Shown here piece after piece: positions 1 to 64,000 of a stretch of DNA of 64,000 bases. The stretch is from Streptomyces niger (GTDB lineage: Bacteria; Actinomycetota; Actinomycetes; Streptomycetales; Streptomycetaceae): assembly GCF_000718305.1 (NCBI RefSeq), contig NZ_JOFQ01000004.1:62001-126000 (forward strand). The letters run 5' to 3'. The stretch's first letter is position 1. Every line of letters starts with the position of its first letter. The notes beneath the pieces are model-generated. The model had not been told where the DNA came from, did no database searches, and saw only the letters and a list, made by a program, of their open reading frames with translations. Position numbers and translations under genes: made by a program.

Positions 1-48
1 GTGGGCCGGGTGACGGTCGTCAGATCCGAGAGATACGAGGAGTGCACC

Positions 49-642
49 ATGGCCGAGGTGAAGATTTCCGCCGAGCTGCGTACGGAGTTCGGTAAGGGCA
101 GCGCCCGTCGTCTGCGTCGCGAGGACAAGGTTCCCGGCGTTGTGTACGGTCACGGCTCCGAGCCGCGTCACGTGGCCCTGCCGCACCACGACACCCTGAT
201 GGCGCTGAAGAACTCGAACGTTCTGATCAGCCTGGACATCGAGGGCAAGCAGGAGCTGGTGATCCCCAAGGACGTGCAGCGCGCCACGCTCCGCATGGGC
301 ATCATCAACCACGTCGACCTGCTGCTGGTCCGCCGTGGCGAGAAGGTCAACGTCGAGCTGCCGATCCACACCGAGGGCGAGCTGGCCCCGGGTGGCAACC
401 TGCTCGAGCACGTCCTGAACACCCTGCCGGTCGAGGCCGAGGCCACCCACATCCCCGAGTCGGTCACCGCCGACATCTCGGGTCTGGACGCCGGCCAGTC
501 GGTCCTGGCGAAGGACATCAAGCTGCCCCAGGGTGTCTCCCTGGACGTCGAGGACGACGCCATCGTGCTGCAGGTCGTGGCCGCGCAGGCCGAGGCCGCC
601 GCCGAGGGCGAGGGCGAGGCCGAGGAGGGCGCCGAGGCCTGA
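49..642 (+). CDS. rplY: 50S ribosomal protein L25/general stress protein Ctc
   Basis: Binds 5S rRNA in the central protuberance of the large subunit. The 197-residue product has the long two-domain form: an N-terminal L25 fold (about residues 1-95, with the KGSARRLRR and VPGVVYGHG segments) and a C-terminal TL5/CTC-type beta domain. It ends in an acidic Glu/Ala tail, as seen in many actinobacteria. I chose the ATG at 49, which begins MAEVKIS and is preceded by a GAGGAG ribosome site, rather than the GTG at base 1. It is followed by a strong terminator and then pth, the usual actinobacterial neighbour. Confidence 0.95.
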
Positions 643-697
643 GCCTCGGACCGCCTCTGACGGCCGTCCGTTCCGACGGTCGCCGTCACCGGTTCTT

Positions 698-740
698 CCG
701 CCGCCGTCCCGTTCGTTGCGAGCGGGGCGGCGGTTTTTTT
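698..740 (+). terminator. Rho-independent terminator after L25
   Basis: A GC-rich stem (CCGCCGCC...CCCG pairing with CGGGGCGGCGG, with a small bulge) is followed directly by seven T residues. A U-tract this clean is unusual in this GC-rich window. It should separate the L25 transcript from pth. Confidence 0.75.
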
Positions 741-761
741 CTTACGTACAGGAGTGCAGCT

Positions 762-1355
762 GTGAGTGAGGGCGCGGCGGGTCCGTGGCTGGTGGTGGGT
801 CTGGGGAATCCGGGTCCCGAGTACGCCGGCAACCGGCACAACGTGGGGTTCATGGTGGCCGATCTGCTGGCGGAGCGGATGGGCGGCCGGTTCAAGACGC
901 ACAAGGCGCGGGCGCAGGTGGTGGAGGGGCGGATCGGCCCGCCGGGGCCGGGGAGCCGCCGGGTGGTGGTGGCGAAGCCGTCGTCGTACATGAACCTGTC
1001 GGGTGGTCCGGTGACGGCCCTGCGGGACTTCTACAAGGTGCCGGTGGAGCGGATCGTCGCGATCCATGACGAGCTGGACATCGACTACGGGGCGCTGCGG
1101 CTGAAGCTGGGCGGCGGGGACAACGGGCACAACGGCCTGAAGTCGATGACGAAGTCGATGGGCGCCGAGTACCACCGCGTGCGGTTCGGCATCGGGCGCC
1201 CGCCGGGGCGGATGCAGGTGGCGGACTTCGTCCTGAAGGATTTCTCCGCGGCGGAGCGCAAGGAGCTGGACTACTTCGTGGACCGCGCGGCGGACGCGGT
1301 GGAAGCGCTGGTCACAGAGGGGTTGGAACGGGCGCAATCCGCCTACAACTCCTGA
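762..1355 (+). CDS. pth: Peptidyl-tRNA hydrolase
   Basis: Cleaves the ester bond of peptidyl-tRNA that drops off stalled ribosomes and so recycles tRNA in the cytoplasm. The 197 residues match the family length. Catalytic positions are visible: Asn16 in [10 protein letters not shown], His26 in NRHNVGF and Asp103 in HDELD. The GTG start is preceded by an AGGAG site. Its position after L25 is conserved in Streptomyces, so its role as a translation housekeeping gene is secure. Confidence 0.96.
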
Positions 1356-1436
1356 CCGGGACAGCGCGGGACGTCGGCTGACGAACCGTTCTGATCGAGT
1401 TGACCGGGCGTACTCGCATGGCCAAGGATCACCGCC

Positions 1437-1958
1437 ATGTCCAGGACAGGTACGACGGGGACCAAGAAGCGCAGCCGTACGCGGCGGGCCGGCGAGAGCG
1501 CCTTCGGGATGCTGCTCGTGCTGAAGAACGCGCTGATGGCGCTGCTGGCGCTGCTGCTCGTGGTGGCCGGGGCATGGACGTCGTGGAGCACGGCCCAGTA
1601 CGCGATGCTCGTGCAGGCGAAGGAGCGCGGCACGATGACGGTCGCGGCGTGCGACGACGACCGCTGCTGGGGTCCCTACGTGCCGACGGGCGGGGACGGG
1701 CAGCGGCGGGCGAAGGTGGTGCTCGCGGAGACGGCGGCACCGGAGAAGGGCCGGCGGGTCGAGGTCACGGTGGAGCCGGACTCGGACCGTGCGGTGCGGA
1801 CGGGCCCGGGCGGCATCCTGTACGCGTGGGTCCCGCTGGGCGGTGCGCTGCTGCTGGCCTCGCTGGTGGTGGCGGGGGGCCTGCGCATGCGGAGGACGGC
1901 GTGGGCCGTCGGTCTTTCCGGTGTTGCGCTGCTGGTGGCGGCGTTCTTCACGCTCTGA
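1437..1958 (+). CDS. Hypothetical membrane protein
   Basis: Unrecognised 173-residue protein. A basic N-terminus (residues 1-22) is followed by a transmembrane helix (about 25-46). An extracytoplasmic loop of about 80 residues carries a CDDDRCW pair of cysteines. Two hydrophobic helices lie at the C-terminus (about 126-146 and 154-172). A plausible topology is a small exported loop tethered by three helices. The stop codon lies 5 bases before sequencing adapter, so the gene is complete but what follows it is uncertain. No function is proposed. Confidence 0.75.
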
Positions 1959-1963
1959 CGTCA

Positions 1964-2004
1964 CTGTCTCTTATACACATCTGACGCTGCCGACGAAGGC
2001 TTAG
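1964..2004. other. Illumina Nextera i5 adapter and index (non-biological sequence)
   Basis: Bases 1964-1982 read CTGTCTCTTATACACATCT, the reverse complement of the Tn5 mosaic end used in Nextera kits. Bases 1983-1996 read GACGCTGCCGACGA, completing the reverse complement of the Nextera read-1 transposase adapter. Bases 1997-2004 read AGGCTTAG, the reverse complement of the i5 index CTAAGCCT (N/S508). Translation across it gives MCIRDS and [10 protein letters not shown], peptide tails known from adapter-contaminated database proteins. This is an assembly artefact that joins two contig ends. Confidence 0.98.
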
Positions 2005-4596
<2,592 letters not shown>

Positions 4597-4767
4597 AGGT
4601 GCGGCTCCTTGCAGTGTTGAGCACGTCTGGGCTGGTGAGTGTCTTCTCGGACACTCCCTGGTGGCGGGTTGCGGACCGCGCTGTCCGACGCCTCAAGGAT
4701 AGATCTCCGCTTTTCCGGCGGTCACACCGTCCGCTCTGTGAGAGGGGCTGTCGGGCCGGTCACACCC

Positions 4768-4795
4768 TTGTACGGTGTGGCGGCACTGCCATACT
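4768..4795 (+). promoter_or_regulatory. Promoter of the fatty-acid desaturase gene
   Basis: TTGTAC (4768-4773) and CATACT (4790-4795) are separated by 16 bases. This is a good match to the housekeeping sigma consensus in an otherwise GC-rich intergenic region. The start of transcription would fall about 4802, inside the adjacent operator. Confidence 0.6.
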
Positions 4796-4822
4796 TACGA
4801 GACCGTAGGTTACGGAACCGTA
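4796..4822 (+). promoter_or_regulatory. Tandem operator TACG-N4-CGTA x2 before desaturase
   Basis: Two copies of TACG-N4-CGTA start 15 bases apart (4796 and 4811). The second is the near-perfect palindrome TACGGAACCGTA. They sit immediately downstream of the -10 box, where a bound repressor would block transcription. The TetR-family gene just after the desaturase (5869) is the obvious candidate to bind here. This is inference from position and symmetry. Confidence 0.55.
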
Positions 4823-4853
4823 GCCCTGCCCCCGACCCCAGCGAGGGACACAC

Positions 4854-5846
4854 ATGACCGCTGGCCCCGAAGTCATCGAGAAAACCGTCAAGTCCGCCGA
4901 TATCCCACTGCCCTCCGCGACGCTGGGTGGCGACAGCAAACGCTCCGTCGAACAGATCACGCTGCTGCTGTTCATCACCGTGCCGTTCCTGGCCCTGGTG
5001 GCCGCGGTGCCGCTGGCCTGGGGCTGGGGTGTGAGCTGGCTCGATCTGGGGCTGCTGGTGGCGATGTACTTCATCGGCTGCCACGGCATCACGATCGGTT
5101 TCCACCGCTACTTCACGCACGGGTCGTTCAAGGCGAAGCGGCCGCTGCGCATCGCGCTGGCGATCATGGGGTCGCTGGCGGTGGAGGGACCGCTGGTGCG
5201 GTGGGTGGCGGACCACCGCAGGCACCACAAGTTCTCCGACGCGGAGGGCGACCCGCACTCCCCGTGGCGCTACGGCGAGACCGTGCCGGCCCTGCTGAAG
5301 GGCCTGTGGTGGGCGCACATGGCGTGGATGTTCGACGAGGAGCAGACGCCGCAGCACAAGTACGCGCCCGACCTGATCAAGGACTCGGCGATCCGCACGA
5401 TCTCCCGCCAGTTCGTCCTGTGGACGACCGTCTCGCTGCTGATCCCGCCGCTGGTCGGCGGGCTGGTGACGATGTCGTGGTGGGGCGCGTTCACCGCGTT
5501 CTTCTGGGGCTCCCTGGTGCGCGTCGCCCTGCTCCATCACGTCACGTGGTCGATCAACTCCATCTGCCACGCGGTGGGCAAGCGCCCCTTCAAGTCGCGG
5601 GACCGCTCGGGCAACGTCTGGTGGCTGGCGATCCTGTCCTGCGGTGAGTCCTGGCACAACCTGCACCACGCGGACCCGACCTGCGCGCGGCACGGCGTGT
5701 TGAAGGGGCAGCTGGACTCCAGCGCCCGGCTGATCAGCTGGTTCGAGAAGCTGGGCTGGGCGTACGACGTGCGCTGGCCGAACGCTTCGCGGCTCGACTC
5801 CCGCCGCCAGGACAAGGCCGTGCCGGGGGGCGCCGCCCAGCCGTAG
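4854..5846 (+). CDS. Membrane acyl-CoA/acyl-lipid desaturase
   Basis: Integral-membrane di-iron fatty-acid desaturase, 330 residues, probably introducing a delta-9 double bond to control membrane fluidity. The three histidine boxes are complete: HRYFTH (84-89), HRRHH (121-125) and a distal HNLHH near residue 265. A fourth HH pair occurs in LLHHVTWS. Hydrophobic segments around 35-60, 64-80, 100-115 and 180-215 fit the four-helix topology. The gene has its own promoter and a tandem operator just upstream. A TetR regulator follows 22 bases later in the same orientation. Confidence 0.92.
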   Translation: MTAGPEVIEKTVKSADIPLPSATLGGDSKRSVEQITLLLFITVPFLALVAAVPLAWGWGVSWLDLGLLVAMYFIGCHGITIGFHRYFTHGSFKAKRPLRIALAIMGSLAVEGPLVRWVADHRRHHKFSDAEGDPHSPWRYGETVPALLKGLWWAHMAWMFDEEQTPQHKYAPDLIKDSAIRTISRQFVLWTTVSLLIPPLVGGLVTMSWWGAFTAFFWGSLVRVALLHHVTWSINSICHAVGKRPFKSRDRSGNVWWLAILSCGESWHNLHHADPTCARHGVLKGQLDSSARLISWFEKLGWAYDVRWPNASRLDSRRQDKAVPGGAAQP

Positions 5847-5868
5847 CCGGGGGAGGCATGATTGACGG

Positions 5869-6555
5869 GTGGCGATCGATGGCAGCAGCGTGAGTGGCAG
5901 CAAGGACAAGGCTTCTTCCGGCGCGGGCGCGCGGCGCGTGCGCCGGGTCCGCATGACGGGCAAGGAGCGCCGGGAGCAGCTGCTGGACATCGGGCGCACG
6001 GTGTTCGCCGAGCGGGGCTTCGAGGGCACGTCGGTGGAGGAGATCGCGGCGAAGGCCGGGGTCTCCAAGCCGGTGGTCTACGAGCACTTCGGCGGCAAGG
6101 AAGGGCTGTACGCGGTCGTCGTGGACCGGGAGATGCGGCAGCTGCTGGACATGGTGACGGGCGCCCTGACCGCGGGGCACCCGCGCGAGCTCCTGGAGCA
6201 GGCGGCGTTCGCGCTGCTGGACTACATCGAGTCCTACACCGACGGGTTCCGCATCCTGGTGCGGGATTCCCCCGTGGCCCAGTCGACGGGTACGTTCGCG
6301 TCGCTGATCAGCGACATCGCGACGCAGGTCGAGGACATCCTGGGCCTGGAGTTCAAGGCCCGCGGGTTCGACCCGAAGCTGGCGCCGCTGTACGCGCAGG
6401 CGCTGGTCGGGATGGTCGCGCTGACCGGCCAGTGGTGGCTGGACGTCCGCAAGCCGAAGAAAGCGGAAGTCGCGGCGCATCTGGTGAACCTGGCCTGGCA
6501 CGGCCTGGACGGCCTGGAGCCGAAGCCCCGCCTGATAGGCCATCGCAAGGCGTGA
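5869..6555 (+). CDS. TetR-family transcriptional regulator
   Basis: 228-residue dimeric repressor. The basic N-terminus leads into a TetR helix-turn-helix at about 45-75 (TSVEEIAAKAGVSKPVVYEHF, then GGKEGLY). The remaining helical domain would bind a ligand, plausibly an acyl-CoA given the neighbour. The GTG start at 5869 has a GGGGGAGG site upstream. A second GTG 21 bases in is possible. It is probably co-transcribed with the desaturase and likely controls it through the operator at 4796-4822. Target and ligand are inferred, not shown. Confidence 0.88.
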   Translation: MAIDGSSVSGSKDKASSGAGARRVRRVRMTGKERREQLLDIGRTVFAERGFEGTSVEEIAAKAGVSKPVVYEHFGGKEGLYAVVVDREMRQLLDMVTGALTAGHPRELLEQAAFALLDYIESYTDGFRILVRDSPVAQSTGTFASLISDIATQVEDILGLEFKARGFDPKLAPLYAQALVGMVALTGQWWLDVRKPKKAEVAAHLVNLAWHGLDGLEPKPRLIGHRKA

Positions 6556-6582
6556 CCGCTGGGGCGGGGGCCTTCAGATTTC

Positions 6583-6610
6583 ACCCGTTCGAGTGACAGC
6601 TCGAACGGGT
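6583..6610. terminator. Bidirectional terminator hairpin
   Basis: A perfect 11-bp inverted repeat, ACCCGTTCGAG-TGACAG-CTCGAACGGGT, lies between the convergent TetR and Uma2 genes. It has no U-tract, as is common for Streptomyces terminators. Confidence 0.65.
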
Positions 6611-6640
6611 CCTGGAGGACGATTCTGAGCCGCACACCGC

Positions 6641-7303
6641 TCATTTCCCGTCAGCGGCAGAGCCCTCCGCAGGCTGCCGGGTGATCTCCTCACCGATGAT
6701 GAAGCCCTTGGCCGGCCCGGCGGGGATCACGACCTCGGTGCCGTAGGGCACCCGGTGCTCGTCCCTGTACCGGGCCTTGTCCGGGTCCGGTGCGGTCAGC
6801 ACGGTCACGGTGCCGTCCTCGTCGAAATCGTCGATCAGGACGTACACCGGGACGCCGGCGCGCGCGTACTCGCGGCGCTTGCGGACGCGGTCACGCTCGA
6901 TGTTCTTCCGGCCGGGCGAGACGACCTCGAAGACCATCGACACCCCTGCCACATCGACCCCGAGCCCCTCGTCATCCGGGATTTCGTCGAGGTCTTCGGG
7001 AGCCACGAACACATCGGGGATCCAGGATCTGTGGCGATGGATGACGTTGCTGTCGTTATGCGCCGCATCCTCGGAATCCGCCAGGTGGACGTTCAATCGG
7101 CGCAGAAGACGACCGACGACGATGCCGTGGCGACGGCGACCCGTAGGTGACACCTCGATGGACCCCTCGATGATCTCGGCCCGGTATCCCTCGGGGAGTT
7201 CCATGGCCTTCCACGCCTGCCACAGAACCTCGTCCAGCTCGGAGACCGGGCTGTCGCCACCGTCGTTCATCCTGGGGGACACCTCGCAGGCAAGAGCGGT
7301 CAT
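6641..7303 (-). CDS. Uma2-family (DUF820) restriction-endonuclease-fold protein
   Basis: 220-residue protein of a family with a PD-(D/E)XK nuclease fold that is expanded in Streptomyces. The family pattern is visible: EIIEGSIEVSPTG near residues 44-56, then WIPDVFVAPED with the presumed catalytic Asp, then EVVSPGRKNIERDRVRKRREYARAGVPVYVLID with Glu and Lys positions. The ATG at 7303 is supported by a GGAGGAGG site. It stands alone and faces convergently to the TetR gene. The biological substrate of this family is not established. Confidence 0.85.
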   Translation of the reverse strand: MTALACEVSPRMNDGGDSPVSELDEVLWQAWKAMELPEGYRAEIIEGSIEVSPTGRRRHGIVVGRLLRRLNVHLADSEDAAHNDSNVIHRHRSWIPDVFVAPEDLDEIPDDEGLGVDVAGVSMVFEVVSPGRKNIERDRVRKRREYARAGVPVYVLIDDFDEDGTVTVLTAPDPDKARYRDEHRVPYGTEVVIPAGPAKGFIIGEEITRQPAEGSAADGK

Positions 7304-7450
7304 CGTGAAGTACCTCCTCCGTCAGTGTGGGCGCGGGCAGCGCAGTGGCACAAGCGACACTCGGAGGCTAGAGCCACCGCACTACCGGCCGTACAAAATC
7401 ACTGTCCGTTCACCCGAAAGTGCAGCTCAGGCCAGTGATTCAACCTCGGC

Positions 7451-8275
7451 TCAGATCTCCTTGCGGGCCACGGCGAAGATGCGGCGGAAGGGGAAGACGG
7501 TCCCGTGCGGCCCCGGCGGGTAGGCCTTGCGCAGCAGGTCGCGGTACTGGTCGAGGAACTCCTCGCGGGCCTCGGGATCGTCCTCCAGCGCCGTGAGGAC
7601 GGGGCGCAGGGCGGTCCCCTTCACCCAGTCCAGCACCGGGTCCTCGCCGCGCAGGACCTGGACGTACGTGGTCTCCCAGGCGTCCGCCGCGCAGCCCAGG
7701 TCGATCAGCCGCTTCAGGTACTCCTCCGGCTCCAGGATGTGTACGAAGCGCCGTCCCTGGTCACCGAGGCGGGCCCGCCAGCGAGGGGTGTCGCACAGGT
7801 CCCCCAGCAGGGCGTGGCTGGGGGAGGTGAAGTTGCCCGGGACCTGGAAGGCGAGGGTGCCACCGGGGGTGAGGGAGTCGATCCAGGGGCCGAAGGAGTC
7901 GGCGTGGCCGGGGACCCACTGCAGTGCCGCGTTGGAGACGATGAGGTCGAAGGGTTCGTCGGGGGTCCAGGTCGTGGCGTCGGCGGGGGCGAAGTCCAGC
8001 AGGCCGCCGCCCGGCGTGGGGCCCTCGTAGGACCGGGCCCTGGCCAGCATGTCGGCGGAGCTGTCGAAGCCGGTGATGTGCGCGTCGGGCCAGCGGTCGG
8101 CTATCAGGGCCGTGACGTTGCCGGGGCCGCAGCCCAGGTCGGCGATGCGCGGGCGGCGCAGGGCGGGCAGCTCGGGGATGCGGGCGAGCAGGTCCAGGAA
8201 CGGGCGGGTGCGGTGGGTCGCGTGGCGGAGATACTGCTGTGGGTCCCAGGTCGGCGCAACGTGCGTGTCGTGCAT
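7451..8275 (-). CDS. tam: Trans-aconitate 2-methyltransferase
   Basis: SAM-dependent O-methyltransferase of 274 residues. It methylates trans-aconitate, the spontaneous isomer of the TCA intermediate cis-aconitate, and so relieves inhibition of aconitase. Class I motifs are clear: IADLGCGPGNVT (SAM binding), then FDSSADML, and PFDLIVSNAALQWVPGH as the post-II motif with the Tam-typical NAALQW. It is divergent from a MarR-type gene with a perfect palindrome between them. This is the arrangement described for tam-tamR in Streptomyces coelicolor. Confidence 0.9.
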   Translation of the reverse strand: MHDTHVAPTWDPQQYLRHATHRTRPFLDLLARIPELPALRRPRIADLGCGPGNVTALIADRWPDAHITGFDSSADMLARARSYEGPTPGGGLLDFAPADATTWTPDEPFDLIVSNAALQWVPGHADSFGPWIDSLTPGGTLAFQVPGNFTSPSHALLGDLCDTPRWRARLGDQGRRFVHILEPEEYLKRLIDLGCAADAWETTYVQVLRGEDPVLDWVKGTALRPVLTALEDDPEAREEFLDQYRDLLRKAYPPGPHGTVFPFRRIFAVARKEI

Positions 8276-8357
8276 GGTCGAACCCCTCTGCTGATCGGGC
8301 CAGTGCCGGTGGAGCAGGAACTGCTGCCGACGCTGCCCAATCGTCCAGGAAAATATA

Positions 8358-8371
8358 TCTTGACGTCAAGA
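8358..8371. promoter_or_regulatory. TamR operator palindrome
   Basis: TCTTGACGTCAAGA is a perfect 14-bp palindrome located between divergent tam and tamR. The form and location match the TamR binding site type (TTGA-based palindrome). Binding here would control both genes. Confidence 0.75.
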
Positions 8372-8406
8372 GACTTCACATCGACACAACCACTACACTG
8401 ATCGTC

Positions 8407-8904
8407 ATGGAGGACGAGGTCGACCGACTGGTCGCTGCATGGCGCCGCGAGCGCCCCGACCTCGATGTGGAACCACTCGAGGTGCTCAGCCGCGTCAGCC
8501 GACTCGCCCGGCATCTGGACCGCGCGCGGCGGCTGGCCTTCTCCGAGGTGGGCCTCGAACCGTGGGAGTTCGACGTCCTCACCGCGCTGCGCCGGGCCGG
8601 CTCGCCGTACCAGCTCTCCCCCGGCCAACTCCTCACGCAGACCCTGGTCACCTCCGGCACCATGACCAATCGTATCGACCGGCTCGCCAAGAAGGGCCTC
8701 GTCGAACGACTGCCGGACCCCAGCGACCGGCGCGGCGTCCTCGTCCGGCTCACCACGGAAGGGCGCGACCGCGCCGACCAGTCGCTCGCCGGGCTGCTCA
8801 CCCAGGAGCGGGCGATCCTGGCGGAACTGTCCCGCGCAGAGCGCGGCGAACTGGCTGGCCTGCTACGGCAGTTGACGGCCCCGTTCGACAACATTCCGGG
8901 CTGA
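8407..8904 (+). CDS. tamR: MarR-family regulator TamR
   Basis: 165-residue winged-helix repressor. In S. coelicolor the TamR orthologue responds to citrate, trans-aconitate and related acids, derepressing tam and aconitase. The wing-helix core is visible around residues 50-115 (PGQLLTQTLVTSGTMTNRIDRLAKKGLVERLPDPSDRRGVLVRLT). I chose the ATG at 8407. A TACACT -10 box ends exactly 7 bases before it, so the transcript is probably leaderless. Longer in-frame extensions upstream would overlap the operator. Its name rests on synteny with tam. Confidence 0.88.
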   Translation: MEDEVDRLVAAWRRERPDLDVEPLEVLSRVSRLARHLDRARRLAFSEVGLEPWEFDVLTALRRAGSPYQLSPGQLLTQTLVTSGTMTNRIDRLAKKGLVERLPDPSDRRGVLVRLTTEGRDRADQSLAGLLTQERAILAELSRAERGELAGLLRQLTAPFDNIPG

Positions 8905-8990
8905 GCGCCCCGTAAGGGGCGCGGGACGTGCCGATGTGCGGCTCCGCCGCGTGGGCGCGACCAGCCACAACGGCGCCGCGTCCGGCGGGC
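8905..8990 (+). repeat. Dispersed Streptomyces intergenic repeat with terminator hairpin
   Basis: A perfect hairpin GCGCCCC-GTAA-GGGGCGC (8905-8922) starts directly after the tamR stop. It is followed by a GCGCGACCAGCCACAACGGC-type tail. From memory this combination recurs downstream of many Streptomyces genes as a dispersed intergenic repeat. It probably terminates tamR transcription. Confidence 0.55.
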
Positions 8991-9067
8991 GGACCGCATC
9001 CGCACGGCGGCGCCCCGCAGGTCGCGCCCTCTTGCCCACGAGGGCCCGGTGGACTTGGATCGCGGCC

Positions 9068-9859
9068 ATGAGCCACCAGCGTGACGCGCCGACCGCGCCG
9101 CAGTCGGCGCCACGGTTCCACGGCCGTACCCACCTCGTCACCGGCGCCGCCTCCGGGATCGGCGCCGCCACCGCCGACCGGCTGGCCGCCGAGGGCGCCC
9201 GCGTCCTCCTCCTCGACATCGACGACGAGCGCGGCGAGCACACCGCGCGCCGCATCCGCGCCGCCGGCGGCACCGCCTCCTACGAGCACTGCGACGTCAC
9301 CGACGAGGCCGCCTGGCAGCGCGCCGTGGCCGCGGCCCGGGGCCGCTACGGGCCCGTCGACGGCCTGGTCTCCAACGCCTTCACCCACTACGCGGCGCCC
9401 GCCGACCGCACCCCGCGCGCCGACTGGGACCACCAGCTCGCGGTCAACCTCACCGGCGCGTTCCTCGGCGTACGAGCGGCCCTGGACGACCTGCGCGCAC
9501 AGCAGGGCGCCGTCGTGCTGACCTCCTCCGTGCACGCCCTCTTCGGGCTGCCGGGGCGGCCCGCGTACGCCGCGTCCAAGGCGGGCCTGACCGGCCTCGC
9601 CCGCCAGCTGGCCGTCGAGTACGGCCCCGCCGTACGGGTGAACACCGTCCTGCCCGGCCCCGTCCTCACCCCGGCCTGGGACGGCATCGCCGAGGAGGAC
9701 CGCCGGGCCACCGCCGCCGAGACCGCGGCGGCCCGGCTCGGCCGGCCCGAGGAGATCGCCGCCACGATCGCCTTCCTGCTCTCCCCCGACGCCTCCTTCG
9801 TCACCGGCGCGAGCCTCGTCGTCGACGGCGGCTGGAGCGTCCTGAAGAACTCCTCCTGA
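9068..9859 (+). CDS. SDR-family NAD(P)-dependent oxidoreductase
   Basis: 263-residue classical short-chain dehydrogenase. The cofactor motif is VTGAASGIGAATADRL, with an acidic LLLDID at the end of beta-2 that suggests NAD(H) preference. NAF replaces NAG in LVSNAF. The catalytic Ser is in TSSVHALFG and the YAASK pair supplies Tyr and Lys. The C-terminal VTGASLVVDGGW is typical. I chose the ATG at 9068, because the upstream extension is Arg-rich and unlike the family. It ends 86 bases before a GH42 beta-galactosidase in the same direction, so a sugar or sugar-alcohol substrate is possible. Confidence 0.85.
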   Translation: MSHQRDAPTAPQSAPRFHGRTHLVTGAASGIGAATADRLAAEGARVLLLDIDDERGEHTARRIRAAGGTASYEHCDVTDEAAWQRAVAAARGRYGPVDGLVSNAFTHYAAPADRTPRADWDHQLAVNLTGAFLGVRAALDDLRAQQGAVVLTSSVHALFGLPGRPAYAASKAGLTGLARQLAVEYGPAVRVNTVLPGPVLTPAWDGIAEEDRRATAAETAAARLGRPEEIAATIAFLLSPDASFVTGASLVVDGGWSVLKNSS

Positions 9860-9945
9860 CCAGCCACGGCCGGCCACGGCGAGCACGCGGCCGGCAGCAC
9901 CGCAGCGACCACGCGACCCGACAAGCCCCCAGGGGGGACCGCGCG

Positions 9946-11955
9946 ATGGCAATCCGGTACGGCGGGGACTACAACCCCGAGCAGTGGCCCGAGGACGTAC
10001 GGGCCGAGGACCTCGTCCTCATGAAACAGGCACACGTCACGATGGTGACCGCCGGCATCTTCTCCTGGGCCCGGGTCGAACCCCGCCCCGGTGCTTACGA
10101 GTTCGGCTGGTTCGACCGCGTCATGGACGGCCTGGACCAGGCCGGCATCGCGGTCTGTCTGGCCACCATGACCGCCTCCCCACCGCCCTGGCTCGCCCAC
10201 CACCACCCCGAGACGCTCCCCGAGGACGCCGACGGCACCCGGCGCTGGCCGGGCGCCCGCCAGCACTACTGCCCCTCCAGTCCGGTCTACCGCGAGCACG
10301 CCGTCCGCCTCGTCGAACGCCTCGCCCAGCGCTACGCCGGCCACCCCGCGCTCGCCCTGTGGCACATCGGCAACGAGTACGGCTGCCACACCCGGCAGTG
10401 CTACTGCGACGTCTCGGCCCAGGACTTCCGCCGCTGGCTGCGCGAGCGCTACGGCACCGTCGACGCGCTCAACGACGCCTGGTCCACCGCCTTCTGGTCG
10501 CAGGCCTACGGCGACTTCGAGGAGGTGCTGCCGCCGCGCGCCGCGCCCACCTCCGCCAATCCGGCGCAGCAGCTGGACTACCTCCGCTTCAGCGACGACG
10601 CGCTGCGCGCCTGCTACCTCGCCGAGAAGGAGGTACTGCGCAGGATCACCCCGGGCGTGCCGGTCACCACCAACCTCATGCCGGACCACAAGCCGGTCGA
10701 CGCCTTCGCCTGGGCCCGCGACATGGACGTCATGGCGCTGGACTTCTACCAGGACCCCTACGTCGCCGACGATCACATCCGCGCCGGCTACCACTTCGAC
10801 CTCATGCGCTCCGCCCGTGAAGGCCAGCCCTGGCTGCTCCTCGAACAGGCCCCCAGCGCCGTCAACTGGCGCCCCCGCAACAGCCCCAAGCCGCCCGGCG
10901 CGATGCGGCTGTGGAGCTGGCAGGCCGTCGCGCAAGGCGCCGACGCGGTGCTGTTCTTCCAGTGGCGGCAGTCGCTCGGCGGCGCCGAGAAGTACCACTC
11001 CGCGATGGTCCCGCACGGCGGCACCGACACCCGGATCTTCCGCGAGGTCACCGAGCTGGGGCGGGAGCTGGCCGCCGTACCCGGCATCGAGGGCACCCGC
11101 TCCGAGGCACAGGTGGCGCTGCTCGCCGACTGGGACAGCCGGCGCGCGCTGGAGCTGGACTCCCGCCCCTCCACCGCGCTGCAGGCCCCGGAGCGGGCGC
11201 TGGCCCACTACCGCCCGCTGTTCGAGGCGGGCGTCGCCTGCGACATCGTCCCGCCCGATCGCGACCTGTCCGGCTACCGCCTGGTCGTCGTCCCCAACCT
11301 GTACCTGCTGCGCACCGAGGACGCCGAGCGGCTGGCCGCGTACGTACGCGACGGCGGGCACCTGCTGGTGTCGTTCTTCTCCGGCATCGTCGACGCGCAC
11401 GACCGGGTGCACCCCGGCGGCTACCCGGCGCCGCTGCGCGAGCTGCTGGGCCTGTGGGTGGAGGAGTTCCGGCCGCTGGACGAGGGCGCCCGGCTGCTGC
11501 TGCGCGGGCGGTACTCGGGCCGCGCCGACCTCTGGGCCGAGGACATCGTCCTGGAGGGCGCCGGGTCCGTCGTGGACTTCGTCGGCGAGGGCCCGGCCCT
11601 GCGGCCCGCGATCACCCGCCACTCCTACGGCCGGGGCACCGCCTGGTACGTCGGGACCCGCCCCGACCCGGGGCTGATGCGCGCGCTGATGGACGACGTA
11701 CGGGAGGCGGCGGGCGTCACGCCCGTCCTGCCGGGGCTGCCGCCCGGGGTGCAGGCGACCGTGCGCTCCGGGGCCCGCGAGCGGTACCTCTTCCTGCTCA
11801 ACCACGGGCAGGAGCCGGCCGACGTGGCGCTGCCGGAGCCGATGGCCGACGCGCTGGCACAGGCCGCGCCGCGGGCGGCAACCGTGCATCACCTCACCCT
11901 GCCGGCCCGCGGCGTGGCCGTCCTGACGGAGCCCGGCGCGCAGGCCGGCTCCTGA
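9946..11955 (+). CDS. GH42 beta-galactosidase
   Basis: 669-residue retaining glycosidase. It starts with the family signature RYGGDYNPEQWPEDV. The catalytic acid/base is Glu144 in WHIGNEYGCH and the nucleophile Glu300 in WLLLEQAPS. Cysteines 109, 147, 152 and 154 match the GH42 zinc site. The trimerisation domain (about 390-590) and a C-terminal beta domain follow. There is no signal peptide, so it acts in the cytoplasm on imported galactosides. The start has a strong GGGGGGA site. The galactose-catabolism genes lie about 1.4 kb away and would use its product. Confidence 0.93.
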   Translation: MAIRYGGDYNPEQWPEDVRAEDLVLMKQAHVTMVTAGIFSWARVEPRPGAYEFGWFDRVMDGLDQAGIAVCLATMTASPPPWLAHHHPETLPEDADGTRRWPGARQHYCPSSPVYREHAVRLVERLAQRYAGHPALALWHIGNEYGCHTRQCYCDVSAQDFRRWLRERYGTVDALNDAWSTAFWSQAYGDFEEVLPPRAAPTSANPAQQLDYLRFSDDALRACYLAEKEVLRRITPGVPVTTNLMPDHKPVDAFAWARDMDVMALDFYQDPYVADDHIRAGYHFDLMRSAREGQPWLLLEQAPSAVNWRPRNSPKPPGAMRLWSWQAVAQGADAVLFFQWRQSLGGAEKYHSAMVPHGGTDTRIFREVTELGRELAAVPGIEGTRSEAQVALLADWDSRRALELDSRPSTALQAPERALAHYRPLFEAGVACDIVPPDRDLSGYRLVVVPNLYLLRTEDAERLAAYVRDGGHLLVSFFSGIVDAHDRVHPGGYPAPLRELLGLWVEEFRPLDEGARLLLRGRYSGRADLWAEDIVLEGAGSVVDFVGEGPALRPAITRHSYGRGTAWYVGTRPDPGLMRALMDDVREAAGVTPVLPGLPPGVQATVRSGARERYLFLLNHGQEPADVALPEPMADALAQAAPRAATVHHLTLPARGVAVLTEPGAQAGS

Positions 11956-11959
11956 GCGG

Positions 11960-11995
11960 GCCCCGCGCCCGGGCCACGGTCCCGGGCGGCGGGGC
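11960..11995. terminator. Hairpin terminator between convergent genes
   Basis: GCCCCGCGCCCGGG pairs with CCCGGGCGGCGGGGC across a 7-base loop with a single bulged G. It lies between the beta-galactosidase and the convergent LuxR regulator. Confidence 0.6.
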
Positions 11996-12083
11996 GGTCA
12001 GGGTCTGCCGGCGGCCGGGCCACCGCACCGGCCGCCGGCCGCCGGGCCGGCCGGGGCGGGGCCGCCGGCGGCGTCCGGGCCCG

Positions 12084-12890
12084 TCACGGCACCGACACCG
12101 ACGCCGTCGGCACCGGCTGCGCCGCCGGGGACGACGGGGGCGGCTCCAGCTCGACCGGCCCCACGCCGGCCCGGCGCGCCAGCGCCACGGCCGCGAGCGT
12201 GGAGTGCACGCCGAGCTTGCCCAGAACGTTCTGCATGTGCGTGCGGACGGTGTGCGGGGAGAGGAACAGCCGCTCTGCGACCGCCTTGCGGCCGAGCCCC
12301 GCGACCATGCAGCGCAGCACCTCGCGCTCGCGCGGGGTCAGCGACTCCACCAGCCGCTCGCTCTCGGTGCGGTGCTTGCGCGCCGCCGTCAGCTCCCGCA
12401 GCACGCCCGTCAGGAGCGCCGGCGGGAGGTGCGTCTCGTCCCGCAGCACGCCGCGGATCACGGCGAGCAGGCGGGAGAGCGAGCAGTCCTTGGCGACCCA
12501 GCCGCCGGCGCCCGCCTGGAGGGCTGCCGCGGCCCTGCGTGGGTCGTCCTTCTCCGCGAGCACCACCGCGCGGACCATCGGATGGGTGGTGCGGACCGAG
12601 GTGACCAGCGAGATGCCGTCCACGGGCGCGCCGTCGGCCGCGCCGTCCCGCGGCACCTGCGGCCGCATGGGGACGGCCGCGAGCGGTGCGACGGCCGCGC
12701 CGAGGTCGGCGTCGACGAGCATGACGTCGAAGCGCCGGCCCTCGGAGGCCGCCCGCTCCAGACTGCGCAGGGCCGCCGGTCCGCTCCCGGCCGCCGCCAC
12801 GTCCACGTCCTGTTCGGCCGCGAGGGCAGCCGCCAGGGACTCGGCAAAGATGCGGTGGTCGTCGACCACCAAGACCCGGATGCGTTGCAC
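12084..12890 (-). CDS. LuxR-family response regulator (orphan)
   Basis: 268-residue two-domain regulator with a receiver domain (about 1-145) and a LuxR helix-turn-helix (about 185-245, LTPREREVLRCMVAGLGRKAVAERLFLSPHTVRTHMQNVLGKLGV). Acidic pocket Asp10/Asp11 and phosphoacceptor Asp60 (VMLVDADLG) are present. The switch Lys is in WVAKD. An unusual 25-residue Pro/Ala-rich insertion follows Asp60 (about 68-92), where receivers normally have a short loop. No histidine kinase is adjacent. I chose the GTG start at 12890, which begins MQRIRVLVVDD. It lies next to the galactose genes, and a related regulator (19488) flanks their other side. Confidence 0.85.
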   Translation of the reverse strand: MQRIRVLVVDDHRIFAESLAAALAAEQDVDVAAAGSGPAALRSLERAASEGRRFDVMLVDADLGAAVAPLAAVPMRPQVPRDGAADGAPVDGISLVTSVRTTHPMVRAVVLAEKDDPRRAAAALQAGAGGWVAKDCSLSRLLAVIRGVLRDETHLPPALLTGVLRELTAARKHRTESERLVESLTPREREVLRCMVAGLGRKAVAERLFLSPHTVRTHMQNVLGKLGVHSTLAAVALARRAGVGPVELEPPPSSPAAQPVPTASVSVP

Positions 12891-13313
12891 TGAGGACCCC
12901 CTGTCTCGGGGAACGGGCAGGAAATGGGTACGCGCGCCCGCGGCGGGGACGCCGCAGCGGCACGGCCGCCGCCGTGCTCCACCGCTGTCCCACCCCGGGC
13001 GCCGTACCCTCCTCCCCGCGCCGCGTTCGGCGGGGAGGGTCCAGCTCGCCCCCTGATCGGCACCGGCCCCCACCGGTGCTCTGTTCAGCGTACGTACGGG
13101 GTCCGGCAACGGAAGCCGATTGGCAAAACTGCCCGACCCATGTGTTCAGGGTGGGGCAGTCGGCTCACCACGAGGCACCAGTACCTGGTGATCGGCTCAT
13201 TCCGGCCTGTTACCGGCGGACTCCGGCGGGGCTCTCGGCCAGTCGCGGACACCGGCTGACAGAGGGGCGCGGGTGTGCGGTGGCGGGCGCCCGTGCCCCC
13301 GCCACCGCGTCCG
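12891..13313. other. Intergenic region upstream of LuxR regulator and downstream of galK
   Basis: 423 bases without a supported gene. It holds an inverted repeat CACCAG-TAC-CTGGTG (13176-13190) flanked by two direct copies of CGGCTCA. It also holds the gal operon terminator near galK. The rest is likely 5' untranslated and promoter sequence for the LuxR gene. No coding signal is convincing. Confidence 0.5.
13277..13308 (-). terminator. galTEK operon terminator
   Basis: GCGGTGGCGG and CCGCCACCGC form a perfect 10-bp stem with a 12-base loop, 5 bases beyond the galK stop codon. Confidence 0.65.
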
Positions 13314-14486
13314 TCACACCAGCCGCCGGGCTCCCGCGCTGGGCACTGCGGGGAAGATCCGCGGCGCGGCGTACCCGGCCGCCGCGAACGCCTCGGTGAC
13401 GGCCTTCCCCACGTCGTCCGCCGCCACCTCCTCCACCAGCACGATCGCCGAGCCGCCGAAGCCGCCGCCGGTCATCCGGGCGCCCAGCGCTCCCGCCTCG
13501 TTCGCCGCCTCGACCACCAGGTCCAGCTCGGCGCAGGAGACCGTGAAGTCGTCGCGGAGCGAGGCGTGGCCGGCGGTCAGCAGCGGACCGATGCCGCGCG
13601 GGTCGCCCGCGTCGAGGCGTGCCATGACGTCCTCCACCCGCCGGTTCTCGGTCACGATGTGCCGTACCAGGGGCCGCACGGCCGCCTCGTCCGCCAGCGA
13701 CTCCAGCGTCTGCGCCAGATCGTCGTACGCCACATCCCGCAGGGCGCGTACACCGAGTGCGCGTGCGGCCCGCTCACAGCCGGCGCGGCGTTCGGCGTAG
13801 GCGCCGTCCCCCAGTTCGTGCTGGACGCGGGTGTCGACGACCAGGAGACGCAGCCCGGCAGCGGCCAGGTCGAAGGGGACCTGGCGACGGGTGAGGTCGC
13901 GGGTGTCCAGCAGGAGGGCGTGGCCCTCGGTGCAGCACGCCGAGGCGGTCTGGTCCATGATCCCGCAGGGCACCCCGACGAAGGCGTTCTCGGCGCGTTG
14001 CGCGAGCCGGGCGAGCTCCTGCCCGTCCAGGCCCAGCCCGTACAGGTCGTTCAACGCGAGCGCGGTGGCCACCTCCAGGGCGGCGGAGGAGGAGAGCCCG
14101 GCGCCGGTGGGCACGACGGAGTCGAAGTGCAGGTCGGCGCCGCCGTCCACCGGGAGTCCGGCCTCCCGCATCGCCCACAGGACACCGGCCGGGTACGCGG
14201 CCCAGCCCCCGTCGGGGGCCGGCCGCAGTCCCTCGGTGCGCAGCTCGACGATGCCACCCTTGACGTTGCCGGAGTGCAGGCGCAGCACGCCGTCGGTACG
14301 GGGCGCCGCGGCGGCGATCGTGGTGTGCGGCAGGGCCAGCGGCATCACGAAGCCGTCGTTGTAATCGGTGTGCTCACCGATGAGGTTGACCCGCCCGGGG
14401 GCGGCCCATACTCCCGCGGGGGCGTTTCCGAATACCTCGCGGAAGGCGGCGGCGGTACGGGCTGCGCCGTGCTGCGTGTCTGTCAA
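13314..14486 (-). CDS. galK: Galactokinase
   Basis: Phosphorylates galactose at C1 in the Leloir pathway. 390 residues with the GHMP features GRVNLIGEHTDYNDGFVMP (substrate site near the N-terminus), VVPTGAGLSSSAALEVA (ATP-binding glycine/serine loop) and ARMTGGGFGGSAI near the C-terminus. I chose a TTG start at 14486. It is preceded by GAAGGAGT at ideal spacing and gives TDTQHGAART. An upstream ATG at 14537 would overlap the end of galE and has no such site. It is the last gene of galT-galE-galK. Confidence 0.94.
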   Translation of the reverse strand: MTDTQHGAARTAAAFREVFGNAPAGVWAAPGRVNLIGEHTDYNDGFVMPLALPHTTIAAAAPRTDGVLRLHSGNVKGGIVELRTEGLRPAPDGGWAAYPAGVLWAMREAGLPVDGGADLHFDSVVPTGAGLSSSAALEVATALALNDLYGLGLDGQELARLAQRAENAFVGVPCGIMDQTASACCTEGHALLLDTRDLTRRQVPFDLAAAGLRLLVVDTRVQHELGDGAYAERRAGCERAARALGVRALRDVAYDDLAQTLESLADEAAVRPLVRHIVTENRRVEDVMARLDAGDPRGIGPLLTAGHASLRDDFTVSCAELDLVVEAANEAGALGARMTGGGFGGSAIVLVEEVAADDVGKAVTEAFAAAGYAAPRIFPAVPSAGARRLV

Positions 14487-14503
14487 CGGGACTCCTTCGT
14501 CCG

Positions 14504-15469
14504 TCAGGGCTGCTGGAGGGACTGGGTGAACGCCCACGCGTCCGACACGATCTCCGCCAGGTCCGCGCGCTTCGGCTGCCAGCCCAGGCGGTCGATGGCG
14601 GTCTGCGCCGAGGCGACCAGGACCGCCGGGTCGCCGCCCCGGCGCGGGGCCACGACCTCGGGGATCGGGTGGCCGGTGACCTTGCGGACGGTCTCGATGA
14701 CCTCACGCACGGAGAAGCCGTTGCCGTTGCCGAGGTTGCAGATCAGGTGCTCGCCGGCCACCGCCGCGTCGAGGGCGAGGAGGTGCGCGTCGGCCAGGTC
14801 GGCGACGTGGATGTAGTCGCGGATGCAGGTGCCGTCCGGCGTCGGGTAGTCGTCGCCGAAGACGGAGATGTGCTCCCGGCGGCCCTGGGCGACCTGGAGG
14901 ACGAGCGGGATGAGGTGGGACTCGGGGTCGTGCCGCTCGCCGCAGTCGCCGTACGCGCCGGCCACGTTGAAGTACCGCAGGGACACCGCGGCCAGGCCGT
15001 GCGCCGCGCACTCGCCGCTGATCATGTGGTCGACGGCCAGCTTCGAGGCGCCGTACGGGGAGGTGGGCACGGTGGGGTCGGTCTCCGTGATCGGGGTGTT
15101 CACGGGCTCGCCGTAGGTCGCGGCCGTCGAGGAGAACACCAGGGTGCGCACGCCCGCGACGCGCATCGCGGCGAGCAGGTCCATGGTGCCGCCGACGTTG
15201 TTGCGCCAGTACTTCTCGGGGTCCACGACGGACTCGCCGACCTGCGAGAACGCGGCGAAGTGCAGGACCGCGTCGAAGGACCGGTCCAGCCACTTGCCGG
15301 CGTCCTGGACCCGGCCCTCGATGAACTGCGCGCCCGCGGGGACGCCCTCGCGGTGGCCGGTGGACAGGTCGTCCAGGACGACGACCTCGTGGCCGGCCTC
15401 CAGCAGGTGTGCCGCCACGACGCTGCCGACGTATCCCGCTCCGCCGGTCACCAGGTACTTCTTGCTCAC
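14504..15469 (-). CDS. galE: UDP-glucose 4-epimerase
   Basis: Interconverts UDP-galactose and UDP-glucose using tightly bound NAD. 321 residues of the extended SDR type, starting with the [10 protein letters not shown] nucleotide-binding loop. It has the catalytic [10 protein letters not shown] serine region and the YGASK Tyr/Lys pair. The GTG start at 15469 has GAGGTAGC upstream. The start overlaps the galT stop by 4 bases (GTGA), which indicates translational coupling. Middle gene of the Leloir operon. Confidence 0.95.
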
Positions 15470-16512
15470 GCGCTCGCTACCTCTCGCAGTCGCTGCGCCG
15501 CGGCTTCCGGCGGCACATCGTTGATGAACACATTCATGCCGGATTCGGAACCCGCGAGAAACTTCAGCTTGCCGGGAGTGCGTCGGATGGTGAAGAGCTC
15601 CAGATGGAGCGCGAAGTCGGCGCGGTGCGGGGCGCGCACCGGCGCCTGGTGCCATGCGGCGATGTACGGCGTCGGCGGCTCCCCTTCCCCGAAGATCCGG
15701 TCGAACCGTCGCAACACTTCCAGGTACAGCTGTGGGAACTCTGTGCGCGCGTCCTCGTCCAGCGCGAGCAGGTCCGGGACCCGGCGCCGGGGGTAGAGGT
15801 GCACCTCGTACGGCCAGTGCGCCGCGTACGGCACGAAGGCGACCCAGTGCTCCCCCTCCAGCACGATGCGGCTGCCGTCGGCGAGCTCGTCGGCGACGAC
15901 GTCGTCGAAGAGGTTGCGGCCGCCGGTGCGCTCCCGGTGCGCGTCGGCCGAGGCGAGCATCCGCTCGGTGCGGGGGGTCACGAAGGGGTAGGCGTAGATC
16001 TGGCCGTGCGGGTGGCCGAGGGTCACGCCGATCTCGGCGCCGCGGTTCTCGAAGCAGAAGACCTGCTCGACGTCGGGCAGCTGGGTGAGCTCGGCGGTGC
16101 GGTCGGTCCAGGCCTCCAGGACCAGCGCGGCCTGCTCCTCGGTGAGGTCGGCGAAGGAGGCGTGGTGGTCGGAGGTGAAGCAGACGACCTCGCACCGGCC
16201 GGTGGAGCCGGCGAGCGAGGGGAAGCGGTTCTCGAAGACGGCGACGTCGTAGTCGGCGGCGGGGATCTCCGAGAGCCGGCCGTCCCGCGAGGGGCACAGC
16301 GGGCACTCGTCGGCCGGCGGGTGGTAGGTGCGGCCCTGGCGGTGCGAGGCGACGGCCACCGAGTCGCCGAGGAGGCGGTCGTGCCGGATTTCGGAGGCGG
16401 TGGTGACCTGTGGAAGGGGGCGCCGGTCGACGGCGTCGCGCACGGCGTCGTCCCGGGAGTCGTAGTAGATGAGTTCCCGGCCGTCCGCGAGCCGCGTGGA
16501 CGTCTTCTTCAC
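15466..16512 (-). CDS. galT: Galactose-1-phosphate uridylyltransferase
   Basis: Transfers UMP from UDP-glucose to galactose-1-phosphate. 348 residues. Visible features are the zinc ligands CPLC, the VFENRFPSL substrate segment and the catalytic nucleophile in [11 protein letters not shown]. The C-terminal HIT-like half carries HLELF. The GTG start at 16512 is supported by GAGGAG at good spacing. It is the first gene of the operon. Two AAACATAA repeats lie 27-44 bases upstream and are the likely operator. Confidence 0.95.
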
Positions 16513-16538
16513 TGTTGCTCCTCGCCGAGCCGACGACC

Positions 16539-16556
16539 AAACATAAACAAACATAA
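16539..16556 (-). promoter_or_regulatory. Direct-repeat operator of the gal promoter
   Basis: AAACATAA occurs twice, starting at 16539 and 16549. The 10-bp period is one helical turn. The pair lies in an A-rich patch just upstream of galT, and DeoR- or GntR-type sugar regulators often bind such repeats. No regulator gene of that kind is adjacent. Confidence 0.5.
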
Positions 16557-16647
16557 TGAACCACGAGCCAACAGATCCGTCAACGCATCCACCGTGCGCC
16601 GCCCGCCGCGTACGCAGCGTCACTTGAGTGGATGACTCGATCACGAT

Positions 16648-16674
16648 CCAACAAACAAAACCAACAAAACTGTT
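16648..16674 (+). promoter_or_regulatory. A-rich CCAACAAA direct repeats upstream of symporter
   Basis: CCAACAAA is repeated at 16648 and 16661, followed by ACTGTT. The patch is markedly AC-rich against the GC-rich background and resembles the AAACATAA elements on the galT side. It may be a second operator controlling the divergent symporter. Confidence 0.4.
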
Positions 16675-16743
16675 CAGTTTCCCAGCGGCCGAGCGTAGCT
16701 TTCTGACCGTTCACGGCAAGGGCGCCCCGCACCACGGCAGTTT

Positions 16744-16762
16744 CTGGGGGCGCTGCCCCCAG
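16744..16762 (+). repeat. GC palindrome CTGGGGGC-GCT-GCCCCCAG in symporter leader
   Basis: An 8-bp perfect stem with a 3-base loop followed by ACCCCCGG, 15 bases before the symporter ATG. From memory, sequences of the form GGGGGCGCTGCCCCCAGACCCCC are dispersed in Streptomyces genomes. In this position it could act as a leader hairpin affecting translation. Confidence 0.5.
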
Positions 16763-16777
16763 ACCCCCGGAGCACCC

Positions 16778-18448
16778 ATGATCACGTTGGCCGAAGGGCT
16801 ACGCCTCCCGACGAACGGGCTCGACTACACCATCCTGGCGATCTACTTCGCCGTCGTCCTGGGCATCGGCTTCGCCGCCAAGCGCAGCGTGAAGACCAGC
16901 CTGGACTTCTTCCTGTCCGGCCGGTCGCTGCCCGCCTGGGTCACCGGCCTCGCGTTCGTCGCCGCCAACCTCGGCGCCACCGAGATCCTCGGCATGGCCG
17001 CCAACGGCGCGCAGTACGGCGCGTACACCGTGCACTGGTACTGGATCGGCGCCATCCCCGCCATGGTCTTCCTCGGCCTGGTGATGATGCCCTTCTACTA
17101 CGGCTCGAAGGTCCGCTCCGTCCCGGAGTTCCTGCTGCACCGCTTCGGGCCGTCCTCGCACCTGCTGTCCTCGATCATCTTCGCGGTCTCCTCCGTGCTG
17201 ATCGCGGGCGTGAACCTCTACGCGATGGCGATCGTGCTGGAGGCCCTGCTGGGCTGGCCGGAGTGGGTGGCCATCGTGGTCGCCGGCTTCTTCGTCCTGG
17301 CGTACATCACCATCGGCGGCCTGTCCTCGGCGATCTACAACGAGGTCCTGCAGTTCTTCGTCATCCTCGCCGCGCTGATCCCGCTGACCATCGTCGGCCT
17401 CAAGCGCGTCGGCGGCTGGGACGGCCTGACCAGCAGCCTGACCGACAGCCACGGCGGTGACTTCCTCACCGCGTGGGGCGGCACCGGCATCGGCGAGTCC
17501 AACCCGCTCGGCGCCAACTGGCTGACCATCGTGCTCGGCCTCGGCTTCGTGATGAGCTTCGGCTACTGGACGACCAACTTCGCCGAGGTGCAGCGCGCGC
17601 TGTCCGCGAAGAACCTCTCCGCCGCCAAGCGCACCCCGCTGATCGCCGCCTTCCCCAAGATCTTCATCCCGCTGGTCGTGGTCGTGCCCGGCCTGATCGC
17701 GCTGGTCATGGAGCCCTCGCTGGGCAAGACCAAGGACGGCCTGCAGTACAACGACGCCATTCCGGTCCTCATGCGGGACCTGCTGCCGAACGGCGTGCTG
17801 GGCATCGCGGTCACCGGTCTGCTCGCCGCGTTCATGGCCGGTATGGCCGCCAACGTCTCGTCGTTCAACACCGTCTTCACCAACGACATCTGGGCGGCGT
17901 ATCTGAAGAAGGGCCGCGAGGACGGGTACTACCTGAAGACCGGCCGGGTGGTCACCGCCGTCGGCGTGCTGATCGGCATGGGCACCGCGTTCATCGCGTC
18001 CAGCTTCAGCAACATCATGAACTACCTGCAGACGCTGTTCTCGTTCTTCAACGTCCCGCTGTTCGTGGTGTTCATCATCGGCATGTTCTGGAAGCGGACC
18101 AGCGCGGCCGCCGGCTTCTGGGGCCTGCTCTCCGGCACCGTCGCCGCGATGGTCAACTACTTCTGGTTCTACAAGCAGGGCATCATCGCGATCCCCTCCG
18201 ACCAGGGCGCCAACTTCGTCTCCTCGATCGTGGCGTTCGTCGTCGGCGCGGTCGTGATGTTCGTGATCACCTTGGTGACCAAGCCCAAGTCCGCCGAGTC
18301 GCTGGCCGGCCTGGTCTACGGCACCCGCTCGCCCGGCATGGAGGAGCTGCCCGCCGAGGGCGACGACGCCTGGTACCGCAAGCCGGCCCTGCTGGGCTGG
18401 GGCGCGGTCGTCCTCGCCGCGCTCTGCTACATCCCCTTCTCCTTCTGA
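16778..18448 (+). CDS. Sodium:solute symporter (SSS family), probable galactose/glucose uptake
   Basis: 556-residue SSS-family transporter with about 13-14 hydrophobic helices. Characteristic segments include SLDFFLSGRSLPAWVTGL in the first loop, AANLGATEILGMAA (sodium-site region of helix 1) and GYWTTNFAEVQRALSAKN. I chose the ATG at 16778, which has a GGAG site, rather than an upstream ATG that adds 50 non-hydrophobic residues. It is divergent from galTEK across a 265-bp region with operator-like repeats, so sodium-coupled sugar uptake is the best guess. The substrate is inferred from context. A small membrane protein follows 20 bases later. Confidence 0.88.
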   Translation: MITLAEGLRLPTNGLDYTILAIYFAVVLGIGFAAKRSVKTSLDFFLSGRSLPAWVTGLAFVAANLGATEILGMAANGAQYGAYTVHWYWIGAIPAMVFLGLVMMPFYYGSKVRSVPEFLLHRFGPSSHLLSSIIFAVSSVLIAGVNLYAMAIVLEALLGWPEWVAIVVAGFFVLAYITIGGLSSAIYNEVLQFFVILAALIPLTIVGLKRVGGWDGLTSSLTDSHGGDFLTAWGGTGIGESNPLGANWLTIVLGLGFVMSFGYWTTNFAEVQRALSAKNLSAAKRTPLIAAFPKIFIPLVVVVPGLIALVMEPSLGKTKDGLQYNDAIPVLMRDLLPNGVLGIAVTGLLAAFMAGMAANVSSFNTVFTNDIWAAYLKKGREDGYYLKTGRVVTAVGVLIGMGTAFIASSFSNIMNYLQTLFSFFNVPLFVVFIIGMFWKRTSAAAGFWGLLSGTVAAMVNYFWFYKQGIIAIPSDQGANFVSSIVAFVVGAVVMFVITLVTKPKSAESLAGLVYGTRSPGMEELPAEGDDAWYRKPALLGWGAVVLAALCYIPFSF

Positions 18449-18468
18449 GGCCCTGAGGAGCACACCCC

Positions 18469-18768
18469 ATGAGTGACTACCAGCACGAGGTCGAGGAGCT
18501 GGAGCGCAAGTCCGCGACGGCGGCCCGGCTCTTCGACGTACGCCGCATCATCGGCGGACTCTTCGTCGTCTACGGCGTGATCGTCACGATCGCCGGCTTC
18601 ACGGCATCCGACGCGGACCTGAAGAAGGCCCAGGACATCAACATCAACCTCTGGACCGGCCTGGGCATGCTGATCCTCGGCGTGCTCTTCCTGCTGTGGA
18701 TGAAGCTGCGGCCCGCCGAGGCACCGGCCGTCGAGGAGACCGGCGCCACGGACGGCCCGGCGGACTGA
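18469..18768 (+). CDS. Small membrane protein linked to the SSS symporter
   Basis: 99 residues with a charged N-terminus (1-24), two transmembrane helices (about 26-46 and 60-80) and an acidic C-terminal tail. It follows the symporter by 20 bases with a GAGGAG site, so the two are co-transcribed. Small two-helix subunits accompany several SSS transporters (for example DUF485 partners), but this sequence is not the classical DUF485 type and lies downstream. I infer an accessory role in stability or activity of the symporter. Confidence 0.75.
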   Translation: MSDYQHEVEELERKSATAARLFDVRRIIGGLFVVYGVIVTIAGFTASDADLKKAQDININLWTGLGMLILGVLFLLWMKLRPAEAPAVEETGATDGPAD

Positions 18769-18780
18769 TCCGGCACGCGG

Positions 18781-19488
18781 TCACTGCGGCGGGGCCTGCT
18801 GCGGCCCCGCCGCGTTCGCGTTGCTGACCGTGGCCCGATCCAGCAGCCCCGTACGGGCCGCCAGCGCCGCCGCCTCCAGCCGCGAGCCCACCCCCAGCTT
18901 CATCAGCACCCGCTGCACGTGCGTACGGGCGGTGCTCGGCGCGATACCCATGCCGGCGGCGATCAGCCGGGTGTCCTCGCCCTCGGCGACCCGGACCAGC
19001 ACCTCCACCTCGCGCGGGGTCAGCATCTGCAGCAGCCGGGCGCCCTCGTCGTCGGGCTGTGCCGCCGGGTGCAGCAGCTCCTCGAAGGCCTGCTGGAGCA
19101 GGGCCGGGGCGATCGCCGCCTCCCCCGCCCTGGCCTTCATCATCGCCCGCTCCACGCCCTCGATCCGTTCGTCGTGGCGGACGTAACCGGAAGCGCCGGC
19201 CGCGAACGCCGCGGCGATACCGCGCGGGTTCGGCACCGGCCCCAGCACCACGACGGCCACCTGGGGCCGCTCCTTCTTGATCCGCACCACCGGGTCGAAC
19301 ACCCCTGGCTCGGCGGGCGCTGCCGTCCCCATGAGGCACACTTCCGGCGCTCTGCTCACCACCAGGTCGGCCGCCCCGGCACTCGGCGCGGCCGCCGCGA
19401 GCACCCTGTGCCCGCGCAATTTCAGTGCCGAGGCGAGCGCCTCGGCGAGCAGGCGGTGGTCGTCGACCACCATGAGCCGCACGCCCAT
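18781..19488 (-). CDS. LuxR-family regulator with degenerate receiver domain
   Basis: 235 residues: an N-terminal CheY-like fold (about 1-125) and a LuxR helix-turn-helix (about 155-215, LTPREVEVLVRVAEGEDTRLIAAGMGIAPSTARTHVQRVLMKLGV). The acidic pair Asp9/Asp10 is kept. The phosphoacceptor position in APEVCLMGTAAP is Gly54, the switch Thr/Ser is Gly in VVVLGPV, and the conserved Lys of the KP/KD motif is replaced in GYVRHD. It should therefore not be phosphorylated and may sense a ligand or work constitutively. The ATG start gives MGVRLMVVDDH. It resembles the regulator at 12084-12890, and the pair brackets the gal block. Confidence 0.87.
   Translation of the reverse strand: MGVRLMVVDDHRLLAEALASALKLRGHRVLAAAAPSAGAADLVVSRAPEVCLMGTAAPAEPGVFDPVVRIKKERPQVAVVVLGPVPNPRGIAAAFAAGASGYVRHDERIEGVERAMMKARAGEAAIAPALLQQAFEELLHPAAQPDDEGARLLQMLTPREVEVLVRVAEGEDTRLIAAGMGIAPSTARTHVQRVLMKLGVGSRLEAAALAARTGLLDRATVSNANAAGPQQAPPQ
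18786..18813 (+). terminator. Terminator embedded in the 3' end of the convergent LuxR gene
   Basis: GCGGCGGGGCC and GGCCCCGCCGC form a perfect 11-bp stem with a 6-base loop. It serves the plus-strand symporter operon but lies inside the last codons of the minus-strand regulator. Confidence 0.55.
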
Positions 19489-19812
19489 TCAGCAACCCCC
19501 CATTCCCCGGCGATCCCAGCCCCCCGGCCCTTCGCCGGGCCCCTTTGCATCCGGAAGCTACACGCTTGTTCGACATCGTGCGCCCCCTACCGGGCAGAAG
19601 CCCGTCGGAATGCTGAAATCCCGGCCATTCTGGGCCACTTGCCGCCCGTCGCCGATCATTTCCGTCCGGAGGAGTCCGGGTCCGGTACGGCCACCCGCCG
19701 GATCGCGCCCCGCCCGCCGCCGGCGCCCCCGCTACCCCCGGTACGACGGCGGCCCCGCCCTACGGTTCGTAGGGCGGGGCCGCCGGCACAGGCCGCGGGC
19801 CTGCGGGATCGC
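19489..19812. other. Intergenic region between PQQ-like gene and LuxR regulator
   Basis: 324 bases. It should contain the promoter of the LuxR gene on the minus strand, although no consensus boxes stand out. It also holds the strong terminator of the propeller protein at 19748-19784. No coding signal. Confidence 0.5.
19748..19784 (-). terminator. 17-bp hairpin terminator
   Basis: A perfect 17-bp stem (from GGCGGCCCCG... to ...CGGGGCCGCC) with a GTT loop, 28 bases after the stop of the propeller protein gene. It is one of the strongest hairpins in the window. Confidence 0.75.
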
Positions 19813-21720
19813 TCAGCTGCCGAAGGCCAGGCCCAGGTACTTGTCGTCGCCCAGGCCGTACTTCGTGCCGGACATGATCTCCTGGTTCAGGAACAGCCGG
19901 CCGTGCTCGAACACCGCGCGGGTCATGCCCGGGCGCAGGCTGCGGGCCGCGTCGGCGGTCTCCTTCGGGAGGTTGAGGAAGACCGTCTTCTTGCCCTGCT
20001 GCGCCGGGTCGATGCTGACGACCTGGCCGCCCTTGTCGCTGTAACCGTCCTGGTAGGCGATGAGCTTGTCGCCGGCCATGCGGATCGGCACGAGCTCCTG
20101 GTCGACCTCGGAGGAGGCCTTCCAGGTCGCGGACCCGGTCTTCAGGTCGAAGGCGACGATCTCGTTCTGCTGGGAGAAGGAGTCACCGCCCACCGCGTCG
20201 TGCGACTTGGACGGCAGGTAGAGGTACTTGTCGTCAGCGGTCGCGGTGACACACCGCTCCACGCCGCCGGAGATGCCGCAGTTGGGCTTGTACTTGTCGT
20301 CCTGCAGGGAGATCTGTGCCTGCTGCTTGCCGGAGTCGTCGATGACGACCATGTCCGTGATACCGGCGTCGCCCGCGGAGATACCGATGACCACCGGGCC
20401 GGTGGAGGAGACCACCTCGGCGCTCTGCACGCCCTTGGGCGCGTCGTACGTCCACTTCGGCTTGCCGGTGGCCGGGTCGATCTCCTGGACCTGGGTGGTC
20501 TGGGAGCCGTACTCACCGCAGCGCAGGATCGCGATCAGCTTCTTGCCGCCGCCGATGCCCCGGTCCAGGCACTGCATGGAGGCGTCGTTGCCGTTGTCGC
20601 GGCTGTGCCACAGCTCCTTGCCGGCGATGTCGTACGCGACCTCGCCGTTGCCCGGCCAGGAGGCGACGACCGCGCCCTGGCTGAAGGTGACGCCCATGCC
20701 GATGCTGGAGGCCTGCCGGCCGCCCGGCATCGTCTTGTGCCAGTCGAACTTGCCGGAGTCGATGTCCAGCAGCCCGATCTGGCTGCAGGGCTCCCGCGAG
20801 GTCTCGCCCTTGCGCGGACCGGCCTCGTAGACCACCGCGGCCTTGCCCTCCTCGGTGGCGTACGGCGAGGCGCCGCAGACGATGCCGTCCATGGGGAGCT
20901 TGTACTTCTGCTTCTTCGCGGCCAGGTCGTAGCCGACGATCTCGGCCTTGCTGACCTTGGCGTAGGTCTGCTCCGTCGCCCAGGCGCCGTTCAGCTGCAC
21001 CACGGACTTCTCCGGCGGGGGCACCGGGACGTTGAAGAGCAGCTTGCCGGTGGAGCTGGCGGGCTTGGTCTCCGGGTTCATCGCGACCTTGCCGCCCTTG
21101 AGCGCGACCGAACCGCCACCGCCCTTCGAGCCGCCGTCGGCGCCCTGGCTGGAGCCCTTGCCGTCGGGGCCCGGCTCGTCACCGCCGCCGCTGTTGGCGA
21201 ACCACACGCCGCCGCCGATGATCAGCGCGACCGCGACCACGGCCGACACGATGATCATCATGCGGGCGCGCTTCTGGTTGCCGCCGCCCTGCGGGGGCAT
21301 GCCCGGGTACTGCGTGGTGGGCGCGTAGGCGTTGCCGTACGGGCCGGGCTGACCGGGCTGAGCGAACTGGCCGGGCTGGCCGGGCTGAACCGGGGTCGGG
21401 TAGCCGTACCCGGGCTGCGCGCCGTACGGGCCGGGCGGGGGACCCTGCGGCGGCTGGCCGGGGCCCTGCGGCGCCTGGGGGTAGCCGTAGCCGCCGGGCG
21501 CCTGCGGGGGCTGCCCCGGAGGCGGCGGAGGCGTCTGCGGCGGCTGGTCCGGGGCCTGCGGCGGCTGCGGCGGAGCCTGCGGCGGCTGCGGCGGGGCCTG
21601 GGGCGGCTGGTTCGGCTGCGGCGGCTGCTGCGGGTAGCCGTACGAAGGGTCCTGCGGCGCGCCGAAGCCGCCGGACGGCGGCTGACCGGGCGGTGGTGGC
21701 GGCTGCGGCGGCTGGGTCAT
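19813..21720 (-). CDS. Membrane-anchored PQQ-like beta-propeller protein with Pro/Gln-rich N-terminus
   Basis: 635 residues. The first ~115 residues are Pro/Gln/Gly-rich repeats of the PPQAPPQPPQ type and are probably disordered in the cytoplasm. A single transmembrane helix lies at about 159-182. After a Gly/Ser linker, an extracytoplasmic domain shows repeated PQQ-like blades, for example FDLKTGSATWKAS, DIAGKELWHSRD, IDPATGKPKWTYDAP and DIDSGKFDWHKT. No enzyme motif is present. Such proteins in Streptomyces are often linked to sensing or envelope assembly. The function is unknown. Confidence 0.85.
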   Translation of the reverse strand: MTQPPQPPPPPGQPPSGGFGAPQDPSYGYPQQPPQPNQPPQAPPQPPQAPPQPPQAPDQPPQTPPPPPGQPPQAPGGYGYPQAPQGPGQPPQGPPPGPYGAQPGYGYPTPVQPGQPGQFAQPGQPGPYGNAYAPTTQYPGMPPQGGGNQKRARMMIIVSAVVAVALIIGGGVWFANSGGGDEPGPDGKGSSQGADGGSKGGGGSVALKGGKVAMNPETKPASSTGKLLFNVPVPPPEKSVVQLNGAWATEQTYAKVSKAEIVGYDLAAKKQKYKLPMDGIVCGASPYATEEGKAAVVYEAGPRKGETSREPCSQIGLLDIDSGKFDWHKTMPGGRQASSIGMGVTFSQGAVVASWPGNGEVAYDIAGKELWHSRDNGNDASMQCLDRGIGGGKKLIAILRCGEYGSQTTQVQEIDPATGKPKWTYDAPKGVQSAEVVSSTGPVVIGISAGDAGITDMVVIDDSGKQQAQISLQDDKYKPNCGISGGVERCVTATADDKYLYLPSKSHDAVGGDSFSQQNEIVAFDLKTGSATWKASSEVDQELVPIRMAGDKLIAYQDGYSDKGGQVVSIDPAQQGKKTVFLNLPKETADAARSLRPGMTRAVFEHGRLFLNQEIMSGTKYGLGDDKYLGLAFGS

Positions 21721-21873
21721 CGGGTGGTTACCTCTTCACGCCGGCCCATGGCTCCGAATCGGCCTCCCCCGCGATCCCGAGCGGCAAAGCCCCTCGGGAT
21801 GGAGTGAATCAGACATAAGGCGCGGCAATTAACGGCAGTTGAGCGGGAGTTCTTTGTACCACTCGGCACCGAC

Positions 21874-21889
21874 ACCGCACCGGTGCGGT
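21874..21889. promoter_or_regulatory. Perfect 16-bp palindrome ACCGCACCGGTGCGGT
   Basis: Self-complementary over all 16 bases. It lies 154 bases upstream of the propeller gene and 87 beyond the ABC-F stop codon. It could be an operator or part of a terminator. Confidence 0.4.
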
Positions 21890-21975
21890 AGGCCGCCGTC
21901 AAAGGGGCGAGACCGGCCCGGGACACTCCCGCGACGCACCCGTTATGCACGCCGCCGTTCCGGGCCGCGGCGCCG

Positions 21976-23772
21976 CTACGCGTCCTCGGCCAGCTCCAGC
22001 CAGCGCATCTCCAGCTCGTCCTTCTCGTCCGCCAGCTCCCGCAGCTGCGCGTCCAGTTCGGCGACCTTCGCGAAGTCGGTGGCGTTGTCGGCGATCTGCG
22101 TGTGCAGCTTCGCCTCCTTCGTACCGATCTTGTCCAGCTGCCGCTCGATCTTCTGCAGCTCCTTCTGCGTCGCGCGGTCCACCGCGGCGGACTTCTGCTT
22201 GGGCGCCGCGGCCGCCGGTGCCGGCGCCGCGGCCTGCGCCATCCGCTCCCGGCGCTCGATGTACTCGTCCACGCCGCGCGGCAGCATCCGCATCGTCGCG
22301 TCGCCCAGCAGCGCGAGGACCCGGTCGGTGGTCCGCTCGATGAAGTACCGGTCGTGGCTGATGACGATCAGCGAGCCGGGCCAGCCGTCGAGCACGTCCT
22401 CCAGCTGCGTCAGCGTCTCGATGTCCAGGTCGTTGGTCGGCTCGTCGAGGAAGAGCACGTTCGGCTCGTCCATCAGCAGCCGCAGGATCTGCAGCCGGCG
22501 CCGCTCACCGCCGGAGAGGTCCCCGACCGGCGTCCACTGCTTCTCCTTGGTGAACCCGAACTTCTCGCACAGCTGGCCCGCGGTCATCTCCCGGCCCTTG
22601 CCGAGGTCCACCCGCTCGCGCACCCGCTGCACGGCCTCCAGCACCCGCCAGGTCGGGTCCAGTTCGGCGACCTCCTGCGAGAGGTAGGCCAGCTTCACGG
22701 TCTTCCCGACAATGATCTTCCCGCCCGCGGGCTGCGCCTCGCCCTGCGTGCGCGCCGCGTCGGCCAGCGCCCGCAGCAGCGAGGTCTTGCCCGCGCCGTT
22801 GACGCCCACCAGGCCGATCCGGTCGCCGGGGCCCAGCTGCCAGGTGAGGTGCTTCAGCAGCACCTTGGGCCCGGCCTGCACGGTCACGTCCTCCAGGTCG
22901 AAGACCGTCTTGCCCAGCCGCGAGCTGGCGAACTTCATCAGCTCGGCGCTGTCGCGGGGCGGCGGCACGTCCGCGATCAGCTCGTTGGCGGCCTCGATGC
23001 GGAAGCGCGGCTTGCTCGTCCGGGCCGGGGCGCCGCGGCGCAGCCACGCCAGCTCCTTGCGCATGAGGTTCTGCCGCTTGGCCTCCTCGCTGGCGGCGAT
23101 CCGCTCCCGCTCGGCGCGCGCGAACACGTAGTCGCTGTAGCCGCCCTCGTACTCGTGCACGTCACCGCGCTGCACGTCCCACATGCGGGTGCAGACCTGG
23201 TCCAGGAACCAGCGGTCGTGGGTGACGACGACGAGCGCGGAGCGCCGCGCCTGGAGGTGCCGCGCGAGCCAGGAGATGCCTTCCACGTCGAGGTGGTTGG
23301 TCGGCTCGTCGAGGACGATCAGGTCCTGCTCGGCGATCAGCAGCTTCGCGAGGGCGATACGGCGCCGCTCGCCACCGGAGAGCGGGCCGATCACGGTGTC
23401 CAGGCCCTGCGGGAAGCCCGGCAGGTCCAGGCCGCCGAAGAGGCCGGTCAGCACGTCGCGGATCTTGGCGTTGCCGGCCCACTCGTGGTCGGCGAGGTCG
23501 CCGATCACCTCGTGCCGGACGGTGGCCTCCGGGTCGAGCGAGTCGTGCTGGGTCAGGACGCCCAGCCGCAGCCCGTTCACGTGCGTGACGCGGCCGCTGT
23601 CCGGCGTCTCCAGCTGGGCGAGGATGCGGATCAGGGTCGTCTTGCCGTCACCGTTGCGGCCGACGACGCCGATCCGGTCGCCCTCGTTGACGCCGAGGGA
23701 GACGCCGTCCAGCAGCGAACGCAGTGCGTACGCCTTGCTGACGGCTTCCAGATTGACGAGGTTCGCGGCCAT
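21976..23772 (-). CDS. ABC-F family ATPase (Uup-like)
   Basis: 598-residue soluble twin-ABC protein that acts on ribosomes rather than transport. The first ATP-binding cassette has GRNGDGKTT, the LSGGERRRIALAKLL signature and LIVLDEPTNHLD. A charged linker (about 235-290) follows. The second cassette has GVNGAGKTS, LSGGERRRLQILRLL and LFLDEPTNDLD. A C-terminal coiled coil (about 530-598, rich in QKELQKIERQLDKI and LDAQLRELADEKDELE) matches the Uup DNA/RNA-binding tail. No transmembrane segment is present. I chose the ATG giving MAANLVNLEAV, which has an AGGAG site, over a GTG six codons upstream. Confidence 0.92.
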   Translation of the reverse strand: MAANLVNLEAVSKAYALRSLLDGVSLGVNEGDRIGVVGRNGDGKTTLIRILAQLETPDSGRVTHVNGLRLGVLTQHDSLDPEATVRHEVIGDLADHEWAGNAKIRDVLTGLFGGLDLPGFPQGLDTVIGPLSGGERRRIALAKLLIAEQDLIVLDEPTNHLDVEGISWLARHLQARRSALVVVTHDRWFLDQVCTRMWDVQRGDVHEYEGGYSDYVFARAERERIAASEEAKRQNLMRKELAWLRRGAPARTSKPRFRIEAANELIADVPPPRDSAELMKFASSRLGKTVFDLEDVTVQAGPKVLLKHLTWQLGPGDRIGLVGVNGAGKTSLLRALADAARTQGEAQPAGGKIIVGKTVKLAYLSQEVAELDPTWRVLEAVQRVRERVDLGKGREMTAGQLCEKFGFTKEKQWTPVGDLSGGERRRLQILRLLMDEPNVLFLDEPTNDLDIETLTQLEDVLDGWPGSLIVISHDRYFIERTTDRVLALLGDATMRMLPRGVDEYIERRERMAQAAAPAPAAAAPKQKSAAVDRATQKELQKIERQLDKIGTKEAKLHTQIADNATDFAKVAELDAQLRELADEKDELEMRWLELAEDA

Positions 23773-24075
23773 CTCACTCCTGCGCTTCACATCGGTCGGC
23801 CTTCCAGCCTAGTCCGGCACGCCGGTCTCCCCCGCATCACGTCCGTACCGGTACCGCACGGTGCCCCGACGGTTTGAGTAGGCGTACGGATGTGCCCCGG
23901 TCCGGGCCCTCCGTACCGTCCCGCCAGGGGACACGCGGACGACGGCGCCCGGGGCGGCGTGATCTGCCTGCTGGTGGCCCCCGACCTGCTGGTCGTCGCC
24001 TGGCTGACCGACTTCGCGATCGTCGGCTCCTGACCGCCGGCCGGGCCCGGCCGGCGCCTTGCTAGCGTCGCGCCC
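23773..24075. other. Divergent intergenic region
   Basis: 303 bases between the ABC-F gene and the hydrolase. It includes the leaderless -10 box TAGCGT (24063-24068) of the hydrolase. An open stretch from a GTG at about 23959 would encode about 24 hydrophobic residues (ICLLVAPDLLVVAWLTDF), but it has no convincing ribosome site, so I do not call it a gene. Confidence 0.4.
24063..24068 (+). promoter_or_regulatory. Leaderless -10 box TAGCGT
   Basis: TAGCGT is followed by exactly 7 bases and then ATG, so transcription should start at the A of the start codon. The same spacing occurs before tamR, the YbaK gene, the GNAT gene and the XRE gene. Confidence 0.6.
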
Positions 24076-24807
24076 ATGACAGTCGATCTCGAAGTGGACG
24101 TCGAAACCGGGCTTGCCTACGGGCCGAGCGGCAAGCTCCTGGACGTGTACCGGCCGGCCTCGGCGGCCGTGCCGCCCCCGGCCGTCCTGCTGTGGCACGG
24201 CATCGGCCCGGACGAGCGGGACGTGCTGGCGCCGCTGGCCCGCGCGGCAGCCGCGCTGGGGGCCGTGGTGTTCGTGCCCGACTGGCGCCCGGACGCCGAG
24301 GACCGGGGCCGTACGCACCTGCTGGAGTCGCTGGCGTACGTACGGGAGCGGGCCGCCCTGCACGGCGCGGACCCGGAGCGGACCGTGCTGGCCGGCTGGT
24401 CCACCGGCGCCACCTCGGCGGTCGGCGCCGCGCTGGACCCGGACGCCGTCGGCGGCCGGCGGCCGACGGCGGTGGTCGGCATCGCGGGCCGCTTCGACAT
24501 ACCGGACCGGTTCGGCGGGGCTGCCGCGCTGGAGCAGCTCGCGGCGGGCGCGGCGCCGGCCGTCCCCGTCCACCTCGTGCACGGGAGCACGGACCCCGTG
24601 GTGCCCGCGCAGCACTCCCGCGACCTGGCGGCGGCGGCGCGCGAGCGCGAGCTGCCGGTGACGCTCGCCGAGAGCCCCGCCGACCACGCCGGGGTGATCA
24701 TGACGGCGTTCGACCCGGCGGTGAACCGGTGTGTGGCGACGTCCGACGAGGCCGTGGTCGGCGCCGGGCGCCGGACCGCGGAGATCCTCGTCCGCGCCGC
24801 GGGCTGA
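24076..24807 (+). CDS. Alpha/beta hydrolase
   Basis: 243 residues. The fold is complete: LLWHGIG near the oxyanion region, nucleophile elbow GWSTGA, acid in HGSTDPVVP and catalytic His in SPADHAGVIM. It resembles small esterases of the BD-FAE/dienelactone hydrolase type, and no signal peptide is present. The substrate cannot be deduced from the sequence. It probably starts as a leaderless transcript. It stands alone, convergent with ispE across a strong hairpin. Confidence 0.82.
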   Translation: MTVDLEVDVETGLAYGPSGKLLDVYRPASAAVPPPAVLLWHGIGPDERDVLAPLARAAAALGAVVFVPDWRPDAEDRGRTHLLESLAYVRERAALHGADPERTVLAGWSTGATSAVGAALDPDAVGGRRPTAVVGIAGRFDIPDRFGGAAALEQLAAGAAPAVPVHLVHGSTDPVVPAQHSRDLAAAARERELPVTLAESPADHAGVIMTAFDPAVNRCVATSDEAVVGAGRRTAEILVRAAG

Positions 24808-24810
24808 GCA

Positions 24811-24848
24811 CGCGGCGGGGCCGGGCGCGCACGTCCGGCCCCGCCGCG
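24811..24848. terminator. 14-bp hairpin between convergent genes
   Basis: CGCGGCGGGGCCGG and CCGGCCCCGCCGCG form a perfect stem with a 10-base loop. It would terminate both the hydrolase and the rpfB-rsmA-ispE transcripts. Confidence 0.7.
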
Positions 24849-24855
24849 GCCGCGG

Positions 24856-25770
24856 TCAGCCGATGACCGTCGCGCCCGGGGCCGGGCTGTCCGCGACGCG
24901 GGCCGACCGGCAGGTGCCGGAGGCCAGGAGCGCAGCGGCGACCCGCTCGGCGGTCGCGCGGTCCGCGGTGAGGAAGGCCGTGGTCGGCCCGGAGCCGGAG
25001 ACCAGCGCTGCCAGGGCGCCCGCCTCGGTCCCCGCTTCGAGGGTCGTGGCGAGCGAGGGGAAGAGCGAGAGCGCCGCGGGCTGGAGGTCGTTGGAGAGCG
25101 CCTTGGCCAGCGCCGCGGCGTCGCCCGTACGCAGCGCCGCCAGCAGCGCCGGGGACGCCTCGGGCGCCGGTACGTCGGTGCCCTCGGTCAGCCGGTCGAA
25201 CTCGCGGTAGACCGCGGGCGTGGACAGCCCGCCGTCGGCGGCCGCGAAGACCCAGTGGAAGGCGCCGCCGACCTCCAGCGGGGTCAGCTTCTCGCCCCGG
25301 CCGGTGCCCAGCGCGGCCTCGCCGACCAGGCTGAACGGCACGTCACTGCCCAGCTCGGCGCAGATGTCGAGCAGCTCCGCGCGGCTCGCGCCCGTCCCCC
25401 ACAGGGCGTCGCAGGCGAGCAGCGCGCCCGCGCCGTCCGCGCTGCCGCCGGCCATGCCGCCCGCGACCGGGATGTCCTTGGCGATGTGCAGGTGGACCCG
25501 GGGCTCGATGCCGTGCCGGGCGGCCAGCAGCTCGGCGGCGCGCGCGGCGAGGTTGGTGCGGTCCAGCGGCACCTGGCCGGCGTCCGGCCCCTCGCAGGTG
25601 ATCGTGAGGGTGTCGGCGGGCGCCGCGGTGACCTCGTCGTACAGGCCGACGGCGAGGAAGACGTTGGCCAGGTCGTGGAAGCCGTCGACGCGTGCGGCGC
25701 CGACCGCGAGCTGGACGTTGACCTTCGCGGGGACGCGGACGGTGACGGAACGGGAGGCGGCGGGGGTCAC
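24856..25770 (-). CDS. ispE: 4-diphosphocytidyl-2-C-methyl-D-erythritol kinase
   Basis: Fourth-step kinase of the MEP isoprenoid pathway. 304-residue GHMP kinase with [11 protein letters not shown] at the N-terminus, the ATP loop [17 protein letters not shown] near residues 105-120 and [12 protein letters not shown] near the C-terminus. The GTG start overlaps the rsmA stop codon by 4 bases, so it is translationally coupled. It is the third gene of rpfB-rsmA-ispE, an order kept in many actinobacteria including mycobacteria. Confidence 0.94.
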
Positions 25771-26648
25771 TGGGCTGCGGCTTCCTTGTGCTCGGCGATG
25801 CGGGCGAACTCTTCGACGGTCAGCGCCTCCCCGCGGGCCTGCGGCGAGACGCCCGCCGCGACCAGCGCGGCCTCGGCGGCGGCTGCCGAGCCCGCCCAGC
25901 CGGCGAGCGCGGAGCGCAGCGTCTTGCGGCGCTGCGCGAAGGCCGCGTCCACCGCGGCGAAGACCTCCTCGCGGCTCGCGGTGGTCTCCAGCGGCTTGTC
26001 GCGGCGGACGAGGGAGACCAGTCCGGAGTCGACGTTGGGCGCGGGCCAGAAGACGTTCCGGCCGATGGCGCCGGCCCGCTTCACCTCGGCGTACCAATTC
26101 GCCTTGACCGAGGGCACGCCGTAGACCTTGTTGCCGGGGCGGGCCGCCAGCCGGTCGGCGACCTCGGACTGGACCATGACGAGGGTCCGCTCGATGGTCG
26201 GGAAGGTCGCCATCATGTGCAGGAGGACGGGCACCGCGACGTTGTACGGGAGGTTGGCGACGAGCGCGGTGGGCGCCGGGCCCGGCAGCTCGGTGACCTT
26301 CATCGCGTCGGAGTGGACGAGCGCGAAACGGTCGGCGCGCTCCGGCAGCCGCGCCTGGACCGTCGCGGGCAGCGCGGCCGCCAGCACGTCGTCGATCTCC
26401 ACGGCGGTCACCCGGTCCGCGGTCTCCAGCAGCGCCAGGGTCAGCGAGCCGAGACCGGGGCCGACCTCGACGACCACGTCGTCGGGGCGCACTTCGGCCG
26501 TCCGCACGATCCGGCGGACGGTGTTGGCGTCGATGACGAAGTTCTGGCCCTTCTGCTTGGTGGGGCGCACGCCGAGCGTCGCGGCCAGTTCGCGGATGTC
26601 GGCGGGGCCCAGGAGCGGGCCGGGCTCATCGGTGCTGCTGTTGGTCAC
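25767..26648 (-). CDS. rsmA: 16S rRNA dimethyladenosine transferase
   Basis: KsgA-type enzyme that dimethylates the two adjacent adenines of the 3' terminal helix of 16S rRNA. 293 residues. The [10 protein letters not shown] opening is diagnostic. SAM motif I is [15 protein letters not shown] and the catalytic NLPY is in [16 protein letters not shown]. The C-terminal RNA-binding helices include [13 protein letters not shown]. The GTG start overlaps the rpfB stop by 4 bases (GTGA). Confidence 0.96.
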
Positions 26649-28240
26649 TGGTGAAGCTTACGGCCGCACACCGGCCACGGGCTCGCCCCCCGGCTGACGT
26701 ACAGCTTCTTGGCCCGGTACGTCTGCTCCTCGGGGGGCGCGTCCTGCGGGGCGCCGGTCCCGCCGAGCGAGTGCCAGGTGGCCCGGTCGAACTGGTACAG
26801 CCCGCCGTACGTGCCCGAGGAATCGACCGCGTCGGGCCGGCCGCCGGTCTCGCACCGGGCGAGCCCCTGCCAGTTCAGGTGGTCGGCGCCGGCCACGCTG
26901 GTCGGCACGGCCGCGGTGCCCACGTGCACGATCTCGCTGCGCGGCGCGCGCAGCACCTCGCTGCGGAGCAGCCGCGGCCGCTGCTTGACGCCGTTGACGG
27001 TACGCAGCTGGTACGTGACCCGGCGCACCCCGGGCCGGCCGGGCTGGACCACCGACTCGGTGCCCTTGAAGAGCGTGGGGTCGGCGAGGCGCCGCGTCTC
27101 GAAGTCGATCGCCTCGTCGTGCACCTCCCGGGAGCCGGTCACCCGCAGCACCGAAATCGTCTGGCCCTCGCGGGGGAAGCTGTCGAGCGGTACGGAGGCG
27201 GTGTCCTGGCCGCGGAGCCGGATGCCGGCCTGGTCGAGTGCGGTGCGCACGGTGGCGGCGTTGGTCCGCACGGACCGGGCGCGGCCGTCGGCCATGAAGG
27301 TCACCGTGCGCTCGGTGCGGACGGCCAGCTCCATGCCGTGCCGGGCGATGGGCCGCGAGCGCGAGGCGGAGAGGTAGGCCCCTTCGGCGCGCACGCCGAG
27401 CTGGCGCAGCGCGCCCTCGACGGTGCGGGCCGTGGTCCACACCCGGCGGCGGTGGCCGTCCAGGGTGAGCACGACGGGCCGGCCGTAGCGCACCGCCACC
27501 TCGTCGCCGCTGGTCAGGGGGGCGTCGGCGCCGGGCGCGACGATGTCGTGCGGGCCGACCGGCACGCCTTCGGAGGCCAGCAGCTCGCCGACGTCCCCGG
27601 CGAAGGTGTGCAGCCGCCGCGGGTCGCCGTCGACGCTGAGCCGGACCGCCTTGTCGTGCGCGACGAAGGCGGTGGTGCCGCCCGCGAGGAACGCCACGAC
27701 CAGCGCCTGCGGGACCAGTCTGAGCAGCCCGTCGGGACGGTCGACGAACCGCTTCCGGCGGGCCGCGCGCCGGGCGGCGGCGCGCCCCGCGGTCCGGCGC
27801 CCGGCCCGGCCGCCGGTGACCGGCCCCCGGTCGTACGACGGCTCGACCGGGGGCCGGTCGTACGACGGCTGGTCGGGCACGAAGGGCGTACGCACCTGCG
27901 GTTCGGGCACCACCGGGTCCGGCACCGCCGGGGCCGGCACCGCCGGGGCCGGCGCCTCCGGGGCGTACGACGGCACGGTGGGTGCGGACGACCGGGCCGC
28001 GGACGACTGCGCCGGGAACGCCTCGTACGGCTCGTACGGCTCGTGGACCTCGTACGGCGCGTGGCTCTCGTACGCGTCGTAGGACCGGGCCGCGCGCACC
28101 GCTGCGTACGTGTCGTACACCTGCGCCTCGTCGGGCGGCCCGTACGGCCCGTACTCCTGGGTCTCGGGGCCCTCCGGCCAGCCGTAGGCCTGCGGCGGCT
28201 CGTACGCCGGGGCGTATCCGTATCGCTGCGAATGACTCAC
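26645..28240 (-). CDS. rpfB: Resuscitation-promoting factor RpfB-like (DUF348 x3, G5, Rpf domain)
   Basis: Muralytic enzyme that remodels peptidoglycan during spore germination and exit from dormancy. 531 residues. A long cytoplasmic Tyr/Pro/Glu-rich tail (1-165, with EPYEPYE and SYDRP repeats) and a basic stretch lead to one transmembrane helix (about 180-200). Three DUF348 repeats, a G5 domain (about 365-440) and a C-terminal Rpf lysozyme-like domain follow. The last has catalytic Glu in LARCETGG and the [12 protein letters not shown] signature. The GTG at 28240 is chosen over an upstream ATG. It heads the rpfB-rsmA-ispE operon, downstream of tatD. Confidence 0.93.
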
Positions 28241-28343
28241 GACGCTCCACGTGCCCGGAACCGGTTGACGGGCCGGAATGTAGCGGAGAGGAGTATCACT
28301 CCCCAAAGTCGTACGGCTACGGAAAGTGGCCGCCGACTCCGGC

Positions 28344-29213
28344 TCAGTACCCGAATGCCCGGGCGGTGTTGGCGGCGACGGCCGTGGCCAGCGCGTCCTC
28401 GTCCATCCCCTTGACCTCGGCCATGGCCCGGAGCGTGACCGGAATGAGGTACGGAGCGTTAGGCCGACCGCGGTACGGCGCGGGCGTCAGGAACGGGGCG
28501 TCGGTCTCCACCAGCACCAGTTCCGCCGGGGCGACGGCGAGCGCGTCCCGCAGCGGCTGGGCGTTCTTGAAGGTCACGTTGCCGGCGAAGGACATGAAGT
28601 AGCCGGCCTCGGCGCACACCTTCGCCATCTCGGCGTCGCCGGAGTAGCAGTGGAAGACGGTCCGCTCGGGCGCGCCTTCCTCGCGCAGCACCCGCAGCAC
28701 GTCGTCGTGGGCCTCGCGGTCGTGGATGACCAGCGCCTTGCCGTGCCGCTTGGCGATCTCGATGTGCGCGCGGAAGGACCGTTCCTGCGCTGCCATGCCC
28801 TCGGGGCCGGTACGGAAGTGGTCGAGGCCGGTCTCGCCGACGCCCAGGACGTGCGGCAGCGCGGCGAGCGCGTCGATCTCCGCGAGCGCCTCGTCCAGCG
28901 CCGCGTCGCCACCGGCCTCCCTGGCCCCCTGCCGCGACCATCCGTCAGGATCCCCCAGCACGATCCGCGGCGCCTCGTTCGGATGCAGCGCCACCGCCGC
29001 GTGCACCGCGTCGTACGCGGCGGCGGTCTCCGCGGCCCAGCGCGAGCCGTTCACGTCGCAGCCCACCTGGACCACCGTCGTCACGCCGACGGCCGCGGCC
29101 TTGGTGAGCGCTTCCTCGACCGTGCCCGTTTGCATGTCCAGGTGGGTGTGGGAGTCCGCCACGGAGACCCCGAGCGGTTCGGGCAGCGGCGGCGGTGCGT
29201 CCTTGGAGCTCAT
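28344..29213 (-). CDS. tatD: TatD-family metal-dependent deoxyribonuclease
   Basis: 289-residue amidohydrolase-fold nuclease. Metal ligands are visible in ADSHTHLD near the N-terminus, the Glu in VLGVGETGLDH, His in LVIHDREAHDD, HCYSGD, and Asp in LVETDAPFLTP. It is the conserved first member of the tatD-rpfB-rsmA-ispE neighbourhood in actinobacteria, with 103 bases between it and rpfB. The ATG at 29213 is used. The usual role is 3'-5' DNA processing and quality control. Confidence 0.93.
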   Translation of the reverse strand: MSSKDAPPPLPEPLGVSVADSHTHLDMQTGTVEEALTKAAAVGVTTVVQVGCDVNGSRWAAETAAAYDAVHAAVALHPNEAPRIVLGDPDGWSRQGAREAGGDAALDEALAEIDALAALPHVLGVGETGLDHFRTGPEGMAAQERSFRAHIEIAKRHGKALVIHDREAHDDVLRVLREEGAPERTVFHCYSGDAEMAKVCAEAGYFMSFAGNVTFKNAQPLRDALAVAPAELVLVETDAPFLTPAPYRGRPNAPYLIPVTLRAMAEVKGMDEDALATAVAANTARAFGY

Positions 29214-29259
29214 GCCGCGATCCTACGAGGGCGTACGGGCCCGGCCGCGGCTCAGGTCC

Positions 29260-29709
29260 TCACCTGCGGTGGTGCTGGAACGGGTGCAGCAGGTCGGACA
29301 GGTGCCAGTGGTGGCCGTGCCGCTCCGGCGCGCCGTCCACCGATCCCCCGGCGTCACCGGCGTCACCGGGGTCGCCGGCCGGGCCGGTCGTGGGCTGCGG
29401 CTTGCGCGGCGCGTAGAGCCGCTCGGCGGCCGCCGAGACCATGGAAACCTGACCGGCCCGCATGATCCGGACTATGTGCCCGCCGCACTGGCGGCAGGTG
29501 GGCCGGGTCAGCGGTGAGGGGACTCGCTCGCCGTCGGCGTAGTAGACGACGCGCGGCTCACCGGACACGTCCACGTGGTGCTCGATGTCGTAGGCCTGCT
29601 CCCAGCCGTGCCCGCAGTGCATGCAGGCGAAGGAGTAGGCCTCGTGTGCGGAGGCTTCGGTCCGGGTCGTGTGCCGGGTCCCGCTCGTGGTTCCCACAGG
29701 TTCAGTCAT
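29260..29709 (-). CDS. Zinc-ribbon protein, hypothetical
   Basis: 149 residues. Two cysteine knuckles, CMHCG (about 29-33) and CRQCG (about 72-76), are separated by about 40 residues and form a probable zinc ribbon. A low-complexity Gly/Asp linker and a His-rich C-terminus (HGHHWH and FQHHRR) follow and may add metal binding. The ATG has a GAGGAG site. The upstream 174 bases carry several hairpins. It lies between rsmI and tatD on the same strand. No specific function can be assigned. Confidence 0.75.
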   Translation of the reverse strand: MTEPVGTTSGTRHTTRTEASAHEAYSFACMHCGHGWEQAYDIEHHVDVSGEPRVVYYADGERVPSPLTRPTCRQCGGHIVRIMRAGQVSMVSAAAERLYAPRKPQPTTGPAGDPGDAGDAGGSVDGAPERHGHHWHLSDLLHPFQHHRR

Positions 29710-29883
29710 CGCAGCTCCTCTTGTCCGCCGGACAAGCTCTCGCTCTCGGGACGGAACGTCCCACCTCCAGTGGACGCCTTTCCGAGCTGCGATGCAGCAA
29801 AGGTTCTCCCTGTTGGCCCAGATTTGGGCGGGGCGAGACGAAAGACCTCGCCGGGACGACCTCCGCTTTACCTTCCAGACCCG

Positions 29884-30753
29884 TCATTTACCCGCGCGAG
29901 AATCACCACGCTCCGCGTTCTTTGCCGCCACGACGGCATCGAAGACCTCGCGCTTGGGTACGCCCGCCGCTGCCGCCACCCCCGCGATGGCCTCCTTGCG
30001 CCGCTCGCCGGCCTCCTCACGGACCCGCACCCGGCGCACCAGCTCCTCAGGGCCCAGGTCGGCCGGGCCCGGCTCGGGCGCGCCCGCCACCACGATCGTG
30101 ATCTCGCCGCGCACCCCCTCGGCCGCCCATTCGGCCAGCTCCCCGAGCGGCCCGCGGCGCACCTCCTCGTACGTCTTGGTCAGCTCGCGGCAGACGGCGC
30201 CGCGCCGCTCCGGGCCGAAGACCTCCGCCATGGCGGCGAGCGCGTCGGCCAGCCGGTGCGGCGCCTCGAAGTACACGAGTGTGCGGCGCTCCGCGGCGAC
30301 CTCCTTCAGCCGCCCGGTCCGCTCCCCCGCCTTCCGCGGCAGGAAGCCCTCGAAGCAGAACCGGTCCACCGGCAGCCCGGACACGGCGAGCGCGGTGAGC
30401 ACGGCCGACGGGCCCGGCACGGCCGTCACCTTCACGCCGCGTTCGACGGCCGCGGCCACCAGCCGGTAGCCGGGGTCGGAGACGGAGGGCATGCCCGCGT
30501 CGGTGACCAGCAGCACCCGCGCCCCGCCTTCGAGCGCCTCGGCCAGCTCCGGGGTGCGCGCCGACTCGTTCCCCTCGAAGTACGACACCACCCGGCCCGT
30601 GGTGTGCACCCCCAGCGCCGTCGTCAGCCGGCGGAGCCTGCGGGTGTCCTCGGCCGCGATCACGTCGGCGGCGAGCAGCTCGGCGGCCAGCCGCGGCGGA
30701 GCGTCCTCGGTGTCGCCGATGGGGGTCCCTGCGAGTACGAGCGTTCCAGTCAC
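29884..30753 (-). CDS. rsmI: 16S rRNA 2'-O-ribose C1402 methyltransferase
   Basis: 289-residue tetrapyrrole-methylase-fold enzyme that modifies C1402 in the decoding centre. The signature TPIGDTEDAPPRLAAEL opens the protein. AAEDTRRLRRLT, VTDAGMPSVSDPGYRL and VPGPSAVLTALAVSGLPVDRFCFEGFLP are all present. The GTG start at 30753 is 85 bases from the divergent protein mannosyltransferase gene. This divergent pair is conserved in Streptomyces. Confidence 0.95.
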   Translation of the reverse strand: MTGTLVLAGTPIGDTEDAPPRLAAELLAADVIAAEDTRRLRRLTTALGVHTTGRVVSYFEGNESARTPELAEALEGGARVLLVTDAGMPSVSDPGYRLVAAAVERGVKVTAVPGPSAVLTALAVSGLPVDRFCFEGFLPRKAGERTGRLKEVAAERRTLVYFEAPHRLADALAAMAEVFGPERRGAVCRELTKTYEEVRRGPLGELAEWAAEGVRGEITIVVAGAPEPGPADLGPEELVRRVRVREEAGERRKEAIAGVAAAAGVPKREVFDAVVAAKNAERGDSRAGK

Positions 30754-30838
30754 GGCCCCATCCTTTCAGGCCTGCCGGCATCCTTCCCGCCGCGCGGGGA
30801 GACGGGCCTCTCACAGGCCGCTTCCCTACGATGGCCCG

Positions 30839-32596
30839 GTGACGAGTGACACCGCGACCAACGACCGGCGCGCCGACGACCGCGGCCGGCCCCCGGCGGC
30901 CGCCGCGCGGGCGCCCCACGGCGGCGTCCTGGCGCCGACCGCCTGGCTGCGGCGGCTGCGCCGCTTCGGCTACACCGCGCGCCCGGAGCGGGACGTGCGC
31001 ACCCGGCTGCTCGCGCCCTTCCCCACCCCGCAGGTCTCCCCCCGCACGGCCCGCCTGGCCGCGTGGGGCCTGCCGTTGCTCGTCGCACTCCTCGCCGGCA
31101 TCCTGCGCTTCTGGCGCCTCGGCAGCCCGGACAAGGTGATATTCGACGAGACGTACTACCCCAAGGACGCCTGGTCCCTGCTGCAGTACGGCTACGAGGG
31201 CACCTGGGCGAAGAACGCCAACGACGCCCTGGTCGGCGATCCGTCACGCCTCCTCCTCAGCCCCGAGCACTCCTACGTCGTCCACCCGCCCCTCGGGAAG
31301 TGGATGATCGCGCTGGGCGAGTGGGCCTTCGGCATGAACCCGTTCGGCTGGCGTTTCATGACGGCCCTGCTCGGCACGCTCTCCGTGCTGATGATCTGCC
31401 GCATCGGCCGCCGTCTGCTGCGCTCCACCGTCCTCGGCTGCCTGGCGGGCCTGCTGCTCGCGGTGGACGGCCTGCACTTCGTCATGAGCCGTACCGCGCT
31501 GCTCGACCTCATCGTCATGTTCTGGGTCGTGGCCGCGTTCGGCTGCCTGCTCGTCGACCGGGACCGCACCCGGGCCCGGCTCGCCGCCGCGCTGCCGACG
31601 GGCGAGGACGGCCTGGCCCGCCCCGACGAGAAGGTGGGCGACCGGCTGGGCCTCGGGTGGCGACCCTGGCGGCTGCTGGCCGGGCTCTGCCTCGGCCTCT
31701 CCTGCGCCACCAAGTGGAACGGCCTGTACTTCCTCGCCGCCTTCGCCCTGATGTCGGTCCTGTGGGACGCCGGCGCCCGCCGCACCGCCGGCGCCCGCCA
31801 CCCGTACCGCTCGGCCCTCCGCTGCGACGTCGTACCGGCCTTCCTCTCCACCGTGGTCCTCGCCGCGGCCACCTACCTCGCCTCCTGGACCGGCTGGATC
31901 GCCACCAAGGGCGGCTACTACCGCGACTGGGCCACCACCCCCGAAGGCCGCGCCGGCGGCTGGACCTGGCTGCCCGACTGGCTGCGCAGCCTGTGGCACT
32001 ACCAGCACGAGGTCTACGAGTTCCACACCCACCTGACGTCCACCCACACCTACCAGTCCAACCCCTGGAGCTGGCTGGTCCTCGGCCGCCCGGTCTCCTA
32101 CTTCTACGAGGACCCGAAGGCCGGCCAGGACGGCTGCACCGCCGCCGAGGGCTGCGCCCGCGAGGTCCTCGCGCTCGGCACCCCGCTCCTGTGGTGGGCC
32201 GCCTGCTTCGCACTGCTCTACGTCCTCTACCGCTGGCTGTTCCAGCGCGACTGGCGGGCGGGCGCGATCGCCTGCGGCGTCGCCGCCGGGTACCTCCCCT
32301 GGTTCCTCTACCAGGAGCGCACGATCTTCCTCTTCTACGCGGTGGTCTTCGTCCCGTTCCTCTGCCTGGCCCTGGCCATGATGCTCGGCGCCCTCATCGG
32401 CCGCCCCACCGAACCCACCACGGAACCGGGCGCCCTCCTCACCGGCGAACGCCGCCGAGCGGCGGGCATCGTAGCGGCAGGCGTCCTGGTCCTGCTCATC
32501 GTGTGGAACTTCATCTACTTCTACCCGGTCTACACGGGCCTCCCCATCCCCAAGTCGGCGTGGCAGGGCCGGATGTGGCTGGATACGTGGGTGTAG
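30839..32596 (+). CDS. pmt: Polyprenyl-phosphate-mannose protein O-mannosyltransferase
   Basis: GT39 family membrane enzyme that adds mannose to Ser/Thr of proteins during Sec-dependent export. 585 residues. The catalytic DE pair is in VIFDETYYPKDAW in the first external loop. SRTALLDL, a conserved PMT helix, and about 10-11 hydrophobic segments follow. VHPPLGKWMI is a family hallmark. I chose the GTG at 30839, which has a TACGAT -10 box ending 6 bases upstream, so it is likely leaderless. A downstream lipoprotein and penicillin-binding protein are possible clients. Confidence 0.9.
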   Translation: MTSDTATNDRRADDRGRPPAAAARAPHGGVLAPTAWLRRLRRFGYTARPERDVRTRLLAPFPTPQVSPRTARLAAWGLPLLVALLAGILRFWRLGSPDKVIFDETYYPKDAWSLLQYGYEGTWAKNANDALVGDPSRLLLSPEHSYVVHPPLGKWMIALGEWAFGMNPFGWRFMTALLGTLSVLMICRIGRRLLRSTVLGCLAGLLLAVDGLHFVMSRTALLDLIVMFWVVAAFGCLLVDRDRTRARLAAALPTGEDGLARPDEKVGDRLGLGWRPWRLLAGLCLGLSCATKWNGLYFLAAFALMSVLWDAGARRTAGARHPYRSALRCDVVPAFLSTVVLAAATYLASWTGWIATKGGYYRDWATTPEGRAGGWTWLPDWLRSLWHYQHEVYEFHTHLTSTHTYQSNPWSWLVLGRPVSYFYEDPKAGQDGCTAAEGCAREVLALGTPLLWWAACFALLYVLYRWLFQRDWRAGAIACGVAAGYLPWFLYQERTIFLFYAVVFVPFLCLALAMMLGALIGRPTEPTTEPGALLTGERRRAAGIVAAGVLVLLIVWNFIYFYPVYTGLPIPKSAWQGRMWLDTWV

Positions 32597-32861
32597 CCGC
32601 ACACCTGAGTGGGGTTCGACACGTGGGGCAGCCGTCCAGCTTCGCGTAGCGCAGCTGGCGTACGGGGGGCGAGTGTTTCCGTGAGCCACCAGTACGCCGG
32701 CGATCCCCTTGTGGCGCCGCCTTTGCCTGATCGGGTTGCCGCGCCCTGACCGCCGTGCCTTGCTGGGACGCGGTAGCAGGAGGAAAAACCCGCAGGCGAA
32801 AGGGGCGGACCGGACGCTTCCGGCCGCGCCGTGCCGCGGGCGCAAGGGAACGGGGAATGTC

Positions 32862-33344
32862 GTGCGCGCACCGGGACGGAAACCCTTCGGGAGGGCGCTC
32901 GCTTGCCTGGCCGCCACATCGGTCCTCTTGCTCGCGGGGTGCGGGAACCAGCCGGACGGAGGCGAGGAGACGCCGCCCGGTCCCGCGCAGAGCTACGGGG
33001 ACAGCGGGGCGTCGCCCGGTCTGTCACCCGGTGAGCTGCCCAGGGGCGGGGAGACGGACGTTCCGCCGGTGTCGGGGCCCGACCCCGGCAGGAGCCAGGG
33101 GCCGGGGGACGCGAGCCATGCCCCGGCCCGCGTGGACCACGACGCGGAAAGCACGGACGATCCGGGCGTCGGTCCCGTCCCGCCGCACAACTCCCCTCCC
33201 GCCACGAGCGCTCCGGCCACCACCCCGGGCATCGTTCCGCCCCCTGCGTCCAGCGCCCCTCCGCCCCCCTCCTGCGGGCAGGACTCCTCGTCGGCGGCGT
33301 GCCGGGCCACACCCGCACCGTCGGCGGAACCCTCGCAGCCCTGA
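32862..33344 (+). CDS. Proline-rich lipoprotein
   Basis: 160 residues. The GTG start with a GGGGAA site gives a basic N-terminus and a hydrophobic core (about 14-24). A lipobox LLLAGCG follows with the lipidated Cys at about 26. The mature part is Pro/Ser/Gly/Asp-rich and disordered with no recognised domain. It ends in a CGQDSSSAACR pair. The Ser/Thr/Pro-rich body would suit O-mannosylation by the adjacent Pmt, although that is speculation. It is followed 8 bases later by a membrane protein and probably forms a pair with it. Confidence 0.65.
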   Translation: MRAPGRKPFGRALACLAATSVLLLAGCGNQPDGGEETPPGPAQSYGDSGASPGLSPGELPRGGETDVPPVSGPDPGRSQGPGDASHAPARVDHDAESTDDPGVGPVPPHNSPPATSAPATTPGIVPPPASSAPPPPSCGQDSSSAACRATPAPSAEPSQP

Positions 33345-33352
33345 GCAGACCG

Positions 33353-34360
33353 ATGACCGACGACGCGCCCCCGGCCTCCCGCACCCGCCGGCAGCGCCTG
33401 CGCGCCCGGCTCGCGTCGGACGCCCGGCGCCTGGAAGCCTTCCTGGAAAGGCTGTCGGGCCGCCGACGGGGAACCGGTACGGGCCCGGACGAGGCCGCGG
33501 GCCCCGCGGCCACCGCCCGGTCCGGCCGCTTCATCGAACTCGCGAACACGGCGTTGGGCGCCAGTTCCTTCTTCCTCGCGCTGATGCTCTACGCGGGGCT
33601 CATGCACAACGCCTCGTACTACGGCTACTTCCACATCGACACGTTCACCGTCGGATTCGACGCGCTGGAACTGGCCGTGACGAGCCTGCGCCTGATGACG
33701 CTTCCCGTCCTCACGACGCTGGCACTCGTCGCCTTCCTGCCCAGGGTTCCGGAATTCCTGACCTCGCTGGGCGTGCCCGCGGTGGTCCTCCGCATCCTGC
33801 AGCGAGCCGGCGCCGTGATCGCGAGAGGGCACCTCTTCGTCGTCGCCTTCGGAATCACCCTGCTGTTTCTCTGGCCTCATCTCGCGCCCCATACCTGGAT
33901 CGCTCCGCTGGTGGTGCTGTGCGGCCTGATCCTCGGGCAGACCGGAGCCGTCCCGCCGGGGCCGCGCGCCGGACATCCGGTCCGGTACCGGGCGATTCCG
34001 CTCGCGGTCGCGGGGATCTTCGGAATGTGGCTGATCGCTCTGGTGGCCGGGCACCTGGGGCAGACGGACGCGGAGGCGGACGCCGCCGGGGTGGCCCGGC
34101 GCGTGCCCGTCGTGGTGTTCAGCACCGAGCTGCTGAGCATGACCGGACCGCCCGGCCTGGACGCGCCGGTGGACCTCGGGAAGAACAAGCATTACCGGTA
34201 CCGCTACACGGGCCTGCGCCTCCTCGTGGAACGCCATGACCGCTACTACCTGATCCCCATGGGCTTCGACCGCGACACCGATCCGACGTACGTCATCGAG
34301 GACGACGACTCCATCCGCATCGAACTGCACCCCGGCGTCTCGGAAGGCGGGGCACCGTAA
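33353..34360 (+). CDS. Multi-spanning membrane protein, hypothetical
   Basis: 335 residues, unrecognised. An Arg-rich cytoplasmic start (1-60) precedes hydrophobic helices at about 63-85, 108-128, 150-170, 178-195 and 220-240. A C-terminal ~100-residue soluble domain follows (VVVFSTELLSMTG, then KHYRYRYTGLRLLVERHDRYYLIP). That region looks like a small beta domain. The ATG at 33353 comes 8 bases after the lipoprotein stop, so the two are likely translated together. The stop is TAA, rare in this window. No function is assigned. Confidence 0.7.
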   Translation: MTDDAPPASRTRRQRLRARLASDARRLEAFLERLSGRRRGTGTGPDEAAGPAATARSGRFIELANTALGASSFFLALMLYAGLMHNASYYGYFHIDTFTVGFDALELAVTSLRLMTLPVLTTLALVAFLPRVPEFLTSLGVPAVVLRILQRAGAVIARGHLFVVAFGITLLFLWPHLAPHTWIAPLVVLCGLILGQTGAVPPGPRAGHPVRYRAIPLAVAGIFGMWLIALVAGHLGQTDAEADAAGVARRVPVVVFSTELLSMTGPPGLDAPVDLGKNKHYRYRYTGLRLLVERHDRYYLIPMGFDRDTDPTYVIEDDDSIRIELHPGVSEGGAP

Positions 34361-34664
34361 CAGGTCGGAGGGGGCCGGGCGACGTGTGAGGGAAACCATG
34401 CGTGGCGGTCCCGCGGGCGGTCCAGAGGGCGGCCGGTAGCGGCGGAAGGGGTCGCGTGCCTGGGCACGGTGGGCGTGTGGTGAGTACACCGGGATCTGCT
34501 GTGACTTTTCCGTGACCGGCGCATCGACTGTGTGTCACCGGACCGATGCCGGAACGAGATGCGCGAGGGTCACTCCAATACCCCGTGTCCCATAGAGTGC
34601 GCTGCACGTTCTTGTGTGCGTGTCCCAAGGACGACCAGGCTTCTTCGGGAGGGGAACGTAAGTC
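34361..34664. other. Intergenic region upstream of the penicillin-binding protein
   Basis: 304 bases. It presumably carries the promoter of the PBP gene. GGAAC at 34551 recalls a SigE -35 element, but GTC follows after only 13 bases, too short for that class. A strong GGGAGGGG ribosome site ends the region. No gene is seen. Confidence 0.4.
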
Positions 34665-36323
34665 ATGCGCCGCGAGGTGAGGTACGGGCTGATCGGCGGG
34701 GCGATCGCCCTCGTCGCGGGAGGCGTCGGCGGGTACACCCTGATGGGGAGTTCCGATGACGAGGCCCCGCAGCAGGAAGTCATGGCGGCGGACGGCAAGC
34801 CGGGCGCGGGCGAGCCCTCGGTGAAGACCGGGCCGCTGTCCGCGCGGGAGGTGAAGACCGCCGCGACCGGCTTCCTGGACGCCTGGCAGTCGGGCGACGT
34901 GGCGAAGGCCGCGAAGCTCACCGACGACGCCGAGGCCGCCACCACCGCGCTGACCGGCGTCACCGAGCAGGCCCACTTCGCCAAGGTGACGCTCACGCCG
35001 ACCGCTCGTAAGGGTGACACGGTGCCGTACGAGGTGGCCGGGCAGATCGCGTACAAGAACCAGCGGGCCGCCGTCTCCTACAACACCTCGCTGACCGTCG
35101 AGCGCGACAAGAAGACCGGCGAGCCGGTCGTCGACTGGCAGCCCACGATCGTGCACCCCGGCCTGTCCGAGGGCGACACGCTCCGTACGGGCGCGGGCGA
35201 GGCGCCGCCCATCAAGGCCGTGGACCGCAACGGCAAGGAGATCTCCAAGGAGACCAACCCGGAGCTGGCCGGCGTGCTGGACAGCCTGCGGACGAAGTAC
35301 GGCGACAAGGCCGGCGGGAAGCCGGGCGTGGAGTTCTTCATCCAGCGCGCCAAGAGCGGCGACAAGGCCGCGCAGAAGCCGGACCAGACGCTGAAGGTCC
35401 TCTCCAAGGGCACCCCCGGCACGCTGAAGACCACCCTGGACGTCAAGGTGCAGGCCGCGGCGCAGAAGGCGGTCGCCACGAAGAGCAAGGCGTCCGCGGT
35501 CGCGGTCAAGCCCAGCACCGGCGAGATCCTGGCCATCGCCAACTCGCCCACCAAGGGCTTCAACGTCGCCACGCAGGGCTCGCTCGCGCCCGGCTCCACG
35601 ATGAAGGTCGTCACCTCGTCGATGCTCATCGACAAGGGCCTGACCTCGCCGAACAAGACGCATCCCTGCCCGAAGTACGTGACGTACGGCGGCTGGAAGT
35701 TCCAGAACCTCAACAAGTCCGAGATCAAGAACGGCACCTTCGCGCAGAGCTTCGCCGCCTCCTGCAACAACGCCTTCATCTCGCAGGCCAAGAAGCTCAG
35801 CGACGACGACCTGACCAAGCAGGCCCGGGACGTCTTCGGCCTCGGCCGGACCTGGAACACCGGCATCCCCAGCTTCGACGGCAACGTGCCGGTGCAGAGC
35901 GACGCGCAGATGGCCGCCTCGCTCATCGGCCAGGGCGGGGTCCGCATGAACCCGCTGAACGTCGCCTCCATCGCGGCGACCGTCCAGTCCGGCAGCTTCC
36001 ACCAGCCGTACATCGTGTCCCCGGACCTCGACCACCGGTCGCTGGCCAAGGCGTCGCGCAACATGAAGCCGGACACCGCGTCCGCGCTGAAGTACCTGAT
36101 GAAGCTGACGGCCACCTCCGGCACCGGCGCCAAGGCGATGTCGGGCCTCAGCGGTGACATCGGCGCCAAGACGGGTTCGGCCGAGGTCGACAACCAGAAG
36201 AAGCCGAACGCCTGGTTCACCGCCTACCGAGACGACATCGCGGCGGCCGCGGTGGTCCCCGCCAGCGGACACGGCGGCGACAACGCGGGCCCGGTCGTCC
36301 GCGCCATCCTGAACCAGGGCTGA
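34665..36323 (+). CDS. Class B-like penicillin-binding protein (NTF2-like plus transpeptidase)
   Basis: 552 residues. An N-terminal membrane anchor (about 8-27) is followed by an NTF2-like MecA_N domain (about 55-165), a dimerisation segment and a transpeptidase domain. Active-site motifs are S311-T-M-K314, S366-C-N368 and KTG near residue 505 (AKTGSAEVDN). The family cross-links peptidoglycan D,D-peptides outside the membrane. Streptomyces carry multiple such non-essential PBPs, several with roles in sporulation or antibiotic tolerance. It is preceded by GGGAGGGG at the ATG. Confidence 0.92.
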   Translation: MRREVRYGLIGGAIALVAGGVGGYTLMGSSDDEAPQQEVMAADGKPGAGEPSVKTGPLSAREVKTAATGFLDAWQSGDVAKAAKLTDDAEAATTALTGVTEQAHFAKVTLTPTARKGDTVPYEVAGQIAYKNQRAAVSYNTSLTVERDKKTGEPVVDWQPTIVHPGLSEGDTLRTGAGEAPPIKAVDRNGKEISKETNPELAGVLDSLRTKYGDKAGGKPGVEFFIQRAKSGDKAAQKPDQTLKVLSKGTPGTLKTTLDVKVQAAAQKAVATKSKASAVAVKPSTGEILAIANSPTKGFNVATQGSLAPGSTMKVVTSSMLIDKGLTSPNKTHPCPKYVTYGGWKFQNLNKSEIKNGTFAQSFAASCNNAFISQAKKLSDDDLTKQARDVFGLGRTWNTGIPSFDGNVPVQSDAQMAASLIGQGGVRMNPLNVASIAATVQSGSFHQPYIVSPDLDHRSLAKASRNMKPDTASALKYLMKLTATSGTGAKAMSGLSGDIGAKTGSAEVDNQKKPNAWFTAYRDDIAAAAVVPASGHGGDNAGPVVRAILNQG

Positions 36324-36431
36324 CGCGAGCAGCACCGTGCCCTCGGGAAGGGGGGTCGTCCGCATCGCGGACGGCCCCCTTTCCCGGTTTTCCCGGTCTT
36401 TTCCCGGTCGCATGGCCCGTACAGCTTTCGC

Positions 36432-36437
36432 TAGCGT
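36432..36437 (+). promoter_or_regulatory. Leaderless -10 box TAGCGT for the YbaK gene
   Basis: TAGCGT lies exactly 7 bases before the ATG at 36445, which fits a leaderless start and helps fix the start codon. Confidence 0.55.
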
Positions 36438-36444
36438 GCGGGCC

Positions 36445-36960
36445 ATGAGTACTTCAGCCGACGCTCACCCCCTGTTCGCCGAGGCGCTGCGCGAGCTGGG
36501 CCTCGAAGTCCCGGTACGCCGCTTCCCCGCCGCGACCCGCACCGCGGCGCAGGCCGCGGCCGCCGTCGGCTGCGCGCCCGCCGAGATCGTGAAGTCACTC
36601 GTCTTCGCGGCATGGGGGTCCCCCCACGCGTCCAGCAGTGGGGGAGGAGTGCCGGTGCTGGTCCTGGTGGACGGGGCGTCGCGGGTGGACGTGGAGAAGG
36701 TCCGCGCCGAGCTGGGCGCCGGTCACGTGGGCCGGGCGGACGCCGCGGTCGTGCGGGAGACCACCGGGTACGCGATCGGCGGCGTACCGCCCTTCGGACA
36801 CCGCACGCGGACGACCGTCCTCGCCGACCGGGGGCTGCTCGCGCACGGCACGGTCTGGGCCGCCGCCGGCACCCCGCACACCGTCTTCCCGCTCGATCCG
36901 AAGTCGCTGATCGAGTACGCGGGCGGCCGCGTCGTGGACGTCCGCGAGCAGACCGCGTGA
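36445..36960 (+). CDS. YbaK/EbsC-family aminoacyl-tRNA deacylase with in-frame repeat insertion
   Basis: 171 residues. Members hydrolyse mischarged tRNA, often Cys-tRNA(Pro) or Ala-tRNA(Pro). The fold is visible as VGCAPAEIVKSLVF (with the conserved Lys), PVLVLVDGASRVDVEKV, ETTGYAIGGVPPFGH and AAAGTPHTVF. Between KSLVFAA and VPVLVLVDG sits a 12-residue Gly/Ser/Pro stretch (about 57-68). It is encoded by a GC-palindromic repeat and is absent from the family pattern. The reading frame is preserved. It overlaps the downstream EamA gene by 4 bases. Confidence 0.87.
   Translation: MSTSADAHPLFAEALRELGLEVPVRRFPAATRTAAQAAAAVGCAPAEIVKSLVFAAWGSPHASSSGGGVPVLVLVDGASRVDVEKVRAELGAGHVGRADAAVVRETTGYAIGGVPPFGHRTRTTVLADRGLLAHGTVWAAAGTPHTVFPLDPKSLIEYAGGRVVDVREQTA
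36613..36645 (+). repeat. GC-palindromic repeat inserted in the YbaK coding sequence
   Basis: TGGGGG-TC-CCCCCA (36613-36626) is followed after 12 bases by TGGGGGA (36639-36645). This resembles the dispersed GGGGGTCCCCCCACG...GTGGGGGAG elements of Streptomyces intergenic DNA. Here it lies within a gene, in frame. Confidence 0.6.
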
Positions 36961-37808
36961 CCCCGCTCGTCGTCGCCGCCGTCCTGACCGCCGCGGTCAC
37001 CCACGCCGGCTGGAACGCGATCGCCCACGGCATCCGCGACCAGCTCCTGGCCTTCACCCTCGTCGGCAGCGGCGGCGCCGTCTGCGGCGTGGTGCTCGCC
37101 GCCGTCTCCCCGCTGCCCGCCGCCGGCTCCTGGCCGCTCCTCCTCGCCTCCGCGCTGCTGCACGTCGTCTACCAGGCCCTGCTCATGCGGTCCTTCCGGC
37201 TCGGCGACTTCGGGCAGATGTATCCGATCGCGCGCGGCACCGCCCCGCTCGTGGTCACCGTCCTCGCCGCCGTCTTCGTGGGCGAGCTGCCCGACGCCTG
37301 GGCGCTGACCGGCGTCGCCGTGGCGTCCGCCGGCCTCCTCGGCGTCGCGCTGTGGGGCATCCGCGGCTCCGGTACGCGCCCGCACTGGCCCGCGATCATC
37401 GCCGCGGTCGCCACGGGCCTGGCCATCGCCTCGTACACGACGGTCGACGGGGTCGGCGTCCGCGCGTCCGGTACGTCGCTGGGCTACATCGGCTGGCTGA
37501 TGCTCCTGGAGGGCCTCGCGATCCCGGCGTACGCGCTGGCCACCCGGCGCCGGGCGCTCTTCACCGAGCTGCGCCCGTTCGCGGTCCGCGGGCTGCTGGG
37601 CGGGGTGCTGTCGGTGTTCGCGTACGGGCTGGTCCTGTGGGCCCAGACCCGCGCGCCGCTCGCGCCGATCGCGGCGCTCCGCGAGTCCTCGATCATCGTC
37701 GGTGCGGCGATCGGTGCCATCTTCCTGAAGGAGCGGTTCGGCGCGCCGCGCATCGCCGCGGCGGGCCTGATGGTGGTGGGCATCGGCCTGATGCTGCACA
37801 CGGGCTGA
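36957..37808 (+). CDS. EamA/DMT-family transporter
   Basis: 283-residue drug/metabolite-superfamily exporter with ten short hydrophobic helices in two EamA repeats (about 1-130 and 145-283). Typical segments include AVTHAGWNAIAHG, MYPIARGTAPLVV and the second-repeat APIAALRESSIIVGAAIGAIFLKE. The GTG start overlaps the YbaK stop by 4 bases, so the pair is translationally coupled. The substrate is unknown; DMT members export amino acids or metabolites. Confidence 0.88.
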   Translation: MTPLVVAAVLTAAVTHAGWNAIAHGIRDQLLAFTLVGSGGAVCGVVLAAVSPLPAAGSWPLLLASALLHVVYQALLMRSFRLGDFGQMYPIARGTAPLVVTVLAAVFVGELPDAWALTGVAVASAGLLGVALWGIRGSGTRPHWPAIIAAVATGLAIASYTTVDGVGVRASGTSLGYIGWLMLLEGLAIPAYALATRRRALFTELRPFAVRGLLGGVLSVFAYGLVLWAQTRAPLAPIAALRESSIIVGAAIGAIFLKERFGAPRIAAAGLMVVGIGLMLHTG

Positions 37809-37844
37809 CCGACGCTCCACACGAAGAGCCGGCCGCCCCCGCCC

Positions 37845-37893
37845 CCTCCGGAGGCGCCCCGCCCCTTCGGAGGTCGAACCGCTCCTCCGGAGG
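37845..37893. terminator. Palindromic CCTCCGGAGG elements between convergent genes
   Basis: CCTCCGGAGG occurs at 37845-37854 and 37884-37893, with a related CTTCGGAGG between them. The copies can pair with themselves or with each other. They separate the EamA gene from the convergent SDR and are the only terminator candidates there. Confidence 0.4.
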
Positions 37894-37899
37894 CCGCCG

Positions 37900-38685
37900 T
37901 CAGCCGGCGCCCGTCATGGCACTCACCAGCGCCGCGTTGCTGACGAGGAGGCCGCCGTCCACGGGCAGGGCGACGCCCGTGATCCACGAGGCGTCCGAGG
38001 ACGCCAGGAACGCCACGGCGGCGGCGATGTCCTCGGGCTCGCCGACCCGGCCCAGCGGGTAGACCGGCGCGGCCCGCTCCAGTACGTCCTCGCGGCCGTC
38101 CCAGTTCGGGGTGTGCACGGTGCCGGGGTGGACGAGGTTCACCCGGACCCCGCGGGCGGCGTTCTGCACGGCGAGGGTGCGGGTCAGGCTCGCCAGGCCC
38201 GCCTTCGCGGCGCTGTACGCGTGGTTGGTGAAGTACTGCTCGGCGTTGACCGAACCGATGTTGACGATCGCGCCGCGCCCGCCGGCGGCCGCGAGGTGCG
38301 GCATCGCGGCGCGGGCGCACCTGAACGCGCCGGTGAGCGTGATGTCCAGGTCGCGCTGCCAGGTGTCGTCCGGCTGGTCCTCGAAGGCGGGGGTGTCGGG
38401 GTGGCAGGACAGGGCATTGTTGACGAGCACGTCAAGGCGTCCGAAGCAGTCCGCGGCGCGGGCCACGGCGGACTCGACGGCGTCGCGGTCGGCGACGTCG
38501 CAGGGCCAGGCCTCGGCGGTGCCGCCGTTCTTGCGGATCTCGGCGGCGGCCTCCTCGGCGCGGTCGCCGTTCAGGTCGGTGACCAGCACGCCGGCGCCCT
38601 CGTCGGCGAGTCGGCGGGCGGTGGCGGCGCCGATGCCGCGGCCCGCGCCGGTGATCAATACCCCATAACCTTCAAAACGCCGCAC
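37900..38685 (-). CDS. SDR-family oxidoreductase
   Basis: 261-residue classical SDR. It has the cofactor loop ITGAGRGIGAATARRL with VTDLN after beta-2, the DVLVNNALS segment, the catalytic Ser in NIGSVNAEQ and YSAAK. ITGVALPVDGGLL is close to the C-terminus. The GTG at 38685 (MRRFEGYG) is used. The upstream frame runs on in low-quality Arg/Pro-rich sequence that is antisense to the neighbouring gene. The substrate cannot be told from the sequence. Confidence 0.87.
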   Translation of the reverse strand: MRRFEGYGVLITGAGRGIGAATARRLADEGAGVLVTDLNGDRAEEAAAEIRKNGGTAEAWPCDVADRDAVESAVARAADCFGRLDVLVNNALSCHPDTPAFEDQPDDTWQRDLDITLTGAFRCARAAMPHLAAAGGRGAIVNIGSVNAEQYFTNHAYSAAKAGLASLTRTLAVQNAARGVRVNLVHPGTVHTPNWDGREDVLERAAPVYPLGRVGEPEDIAAAVAFLASSDASWITGVALPVDGGLLVSNAALVSAMTGAG

Positions 38686-38822
38686 GCTCGCCCCTTTCGC
38701 GTGGTGTCCGAGGTTGTTGATTTTTGACGTACCGGTGCGGGCCCGCAACCCTTTCGCACAGTGGCGGCGCGTTTTCGGCGTACGCGGGCGGGCCCGGACC
38801 GGGCCCTCGCCCGGCGCGGTCC

Positions 38823-40019
38823 TCAGAGCGTCGTGCGGAGCGCCCGGACCAGCGCCTGCGCGCGGGGGTCGGCCGTGACGTTCTTCTGCATGCCGTTGGT
38901 GACGTACCCGAAGGACGTGCCGGATTCGGGGTCGGCGAAGGCGAGCGCGCCGCCGCGGCCGGGGTGGCCGAAGGAGCCGGGCGCCAGCAGCGGGGCAGCG
39001 GGGCCGTGCAGCATGTAGCCGAGGCCGAAGCGGGAGGGGGCGACGAGCGTACGGTCCGGGCCGGCGGACTCCTCGGTACGGGCCAGCGTCAGCGTCGCGG
39101 GCGCGAAGAGGCGCGGGTGGCCGTCGACCGGGCCGATGAGGGCCGCGTACAGGCGGGCCAGCGAGCGGGCCGTCGCGATGCCGTTGGAGCCGGGCAGCTC
39201 GGCCGCCCGGAAGGCCGGGTCGTTCTCGTCGGCGTGCGGGGTGATCGCCGCGAAGGCCCGGCGGGTCAGCGACGTGGGGTCCTCGTACGCCTCGGCGACG
39301 GCGCGCTTGGGCCGTACCTTCAGGCCCGTGCCCGCGGGCGCCGGCGGCGGGGTGATCTCGGCGAGCCGGCCGGCCCGGCCGCGGGCGGCCTCCGCCTCGG
39401 GGAGGCCGATCCACAGGTCCAGGCCGAGCGGCCCGGCTATCTCCTCGGCCACGAACGTGCCGATCGAGCGGCCGGTGACCCGCAGCACCAGCTCGGCGAG
39501 GAGCCAGCTGAACGTCTGGGCGTGGTAGCCGTGGTCCGTGCCGGGGGCCCACGCCGGCGCCTGCGCGGCGACCGCGGCCGGGCCGCTGACCCCGTCGGCA
39601 GCCTCGGCAGGGGTGAGCGGGGTGTCCAGGACCGGCACGCCGGCCCGGTGCGAGAGCAGGTGGCGGACGAGCGTGCGTTCCTTGCCGGCGGCCTTGTACT
39701 CGGGCCAGTACGTGCCGACCGGCGCGTCCAGGTCCAGCTGCCCGCGCTGGTGGAGGAGGAGCGGGACGACGGCGGCGACGCCCTTGGTCGCGGACCGGAC
39801 GACCTGCGCGGTGCCCTCTTCCCAGGGAGCCCGGGGACCACCGTCGTCCCCGGCAGCGGCGGCGCCGTCGCGGTCGCCCGCCCACAGATCCACGACCTTG
39901 CGCCCGTGCCGGTACGCGGCGACGGCCGCCCCCCGCTCGCCGCGCCGCGCGAAGTTCGCCGCGAAGGCATCGCGGACCGGCTCGTAGCCGGCCTCGACCG
40001 TGCCGTGGACGTCCACCAC
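38823..40019 (-). CDS. Serine hydrolase (beta-lactamase/EstB family)
   Basis: About 398 residues, class C beta-lactamase fold. The nucleophile motif SATK lies in VVRSATKGVAAVV and the tyrosine motif is in HGYHAQTFSW. FGHPGRGG near the C-terminus corresponds to the third-box region. There is no signal peptide, so it is more likely a cytoplasmic esterase or peptidase than an antibiotic-resistance enzyme. I prefer the GTG at 40019 (MVDVHGTVEAGYEPV), which has a GCGGGAA site and matches the usual family start. An ATG at 40070 would add 17 residues. Confidence 0.8.
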   Translation of the reverse strand: MVDVHGTVEAGYEPVRDAFAANFARRGERGAAVAAYRHGRKVVDLWAGDRDGAAAAGDDGGPRAPWEEGTAQVVRSATKGVAAVVPLLLHQRGQLDLDAPVGTYWPEYKAAGKERTLVRHLLSHRAGVPVLDTPLTPAEAADGVSGPAAVAAQAPAWAPGTDHGYHAQTFSWLLAELVLRVTGRSIGTFVAEEIAGPLGLDLWIGLPEAEAARGRAGRLAEITPPPAPAGTGLKVRPKRAVAEAYEDPTSLTRRAFAAITPHADENDPAFRAAELPGSNGIATARSLARLYAALIGPVDGHPRLFAPATLTLARTEESAGPDRTLVAPSRFGLGYMLHGPAAPLLAPGSFGHPGRGGALAFADPESGTSFGYVTNGMQKNVTADPRAQALVRALRTTL

Positions 40020-40140
40020 TGTTCCCGCTTCCCACTCATCCGTCGCGTTTGTGACCCATCCATGGTGCAACGCGCCGATCAGTGCTGATGACCAGGAACC
40101 CGCTGCCCGTGGGGAGGGTCACAGCGCGTACCGGGAACCG

Positions 40141-40929
40141 TCACACGGGGGCGGTCACCGAACGGGGATCGAAACCGAAGGGAAGTTCGAGCCGGTGGGC
40201 GGCCATCAGGTCGGCGTCGCAGAGCAGGTCCTGCGTACGGCCGTCCGCCGCGATGACCCCGCCGGACAGGACGACCGAGCGGGGGCACAGCTCCAGCGCG
40301 TACGGGAGGTCGTGCGTGACCATCAGGACGGTGACGTCCAGGGACCGCAGCACGTCGGCGAGTTCACGGCGGGAGGCCGGGTCGAGGTTGGAGGAGGGCT
40401 CGTCCAGGACGAGGATCTCGGGGCGCATGGCGAGGACCGTGGCGACCGCGACCCGGCGGCGCTGGCCGAAGGAGAGGTGGTGCGGCGGGCGGTCGGCGAA
40501 GCCGGCCATGCCGACCCGGTCGAGCGCCTCGGTGACCCGTTCCTCCAGTTCCGCGCCGCGCAGCCCGGCGGCGGCCGGGCCGAACGCGACGTCCTCGCGG
40601 ACGGTCGGCATGAACAGCTGGTCGTCGGGGTCCTGGAAGACGATGCCGACGCGGCGGCGGATCTCGGCGAGGTTCCGCTTGGCCACGGGGAGGCCGGCGA
40701 CGGCGACGGAGCCCGCGCCCGCTTCGAGGATGCCGTTGAGGTGCAGGACGAGGGTGGTCTTGCCGGCGCCGTTCGGGCCGAGCAGGGCCACCCGCTCGCC
40801 GCGGGCCACGGTCAGGTCGACGCCGAAGAGGGCCTGGTGGCCGTCGGGGTAGGCGTACGCGAGGCCGGCGACCTCCAGGGACGGGGCGGTGGTGCTGTCG
40901 TGCGGGCTCATGGGGTCCATCGGGGTCAT
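40141..40929 (-). CDS. cbiO: Cobalt/nickel ECF transporter ATPase
   Basis: 262-residue ABC ATPase of the energy-coupling module. Walker A is LLGPNGAGKTT, the Q-loop is in GIVFQDPDDQLFMPTV (an ECF-typical QDPDDQ), the signature is LSFGQRRRVAVATVL and Walker B is ILVLDEPSS. The H-loop is in VTHDLPYALELC. The ATG at 40929 overlaps the cbiQ stop by 4 bases (ATGA). It powers metal uptake by the CbiM/CbiQ membrane units. Confidence 0.93.
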   Translation of the reverse strand: MTPMDPMSPHDSTTAPSLEVAGLAYAYPDGHQALFGVDLTVARGERVALLGPNGAGKTTLVLHLNGILEAGAGSVAVAGLPVAKRNLAEIRRRVGIVFQDPDDQLFMPTVREDVAFGPAAAGLRGAELEERVTEALDRVGMAGFADRPPHHLSFGQRRRVAVATVLAMRPEILVLDEPSSNLDPASRRELADVLRSLDVTVLMVTHDLPYALELCPRSVVLSGGVIAADGRTQDLLCDADLMAAHRLELPFGFDPRSVTAPV

Positions 40930-41687
40930 AGCGTCCATCCCAGCAGGCAGACGGCGAGTGCGGCGAGGGGGAGGGCGGCGGCGGACGTCCACTGGGCGCG
41001 GTCGGCGGTCACCTCGTCGGTGACCGGCACGGTGCCGGCGTAACCGCGGCTGACCATGGCCAGGTGGACGCGTTCGCCGCGCTCGTAGGAGCGGATGAAG
41101 AGCGCGCCGGCGGACTTGGCGAGGACGCCCCAGTGGCGTACGCCGCGCGCTTCGAAGCCGCGTGAGACGCGGGCGATGCGCATCCGGCGCATCTCGTCGG
41201 TGATCACGTCGCCGTACCGGATCATGAAGGACGCGATCTGTACCAGCAGCGGCGGCATCTTCAGGCGCTGCAGGCCGAGGAGCAGATTGCGCAGCTCGGT
41301 GGTGGCGGCCAGCAGTACGGAGGCGGCGACGCCGAGGGTGCCCTTGGCGAGGATGTTCCAGGCGCCCCACAGGCCGGACTCGCTGAGCGACATGCCGAGG
41401 ACGTGGAGGCGCGGACCTTCGGCCACGAAGGGCATGAGGAGCGCGAAGGCCACGAACGGGACCTCGATGAGCAGGCGCTTGAGGACGAAGCCGGCCGGGA
41501 GCCGGGCCGCCACCGTGACGGCCGCGAGAAGCACCGCGTACAGCCCGAAGGCCCAGACCGCCTCGCGCGGGGTGGACACGACGATCAGCACGAAGGCGAA
41601 GACGGCGGCGATCTTGCAGTGCGCGGGGAGCGCGTGCACGGGTGAGTGCCCGTGCCGGTAGAGCTTGTGGGAGTGGCCGGCGCCCAT
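40926..41687 (-). CDS. cbiQ: Cobalt/nickel ECF transporter transmembrane component
   Basis: 253-residue T component. Hydrophobic helices cluster at about 25-75 and 100-130. The coupling helix motifs of the family appear as RRMRIARVSRGFEARG and SYERGERVHLAMVSRGYAG, the two Ala-Arg-Gly signatures that contact CbiO. It starts one base after the cbiM stop and overlaps cbiO by 4 bases. The three genes form one coupled operon. Confidence 0.92.
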   Translation of the reverse strand: MGAGHSHKLYRHGHSPVHALPAHCKIAAVFAFVLIVVSTPREAVWAFGLYAVLLAAVTVAARLPAGFVLKRLLIEVPFVAFALLMPFVAEGPRLHVLGMSLSESGLWGAWNILAKGTLGVAASVLLAATTELRNLLLGLQRLKMPPLLVQIASFMIRYGDVITDEMRRMRIARVSRGFEARGVRHWGVLAKSAGALFIRSYERGERVHLAMVSRGYAGTVPVTDEVTADRAQWTSAAALPLAALAVCLLGWTL

Positions 41688-41688
41688 G

Positions 41689-42837
41689 TCAGACCCGCTC
41701 GGGGGTGCGCTCGTCGGTGACGGCCGGGTCCGTGTCCCGGCGGCGGCGGACGACGAAGAAGACGCCGCTGCCGACGGCCAGGGTCGCGCCGACGCCGATC
41801 ACGCCGGCCAGGCCGCCGGAGAGCCGCGCGTCGGTGATGTCCTTGACGCTGTAGTCGGCGAGCGGGGAGTCCTTGGCGGCGTGGTCCTTCTCCTGCTTGT
41901 CGATGCCCTGGTCGTGGGCGACCTTCTCCAGGCCGTCGGGGCTGGCGGAGGCGTAGTAGCTGATGCCGCCGGCGCAGACCAGCGCTGCGGCGACGCCGGC
42001 GAGCCAGACGCGCTTGGTGGAGCGGGGCGCGGCGGCCGGCGCGGGGCTCTTGGGCTCGGCCTCGGCGGCCTCGGAAGCGGCGGCGGGGGCGGCGGCCGCG
42101 GCGGGCTCGGTGCGGGGCGCGCCCGGGGCGGCCGGGACCGCGACGGGGGCGACCTTCAGCTCCAGCGGCTTGCTGAGGCCGCGGGCGCCGTACACCAGGT
42201 CGGGCCGTACGGCGATGACCGCGCCGACGGTGAGCGCGGTGATGGCCGCCTCGCCGATGCCGATGAGGACGTGCACGCCGACCATGGCGGTCAGCACCTT
42301 GCCGGTGGAGACGTCCGCGGTGCCGCCGAGCGCGTAGATCAGGGTGAAGACCAGGGCCGCGGCGGGGACGGAGACCAGCGCGGAGACGAAGCTCGCGACG
42401 GTGATCGAGCGGCGCTTACGGGGCAGCACCTTCACCAGCCCGCGGAAGAGCAGGTAGGCGACGACGGTGGTGGTGATCGCCATGTCGGTGATGTTGACGC
42501 CGAGCGCGGTGAGGCCGCCGTCGGCGAAGAGGACGCCCTGCATGAGGAGGACGACGGAGACGCACAGGACCCCTGTGTAGGGGCCCACGAGTATCGCCGC
42601 GAGTGCCCCGCCCAGGAGGTGGCCGCTGGTACCGGCGGCGACGGGGAAGTTCAGCATCTGCACGGCGAAGATGAACGCGGCGACCAGGCCCGCGAGGGGC
42701 GCGGTGCGCTCGCCGCCCAGGCCGTCGCCGCCCAGCTCGCGGCGGGCGCCGCGCAGACTGACCGCGACGGCGGCCGCGGCGACCGCACCGGTCGCCACCG
42801 AGACCGGGGCGTTGATGAATCCGTCGGGGACATGCAT
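41689..42837 (-). CDS. cbiM: Cobalt/nickel ECF substrate-binding component, CbiM-PDGLE (CbiN-like) fusion
   Basis: 382 residues. The mature N-terminus MHVPDGFINAP is the CbiM/NikM metal-binding start, where His2 is a ligand. Helices run to about residue 215 with HLLGGALAAILVGPYTG and GVNITDMAI. After an Ala/Pro-rich linker, a second part carries a membrane helix, ASPDGLEKVAHDQG (the PDGLE motif) and a final helix. This corresponds to the CbiN/NikN auxiliary domain fused in one chain. The ATG at 42837 has GGAG upstream. A Nur-like box lies 48 bases upstream, which favours nickel. Confidence 0.92.
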   Translation of the reverse strand: MHVPDGFINAPVSVATGAVAAAAVAVSLRGARRELGGDGLGGERTAPLAGLVAAFIFAVQMLNFPVAAGTSGHLLGGALAAILVGPYTGVLCVSVVLLMQGVLFADGGLTALGVNITDMAITTTVVAYLLFRGLVKVLPRKRRSITVASFVSALVSVPAAALVFTLIYALGGTADVSTGKVLTAMVGVHVLIGIGEAAITALTVGAVIAVRPDLVYGARGLSKPLELKVAPVAVPAAPGAPRTEPAAAAAPAAASEAAEAEPKSPAPAAAPRSTKRVWLAGVAAALVCAGGISYYASASPDGLEKVAHDQGIDKQEKDHAAKDSPLADYSVKDITDARLSGGLAGVIGVGATLAVGSGVFFVVRRRRDTDPAVTDERTPERV

Positions 42838-42884
42838 GGCTGGTTTCTCCGCTCGTGGCCGGTAACCCACCCATGGTGGTCGTA

Positions 42885-42901
42885 CTGCAAATCATGTGCA
42901 A
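42885..42901 (-). promoter_or_regulatory. Nur-box-like element upstream of cbiMQO
   Basis: Read on the minus strand the site is TTGCAC-ATGAT-TTGCAG. The Streptomyces Nur consensus, as I recall it, is tTGCaa-N5-ttGCAA, so 10 of 12 arm positions agree with the correct 5-base spacing. Nur represses nickel-uptake genes when nickel is sufficient. Confidence 0.6.
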
Positions 42902-42987
42902 GAGCGCCCATGATGCGGGACGGTGGCGCACGCGGCGGACGGATACGCCGGGCGGGCATCCGGGCGCGCGCAAAAGGTGGCAAGCCG

Positions 42988-43733
42988 GTGGTTATCGGTG
43001 AAGCTGAGGGGAACCCGCGCCCTCCCCGTCGCTCGTCCGAAGGTCTGCCGTATGACATCGGCCACCACCGCGCGGAGGCTCCGACCGCCCCGCCCGCGCT
43101 CAGCCGCCGCCGCACGAACCTCGTCTTCGTCACGATCGTGCTCGGCATGCTGCTCGCGGCCCTGGACCAGACGATCGTCTCCACCGCGCTGCCCACGATC
43201 GTCGCCGACCTGGGCGGCGGCGGGCACATGGCGTGGGTGGTGACCGCCTATCTGCTGGCCGAGACCGTCGCCACGGTGCTGGTCGGCAAGTTCGGCGACC
43301 TCTTCGGCCGCAAGATCGTCTTCCAGCTCAGCGCCGTCGTGTTCGTCGGCGGCTCGGTGCCGGCCGGGCTCGCGGGCAGCTGGAGCCGAACGTGAAGGAG
43401 GCGCTGGCGAAGGTGCCCGGCGTGCCGGCCGAGGCGGCGCAGAGCCCGCAGGGCCTGCACGCACTGCCCGCCGCACAGGCCCGGCCGGTGATCGACCACA
43501 CGGTGGCCGCCGGGCTGCTCACCCGGGACGGGGACGCGCTGGCGCTCACCCCGGCCGGGCGGACGGAGATCGACCGGCTGGGCGCGGCCTGGCGGCGGTG
43601 GCTCGACGGGCACCTGGAGGACTGGGACATCGCCGACCCCGCGGACCGGGCCGGCCTGGACCGGGCGCTGGACACCATGGCGGCGCGCCTCCTCGACGAG
43701 GGCGAGTCGGCCCAGGAACGCACCGCCGTCTGA
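42988..43733 (+). pseudogene. MFS (DHA2, EmrB/QacA type) transporter with large internal deletion
   Basis: The N-terminal ~130 residues are a normal MFS start: LVFVTIVLGMLLAALDQTIVSTALPTIVADLG in helix 1 and VGKFGDLFGRK as motif A. The frame then ends at a TGA at 43395 soon after GGSVPAGLAGSW. In a different frame the sequence continues as a C-terminal winged-helix-like tail (VIDHTVAAGLLTRDGDALALTPAGRTEI and beyond). Such a tail ends some long Streptomyces MFS proteins. Roughly 400 residues of helices are missing and the join is out of frame. A GTG at 43392 overlapping the TGA could still express the last 113 residues. Confidence 0.75.
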
Positions 43734-43859
43734 GAGCCGTGCCCGGCATCGGCGTACGCCCGGCAGGAAGCGCGGGGCACGGTGCCACGCGCTGTCACCC
43801 TGGGGACGAGTTGTGCAAGTCGAGTTGCCGCGGCCTGTCCGGGCCGAAACGATGGACGG

Positions 43860-46800
43860 GTGAGCGACGCACAGGAGGCCGCCGAGCCGTCCCCGGAGAC
43901 GCAGTCCGCCCCCGCACCGGCCCGTGGCCGCTTGCGGCCGGTCAAGCCGGACGGGGGTGCCACCAGCGGTTCCTACCTGCGCTTTCCCCATATTCACGGG
44001 GACCTGGTGTGCTTCGCGGCCGAGGACGACCTGTGGGTCGCGCCGGTGGTGCCCGAGGACGCCGAGCCGCCCCGCGCCTGGCGGCTGACGGTGGACCGCA
44101 CCCGCGTGAGCCACCCGCGCTTCTCCCCCGACGGCAGCGAGATCGCCTTCACGACATGGCGCAGCCTGGACCCGGAGGTCCACGTGGTGCCGGCCGAGGG
44201 CGGCCCGGCCCGCCGGCTCTCGTTCTGGGGCAGCGTGGACGCCCGGGTGTGCGGCTGGACCCCGGACGGCGACATCCTCGCGGTGTCCTCGCACGGCCAG
44301 CCGTTCTCGTACTACTCCTGGGCGTACAGCCTGCCCACGGACGGCAGTCCGGGCGGCCGCCTGCCGTGGGGCCCGGTGTCGAACATCGCGGTCGCCGACC
44401 TCGCGGGCGAGCGGCAGACGCTGCTGCTCAGCGGCACGCCGCCGCACGAGCCCGCGTCCTGGAAGCGGTACAGAGGCGGCGCGACGGGACGGCTGTGGCT
44501 GCACGGCACGCAGCTGGTGCCGGAGATCGACGGCCATCTGGACTCGCCGATGTTCGTCGGCGGCCGGATCGCCTTCCTCTCCGACCACGAGGGCGTCGGC
44601 AACGTCTACTCCTGCCTCCCCGACGGCACGGACCTGCGCCGCCACACCGATCACGCGGACTTCTACGCCCGGCACGCGGCCAGCGACGGCGAGCGGATCG
44701 TCTACCAGTGCGCGGGCGAGCTGTGGCTGGTGGACGACCTGAGCGCCGGCGCCGTGCCGCGGAAGCTGCCGGTCCGGCTCGGCGGGCCGCGCACGGGCCG
44801 CCGTACGCATCAGGTGCCGGCCGCGGCCAACGTCACCTCCCTCGCGGTGGACACCACGGGCCGGGCCAGCGCGGTCGGGGTGCGCGGCAGCCTGTACTGG
44901 CTCACGCACCGCGACGGGCCGGCGCGCACCATCCACGACACCCCGGGCGTGCGGGTCCGGCTGCCGGAGATGCTGGGCGACACCGGCCGCATCGCGTACG
45001 TCACGGACGTGGTGGGCGAGGACGCCATCGAGATCGCCGACCTGCCCAAGGCGTCCGGGCCGGGCGACCCGCGCCGGCTCGCCGCCGGGAAGCTCGGCCG
45101 GGTGCACGAACTGATCGCGTCCCCGGACGGCGAACGGCTGGCGGTGGCCGCCAACGACGGGCGGCTGCTCCTGGTGGACGCCTCCGAGGAGGGCGAGGGC
45201 GAGGTCACCGAGCTGGTGCGCTCGGAGAACGGCCCGGTGCGCGACCTGGCGTTCGCGCCGGACTCCAAGTGGCTGACCTGGTCGCATCCGGGCATCGGCC
45301 GGTCGCTGCGGCAGATCAAGATCGCCAAGCTGGGCGACGGCACGGTCGTGGACGTCACCAACGGGCGCTTCGAGGACGAGCAGCCGGTCTTCACCCGCGA
45401 CGGCCGGTACCTGGCCTTCCTGTCCTGGCGCGGCTTCGACCCGGTCTACGACGTGCACACCGGCGACCTGTCCTTCCCGCTGGGCTGCCGCCCGTATCTG
45501 GTCCCGCTGAACTCCGCCACGCCCTCGCCCTTCGCGCTCTCCCCCGAGGGCCGGCCGGCGGCCGGCGGCCTGGACCCGGTGGACACGGCCGCCGAGGGCA
45601 CGGTGCTGGTGGAGGTGGAGGGGCTGGCCAGCCGGGTGACGCCGTTCCCGGTCGCCGCCTCGAAGTACTCCGCGCTCGCGCCGGTGGCCGGCGGCGGGCT
45701 GGTCTGGCTGCGCTGGCCGATCTCCGGGGCGCTGGGCGAGACCTTCGCCAACCCCGACAACACCTCCGGTCAGCCGACGCTGGAACACTTCGACCTGGTC
45801 AAGGCCAAGCGCACCGAGCTGACCAGCTCGCTGGACTCCTATGCGCTCAGCGGCGACGGCACCCGCCTGGTGATCAACGACGAGGGCGACCTGCGGTCGG
45901 TGCCCGCGACGGACACCCCGGACGCCGACTCCACGGTCTTCCTGGACCTGCGGCGCATCCTGCACGACGTGGACCCGGCGGCGGAGTGGCGGCAGGCGTT
46001 CGACGAGGCGGGCCGGATCGTCCGCGCCTACTTCTGGGACCCGGGCATGTGCTCCATCGACTGGGCCGGCGTGCTGGACCAGTACCGCCCGCTGGTCGAA
46101 CGGGTCGCCTCCCCCGACGAGTTCGCCGACCTGCTCCGCGAGGTGCTGGGCGAGCTGGGCACCTCGCACGCGTACGTCACCGGGGCGCGCCGCAACGAAG
46201 GCCCGCCGCACTACCAGCGCGCGATCGGCCTGCTCGGCGCCAACTTCGTGTGCCGGGACGGCCGCTGGATCCTCCAGCGCATCCTGCCCGGCGACTCCTC
46301 CGACTCCAAGGCCCGCTCCCCGCTGGCCGGTACGGGCATCCGCGAGGGCGCGGCGCTCACCCACGTCGACGGCCGCCCGGTCGACCCGGTCGCGGGCCCG
46401 TTCCCGCTGCTGGCGGCGGCCGGCGGCACGACCGTCGAGCTCACGTTCACCTCGCCGGACGACGACGGGCGGCCCCGCCGGGTGGCCGTCGTGCCGCTGA
46501 TCGACGAGCGGCCGCTGCGGTACCAGGACTGGGTGGCCAAGCGCCGCGAGGTGGTCCGCGAGCTGAGCGGCGGCCGGTGCGGCTACCTGCACATCCCCGA
46601 CATGGGCGGGTCCGGCTGGGCGCAGTTCAACCGCGACCTGCGGATGGAGGTCTCCCGGCCCGCGCTCATCGTCGACGTGCGGGGCAACGCGGGCGGCAAC
46701 ATCTCCGAGCTGGTCATCGAGAAGCTGACCCGCACGATCGTGGGCTGGGACTTGACCCGGGACGCGCAGCCGGTGACGTACGTGTCCAACGCGCCGCGCG

Positions 46801-47201
46801 GCCCGGTCGTGGCGGTCGCCGACGAGATGACCTCCTCCGACGGCGACATGATCATCGCGGCCTTCAAGCTCCAGGGCATCGGCCCCGTGGTGGGCCTGCG
46901 TACCTGGGGCGGGGTGGTCGGGATGACCGGCCGGCACCGCCTGGGCGACGGCACGTCCATCACCGTCCCGATGAACGCCGCGTGGTTCGACGCGTACGGC
47001 TGGGACGTGGAGAACCACGGCGTGGAGGCGGACATCCAGGCGCTGCGCTCGCCGCTGCAGTGGGCCGAGGGCCGCAACCCGCAGCTGGGCGTCGCCGTGC
47101 GGACGGCGCTGGAGCTGCTGGAGCGGCACCCGGCGACGGACCCGCCGGGGCTGGCCGACGTCCCCGACAACCGGCGGCCTGTGCTGCCGCCGCGGAGCTG
47201 A
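43860..47201 (+). CDS. Tricorn-like S41 family protease
   Basis: 1113 residues, matching tricorn protease length. The N-terminal beta-propellers (about 40-330 and 345-660) show repeats such as HPRFSPDGSEIAF and SPDGERLAVAANDG. A C1 helical domain with DWAGVLDQYRPLVERV, a PDZ region (about 775-860, REGAALTHVDGRPV) and a C-terminal S41 core follow. The presumed nucleophile Ser is in DEMTSSDGDMII and LIVDVRGNAGGN lies before it. Tricorn degrades peptides released by the proteasome in the cytoplasm. The GTG at 43860 is chosen because the upstream extension is not conserved-looking. Confidence 0.9.
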   Translation: MSDAQEAAEPSPETQSAPAPARGRLRPVKPDGGATSGSYLRFPHIHGDLVCFAAEDDLWVAPVVPEDAEPPRAWRLTVDRTRVSHPRFSPDGSEIAFTTWRSLDPEVHVVPAEGGPARRLSFWGSVDARVCGWTPDGDILAVSSHGQPFSYYSWAYSLPTDGSPGGRLPWGPVSNIAVADLAGERQTLLLSGTPPHEPASWKRYRGGATGRLWLHGTQLVPEIDGHLDSPMFVGGRIAFLSDHEGVGNVYSCLPDGTDLRRHTDHADFYARHAASDGERIVYQCAGELWLVDDLSAGAVPRKLPVRLGGPRTGRRTHQVPAAANVTSLAVDTTGRASAVGVRGSLYWLTHRDGPARTIHDTPGVRVRLPEMLGDTGRIAYVTDVVGEDAIEIADLPKASGPGDPRRLAAGKLGRVHELIASPDGERLAVAANDGRLLLVDASEEGEGEVTELVRSENGPVRDLAFAPDSKWLTWSHPGIGRSLRQIKIAKLGDGTVVDVTNGRFEDEQPVFTRDGRYLAFLSWRGFDPVYDVHTGDLSFPLGCRPYLVPLNSATPSPFALSPEGRPAAGGLDPVDTAAEGTVLVEVEGLASRVTPFPVAASKYSALAPVAGGGLVWLRWPISGALGETFANPDNTSGQPTLEHFDLVKAKRTELTSSLDSYALSGDGTRLVINDEGDLRSVPATDTPDADSTVFLDLRRILHDVDPAAEWRQAFDEAGRIVRAYFWDPGMCSIDWAGVLDQYRPLVERVASPDEFADLLREVLGELGTSHAYVTGARRNEGPPHYQRAIGLLGANFVCRDGRWILQRILPGDSSDSKARSPLAGTGIREGAALTHVDGRPVDPVAGPFPLLAAAGGTTVELTFTSPDDDGRPRRVAVVPLIDERPLRYQDWVAKRREVVRELSGGRCGYLHIPDMGGSGWAQFNRDLRMEVSRPALIVDVRGNAGGNISELVIEKLTRTIVGWDLTRDAQPVTYVSNAPRGPVVAVADEMTSSDGDMIIAAFKLQGIGPVVGLRTWGGVVGMTGRHRLGDGTSITVPMNAAWFDAYGWDVENHGVEADIQALRSPLQWAEGRNPQLGVAVRTALELLERHPATDPPGLADVPDNRRPVLPPRS

Positions 47202-47229
47202 CCGACCGCCGGCCCTGCTCGCGCCGTAC

Positions 47230-47281
47230 GTGACGACGTGACGACATACGCGTGACGACATACGTAGCCGTACGTGACGAC
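47230..47281 (+). repeat. Short tandem-like repeats of GTGACGAC
   Basis: GTGACGAC occurs at 47230, 47238 (directly adjacent), 47252 and 47274. ATACG or TACGT spacers lie between the copies. It lies between the S41 stop and the convergent terminator. No function is known. Confidence 0.7.
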
Positions 47282-47282
47282 A

Positions 47283-47323
47283 CACGTGAGGGGCGCACCT
47301 GGTGCGGGTGCGCCCCTCACGTG
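47283..47323. terminator. 17-bp bidirectional hairpin terminator
   Basis: CACGTGAGGGGCGCACC and GGTGCGCCCCTCACGTG form a perfect 17-bp stem with a 7-base loop. It lies between the convergent S41 protease and small-protein genes. Confidence 0.8.
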
Positions 47324-47342
47324 CACGGCAGTTGCCGGGACC

Positions 47343-47528
47343 TCATGTCCCGTGACCGTCCCCCAGGGGGCCCTTCGCGGCCGTCCGGGGCTCCCGGTCG
47401 ACGCGGTCCATGCTCTTCACCCGGCCGACCGCCCGGTCGACCGGCTGTGCGCCCTGGTCGGCGAGCGCCCGGCGTGCGCGCTCGTCGAGTTCCCGCTGCT
47501 TGGCGTGGAACTGGTCTATGAGGCCCAT
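47343..47528 (-). CDS. Small hypothetical protein
   Basis: 61 residues: an amphipathic, highly charged helix (about 1-25, LIDQFHAKQRELDERARRAL) followed by a probably disordered basic tail with Asp/Arg and Gly. The ATG at 47528 has a GGAG site. An upstream ATG at 47564 would add 12 residues without a ribosome site. No domain is recognised. It stands alone beside a strong terminator. Confidence 0.55.
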   Translation of the reverse strand: MGLIDQFHAKQRELDERARRALADQGAQPVDRAVGRVKSMDRVDREPRTAAKGPLGDGHGT

Positions 47529-47602
47529 GTGCACACTCCAATGGGGTGGGGTCGGAATGCCCACCAGTGTCGCACATATGGGTTAAAGGTGCATATCGGA
47601 CA

Positions 47603-48484
47603 CTACCGCTGGGTCCGGGCGCTCTCGTCCGCCGCGCCGCCGGCGCCCACCAGCCCGATCCTCATCCCGTCCAGCCGGTCGCCGAAGCGCTTCATCTCGC
47701 GCTGCCCGACCGTCCCGATGATGCTGGGCAGGTACCCGCGTATGGACTGCATCCCGCGCAGCCACCACTGGCCGTAGACGTGCGCGGAGCGGCGCTCGAT
47801 GCCCGCCACGAGCCGGTCGACGGCCGGGCCGAGCGGGTACGTCTTGTTCGACGGCCAGGGCAGCCGCTGGCGCAGCTCGCGCATCACGTCGTCCTGGTCG
47901 GCGCCGCGCACCATGTCGGTGTCGGTCCAGCTCAGGTAGCCGACGCCGACGCGTGCGCCCTTGTGGCCGACCTCGCCGCGCAGGCTGTGCGCGAACGCCT
48001 CGACGCCCGACTTGGACGCGCAGTACGCGGTCATCATCGGCGCCGGGGTGATCGCGGCGAGCGAGGCGACCTGCAGGAAGTAGCCGCGGGACTCCATCAG
48101 CACGGGCAGGAAGGCCCGCCCGGTGACGGCGCCGCCGATGAGGTTCACCTCGATCACCCGCCGCCAGGCGACCGGGTCGGAGTCGACGAACGGGCCGCCC
48201 GTGGCCACGCCCGCGTTGGCGACCACCACGTCCACCTTGCCGAAGTGCGCCTTCACCTCCTGCGCGACCCGGGCGAGCGCCTCGTGGTCGGTGACGTCGG
48301 CGTGCCAGTGCGCCGCCTCGCCGTGCAGGGAGGCGGCGACCTTCTTCAGCTCGTCCGGCTCAAGGCCGACCAGCGCGAGCTTGGCGCCGCGCGCCGACAG
48401 CTTGCGGGCCAGCAGCTCACCGACGCCGCGTGCCGCACCGGTGACGACGACGACCTGCCCCTCCAGGGTCCTGCGTCCGCTCAT
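47603..48484 (-). CDS. SDR-family oxidoreductase of the BVMO operon
   Basis: 293-residue SDR with VVTGAARGVGELLARKL, NAGVATGG, catalytic Ser in VASLAAITPA and YCASK. The C-terminus is longer than usual, with a WWLRGMQSIRGYLPSIIG segment that may contact membrane or lipid. The ATG overlaps the stop of the alpha/beta hydrolase by 4 bases. As the last gene of monooxygenase-hydrolase-SDR it could oxidise an alcohol to the ketone taken by the monooxygenase, or process the released product. The direction is inferred. Confidence 0.88.
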   Translation of the reverse strand: MSGRRTLEGQVVVVTGAARGVGELLARKLSARGAKLALVGLEPDELKKVAASLHGEAAHWHADVTDHEALARVAQEVKAHFGKVDVVVANAGVATGGPFVDSDPVAWRRVIEVNLIGGAVTGRAFLPVLMESRGYFLQVASLAAITPAPMMTAYCASKSGVEAFAHSLRGEVGHKGARVGVGYLSWTDTDMVRGADQDDVMRELRQRLPWPSNKTYPLGPAVDRLVAGIERRSAHVYGQWWLRGMQSIRGYLPSIIGTVGQREMKRFGDRLDGMRIGLVGAGGAADESARTQR

Positions 48485-49473
48485 GCCGACTTCTCCTTCG
48501 CTTCCCGGGCGCGCCGCGCCTTGGTCTTCTGCTTCGGGGCGAGCGCGGCCGGCTCGGGCGCGGCCGCGGTCAGGTGGTCCCGGACGAGTGCGCGGATCCG
48601 GTCGGCGACCGCGTCCGGCTCCTCGACGGGCGTCATGTGGCCGGCACCCGGCAGCTCGGTCAGGTCCAGGCAGTTCGGCAGTACGGAGGCCAGCCGGCGG
48701 GCGAGCACGATGGGCGTGAGCCGGTCGGCGGTGCCCGCCACGATCGCGGTCGGCACCTCCAGGCGGGCCACCTCGCCCGTCAGCTCCAGGCCGGCGAGCG
48801 CCTTGCCCCACTGGGCGCGTACCCCGGTCGGGCAGGAATGCACGATGCGGGCGCACGCCTCGATCTGCTCGGGGGTGGCGGCCGGGCCCATCGTGGCGTA
48901 CTTCAGGACGCGCTTGCCGGGCGCCGTGACGGGGCCCAGCGGAGCACGCGAGCCGAGGATCGCGCGGTGCGCGAAGCGGCGCGCGCCGGGCGAGCGCAGC
49001 GGGATGACCATGGCCTCCGCCGCGAGGTCGGCGGCGCCGGTGCTGCACAGCAGGACGGCGGCGGCGCGCTCGCGCATGCCGGGGCGGCGCGCCGCGGCCA
49101 TCGCGGTCATGCCGCCCATGGAGTGCCCGACCAGTACGGCTCTCTCGCCGGACTCCAGCGCGGCCTCCAGTACCGCTTCGAGGTCGTCGGCGAGCGCGTC
49201 GGTGCTGTAGCCGCCGGGGCCGGCGGCCGGGCTGCGGCCGTGGCCGCGCTGGTCGTAGACGACGACCTTGTGGTCGTCGGCCAGCAGGCGGACGACCGGG
49301 GCCCAGAAGGCGGTGGAGCAGGTCCAGCCGTGCGCGAGGACGACGGCGGGCGCATCCTCCGGGCCGTGCACCTCGGCGTGCAGCCGGGAGCCGTCGGCGG
49401 AGGTGACGGTCAGCTCGCGGCGGGCAGCGGGCGGGGCGTAGCGCCCGGTGGTGACGTACGGCGGGCGGCTCAT
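48481..49473 (-). CDS. Alpha/beta hydrolase (esterase/lactonase-like)
   Basis: 330 residues. It has the oxyanion-region HGWTCSTAFW, nucleophile elbow GHSMGG, acid in AGTADRLTP and catalytic His in PGAGHMTPVEEPD. The C-terminal ~40 residues are Lys/Arg/Ala-rich and probably disordered. It overlaps the monooxygenase upstream and the SDR downstream by 4 bases each (ATGA). In such clusters the hydrolase cleaves the ester or lactone made by the Baeyer-Villiger enzyme, and I infer that role here. Confidence 0.9.
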   Translation of the reverse strand: MSRPPYVTTGRYAPPAARRELTVTSADGSRLHAEVHGPEDAPAVVLAHGWTCSTAFWAPVVRLLADDHKVVVYDQRGHGRSPAAGPGGYSTDALADDLEAVLEAALESGERAVLVGHSMGGMTAMAAARRPGMRERAAAVLLCSTGAADLAAEAMVIPLRSPGARRFAHRAILGSRAPLGPVTAPGKRVLKYATMGPAATPEQIEACARIVHSCPTGVRAQWGKALAGLELTGEVARLEVPTAIVAGTADRLTPIVLARRLASVLPNCLDLTELPGAGHMTPVEEPDAVADRIRALVRDHLTAAAPEPAALAPKQKTKARRAREAKEKSA

Positions 49474-50996
49474 GCGGCGGCCTCCACGGTCTTGTCGGTG
49501 CTCTCGTTACCGGTGCGTGCGGGCGCGCGCAGTACCTGGTACTCGGCCAGGTCGACCTGGCGGGTGACCTTGCGGAACTCGGCGGTGGTGCCGGGCCAGA
49601 CCGTGGTGTTGCGGCCGTTCTTGTCCAGGTACCAGCTGTCGCAGCCGCCGGTGCTCCAGACGGTGCGCTCCATGCGCTGCTGGATGGCGGCGGACCAGGC
49701 GTGCACCGCGGAGGGGCGGGCGTCCAGGGCGATGCGGTCGCCGAGCAGGTCGAGCTGGCGCAGGTAGTCGATCATGTAGTTCAGCTGCGACTCGATCATG
49801 AGGATCATCGAGCTGTTCCCGAGGCCGGTGTTGGGCCCGATGATCGTCAGGAAGTTGGGGAAGCCGGCCGCGCTGCTGCCGCGCAGCGCCTCCATGCCGT
49901 CCTTCCACTCCTCCGCCAGCGTCGTGCCGTTGGCGCCGGTCACCCGCGAGGCGATGGGCATGTCCGTGACGTGGAAGCCGGTGCCGAAGATGATCGCGTC
50001 GACCTCGGTCTCGGTGCCGTCGGCGGCCACCAGGGTGTTGCCGCGCACCTCCTTCAGGCCGGCGGCCACGACGTCCACGTTGGGCTTCGCGAGCGCCGGG
50101 TAGTAGCTGTTGGACAGCAGGATGCGCTTGCAGCCAATGGTGTAGTCCGGGGTGAGCTTGGCACGCAGGGCCGGGTCCTTGACCGCCCGGTGCATGTGCG
50201 CCTTGGCCAGCGCCTGCACCAGGCCCAGCTCCTTGGGTCGCTTGGTGAAGGCGGAGACCTGGAGCTCGCGGATGCCCCACAGCAGCTGGCGGCGGAGCGC
50301 GCGGGTGGCGGGCACCTTGGTGTGCAGCCAGTGCTCGGCTCGCGTGATCTTCCGGTCGGCGCGCGGCATGACCCACGGGGGCGTCCGCTGGAAGACCGTC
50401 AGCCTGTCCACGGTCGGCTGGATCGCCGGCACGACCTGGATCGCCGAGGCGCCCGTACCGATCATCGCGACCCGCTTGCCGCGGAGGTCGTAGTCGTGGT
50501 CCCAGCGCGCCGAGTGGAAGACCTTGCCCTCGAAGGAGTCGAGCCCGGGGACGTCGGGGATCTGCGGGTCGGAGAGCGGCCCGGTGGCCGAGACGACCAT
50601 GTCGGCGGTGAGCGGGCCCTGTGCCGTCTCGATCTCCCAGTACAGCTCCTCGGTGTTCCACCGCGCGCTCTTCACCTCGGCGTCGAAGCGCAGGTGCGGC
50701 CGCAGCCCGAAGGTGTCGGTGACCCGCTCCAGGTACGCCCTGATGTGCGGCTGCCCGGAGAAGTTCCGCGGCCACTCGGGGTTGGGCGCGAAGGAGAACG
50801 AGTACAGGTGCGACGGCACATCGCAGGCGCAGCCCGGGTAGCTGTTGTCGCGCCAGGTGCCGCCCACGGAGCCGGCCCGCTCCAGGACGACGAAGTCGGT
50901 GATCCCCTGGCGGCGCAGCCGGACGGCGGCCCCCAGGCCGCCGAACCCCGATCCGATCACCACCACCCGTACGTGCTCGTGTTCGCGCTCGGCCAT
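49470..50996 (-). CDS. Baeyer-Villiger-type flavin monooxygenase
   Basis: 508 residues with FAD fold VVVIGSGFGGLGAAVRL, a second Rossmann motif MIGTGASAIQ for NADPH and the type I BVMO fingerprint FxGxxxHxxxW, seen as FEGKVFHSARW. GGTWRDNSYPGCACDVPSHLYSFSF is typical of the family. It inserts oxygen next to a ketone to give an ester. The ATG at 50996 has a GGAGG site. It heads a coupled operon with a hydrolase and an SDR, and a MerR gene is transcribed divergently. Confidence 0.92.
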   Translation of the reverse strand: MAEREHEHVRVVVIGSGFGGLGAAVRLRRQGITDFVVLERAGSVGGTWRDNSYPGCACDVPSHLYSFSFAPNPEWPRNFSGQPHIRAYLERVTDTFGLRPHLRFDAEVKSARWNTEELYWEIETAQGPLTADMVVSATGPLSDPQIPDVPGLDSFEGKVFHSARWDHDYDLRGKRVAMIGTGASAIQVVPAIQPTVDRLTVFQRTPPWVMPRADRKITRAEHWLHTKVPATRALRRQLLWGIRELQVSAFTKRPKELGLVQALAKAHMHRAVKDPALRAKLTPDYTIGCKRILLSNSYYPALAKPNVDVVAAGLKEVRGNTLVAADGTETEVDAIIFGTGFHVTDMPIASRVTGANGTTLAEEWKDGMEALRGSSAAGFPNFLTIIGPNTGLGNSSMILMIESQLNYMIDYLRQLDLLGDRIALDARPSAVHAWSAAIQQRMERTVWSTGGCDSWYLDKNGRNTTVWPGTTAEFRKVTRQVDLAEYQVLRAPARTGNESTDKTVEAAA

Positions 50997-51038
50997 GCCG
51001 CGCCTCCTGTGTCCGTACCGTCGACCACTCCGAACCGC

Positions 51039-51054
51039 GCCAGTAATCACTGGC
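51039..51054. promoter_or_regulatory. Inverted repeat GCCAGT-AATC-ACTGGC
   Basis: Perfect 6-bp arms with a 4-base spacer in the 168-bp region between the BVMO operon and the divergent MerR gene, 43 bases upstream of the BVMO ATG. It is a candidate MerR operator, with arm spacing shorter than the classical 19-bp MerR element. Confidence 0.5.
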
Positions 51055-51152
51055 ACAGTCGGAGAGTAGGGCAGCTCCGTACCGAGCGGTAGGGGTTGAG
51101 CGGAAGGAAGTTACCGGCGGTTGCACCTCCCGGCGGCGCCGGGCACCCGGCA

Positions 51153-51158
51153 TAGGGT
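51153..51158 (+). promoter_or_regulatory. Leaderless -10 box TAGGGT for the MerR gene
   Basis: TAGGGT followed by 6 bases and the GTG start. This spacing matches other leaderless starts in the window. Confidence 0.5.
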
Positions 51159-51164
51159 GAAGCC

Positions 51165-52001
51165 GTGGAAGCGAACACAGGCACGGAGGACGGCCCGAAG
51201 GAGCGCGAGTTCCGCATGTCCGAGCTGGCGGCGGAGGCCGGCATCACGGTCCGTACGCTGCGCTTCTACCGCGAGCGCAAGCTCATCCCGCCGCCCCGCC
51301 GCGAGGGCCGCATCGCCTGGTACAACGAGCACCACCTCGCCCGGCTCCGGACGATCGCGGCGCTGCTGGAGCGCGGCCACAACCTCGGCGGCATCGCGCA
51401 GCTGCTCACCGCCTTCGAAAGCGGCCGGGACGTCGGCGAACTCCTCGGCCTGGACAGCGGCTCACTGGTGGCGCCCTTCTCGGAGGAGACCCCGGTCCGC
51501 CTCACCCCGGAGGAGCTGGCCGACCACTTCAAGGACGACGTGACGGTCGACAACCTCGCCACGTCCCTGGACATCGGCTACCTCGCCGTCGACGGCGACG
51601 AGTTCGTGCACATCAGCCGGCGGCTGCTGGACGCCTCCACGGACCTGGTCGCCGCGGGCGTGCCGCTCGCCGCCGTCCTGGACGCAGGGCGCCAGGTGCG
51701 CGCGCACGCCGACGCGCTCGCCGGGCTGTTCATCAAGGTCATTCGCACCCACGTCCTGCAGGACGTGCTGGCCCGCGTGGAGGCCGGCGCCGAGCTCGGC
51801 CCGGAGGAGCTGACCCGGCTCGCGCAGACCATCGACAAGCTCCGCCCGCTCTCCAAGGGGATCGTCGACGCCGAGCTGTCCATGGCCATGGACCGCGCCA
51901 TCGGCGCCGAGCTCGCCTCCTGGGCGGACGGTACGACGTCCTCGACGTCACCGGCATCGCCCTCGACGTCACCGGCGGACGAGGCCGCGGACGACGACTG
52001 A
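51165..52001 (+). CDS. MerR-family regulator
   Basis: 278 residues. The winged helix is at about 14-80 (MSELAAEAGITVRTLRFYRERKLIPPPRREGRIAWYNEHHLARL). A short dimerisation helix and a large C-terminal domain (about 100-250) follow, presumably ligand-binding. The tail is Ser/Thr/Asp-rich. No cysteine cluster for metal is seen. It is divergent from the BVMO operon with a palindrome between them, so it probably regulates that operon. The GTG start is supported by a leaderless -10 box. Confidence 0.88.
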   Translation: MEANTGTEDGPKEREFRMSELAAEAGITVRTLRFYRERKLIPPPRREGRIAWYNEHHLARLRTIAALLERGHNLGGIAQLLTAFESGRDVGELLGLDSGSLVAPFSEETPVRLTPEELADHFKDDVTVDNLATSLDIGYLAVDGDEFVHISRRLLDASTDLVAAGVPLAAVLDAGRQVRAHADALAGLFIKVIRTHVLQDVLARVEAGAELGPEELTRLAQTIDKLRPLSKGIVDAELSMAMDRAIGAELASWADGTTSSTSPASPSTSPADEAADDD

Positions 52002-52056
52002 GCCCGCCTCCGGCACCTGCGCCGGAAACGGGCTCAGCTCCTCGTGCCGCTGTCGG

Positions 52057-53028
52057 TCACGCGCCTGCCGGGTACCCCGACGCGGGCACGGTGGCCGGAC
52101 GCTGCCCGCCCGCTTGGTGCTCCGCGGGGTGCTGACCGTTCTGCTGCTGGCCGTTCGGCTGCTGGCCACTCGGCTGCTGGCCACTCGGGAGCTGGTCGGC
52201 CTCGGGCCTGGCCCCCGCCGGCTTTGTGGCGGCCGGGTGCTGCCCCGCCGCCGGCTTCGTACCCTGCGGCTGCACGCCCTGAGGCTTGGCGGCCTGCGGC
52301 TCGGTGGCCTGGTGCTGAGCGGCCTCGGGCTTCGCCGGCTGCGGCTTCCCGGCGGCCGGCTTCCCGGCGGCCGGCTTCGCGGCCTCCGGCTTCCCGGGCT
52401 CGGGCTTCGCGGCCTGCGGCCTCCCCGGCTCGGGCTTGCCGGCCGGCTGCTGCACCGGGTCCGGCTTCGGCGCGACCGCCTGCCGCACCGGCTTCAGCTT
52501 CCAGATCTGCCGCGGGCTCCGGTCCGAGCACGGCCTCAGGGCGACCCGGTCGCCCTTCGCGCGGTCGACGACCTCGGTGAGGCAGTACGTTTGCAAAGGC
52601 GCCCGCAACTGGCTGCGACTGGGGTCCGTGCCGGTTCTGCGGATCTGGTAGCCGTCGCCGTGCCGGGTGAACGTCCAGTCCGTCAGGTGCTTCGCCGAGC
52701 AGGACGGGAACATCAGCTTGCGTGCGGGACTCGTGCCGAGGCACCCCTTCTTCGCCTCGCTGCGCAGCTGGAACCGGTCCGCGTGCGGCTTCAGGCCGAA
52801 CACGTCGGTCACGCCCTGGCTGCCGCAGGTGATGAGCGACAGGTCGAGCACGTCCTTGACCGCACGCGGGGCGAGGCAGCGGCCGTCGACGGCACTGGCG
52901 ATGCGGAAGTCTCCCTTCGCCGGGGCCGCGGGCCGCTCGGCGGAGCCGGCCGATGCGGTCCCCGCCTGAGCCAGCAGCAGCGCCGCTCCGACCAACGCGC
53001 CGGAGACGACCTTGATCCTGTAGGGCAT
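52057..53028 (-). CDS. Secreted ricin-B-like lectin protein with repetitive tail
   Basis: 323 residues. A Sec signal peptide (about 1-27, ending ASA) precedes a beta-trefoil-like domain (about 38-175) with ricin-type elements DGRCLAPR, SLITCGSQ and ALRPCSDRSPRQIWKL. The C-terminal ~140 residues are low-complexity Pro/Lys/Ala and Gln/Asn/Gly repeats (KPEAAKPAAGKP and QQPSGQQPNGQQ). These look like a wall-spanning or adhesive stalk. There is no sortase or lipobox signal. A GGAGAGG site precedes the ATG. A carbohydrate-binding role is inferred. Confidence 0.8.
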   Translation of the reverse strand: MPYRIKVVSGALVGAALLLAQAGTASAGSAERPAAPAKGDFRIASAVDGRCLAPRAVKDVLDLSLITCGSQGVTDVFGLKPHADRFQLRSEAKKGCLGTSPARKLMFPSCSAKHLTDWTFTRHGDGYQIRRTGTDPSRSQLRAPLQTYCLTEVVDRAKGDRVALRPCSDRSPRQIWKLKPVRQAVAPKPDPVQQPAGKPEPGRPQAAKPEPGKPEAAKPAAGKPAAGKPQPAKPEAAQHQATEPQAAKPQGVQPQGTKPAAGQHPAATKPAGARPEADQLPSGQQPSGQQPNGQQQNGQHPAEHQAGGQRPATVPASGYPAGA

Positions 53029-53196
53029 GGTGCGTTTCCTCTCCTGGAGTGCCGCGACCAGAACCGGCTCGCGGCATCAATGTCGACAAAACGCAACAAA
53101 GCATGAAAACAGGAGAGATGCTGACTAACACGCATGAGTGGGTGAAAGAAACGGCGCGCTGGAGTGCCGTACTCGGACACGCGGGTGAACGCGCGC

Positions 53197-53231
53197 GGAG
53201 CCGCCCGGGACCCCTCGTCCCGGGCGGCTCC
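53197..53231 (-). terminator. 15-bp hairpin terminator after xthA
   Basis: GGAGCCGCCCGGGAC and GTCCCGGGCGGCTCC form a perfect 15-bp stem with a CCCTC loop, 8 bases beyond the xthA stop codon. Confidence 0.75.
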
Positions 53232-53239
53232 GCACCGCC

Positions 53240-54037
53240 TCAGAGCTCGTAGACCGCCGTCACCGGGGCGTGGTCGGACCAGCGCTGGTCGTACGCGGCG
53301 GCGCGCTCGACGTACGCCTTGACGGCGCGGTTCGCCAGGCCGGGGGTGGCCATCTGGTAGTCGATGCGCCAGCCGGCGTCGTTGTCGAAGGCCTTGCCGC
53401 GGTAGGACCACCAGGAGTACGGGCCCGCGACGTCCGGGTGGAGGGCGCGGACGACGTCGCGGTAGCCGGCCTCGTCCAGGACGCGGGTGAGCCAGGCGCG
53501 CTCCTCGGGGAGGAAGCCGGCCTTCTTCTGATTGGCCTTCCAGTTCTTCAGGTCGGCCTCCTGGTGGGCGATGTTCCAGTCGCCGCAGACCACGACCTCG
53601 CGGCCGTCCGCCGCCGCCCTGGCCTTCAGGTCCGCCAGGTACGGCAGGAACTCCGCCATGAAGCGTTCCTTCTCGTCCTGGCGCTCGGTGCCGACCTCGC
53701 CGGAGGGCAGGTAGAGGCTGGCGACGGTGACGCCCGGCAGGTCGGCCTCGACGTAGCGGCCGCTGGTGTCGAACTCCGCCGACCCGAAGCCCACCCGCAC
53801 CCGGTCCGGCTCCCGGCGGGTCAGCAGCGCCACTCCGGCCCGTCCCTTGGCCGCGGCCGGGGCGTACGTGGCGAACCAGCCCTCCGGCGCCCGTACCTCC
53901 GCCGGGAGCTGTTCGATTTCGGCGCGCACCTCCTGCAGGCAGACCACGTCGGCGGCGGTCTCCGCCAGCCACGGCACAAAGCCCTTCTTCGAGGCGGCCC
54001 GCAGGCCATTCACGTTTACTGAGGTGACGGTGAGCAT
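53240..54037 (-). CDS. xthA: Exodeoxyribonuclease III (AP endonuclease)
   Basis: 265-residue EEP-fold DNA repair enzyme. Metal and catalytic residues appear in SVNVNGLRAA, VVCLQEVRAE (Glu), VCGDWNIAHQEADLKN (Asp and Asn) and QRWSDHAPVTA (the Asp-His pair). The ATG at 54037 is used. A TATCGT -10 box lies 6 bases upstream on the same strand, so the transcript may be leaderless. It cleaves abasic sites and trims 3' ends. It is divergent from a GNAT gene. Confidence 0.94.
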   Translation of the reverse strand: MLTVTSVNVNGLRAASKKGFVPWLAETAADVVCLQEVRAEIEQLPAEVRAPEGWFATYAPAAAKGRAGVALLTRREPDRVRVGFGSAEFDTSGRYVEADLPGVTVASLYLPSGEVGTERQDEKERFMAEFLPYLADLKARAAADGREVVVCGDWNIAHQEADLKNWKANQKKAGFLPEERAWLTRVLDEAGYRDVVRALHPDVAGPYSWWSYRGKAFDNDAGWRIDYQMATPGLANRAVKAYVERAAAYDQRWSDHAPVTAVYEL

Positions 54038-54105
54038 CCGGGCACGATAGCCGACCCAGGTGTCTCGCTCGCCGCCACCCTTCGGACGCACGTACGATTT
54101 CGCGA

Positions 54106-54582
54106 ATGGAGATTCGCCCGGTTCGCTATGACCATCCCGACGCCGTCACGCTCGACGCGCTCGTCCAGCAGGAGTACGTGCTGCGCTACGGCGACCCCGA
54201 CGTGACGCCGCTGGACCCGGAGATGTTCGTGCCGCCGAACGGCGTCTACCTCCTCGCGTACGAGGACGGCCGGCCGCTGGCCACCGGGGGCTGGCGGACC
54301 CGGGACGAGGACGGCGAGGGGTACGCGGACGGCGACGCCGAGATCAAGCGGATGTTCGTGACGGCCGAGGCGCGCGGGCGCGGGCTGGCGCGGCGCATCT
54401 TGGCGGCACTGGAGGACGACGCCCGCGCGGCGGGCCGTACGCGGATGGTGCTGGAGACGGGCATCAAGCAGCCGGAGGCGCTGGAGCTGTACGCGTCCAG
54501 CGGCTATCTGCCGGTGGCGAAGTTCGGGCACTACCGGTACTACGACGACAGCCGGCACCTGGGGAAGTCCCTGCTGCCCTGA
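54106..54582 (+). CDS. GNAT-family N-acetyltransferase
   Basis: 158 residues. The acetyl-CoA loop is visible as EIKRMFVTAEARGRGLARRILAALEDDA, with R-G-R-G-L-A as motif A. LETGIKQPEALELYASSGYLPV is motif B. The substrate is unknown; small-molecule or protein amine acetylation are both possible. A TACGAT box 7 bases before the ATG indicates a leaderless transcript. Confidence 0.87.
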   Translation: MEIRPVRYDHPDAVTLDALVQQEYVLRYGDPDVTPLDPEMFVPPNGVYLLAYEDGRPLATGGWRTRDEDGEGYADGDAEIKRMFVTAEARGRGLARRILAALEDDARAAGRTRMVLETGIKQPEALELYASSGYLPVAKFGHYRYYDDSRHLGKSLLP

Positions 54583-54614
54583 CCTGCGGCGGCCCACCCC
54601 TCACAAGATCGTGA

Positions 54615-54644
54615 TTGACAGCGGACCGGGCCGCTCCCCATACT
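54615..54644 (+). promoter_or_regulatory. Promoter of the YtrA-type ABC operon
   Basis: Perfect TTGACA (54615-54620) and CATACT (54639-54644) with an 18-base spacer. It is the strongest housekeeping promoter match in the window and is followed immediately by a palindromic operator. Confidence 0.75.
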
Positions 54645-54646
54645 CA

Positions 54647-54668
54647 TTCCACTAATGAACTAGTGGAA
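54647..54668 (+). promoter_or_regulatory. Operator TTCCACTA-N6-TAGTGGAA
   Basis: Perfect 8-bp inverted arms with a 6-base spacer, placed over the expected transcription start. The CTA...TAG core resembles YtrA-subfamily GntR sites. The GntR gene at the end of this operon is the likely binder, giving autoregulation. Confidence 0.7.
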
Positions 54669-54689
54669 GTAGGGAAGGGGGGCCGGAGC

Positions 54690-55649
54690 ATGAGCGACCC
54701 GACAGAGCAGGGTGCCGACGGGTCCGGTGACTGGGCGGTCGAGGCACGCGGACTGGGCAAGAAGTACCGGCGGGGATGGGCGCTGCGGGACGTCTCGTTC
54801 CGGGTCCCGGCCGGCCGGATCTGCGCGCTGGTCGGGCCGAACGGTGCGGGCAAGAGCACGTTCCTCGGCTCCGCCACCCGGCTGGTGCGCCCGACGGCCG
54901 GAACGCTGGAGCTGTTCGGCGTGCCGGTCACCGACCCGGCCGTGCTGTCCCGGTTCGCCTTCCTGGCCCAGGACAAGCCGCTGTACAAGCGGTTCTCGGT
55001 CGCCGACACCCTCCGGATGGGCCGCGAGCTGAACCCCGACTGGGACCAGGCGGCGGCGGAGCGGATCGTACGGTCCGGGGACATCGACCGGAACGCCAAG
55101 ATCGGTACGCTCTCCGGCGGCCAGCGCACCCGGGTGGCGTTCGCGCTGGCCTTCGGCAAGCGCCCGCAGCTGCTGATGCTCGACGAGCCGATGGCCGACC
55201 TCGACCCGCTCGCCCGGCACGAGCTCTCCGGCCTGCTGCTGGCCGAGGCCGCGGAGCACGGCACGACCGTGATCATGGCCTCCCACGTCCTCCCCGAGCT
55301 GGAGGACATGTGCGACTTCCTGCTGGTGCTGACCGGCGGCCGGCTCCGGATGGCCGGCGACACCGACGCGCTGCTGCCCGCGCACACCCTGGTCACCGGC
55401 GCCACGCAGGACGGCGCGCTGCCCCGGGAGCTGGCCGCAGCCTGCACGGTCGTGGAGAACCGCGTCTCGGGCCGCCAGTTCACCGCGCTCGTCCGCACCG
55501 AGACCCCGGGGGCCCGGCTGCCCGACGGGCCGTGGGAGACCGTGCCGCCCGGCCTGGAGGACGTCCTGCTCGGCTACCTCCGCGCCGCCGATGCCCCGCC
55601 GCTGATCACCGCCGCTGCCCGGCCCGAGACCCACCTGGAGGCGGCGTGA
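54690..55649 (+). CDS. ABC transporter ATP-binding protein
   Basis: 319 residues. Walker A is LVGPNGAGKST, the signature is LSGGQRTRVAFALAF, Walker B is LLMLDEPMADLD and the H-loop is MASHVLPELE. A C-terminal extension of about 100 residues follows the cassette. With the permease and a YtrA-type GntR regulator it forms the kind of exporter operon that in Firmicutes responds to cell-wall antibiotics. The ATG at 54690 follows a GGGGGG-rich ribosome site. Confidence 0.92.
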   Translation: MSDPTEQGADGSGDWAVEARGLGKKYRRGWALRDVSFRVPAGRICALVGPNGAGKSTFLGSATRLVRPTAGTLELFGVPVTDPAVLSRFAFLAQDKPLYKRFSVADTLRMGRELNPDWDQAAAERIVRSGDIDRNAKIGTLSGGQRTRVAFALAFGKRPQLLMLDEPMADLDPLARHELSGLLLAEAAEHGTTVIMASHVLPELEDMCDFLLVLTGGRLRMAGDTDALLPAHTLVTGATQDGALPRELAAACTVVENRVSGRQFTALVRTETPGARLPDGPWETVPPGLEDVLLGYLRAADAPPLITAAARPETHLEAA

Positions 55650-56623
55650 GCGCGCTGACCGTCACCCGGAAGACCGCCGACGCCTCGGCCCGCACGGGCG
55701 GTGGCCTGCTGCACGGCCTGCCCTGGCTGGTCTGGCGCCGCAACCGCACGGCGTTCCTGCTGCTGGCCGCCGTCACCGTCGTGGTGTGCGCCTACTGCCT
55801 CTACCACCGCGCCGGCGTGCTGGACTTCGTCGCGAAGTACGCCAACGACTCCCGCTACGCCGAGAAGTTCGACGAGGCGTACAAGCCGGTGTTCGACAAA
55901 CTGTACGCGCTGTCCCTCCTGCCCCCGCTCCTCGGCCTGTTCCTCGGCGCCCCGCTGATCGCGGGCGAGCAGGAGCACGGCACCGTACGGCTGATCACCA
56001 CGCAGTCGGTCGCGCGGACCCGCTGGATCAGCGCGACCGTGTTGCTGCCGCTGCTGGTCGTCCTCGTCTGCACCACCCTGATGTCCCTCGCCTTCACCGC
56101 CCTGTGGTCGCCGGCCGACCGGCTGGTGAACTACGGCGACTGGCTCGGCGGGACGATCTTCGACATCACCGGCCCGGTGCCGGTCGCGATGGCGCTGCTC
56201 CTCACCAGCTGCGGCATCGCCGTGGGCATGCTGATCCGCCGCGTGGTGCCCGCGATGGTGGTCTCGCTCGTCATCTCGGTGGGCACGTCGGTCGCCTGGG
56301 GCTGGCTGCGGGTCCATCTGACCTCCCCGCGTACCCGGACCGGCCCCGCGAGCGGCGACTTCCCGGCGATTCCCGACTCCGCGATCAACCACGACCAGTG
56401 GCTGGGCACCTCCGACGGCCACCTGCTGGGCTATGGCACCTGCGTCGACGCCAAGAAGGAGGCCGCGTGCCTGGCCGACAAGGACATCGTGCATAAGATC
56501 ATCGAGTTCTTCACCCGTGATCAGATGCCGGTGATGCAGTGGCGGGGTACGGCCGTCCTGCTGACGCTGACCGTGCTGGTGGTGGCGTTCATCGTCCAGT
56601 GGACCCGCCGGCGGCCGCTCTGA
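55646..56623 (+). CDS. ABC transporter permease
   Basis: 325 residues with about six hydrophobic helices: 36-58, 98-115, 138-160, 180-200, 208-228 and 303-320. It is an ABC-2-like permease with GEQEHGTVRLITTQSV, a motif common before the second helix. An external loop before the last helix carries two Cys residues. The GTG start overlaps the ATPase stop by 4 bases. The substrate is unknown; a lipid or antibiotic is plausible from the regulator type. Confidence 0.87.
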   Translation: MSALTVTRKTADASARTGGGLLHGLPWLVWRRNRTAFLLLAAVTVVVCAYCLYHRAGVLDFVAKYANDSRYAEKFDEAYKPVFDKLYALSLLPPLLGLFLGAPLIAGEQEHGTVRLITTQSVARTRWISATVLLPLLVVLVCTTLMSLAFTALWSPADRLVNYGDWLGGTIFDITGPVPVAMALLLTSCGIAVGMLIRRVVPAMVVSLVISVGTSVAWGWLRVHLTSPRTRTGPASGDFPAIPDSAINHDQWLGTSDGHLLGYGTCVDAKKEAACLADKDIVHKIIEFFTRDQMPVMQWRGTAVLLTLTVLVVAFIVQWTRRRPL

Positions 56624-56660
56624 ACCCCTACGGCGCACACCGAGCGGAAAGGCGCTGACC

Positions 56661-57047
56661 ATGGTCGAATTCCGCATCGACCGGCGCAGTGGCGTGGCCA
56701 CGTACCAGCAGATCGTCCAGCAGGTCCGGCAGGCGCTGCGCTTGGGCACCCTCGTGGAGGGCGACCGGCTGCCGACCGCCGCGCAGGTCGCCGCCGCCAC
56801 GAAGGTCAATCCGAACACCACGCTCAAGGCGTATCGGGAGCTGGAGCGCGAGGGCCTGGTGGAGCCGCGTCCGGGCCTGGGCACCTTCGTGAGCCGCACC
56901 CTCGCCCGGCCGGAGTCCGCGGGCGACGCGGTGCTCCGGGCCGAGTTGGCGGACTGGCTGGACCGGGCCCGTACGGAGGGCCTGGACCGCGAGGACGTGG
57001 AGGCGCTGTTCTCCGCCGTCCTGGAGGACCGGTTCCCGCGGTCCTGA
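56661..57047 (+). CDS. GntR-family regulator, YtrA subfamily
   Basis: 128 residues, the short form typical of YtrA. The winged helix (about 12-78) shows ATYQQIVQQVRQALRLGTLVEGDRLPTAAQVAAATKVNPNTTLKAYRELEREGLV. Only a two-helix C-terminal dimerisation domain follows, without a large effector domain. It is third in the ABC operon, 37 bases after the permease, and likely represses the operon from the palindrome at 54647-54668. Confidence 0.92.
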   Translation: MVEFRIDRRSGVATYQQIVQQVRQALRLGTLVEGDRLPTAAQVAAATKVNPNTTLKAYRELEREGLVEPRPGLGTFVSRTLARPESAGDAVLRAELADWLDRARTEGLDREDVEALFSAVLEDRFPRS

Positions 57048-57147
57048 GCGCTGCCGTACCGGGCACCGCTCGACCCTCACCCGACGGAGGACGCCGCCGC
57101 GCGGAGCCGGACGTACGGGGCCCACGAGGCGTCGGCGTGCAGCGGAC

Positions 57148-58014
57148 CTATGAGGCGCCGGCGGACGCGTCCAGGGTGCGGAGGACGTCCGCTGTGTGGT
57201 CGTCGAGCGGGAAGAAGAGCTCGATGGCCAGCTCGGAGAGGGTGACGTCGTTGGGGGCTCCGATGACCGCCATGGTGCTGAACAGGGCCAGTTCGCCGTG
57301 CGGGGTACGGAAGCGCAGCGGGACGACGGCCTCCGAAGAGTGCGGCGCCGCGCCGCCTTCGGGGTGCGCGGCCGCCGGCTCCTCGGGGCCGTAGGCGCAC
57401 ACCTCTTCGTAGAGCGCGCGGAGCCCGGGGTCGCCGGTGGCCTCTGCCTGGCGGTGCAGCCGCTCCAGGAAGTGGCCGCGCACCTCGGGGAGGTTGGTGC
57501 AGCGGGCGGCGAGCCCTTCGGGGTGCAGCGCCAGTCGCGCCACGTTGGCCGGGGCCGCGAGCAGCTCCGGGGGCACGCCGTCGAGGAGCACCCCCATGGC
57601 GGGGTTGCCGGTGACGACGTTCCAGCCGCGGTCCACGACCACGGCCGGGTACGGCCGGTGGGCGGCCAGCATCATGTCCAGGGCGCCGCGCACGGACCGC
57701 AGGCCCTCGTCGTCCAGCGCCCGTTCCCGGTAGGCGGGCGCGTAACCGGCCGCGAGCAGCAGCCCGTTGCGTTCCCGCAGCGGCACGTCGAGGTGATCGG
57801 CGAGCCGCAGCACCATGGCGCGGCTGGGCCGGGCCCGGCCGGTTTCCAGGCACGACAGGTGGCGGGCCGAACTCCCGGCGCGCAGCGCCAGTTCGAGCTG
57901 GCTGAGCCGGCGGCGACGCCGCCAGTCGCGCAGCAGCGTGCCGACCCGCGGCCCATCGGCGGCACCGGCGGGCCGACCGGAAACGCCTGCTGCGTCGGAG
58001 AGTCGGACGGTCAT
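57148..58014 (-). CDS. XRE-family regulator with MmyB-like domain
   Basis: 288 residues. The helix-turn-helix at about 28-85 shows RRRRLSQLELALRAGSSARHLSCLETGRARPSRAMVLRLADHL. A PAS-like MmyB ligand domain follows (about 105-270), with YPAVVVDRGWNVVTGNPA and HGELALFSTMAVIGAPNDVTLSELAIELFFPLD. Such regulators bind fatty acids or other hydrophobics and usually control a divergent neighbour. The ATG at 58014 is chosen because a TAGGCT -10 box lies exactly 7 bases upstream (leaderless). Upstream in-frame ATGs lack support. Confidence 0.88.
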   Translation of the reverse strand: MTVRLSDAAGVSGRPAGAADGPRVGTLLRDWRRRRRLSQLELALRAGSSARHLSCLETGRARPSRAMVLRLADHLDVPLRERNGLLLAAGYAPAYRERALDDEGLRSVRGALDMMLAAHRPYPAVVVDRGWNVVTGNPAMGVLLDGVPPELLAAPANVARLALHPEGLAARCTNLPEVRGHFLERLHRQAEATGDPGLRALYEEVCAYGPEEPAAAHPEGGAAPHSSEAVVPLRFRTPHGELALFSTMAVIGAPNDVTLSELAIELFFPLDDHTADVLRTLDASAGAS

Positions 58015-58145
58015 GGCGGGGAGCCTAACGGGACCGGTCGCGGTGTCCATGACCTCGGAGGTCATTGCCCGCCCCACCCGCCCCTTGCCACCGTTCGGGG
58101 CATACGGACCGCCCGTACGCACCGCCGTAGGCCAAGGAGGCCCGC

Positions 58146-58610
58146 ATGACCACCTCGACCTCGCTCCGCACCGCTCCCGGCGCCCCGGGGAGCCCCGCCC
58201 GCGACGCGTCCTGGCTGCTGCGGGCGGTGCTGCGGACCGACAGCGTCAGCACGGCCGTGTTCGCGGTACTGATGCTGGTGGAGAGCGCGCTGACCGCCAC
58301 CCCGCTGGGAATGCCGCGCGAGCTGGCGATCGTGTCCGGATGCGGCATGGTGTGCGGCGCCGTGGCCTTCTTGGTGCTCGCCCGCCTGCCGGTGCTGCCG
58401 CCCCGCCTCGTGGCCGGGGCGATCGCGCTGAACGCCGTGTGCGGCGTCGCGTTCGCCGTCCTGGCCTGCACCGATGTGGTCCCGCTGACCGGCTTCGGGC
58501 GGCTGTTCCTCGGCGCGGGCGCGGTGATCGTCGCGGTCTTCGCCGACCTGGAGTACGTGGGCCTGCGCCGCGTCCGCCGGTCGGCGCGGGCCCGGGTCCG
58601 TACCGCCTAA
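58146..58610 (+). CDS. Small membrane protein divergent from XRE regulator
   Basis: 154 residues with four transmembrane helices (about 33-50, 62-82, 88-108 and 115-137). It has short loops and a basic C-terminus. AAGGAGG precedes the ATG. It is likely the target of the divergent XRE regulator, which in this class often controls a single membrane protein or oxidoreductase. Its TAA stop overlaps the stop codon of the convergent mannosidase gene. The function is unknown. Confidence 0.8.
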   Translation: MTTSTSLRTAPGAPGSPARDASWLLRAVLRTDSVSTAVFAVLMLVESALTATPLGMPRELAIVSGCGMVCGAVAFLVLARLPVLPPRLVAGAIALNAVCGVAFAVLACTDVVPLTGFGRLFLGAGAVIVAVFADLEYVGLRRVRRSARARVRTA

Positions 58611-61600
58611 CCCTCCCGCGCCAGCCGCAGCGTGAGGATCTGGAACGGCCGCAGCGCCACGGCCACCCGCCCGCCGTCCGCCACGGTGTACGGGGGCGCG
58701 TCGGCGAGCGGCCGCTCCAGCAGGTCGGTGGCGTGCACGGCGGCCACCGGGAAGCCCGCCGTGAGCGTGGCCCCGGCCCGGCCGCCGGCCGCTTCGTAGA
58801 GCCGTACGACGAGGTCGCCGCTCCGGTCCTCGGCGAGCTTGACCGCCTCCACGACCACCGCGTCCACGTCCACGCCGACCAGCGGCTCGACCGACCGCAC
58901 GCCCCGCACCGTGCGCTCCGGCAGGTTGATCCGGTGCCCCTCGCGCACCGCGTCCAGCGTCCCCGCGCCGGGCGCCAGCGCGTACCGCAGCCGGTGCCGG
59001 CCCTGGTCGGTCTCCGGGTCCGGGTAGCGCGGGGCGCGCAGCAGCGAGAGCCGCACGGTGGTGGTCTGGCCGCCGTCGGCGCGCACGTCGCGGGTGACGT
59101 CGTGCCCGTACGTGGAGTCGTTGACCAGCGCCGTGCCCCAGCCGGGCTCCTCGACCTGGAGCCAGCGGTGCGCGCAGATCTCGAACTTGGCCGCCTCCCA
59201 GGAGGTGTTGGTGTGGGTGGGCCGGTGGACGTGGCCGAACTGGGTCTCGGCGGCGGACCGGTCGGCCTTCACGTCCAGCGGGAAGGCGGCCTTGAGGATC
59301 TTCTCCCGCTCGTGCCAGTCGACGTCGGCGGTCAGGTCCAGAACGGCGGCACCGGCCCGCAGGGTGAGGGTCTGGGTGACCGTGGACTCCCCGAAGGCGC
59401 GCCGCACCTCGACGGTCGCCGCGGCCGGCCCGTCCGCGGCCAGCCGCAGCTCCTCGACGCCGGTCAGGTCGGTGACCCGGTGCCGGTAGAAGGCGTCGAG
59501 GTCCCAGGCGTCCCAGAAGTTGGGCAGGTCGGGGTGGAGCTGGAGGAGGTTCCCGGCCCGGCCGGGTGCCAGCGTCTCGCGGTGGGCCCGCAGGTCGTAC
59601 GCGGAGACCAGCAGCCCGCTGCCGTCGACCTCGGCGCGCAGCAGGCCGTTGGTGAGGGTCCAGCCGCCGCCCGGCCGCTCCGCCGCGGTGACCCGCGTGT
59701 CCGGCGCGACGGCCGCACCGGCGCCGCCGGCCGGTACGCCGTGCCGTGCGTGCGGCGCCGCGTTGAACACGATCTCCTCGTCACCGGTCCCCGCGAGCGC
59801 CCGCTGCGCGGCCTCGACGAGGTCCCGCAGCTCGGCGTGGACCCGGGCGTAGGTCTCCCGGGCCTCGCGGTGCACCCAGGCGATGGAGGAGCCGGGCAGG
59901 ATGTCGTGGAACTGGTGGAGCAGCACCGTCTTCCACAGCCGCTCCAGCGCGTCGTACGGGTAGGCGTACCCCGGTACGCGGACCGCCGCGGTCGCCGCCC
60001 ACAGCTCCGCCTCCCGCAGCAGCGACTCGCTGAAGCGGTTGCCCTGCTTGGTCTTCGCCTGCGAGGTGTAGGTGCCACGGTGCAGCTCCAGGTACAGCTC
60101 GCCGACCCATACGGGGGCCGCGTCCGCGTACTCCTCGTGCGCCTTGGTGAAGAAGGCGGCCGGCCGCTCGATCTCGACGCGGGGCGAGCCCTCCAGGTCG
60201 CGGCAGCGCTCGGCGCGCGCCAGCATCTCGCGGGTGGCGCCGCCCCCGCCGTCGCCGTGCCCGAAGGGGACGAGGGAGCGGGTGCCGCGGCCCTTCTCGC
60301 GGTAATTGCGGGCCGCGTGCGCCAGCTCCCGGCCGCTCAGCTCCGAGTTGTAGGTGTCCACGGGCGGGAAGTGCGTGAAGACGCGGGTGCCGTCGATGCC
60401 CTCCCACCAGAAGGTGTGGTGCGGGAAGGCGTTGGTCTGGCTCCAGGAGATCTTCTGGGTGAGGAACCACCGGGCGCCGGCCAGCTTCACCAGCTGGGGC
60501 ATGGCGGCGGTGTACCCGAAGGAGTCCGGCAGCCAGACCTCCTCGGTCTCGATACCGAACTCCTCCAGGAAGAACCGTTTCCCGTAGAGGAACTGCCGGG
60601 CCATGGCCTCCCCGCCGACCATGTTGGTGTCCGACTCGACCCACATCCCGCCGACCGGCACGAACTGCCCGGCGGCGATCTTCTCCTTCACCCGGGCGAA
60701 GACCTCGGGCCGGTGTTCCTTGATCCAGGCGAGCTGCTGCGCCTGGGACATGGCGAACACGAAGTCCGGGTGGTCGTCCATGAGGGCCGTCATGTTGGCG
60801 CAGGTCCGGGCGACCTTGCGGACGGTCTCGCGCAGCGGCCAGAGCCAGGCCGAGTCGATGTGCGCGTGGCCGACGGCGCTGAGGCGGTGCGCCGAGGCGT
60901 GGGCCGGCGGGGCGAGCGCGGCGGTCAGCTCGGCGCGGGCCCGCTCGGCGGTACCCGGTACGTCGTCGGTGTCGAGGGCGTCCAGGGCACGTTCCAGGGC
61001 GCGCAGGATCTCGTGGCGGCGCGCCTCGTCCGCCGGCAGCTGCTCCATCAGCCCGCCCAGCACCTCAAGGTCCTGGATCAGCTCCCAGACGGCCGGCTTG
61101 AAGACGGCCAGGTCCAGGCGGTTCAGCCGGTAGAGCGGGGTGCCCCCGGAGGTGAGCCGGTCGCCCTCGTACGTGGGCCGCTGGACGTTGAGCACCGGGT
61201 TGGCGGCGGCCTCGACGTACAGCTCGACCTCCTCGCCGCCCGTCACCCGGTCGCCGATCCGCACCCAGGCGTTGCGCGGGTTGAGCGCCTTCACCGCCGC
61301 ACCGTCCGCGCGGTACACCAGGCCCTCGCTCTGGAAGCCGGGCATGTTCCGGTCGAAGCCGAGGTCCAGTACGGCCTCCACGGTGCGGCCCGCCCATCCC
61401 TCGGGCACCCGCCCGGTCAGCCGCAGCCAGCTGGTGCCCCAGGCCGGGCCCCAGGCGTCACCGGCCGTGGCCGGCGCGTACGGCGCCGCCAGCCCCTCCG
61501 CGACCGGCACCGGCTCGCCCGGCGCGTCCCAGCGGCCCACGTCCAGCGGCACGGATGCGCTGTACAGGGCGGGCCTGACCCGCTCGTCCAGTACGCGGCG

Positions 61601-61636
61601 GAGGCGGTGTTCCACGATGCTGCGGTCGTCGTGCAT
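58607..61636 (-). CDS. GH38 alpha-mannosidase
   Basis: 1009-residue retaining glycosidase. An N-terminal beta domain (1-240) precedes the GH38 catalytic core, with metal ligands in VGHAHIDSAWLWPL and the nucleophile Asp in EVWLPDSFGYTAAMPQL. FGHGDGGGG supplies further zinc ligands. A three-helix bundle (about 505-600) and beta-sandwich domains follow. There is no signal peptide, so it is cytoplasmic. It hydrolyses alpha-linked mannose from imported oligosaccharides. It overlaps the convergent membrane-protein gene by 4 bases at the stops. Confidence 0.94.
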   Translation of the reverse strand: MHDDRSIVEHRLRRVLDERVRPALYSASVPLDVGRWDAPGEPVPVAEGLAAPYAPATAGDAWGPAWGTSWLRLTGRVPEGWAGRTVEAVLDLGFDRNMPGFQSEGLVYRADGAAVKALNPRNAWVRIGDRVTGGEEVELYVEAAANPVLNVQRPTYEGDRLTSGGTPLYRLNRLDLAVFKPAVWELIQDLEVLGGLMEQLPADEARRHEILRALERALDALDTDDVPGTAERARAELTAALAPPAHASAHRLSAVGHAHIDSAWLWPLRETVRKVARTCANMTALMDDHPDFVFAMSQAQQLAWIKEHRPEVFARVKEKIAAGQFVPVGGMWVESDTNMVGGEAMARQFLYGKRFFLEEFGIETEEVWLPDSFGYTAAMPQLVKLAGARWFLTQKISWSQTNAFPHHTFWWEGIDGTRVFTHFPPVDTYNSELSGRELAHAARNYREKGRGTRSLVPFGHGDGGGGATREMLARAERCRDLEGSPRVEIERPAAFFTKAHEEYADAAPVWVGELYLELHRGTYTSQAKTKQGNRFSESLLREAELWAATAAVRVPGYAYPYDALERLWKTVLLHQFHDILPGSSIAWVHREARETYARVHAELRDLVEAAQRALAGTGDEEIVFNAAPHARHGVPAGGAGAAVAPDTRVTAAERPGGGWTLTNGLLRAEVDGSGLLVSAYDLRAHRETLAPGRAGNLLQLHPDLPNFWDAWDLDAFYRHRVTDLTGVEELRLAADGPAAATVEVRRAFGESTVTQTLTLRAGAAVLDLTADVDWHEREKILKAAFPLDVKADRSAAETQFGHVHRPTHTNTSWEAAKFEICAHRWLQVEEPGWGTALVNDSTYGHDVTRDVRADGGQTTTVRLSLLRAPRYPDPETDQGRHRLRYALAPGAGTLDAVREGHRINLPERTVRGVRSVEPLVGVDVDAVVVEAVKLAEDRSGDLVVRLYEAAGGRAGATLTAGFPVAAVHATDLLERPLADAPPYTVADGGRVAVALRPFQILTLRLAREG

Positions 61637-61844
61637 GCGGCGGCTCCGGTGGGAGGCGTGGGCAGGGCCCGTGCGTACGGCCCTCCCCCCACCCTGCCCG
61701 GTGCCCGAGCCCGGTTATGCACGGCGCGCGTCCCCGGACGAACGACACGCCCGGCGTCCGGCTGCACCGACCGGTCCACGCCATTGAGCCGTGCGGCGGG
61801 ATTCCACATTGCAACGGGCCGCCGGAAGCGGTGGGGTCGCCCCT

Positions 61845-62363
61845 ATGACAGCGCTCAAGGAACTGACCCTGCTCGGTACGGTGCCCACCGCGATCGCCTC
61901 CGCGCTGGTGCTGACGGTCCCTCAAGGTGCCACCGCGGCCGACCGGGCCGCCGGCGGCTGGGCCCGCCCGATCACCGCCCCGTACTACATCTCCTCGTCC
62001 TACGGCGTGCCCGGCGACTGGGCCGCGGGCCATCACACGGGCGTGGACTTCGCCGTACCGACCGGCACCCGGGTCCGCTCGGTCGGCTCCGGCACGGTGG
62101 TGCTGGCGCGCCGCTCCGGCGCCTACGGCAAGGCGGTCACCGTTCGCATGCGCGACGGTCACTACATCGTGTACGGCCACCTTTCCAAGATCTCGGTCAA
62201 ACCCGGCCGCTCGGTGGGCGCCGGCTCGCGGCTGGGCTCCAGCGGCGCCACCGGCCGGGCGAGCGGCCCGCACCTGCACTTCGAGGTGCGCAACGCGCGC
62301 GGTTACGGCAGCGATGTCAACCCGCTCCGCTACCTCTCCCGGCGCGGCGTGCACATGAAATAG
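61845..62363 (+). CDS. Secreted M23-family peptidase
   Basis: 172 residues. The N-terminal signal peptide is about 1-33 (LTLLGTVPTAIASALVLTVPQGATA). A LytM/M23 domain of about 125 residues follows, with zinc ligands in HHTGVDFA (HxxxD) and GPHLHFEV (HxH), plus IVYGHLSKI. It cleaves peptidoglycan peptide bridges. It is short, with only the catalytic domain and no targeting domain. The ATG at 61845 has a GGTGGGG site. Two hairpins follow the stop codon directly. Confidence 0.9.
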   Translation: MTALKELTLLGTVPTAIASALVLTVPQGATAADRAAGGWARPITAPYYISSSYGVPGDWAAGHHTGVDFAVPTGTRVRSVGSGTVVLARRSGAYGKAVTVRMRDGHYIVYGHLSKISVKPGRSVGAGSRLGSSGATGRASGPHLHFEVRNARGYGSDVNPLRYLSRRGVHMK

Positions 62364-62391
62364 GCCCGGACGGGCCGCCCTGCCGGCAGGG
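62363..62391 (+). terminator. Tandem hairpins after the M23 peptidase
   Basis: GGCCCG-GA-CGGGCC (62363-62376) is followed at once by the perfect palindrome CCCTGCCGGCAGGG (62378-62391). Both are compact GC stems that should terminate transcription. Confidence 0.55.
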
Positions 62392-62831
62392 ACAGGTCAC
62401 CACTGCGTTATCGGTGGGGAACGAGTGCCGGCCGGGACCGTCGAAATGGCCGGTCCCGGCTGCCGCACGAAAAATAGGCATAACGAGCGGACCCTGCGCC
62501 GCACCGCACACTCACACGCATCGCACGTTCATCGCCGCCCCGCCCGGCGGCCGGCGCCCCACGACAGCACCGGCGGGTCGCCGCCGTACCGCGCGGGTCG
62601 GCGGCCCGGGTGGGTCGGCGCCTCGGGTGGGCGCTGTGGTGCGGTGCCGCACCGGGCGCCGGGGCCCCGGCCGGCGGCCCGCCGCTCACCAGCGGCCCAC
62701 CGAGCATATTTACCCAAGGGCTTTCTATTGCAGAAAAACATCAGCCGGTAGACATTCCCGTCGGCTGTAAAATCAAACTGGAATTACCCGAATGCCACGT
62801 TTCTCTGCATCGATTTCTTCGTTGACGAAGT
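62364..62831. other. Long intergenic region with an AT-rich patch
   Basis: 468 bases without a convincing gene. After the M23 terminators comes a third hairpin, GCCGGGACCG-N10-CGGTCCCGGC (62431-62460), and then GC-rich DNA. From about 62700 to 62850 the base composition drops sharply toward A/T. This patch has a small CAGCCG...CGGCTG inverted repeat (62742-62767) and is probably the promoter and leader of the following genes. Confidence 0.5.
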
Positions 62832-63065
62832 ATGCCTGAGACAAGCTTTCCGCGAATGCGGCGACTCGGTGCCTGGCAGCTGAGTTCAGTGATCGCCGGA
62901 CCGGTCGGCGGTGGCGAGGACGTGCACCTGGAGCGCGCCGGGCAGCGCGTACGGCTGGAGCACACCGGCGACCTGCTGGAGGTGCTGCTGTCGGCCCTCG
63001 ACGGGATCGAGGCCGCCCTGGGACCGCGGGACCGTGCGGAGCGCCCGCACGGCATCAGACGGTAG
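62832..63065 (+). CDS. Small hypothetical protein
   Basis: 77 residues starting MPETSFPRMRRLG. The central part (about 25-60, VGGGEDVHLERAGQRVRLEHTGDLLEVLLSALDGIEAAL) looks like a compact alpha/beta fold. It recalls small BldB-like Streptomyces proteins, but I cannot confirm this. The ribosome site is weak. It precedes the glycine-rich membrane protein by 84 bases in the same direction and could be in one transcript with it. Confidence 0.5.
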   Translation: MPETSFPRMRRLGAWQLSSVIAGPVGGGEDVHLERAGQRVRLEHTGDLLEVLLSALDGIEAALGPRDRAERPHGIRR

Positions 63066-63149
63066 AGGTCTGCGCCGGTCCCGACCGTCCTGCGGTCCGG
63101 GCCGCCCCCGCCTCGGTCCCGGTCCCCATCGAACCCCACGAGAGCCGAC

Positions 63150-64000
63150 GTGTACGACACTCCCCAGGTCCCCTACCCGAGCGGTTCCGGCTACCCGGAC
63201 GGCCCCGGCTTCTCCGGCGGCCCCGGCTATCCCGGCGGTTCCGGCTATCCCGGCGGCCCCGATTTCCCCGGCGCCGGCTATCCCGGGGGCTCCGACTTGC
63301 CCGGCGCCGGCTACCCCGGGGGTTCCGGCTACCCGGACGGTCCCGGTTTCCCCGACGGCGCCGCATTTCCCGACGGCGCCGGATTCACCGACGGCCCCGC
63401 ATTTTCCGACGGCCGGGCCTTCGCGGACGGCACCGGCCATGCGGACGGCCCCGGCCGGCACCGCCTGCCACGCCAGGTCGCCGACGAGCTCGGCACCGCT
63501 CCCAGCCTCGCCGGCATGCCCCTCTTCCGGGACGACCTGTTGCTCGGCAACACGGCCGACGGCTGGGACGCCGCCGTGGTGGAGGAGCTGGAGGGGGAGC
63601 TCGCGCAGCTCCTGGAGACGGCGGAGCAGCCCGTGGTGGCCCCGCAGCCAGTGGTGGCCCCGCAGCCCGTCCCGACCCCCGCGCCGCCCGCCCCGGACGT
63701 ACCGCACACCCGGCACCGCAAGGTGTCGTTCCTCCGCGCCCGCGCGCGCAACTGGACCTGGCAGCGGGCGCTGAGCCTGGCGTCCGTGACGCTGACCGCC
63801 CTGATCGTCATCGCGGTCAGCATCCTGGGCGCACTCGCGTCCTACCCCTCGCTCCGCGCCCTGGCCGCCGGCGTCGCCCCACGCCACATCGCCGACCTGT
63901 GGCCGCTGCTCATCTACGGTCCCTGGATCGCCGCCACCCTCTCCATCCTGCGGGCCCGCGCCTACCGCCGCCGTACCGCGCAGTCCTGGCTCGTCGTCAT
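63150..64000 (+). CDS. DUF2637-like membrane protein with Gly/Pro repeats (partial, runs off window)
   Basis: At least 283 residues, open at the window end. The GTG start is followed by about 95 residues of imperfect 4-8 residue repeats (GYPGG, GFPDGA, FSDG) resembling a disordered Gly/Pro/Asp stalk. A Glu/Leu helix (about 140-158) and a Pro/Val linker come next. Then two hydrophobic helices separated by SYPSLRALAAGVAPRHIADLWPLLIYGPW appear, like the start of a DUF2637-type membrane domain. The assignment of that domain is from resemblance only. The C-terminus is not in the window. Confidence 0.65.
   Translation, partial: MYDTPQVPYPSGSGYPDGPGFSGGPGYPGGSGYPGGPDFPGAGYPGGSDLPGAGYPGGSGYPDGPGFPDGAAFPDGAGFTDGPAFSDGRAFADGTGHADGPGRHRLPRQVADELGTAPSLAGMPLFRDDLLLGNTADGWDAAVVEELEGELAQLLETAEQPVVAPQPVVAPQPVPTPAPPAPDVPHTRHRKVSFLRARARNWTWQRALSLASVTLTALIVIAVSILGALASYPSLRALAAGVAPRHIADLWPLLIYGPWIAATLSILRARAYRRRTAQSWLVV

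Follow-up and report, generated by a model that had tools for sequence, protein, structure and literature searches.

Does the 41-base sequence at which the PEP carboxylase gene (ppc) of the Streptomyces niger assembly breaks off belong to the chromosome, or was it left there by library preparation? The window, by which we mean the whole 64,000-nucleotide stretch analyzed, is part of contig C4 in a genome of 108 contigs and 8.49 Mb. We conclude, with a probability of about 99%, that positions 1964–2004 are a Nextera library-adapter artefact left in the assembly, and thus a data error rather than biology. The artefact is of an ordinary and well-understood kind, so that what follows is a correction rather than a discovery.

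Identity of the 41 bases

The elements at the join, in the order in which they are met on the forward strand, are as follows (literature sequences are from excerpts of the papers cited).

1964–1982, + strand: Tn5 mosaic end (the Nextera transposase end), 19 bp, reverse complement of the library orientation; an exact match, with the trimming sequence as in PMC3906532
1983–1996, + strand: part of the Nextera read-1 adapter, reverse complement (TCGTCGGCAGCGTC), from comparison with the S508 primer of PMC7757419
1997–2004, + strand: i5 index S508, reverse complement (CTAAGCCT), the index being as in PMC7757419 and PMC7589761
2005, no strand: junction base G, common to the continuation of the adapter and the ppc flank; the arm match is 42 bases long and reaches this base

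The letters read CTGTCTCTTATACACATCT (mosaic end), GACGCTGCCGACGA (read-1 adapter, reverse complement), and AGGCTTAG (S508, reverse complement). The 41-mer matches 1964–2004 without a mismatch, and this is its sole match in the window even when up to three mismatches are allowed. The match to the S508 arm as a whole is one base longer (1964–2005), the G at 2005 belonging also to the ppc flank. A preliminary description, made from the letters of the window, had read 1964–1996 as the reverse complement of the Nextera read-1 transposase adapter and 1997–2004 as that of index S508, and both identifications hold exactly: the 33-base read-2 trimming sequence in the excerpted PMC3906532 is identical to 1964–1996, the S508 primer as printed in the available part of PMC7757419 matches the remainder of the 41-mer, and CTAAGCCT is given as S508 in the corresponding part of PMC7589761 too. 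The order of the parts is that of library contamination, with an exact mosaic end followed by read-1 or read-2 adapter and then by a catalogued 8-base index (S508 in the window, N706 on other contigs). A chance match was considered and ruled out, given that none of 100 shuffled sequences contained the 41-mer (0/100) and that the 12-base prefix of the mosaic end has nine matches in the strain's own genome versus none for the reversed control.

Adapter copies in this assembly and in others

The genome holds eight exact copies of the mosaic end, none with one or two mismatches, and the reversed control gives zero. As expected of contamination, the copies are concentrated at contig ends: six of the eight lie 16–47 bases from a contig end and continue as adapter up to it, and the two interior copies are the one in the window and another on contig C8 at 394214. 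The S508 arm accounts for four copies (matches of 36, 42, 54, and 61 bases) and the N706 arm for the other four (35, 56, 58, and 66 bases); the longest N706 match, at the high end of C45, comprises the whole primer complement, including the mosaic end. The nine matches of the 12-base prefix are these eight copies plus a ninth that is truncated to 14 bases at the start of C45, which thus has adapter on both ends. The index is complete in six of the eight copies (L004 stops after one and L005 after three of its 8 bases), and over the bases that each contains, all eight match S508 or N706. Because every copy in the genome fits this one index pair, a single dual-indexed library accounts for them. 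The adapter reading is the firmer for these seven further exact mosaic ends, for the six of eight that run off contig ends, and for the single S508/N706 pair. The tails on contig ends (L002, L004, L005, L006, L007, L008, and L294, on contigs C7, C10, C25, C32, C44, and C45) should be trimmed.

The hyperactive Tn5 transposase recognizes the mosaic end, and it could for that reason be asked whether a real Tn5-type insertion, or an engineered tag, sits in the chromosome of the strain. However, no transposon body is present; the 41 bases are a fragment of a single library arm, sample index included, while the other arm, N706, is found on other contig ends of the same genome. In addition, 60 ppc codons are gone, a loss that a simple insertion would not cause. 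With both library arms and their indices in the genome, we reject a natural or engineered insertion, whose probability we regard as negligible.

The same sequence is not peculiar to this genome. Exact mosaic ends occur in 7 of the 100 genomes searched (its own included), and at seven loci in relatives, out of 18 matches there, the distance from the copy to the end of its contig is 0 to 36 bases, with last bases that depart from the adapter in two of them (L044 and L050). A scan of public genome contigs for the 41-mer returned at least 120 stretches, most of them from a few metagenome runs, so that they should not be counted as 120 independent cases. All 122 matches in these stretches fall within 36 bases of the stretch end toward which the adapter runs. 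Where any base follows the 41-mer, the adapter continues over the next bases, up to eight, in 113 of 117 matches; the continuation differs from it in the other four (L064, L100, L127, and L157). Among the matches listed, the taxa include Clostridia, Eubacterium, Lactobacillus, Acetobacteraceae, Planctomycetaceae, Methylocystaceae, Beta- and Deltaproteobacteria, and Streptomyces violaceorubidus. The last of these, strain NRRL B-16381, has the identical 41-mer, including S508, on contig NZ_JODM01000045.1 (L129). An exact sequence that is common to unrelated taxa and sited at contig ends points to a reagent, not a gene.

Viral contigs were scanned for the 33-mer, again with at least 120 stretches returned. 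Among the matches listed, 119 of 120 lie within 120 bases of the stretch end, which is not always a contig end (L233 and L242 are cut within their contigs). The one interior match (L172) places the 33-base Nextera sequence 2153 bases from the end, and is probably another bridged join.

Adapter read-through in Nextera and Nextera XT libraries is described in the excerpted part of PMC3906532, where the adapter arises with short inserts and at read ends, and where it is stated that adapter at read ends can affect de novo assembly. That account concerns reads, however, whereas here the adapter persists into a contig of the assembly and sits in its interior. The case likewise differs from the public assemblies, in which all 122 matches listed are near a stretch end, in that the adapter has been bridged to another contig. 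Given that 7 of 100 genomes contain exact mosaic ends, screening assemblies for the 19-bp mosaic end, in contig interiors as well as at contig ends, costs little and is worth doing.

Gene calls across the join

The genes and reading frames affected, together with their neighbors, are these.

49–642, + strand: rplY, ribosomal protein L25, a neighboring gene (PF01386 and PF14693)
762–1355, + strand: pth, peptidyl-tRNA hydrolase, used as a synteny anchor (PF01195)
1437–1958, + strand: intact 173-aa membrane-protein-like ORF, the convergent neighbor of ppc in relatives (ORF reading; relative loci)
1789–2004, + strand: spurious ORF with a 10-residue artefactual end, its stop created by the index (ORF reading)
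1948–2004, − strand: artefactual 18-residue end of the ppc frame with its stop, translated across the adapter and on into the other flank (ORF reading)
2005–4596, − strand: authentic stretch of ppc (PEP carboxylase), 864 codons counted from a mechanical GTG start, with the last 60 residues and the stop missing (PF00311; longer ppc of relatives)

The ppc frame is genuine to position 2005, where the last true residues are ESNP, and its 18-residue tail is a translation of adapter sequence followed by 16 bases of the flank beyond it. The match of the window protein to PF00311 stops at profile position 863 of 919, and even its final eight matched residues lie in the artefactual tail; the ppc of one relative (L010) covers the profile to 919 of 919. 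This shortfall in C-terminal coverage applies to the assembled sequence and not necessarily to the organism. For comparison we used the 29 best-scoring relative loci (57 of 60 relatives matched at E ≤ 0.001, a few of them weakly). All 28 loci with a visible stop have 60 residues past the point of the join; the 29th (L013) leaves its contig before the ppc stop. The truncation claimed in the preliminary description thus stands, but the loss is of 60 residues and the stop rather than of about 50 residues. Its warning that calls crossing the join would acquire artefactual tails, such as MCIRDS, is borne out for the ppc frame and for the + strand ORF at 1789–2004. A literature search for the artefact peptide strings returned no paper. 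The 173-aa ORF is complete, ending five bases ahead of the adapter, and a profile search found no Pfam family for it.

One could still suppose that the strain really has a shorter ppc and that the adapter does no more than mark a contig end. In keeping with this, a protein query with the 60-residue ppc tail of the relative G036 did not find the tail elsewhere in the assembly at E values up to 1 (the same query was positive in five of five relatives, G036 itself among them). The ppc tail and intergenic DNA of G036, run as a DNA query without a positive control, yielded nothing in the assembly beyond a pair of short and weak matches (33 and 23 bases). However, an assembly gap itself predicts that the sequence will be missing, the frame breaks off precisely at the adapter boundary, and no relative with a visible stop lacks the 60 residues. 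We consider a real shortening very improbable; most likely, the real ppc of the organism is intact.

On contig C8, the second interior copy consists of 61 bases of the S508 arm (L003:1501–1561, corresponding to C8:394214–394274). It cuts off parB (PF02195 and PF17762 matched), whose frame gains an artefactual tail containing a 14-residue string. What we take to be thioredoxin-like and acetyltransferase-like ORFs flank this join on one side, with what we take to be a ParA-like ORF across from them.

Annotation should drop the truncated PEP carboxylase and the spurious ORFs called across the join, and a shortened ppc or parB should not be argued from this assembly. Separately, G018, a relative of the same genus that is listed as 100% complete, has only weak matches to the 3′ part of ppc (best E 4.6e-5), unlike the other 35 same-genus relatives; ppc may be absent from it or very different.

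The flanks, the gap, and how the join may have arisen

We propose that short Nextera fragments would have been read through into the far adapter and that the reads would have been incompletely trimmed. The assembler then extended contig ends into adapter, as the six terminal copies show. Here and on C8, a scaffolding or gap-closing step would have attached a contig end with an adapter tail to the following contig, and in the window 41 adapter bases would thus have replaced the last part of ppc and the intergenic DNA. The window is without any N to mark a scaffold gap. The join has a single shared base, so a simple overlap of contig ends is not evident.

A possible cause of the break, and it is only that, is reduced coverage at a terminator hairpin lying between the two convergent genes. 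We folded the intergenic sequence of eight relatives, picked from the 23 with measured spacing (see below), against 100 mononucleotide shuffles each. The fold is below all 100 shuffles in three (L016, −59.3 kcal/mol; L019, −77.7 kcal/mol; L028, −54.4 kcal/mol) and not below all of them in five (L010, L011, L015, L022, and L027). In another assembly, the contig likewise breaks inside the last 60 ppc codons (L013, on G033:C124), which suggests that this spot may be hard to assemble in general.

Are the two flanks true neighbors? Judged by gene order in relatives, they probably are, as had been proposed at the outset: pth, the small membrane-protein gene, or both are found no more than about 1.5 kb from the 3′ end of ppc in 27 of the 29 relative loci, and at 23 of these 29 the small gene converges on ppc with a spacing that can be measured. 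The alternative is a chimeric join, in which the adapter is artefactual and the flanks come from different places; the two loci with neither gene nearby (L013, which meets its contig end, and L021) would allow for it, but the 27 and the 23 weigh against it, and we consider it unlikely. At L021, where the small gene was not found, the ORF adjoining ppc is presumably an IS30-like transposase.

If the flanks are indeed neighbors, the relatives also bear on how much is missing, a number called unknown in the preliminary description and now bounded. Spacing was taken from the stop of the small gene to the base equivalent to 2005, and the 23 values fall into two classes, of 212–337 bases in 14 relatives and 863–1218 bases in nine. 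Subtracting the five bases that are present before the adapter, some 207 to 1213 bases are probably missing at the join. The strain may belong to either the compact or the long class. The best-scoring ppc relative, G036, whose small protein is also the closest to that of the strain, is of the long class (ppc DNA 90% identical over 595 bases, small protein 67%, spacing 863 bases), and its interval holds a 199-aa ORF for which no Pfam family was matched. G029 matches in ppc DNA at 91% over 566 bases, with a small protein at 49% and a spacing of 217 bases.

Different ORFs occupy the interval between the small gene and ppc among relatives (L010, L012, L017, L021, and L023), and those in L012, L017, and L023 are secreted-looking, as judged by eye. 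In Streptomyces, this interval could be a variable slot. Because the spacing is long in 9 of 23 relatives, the gap may hide a small gene, and we suggest tentatively, at somewhat less than even odds, that the interval is such a slot and that the strain may carry an extra gene there that the assembly does not let us see.
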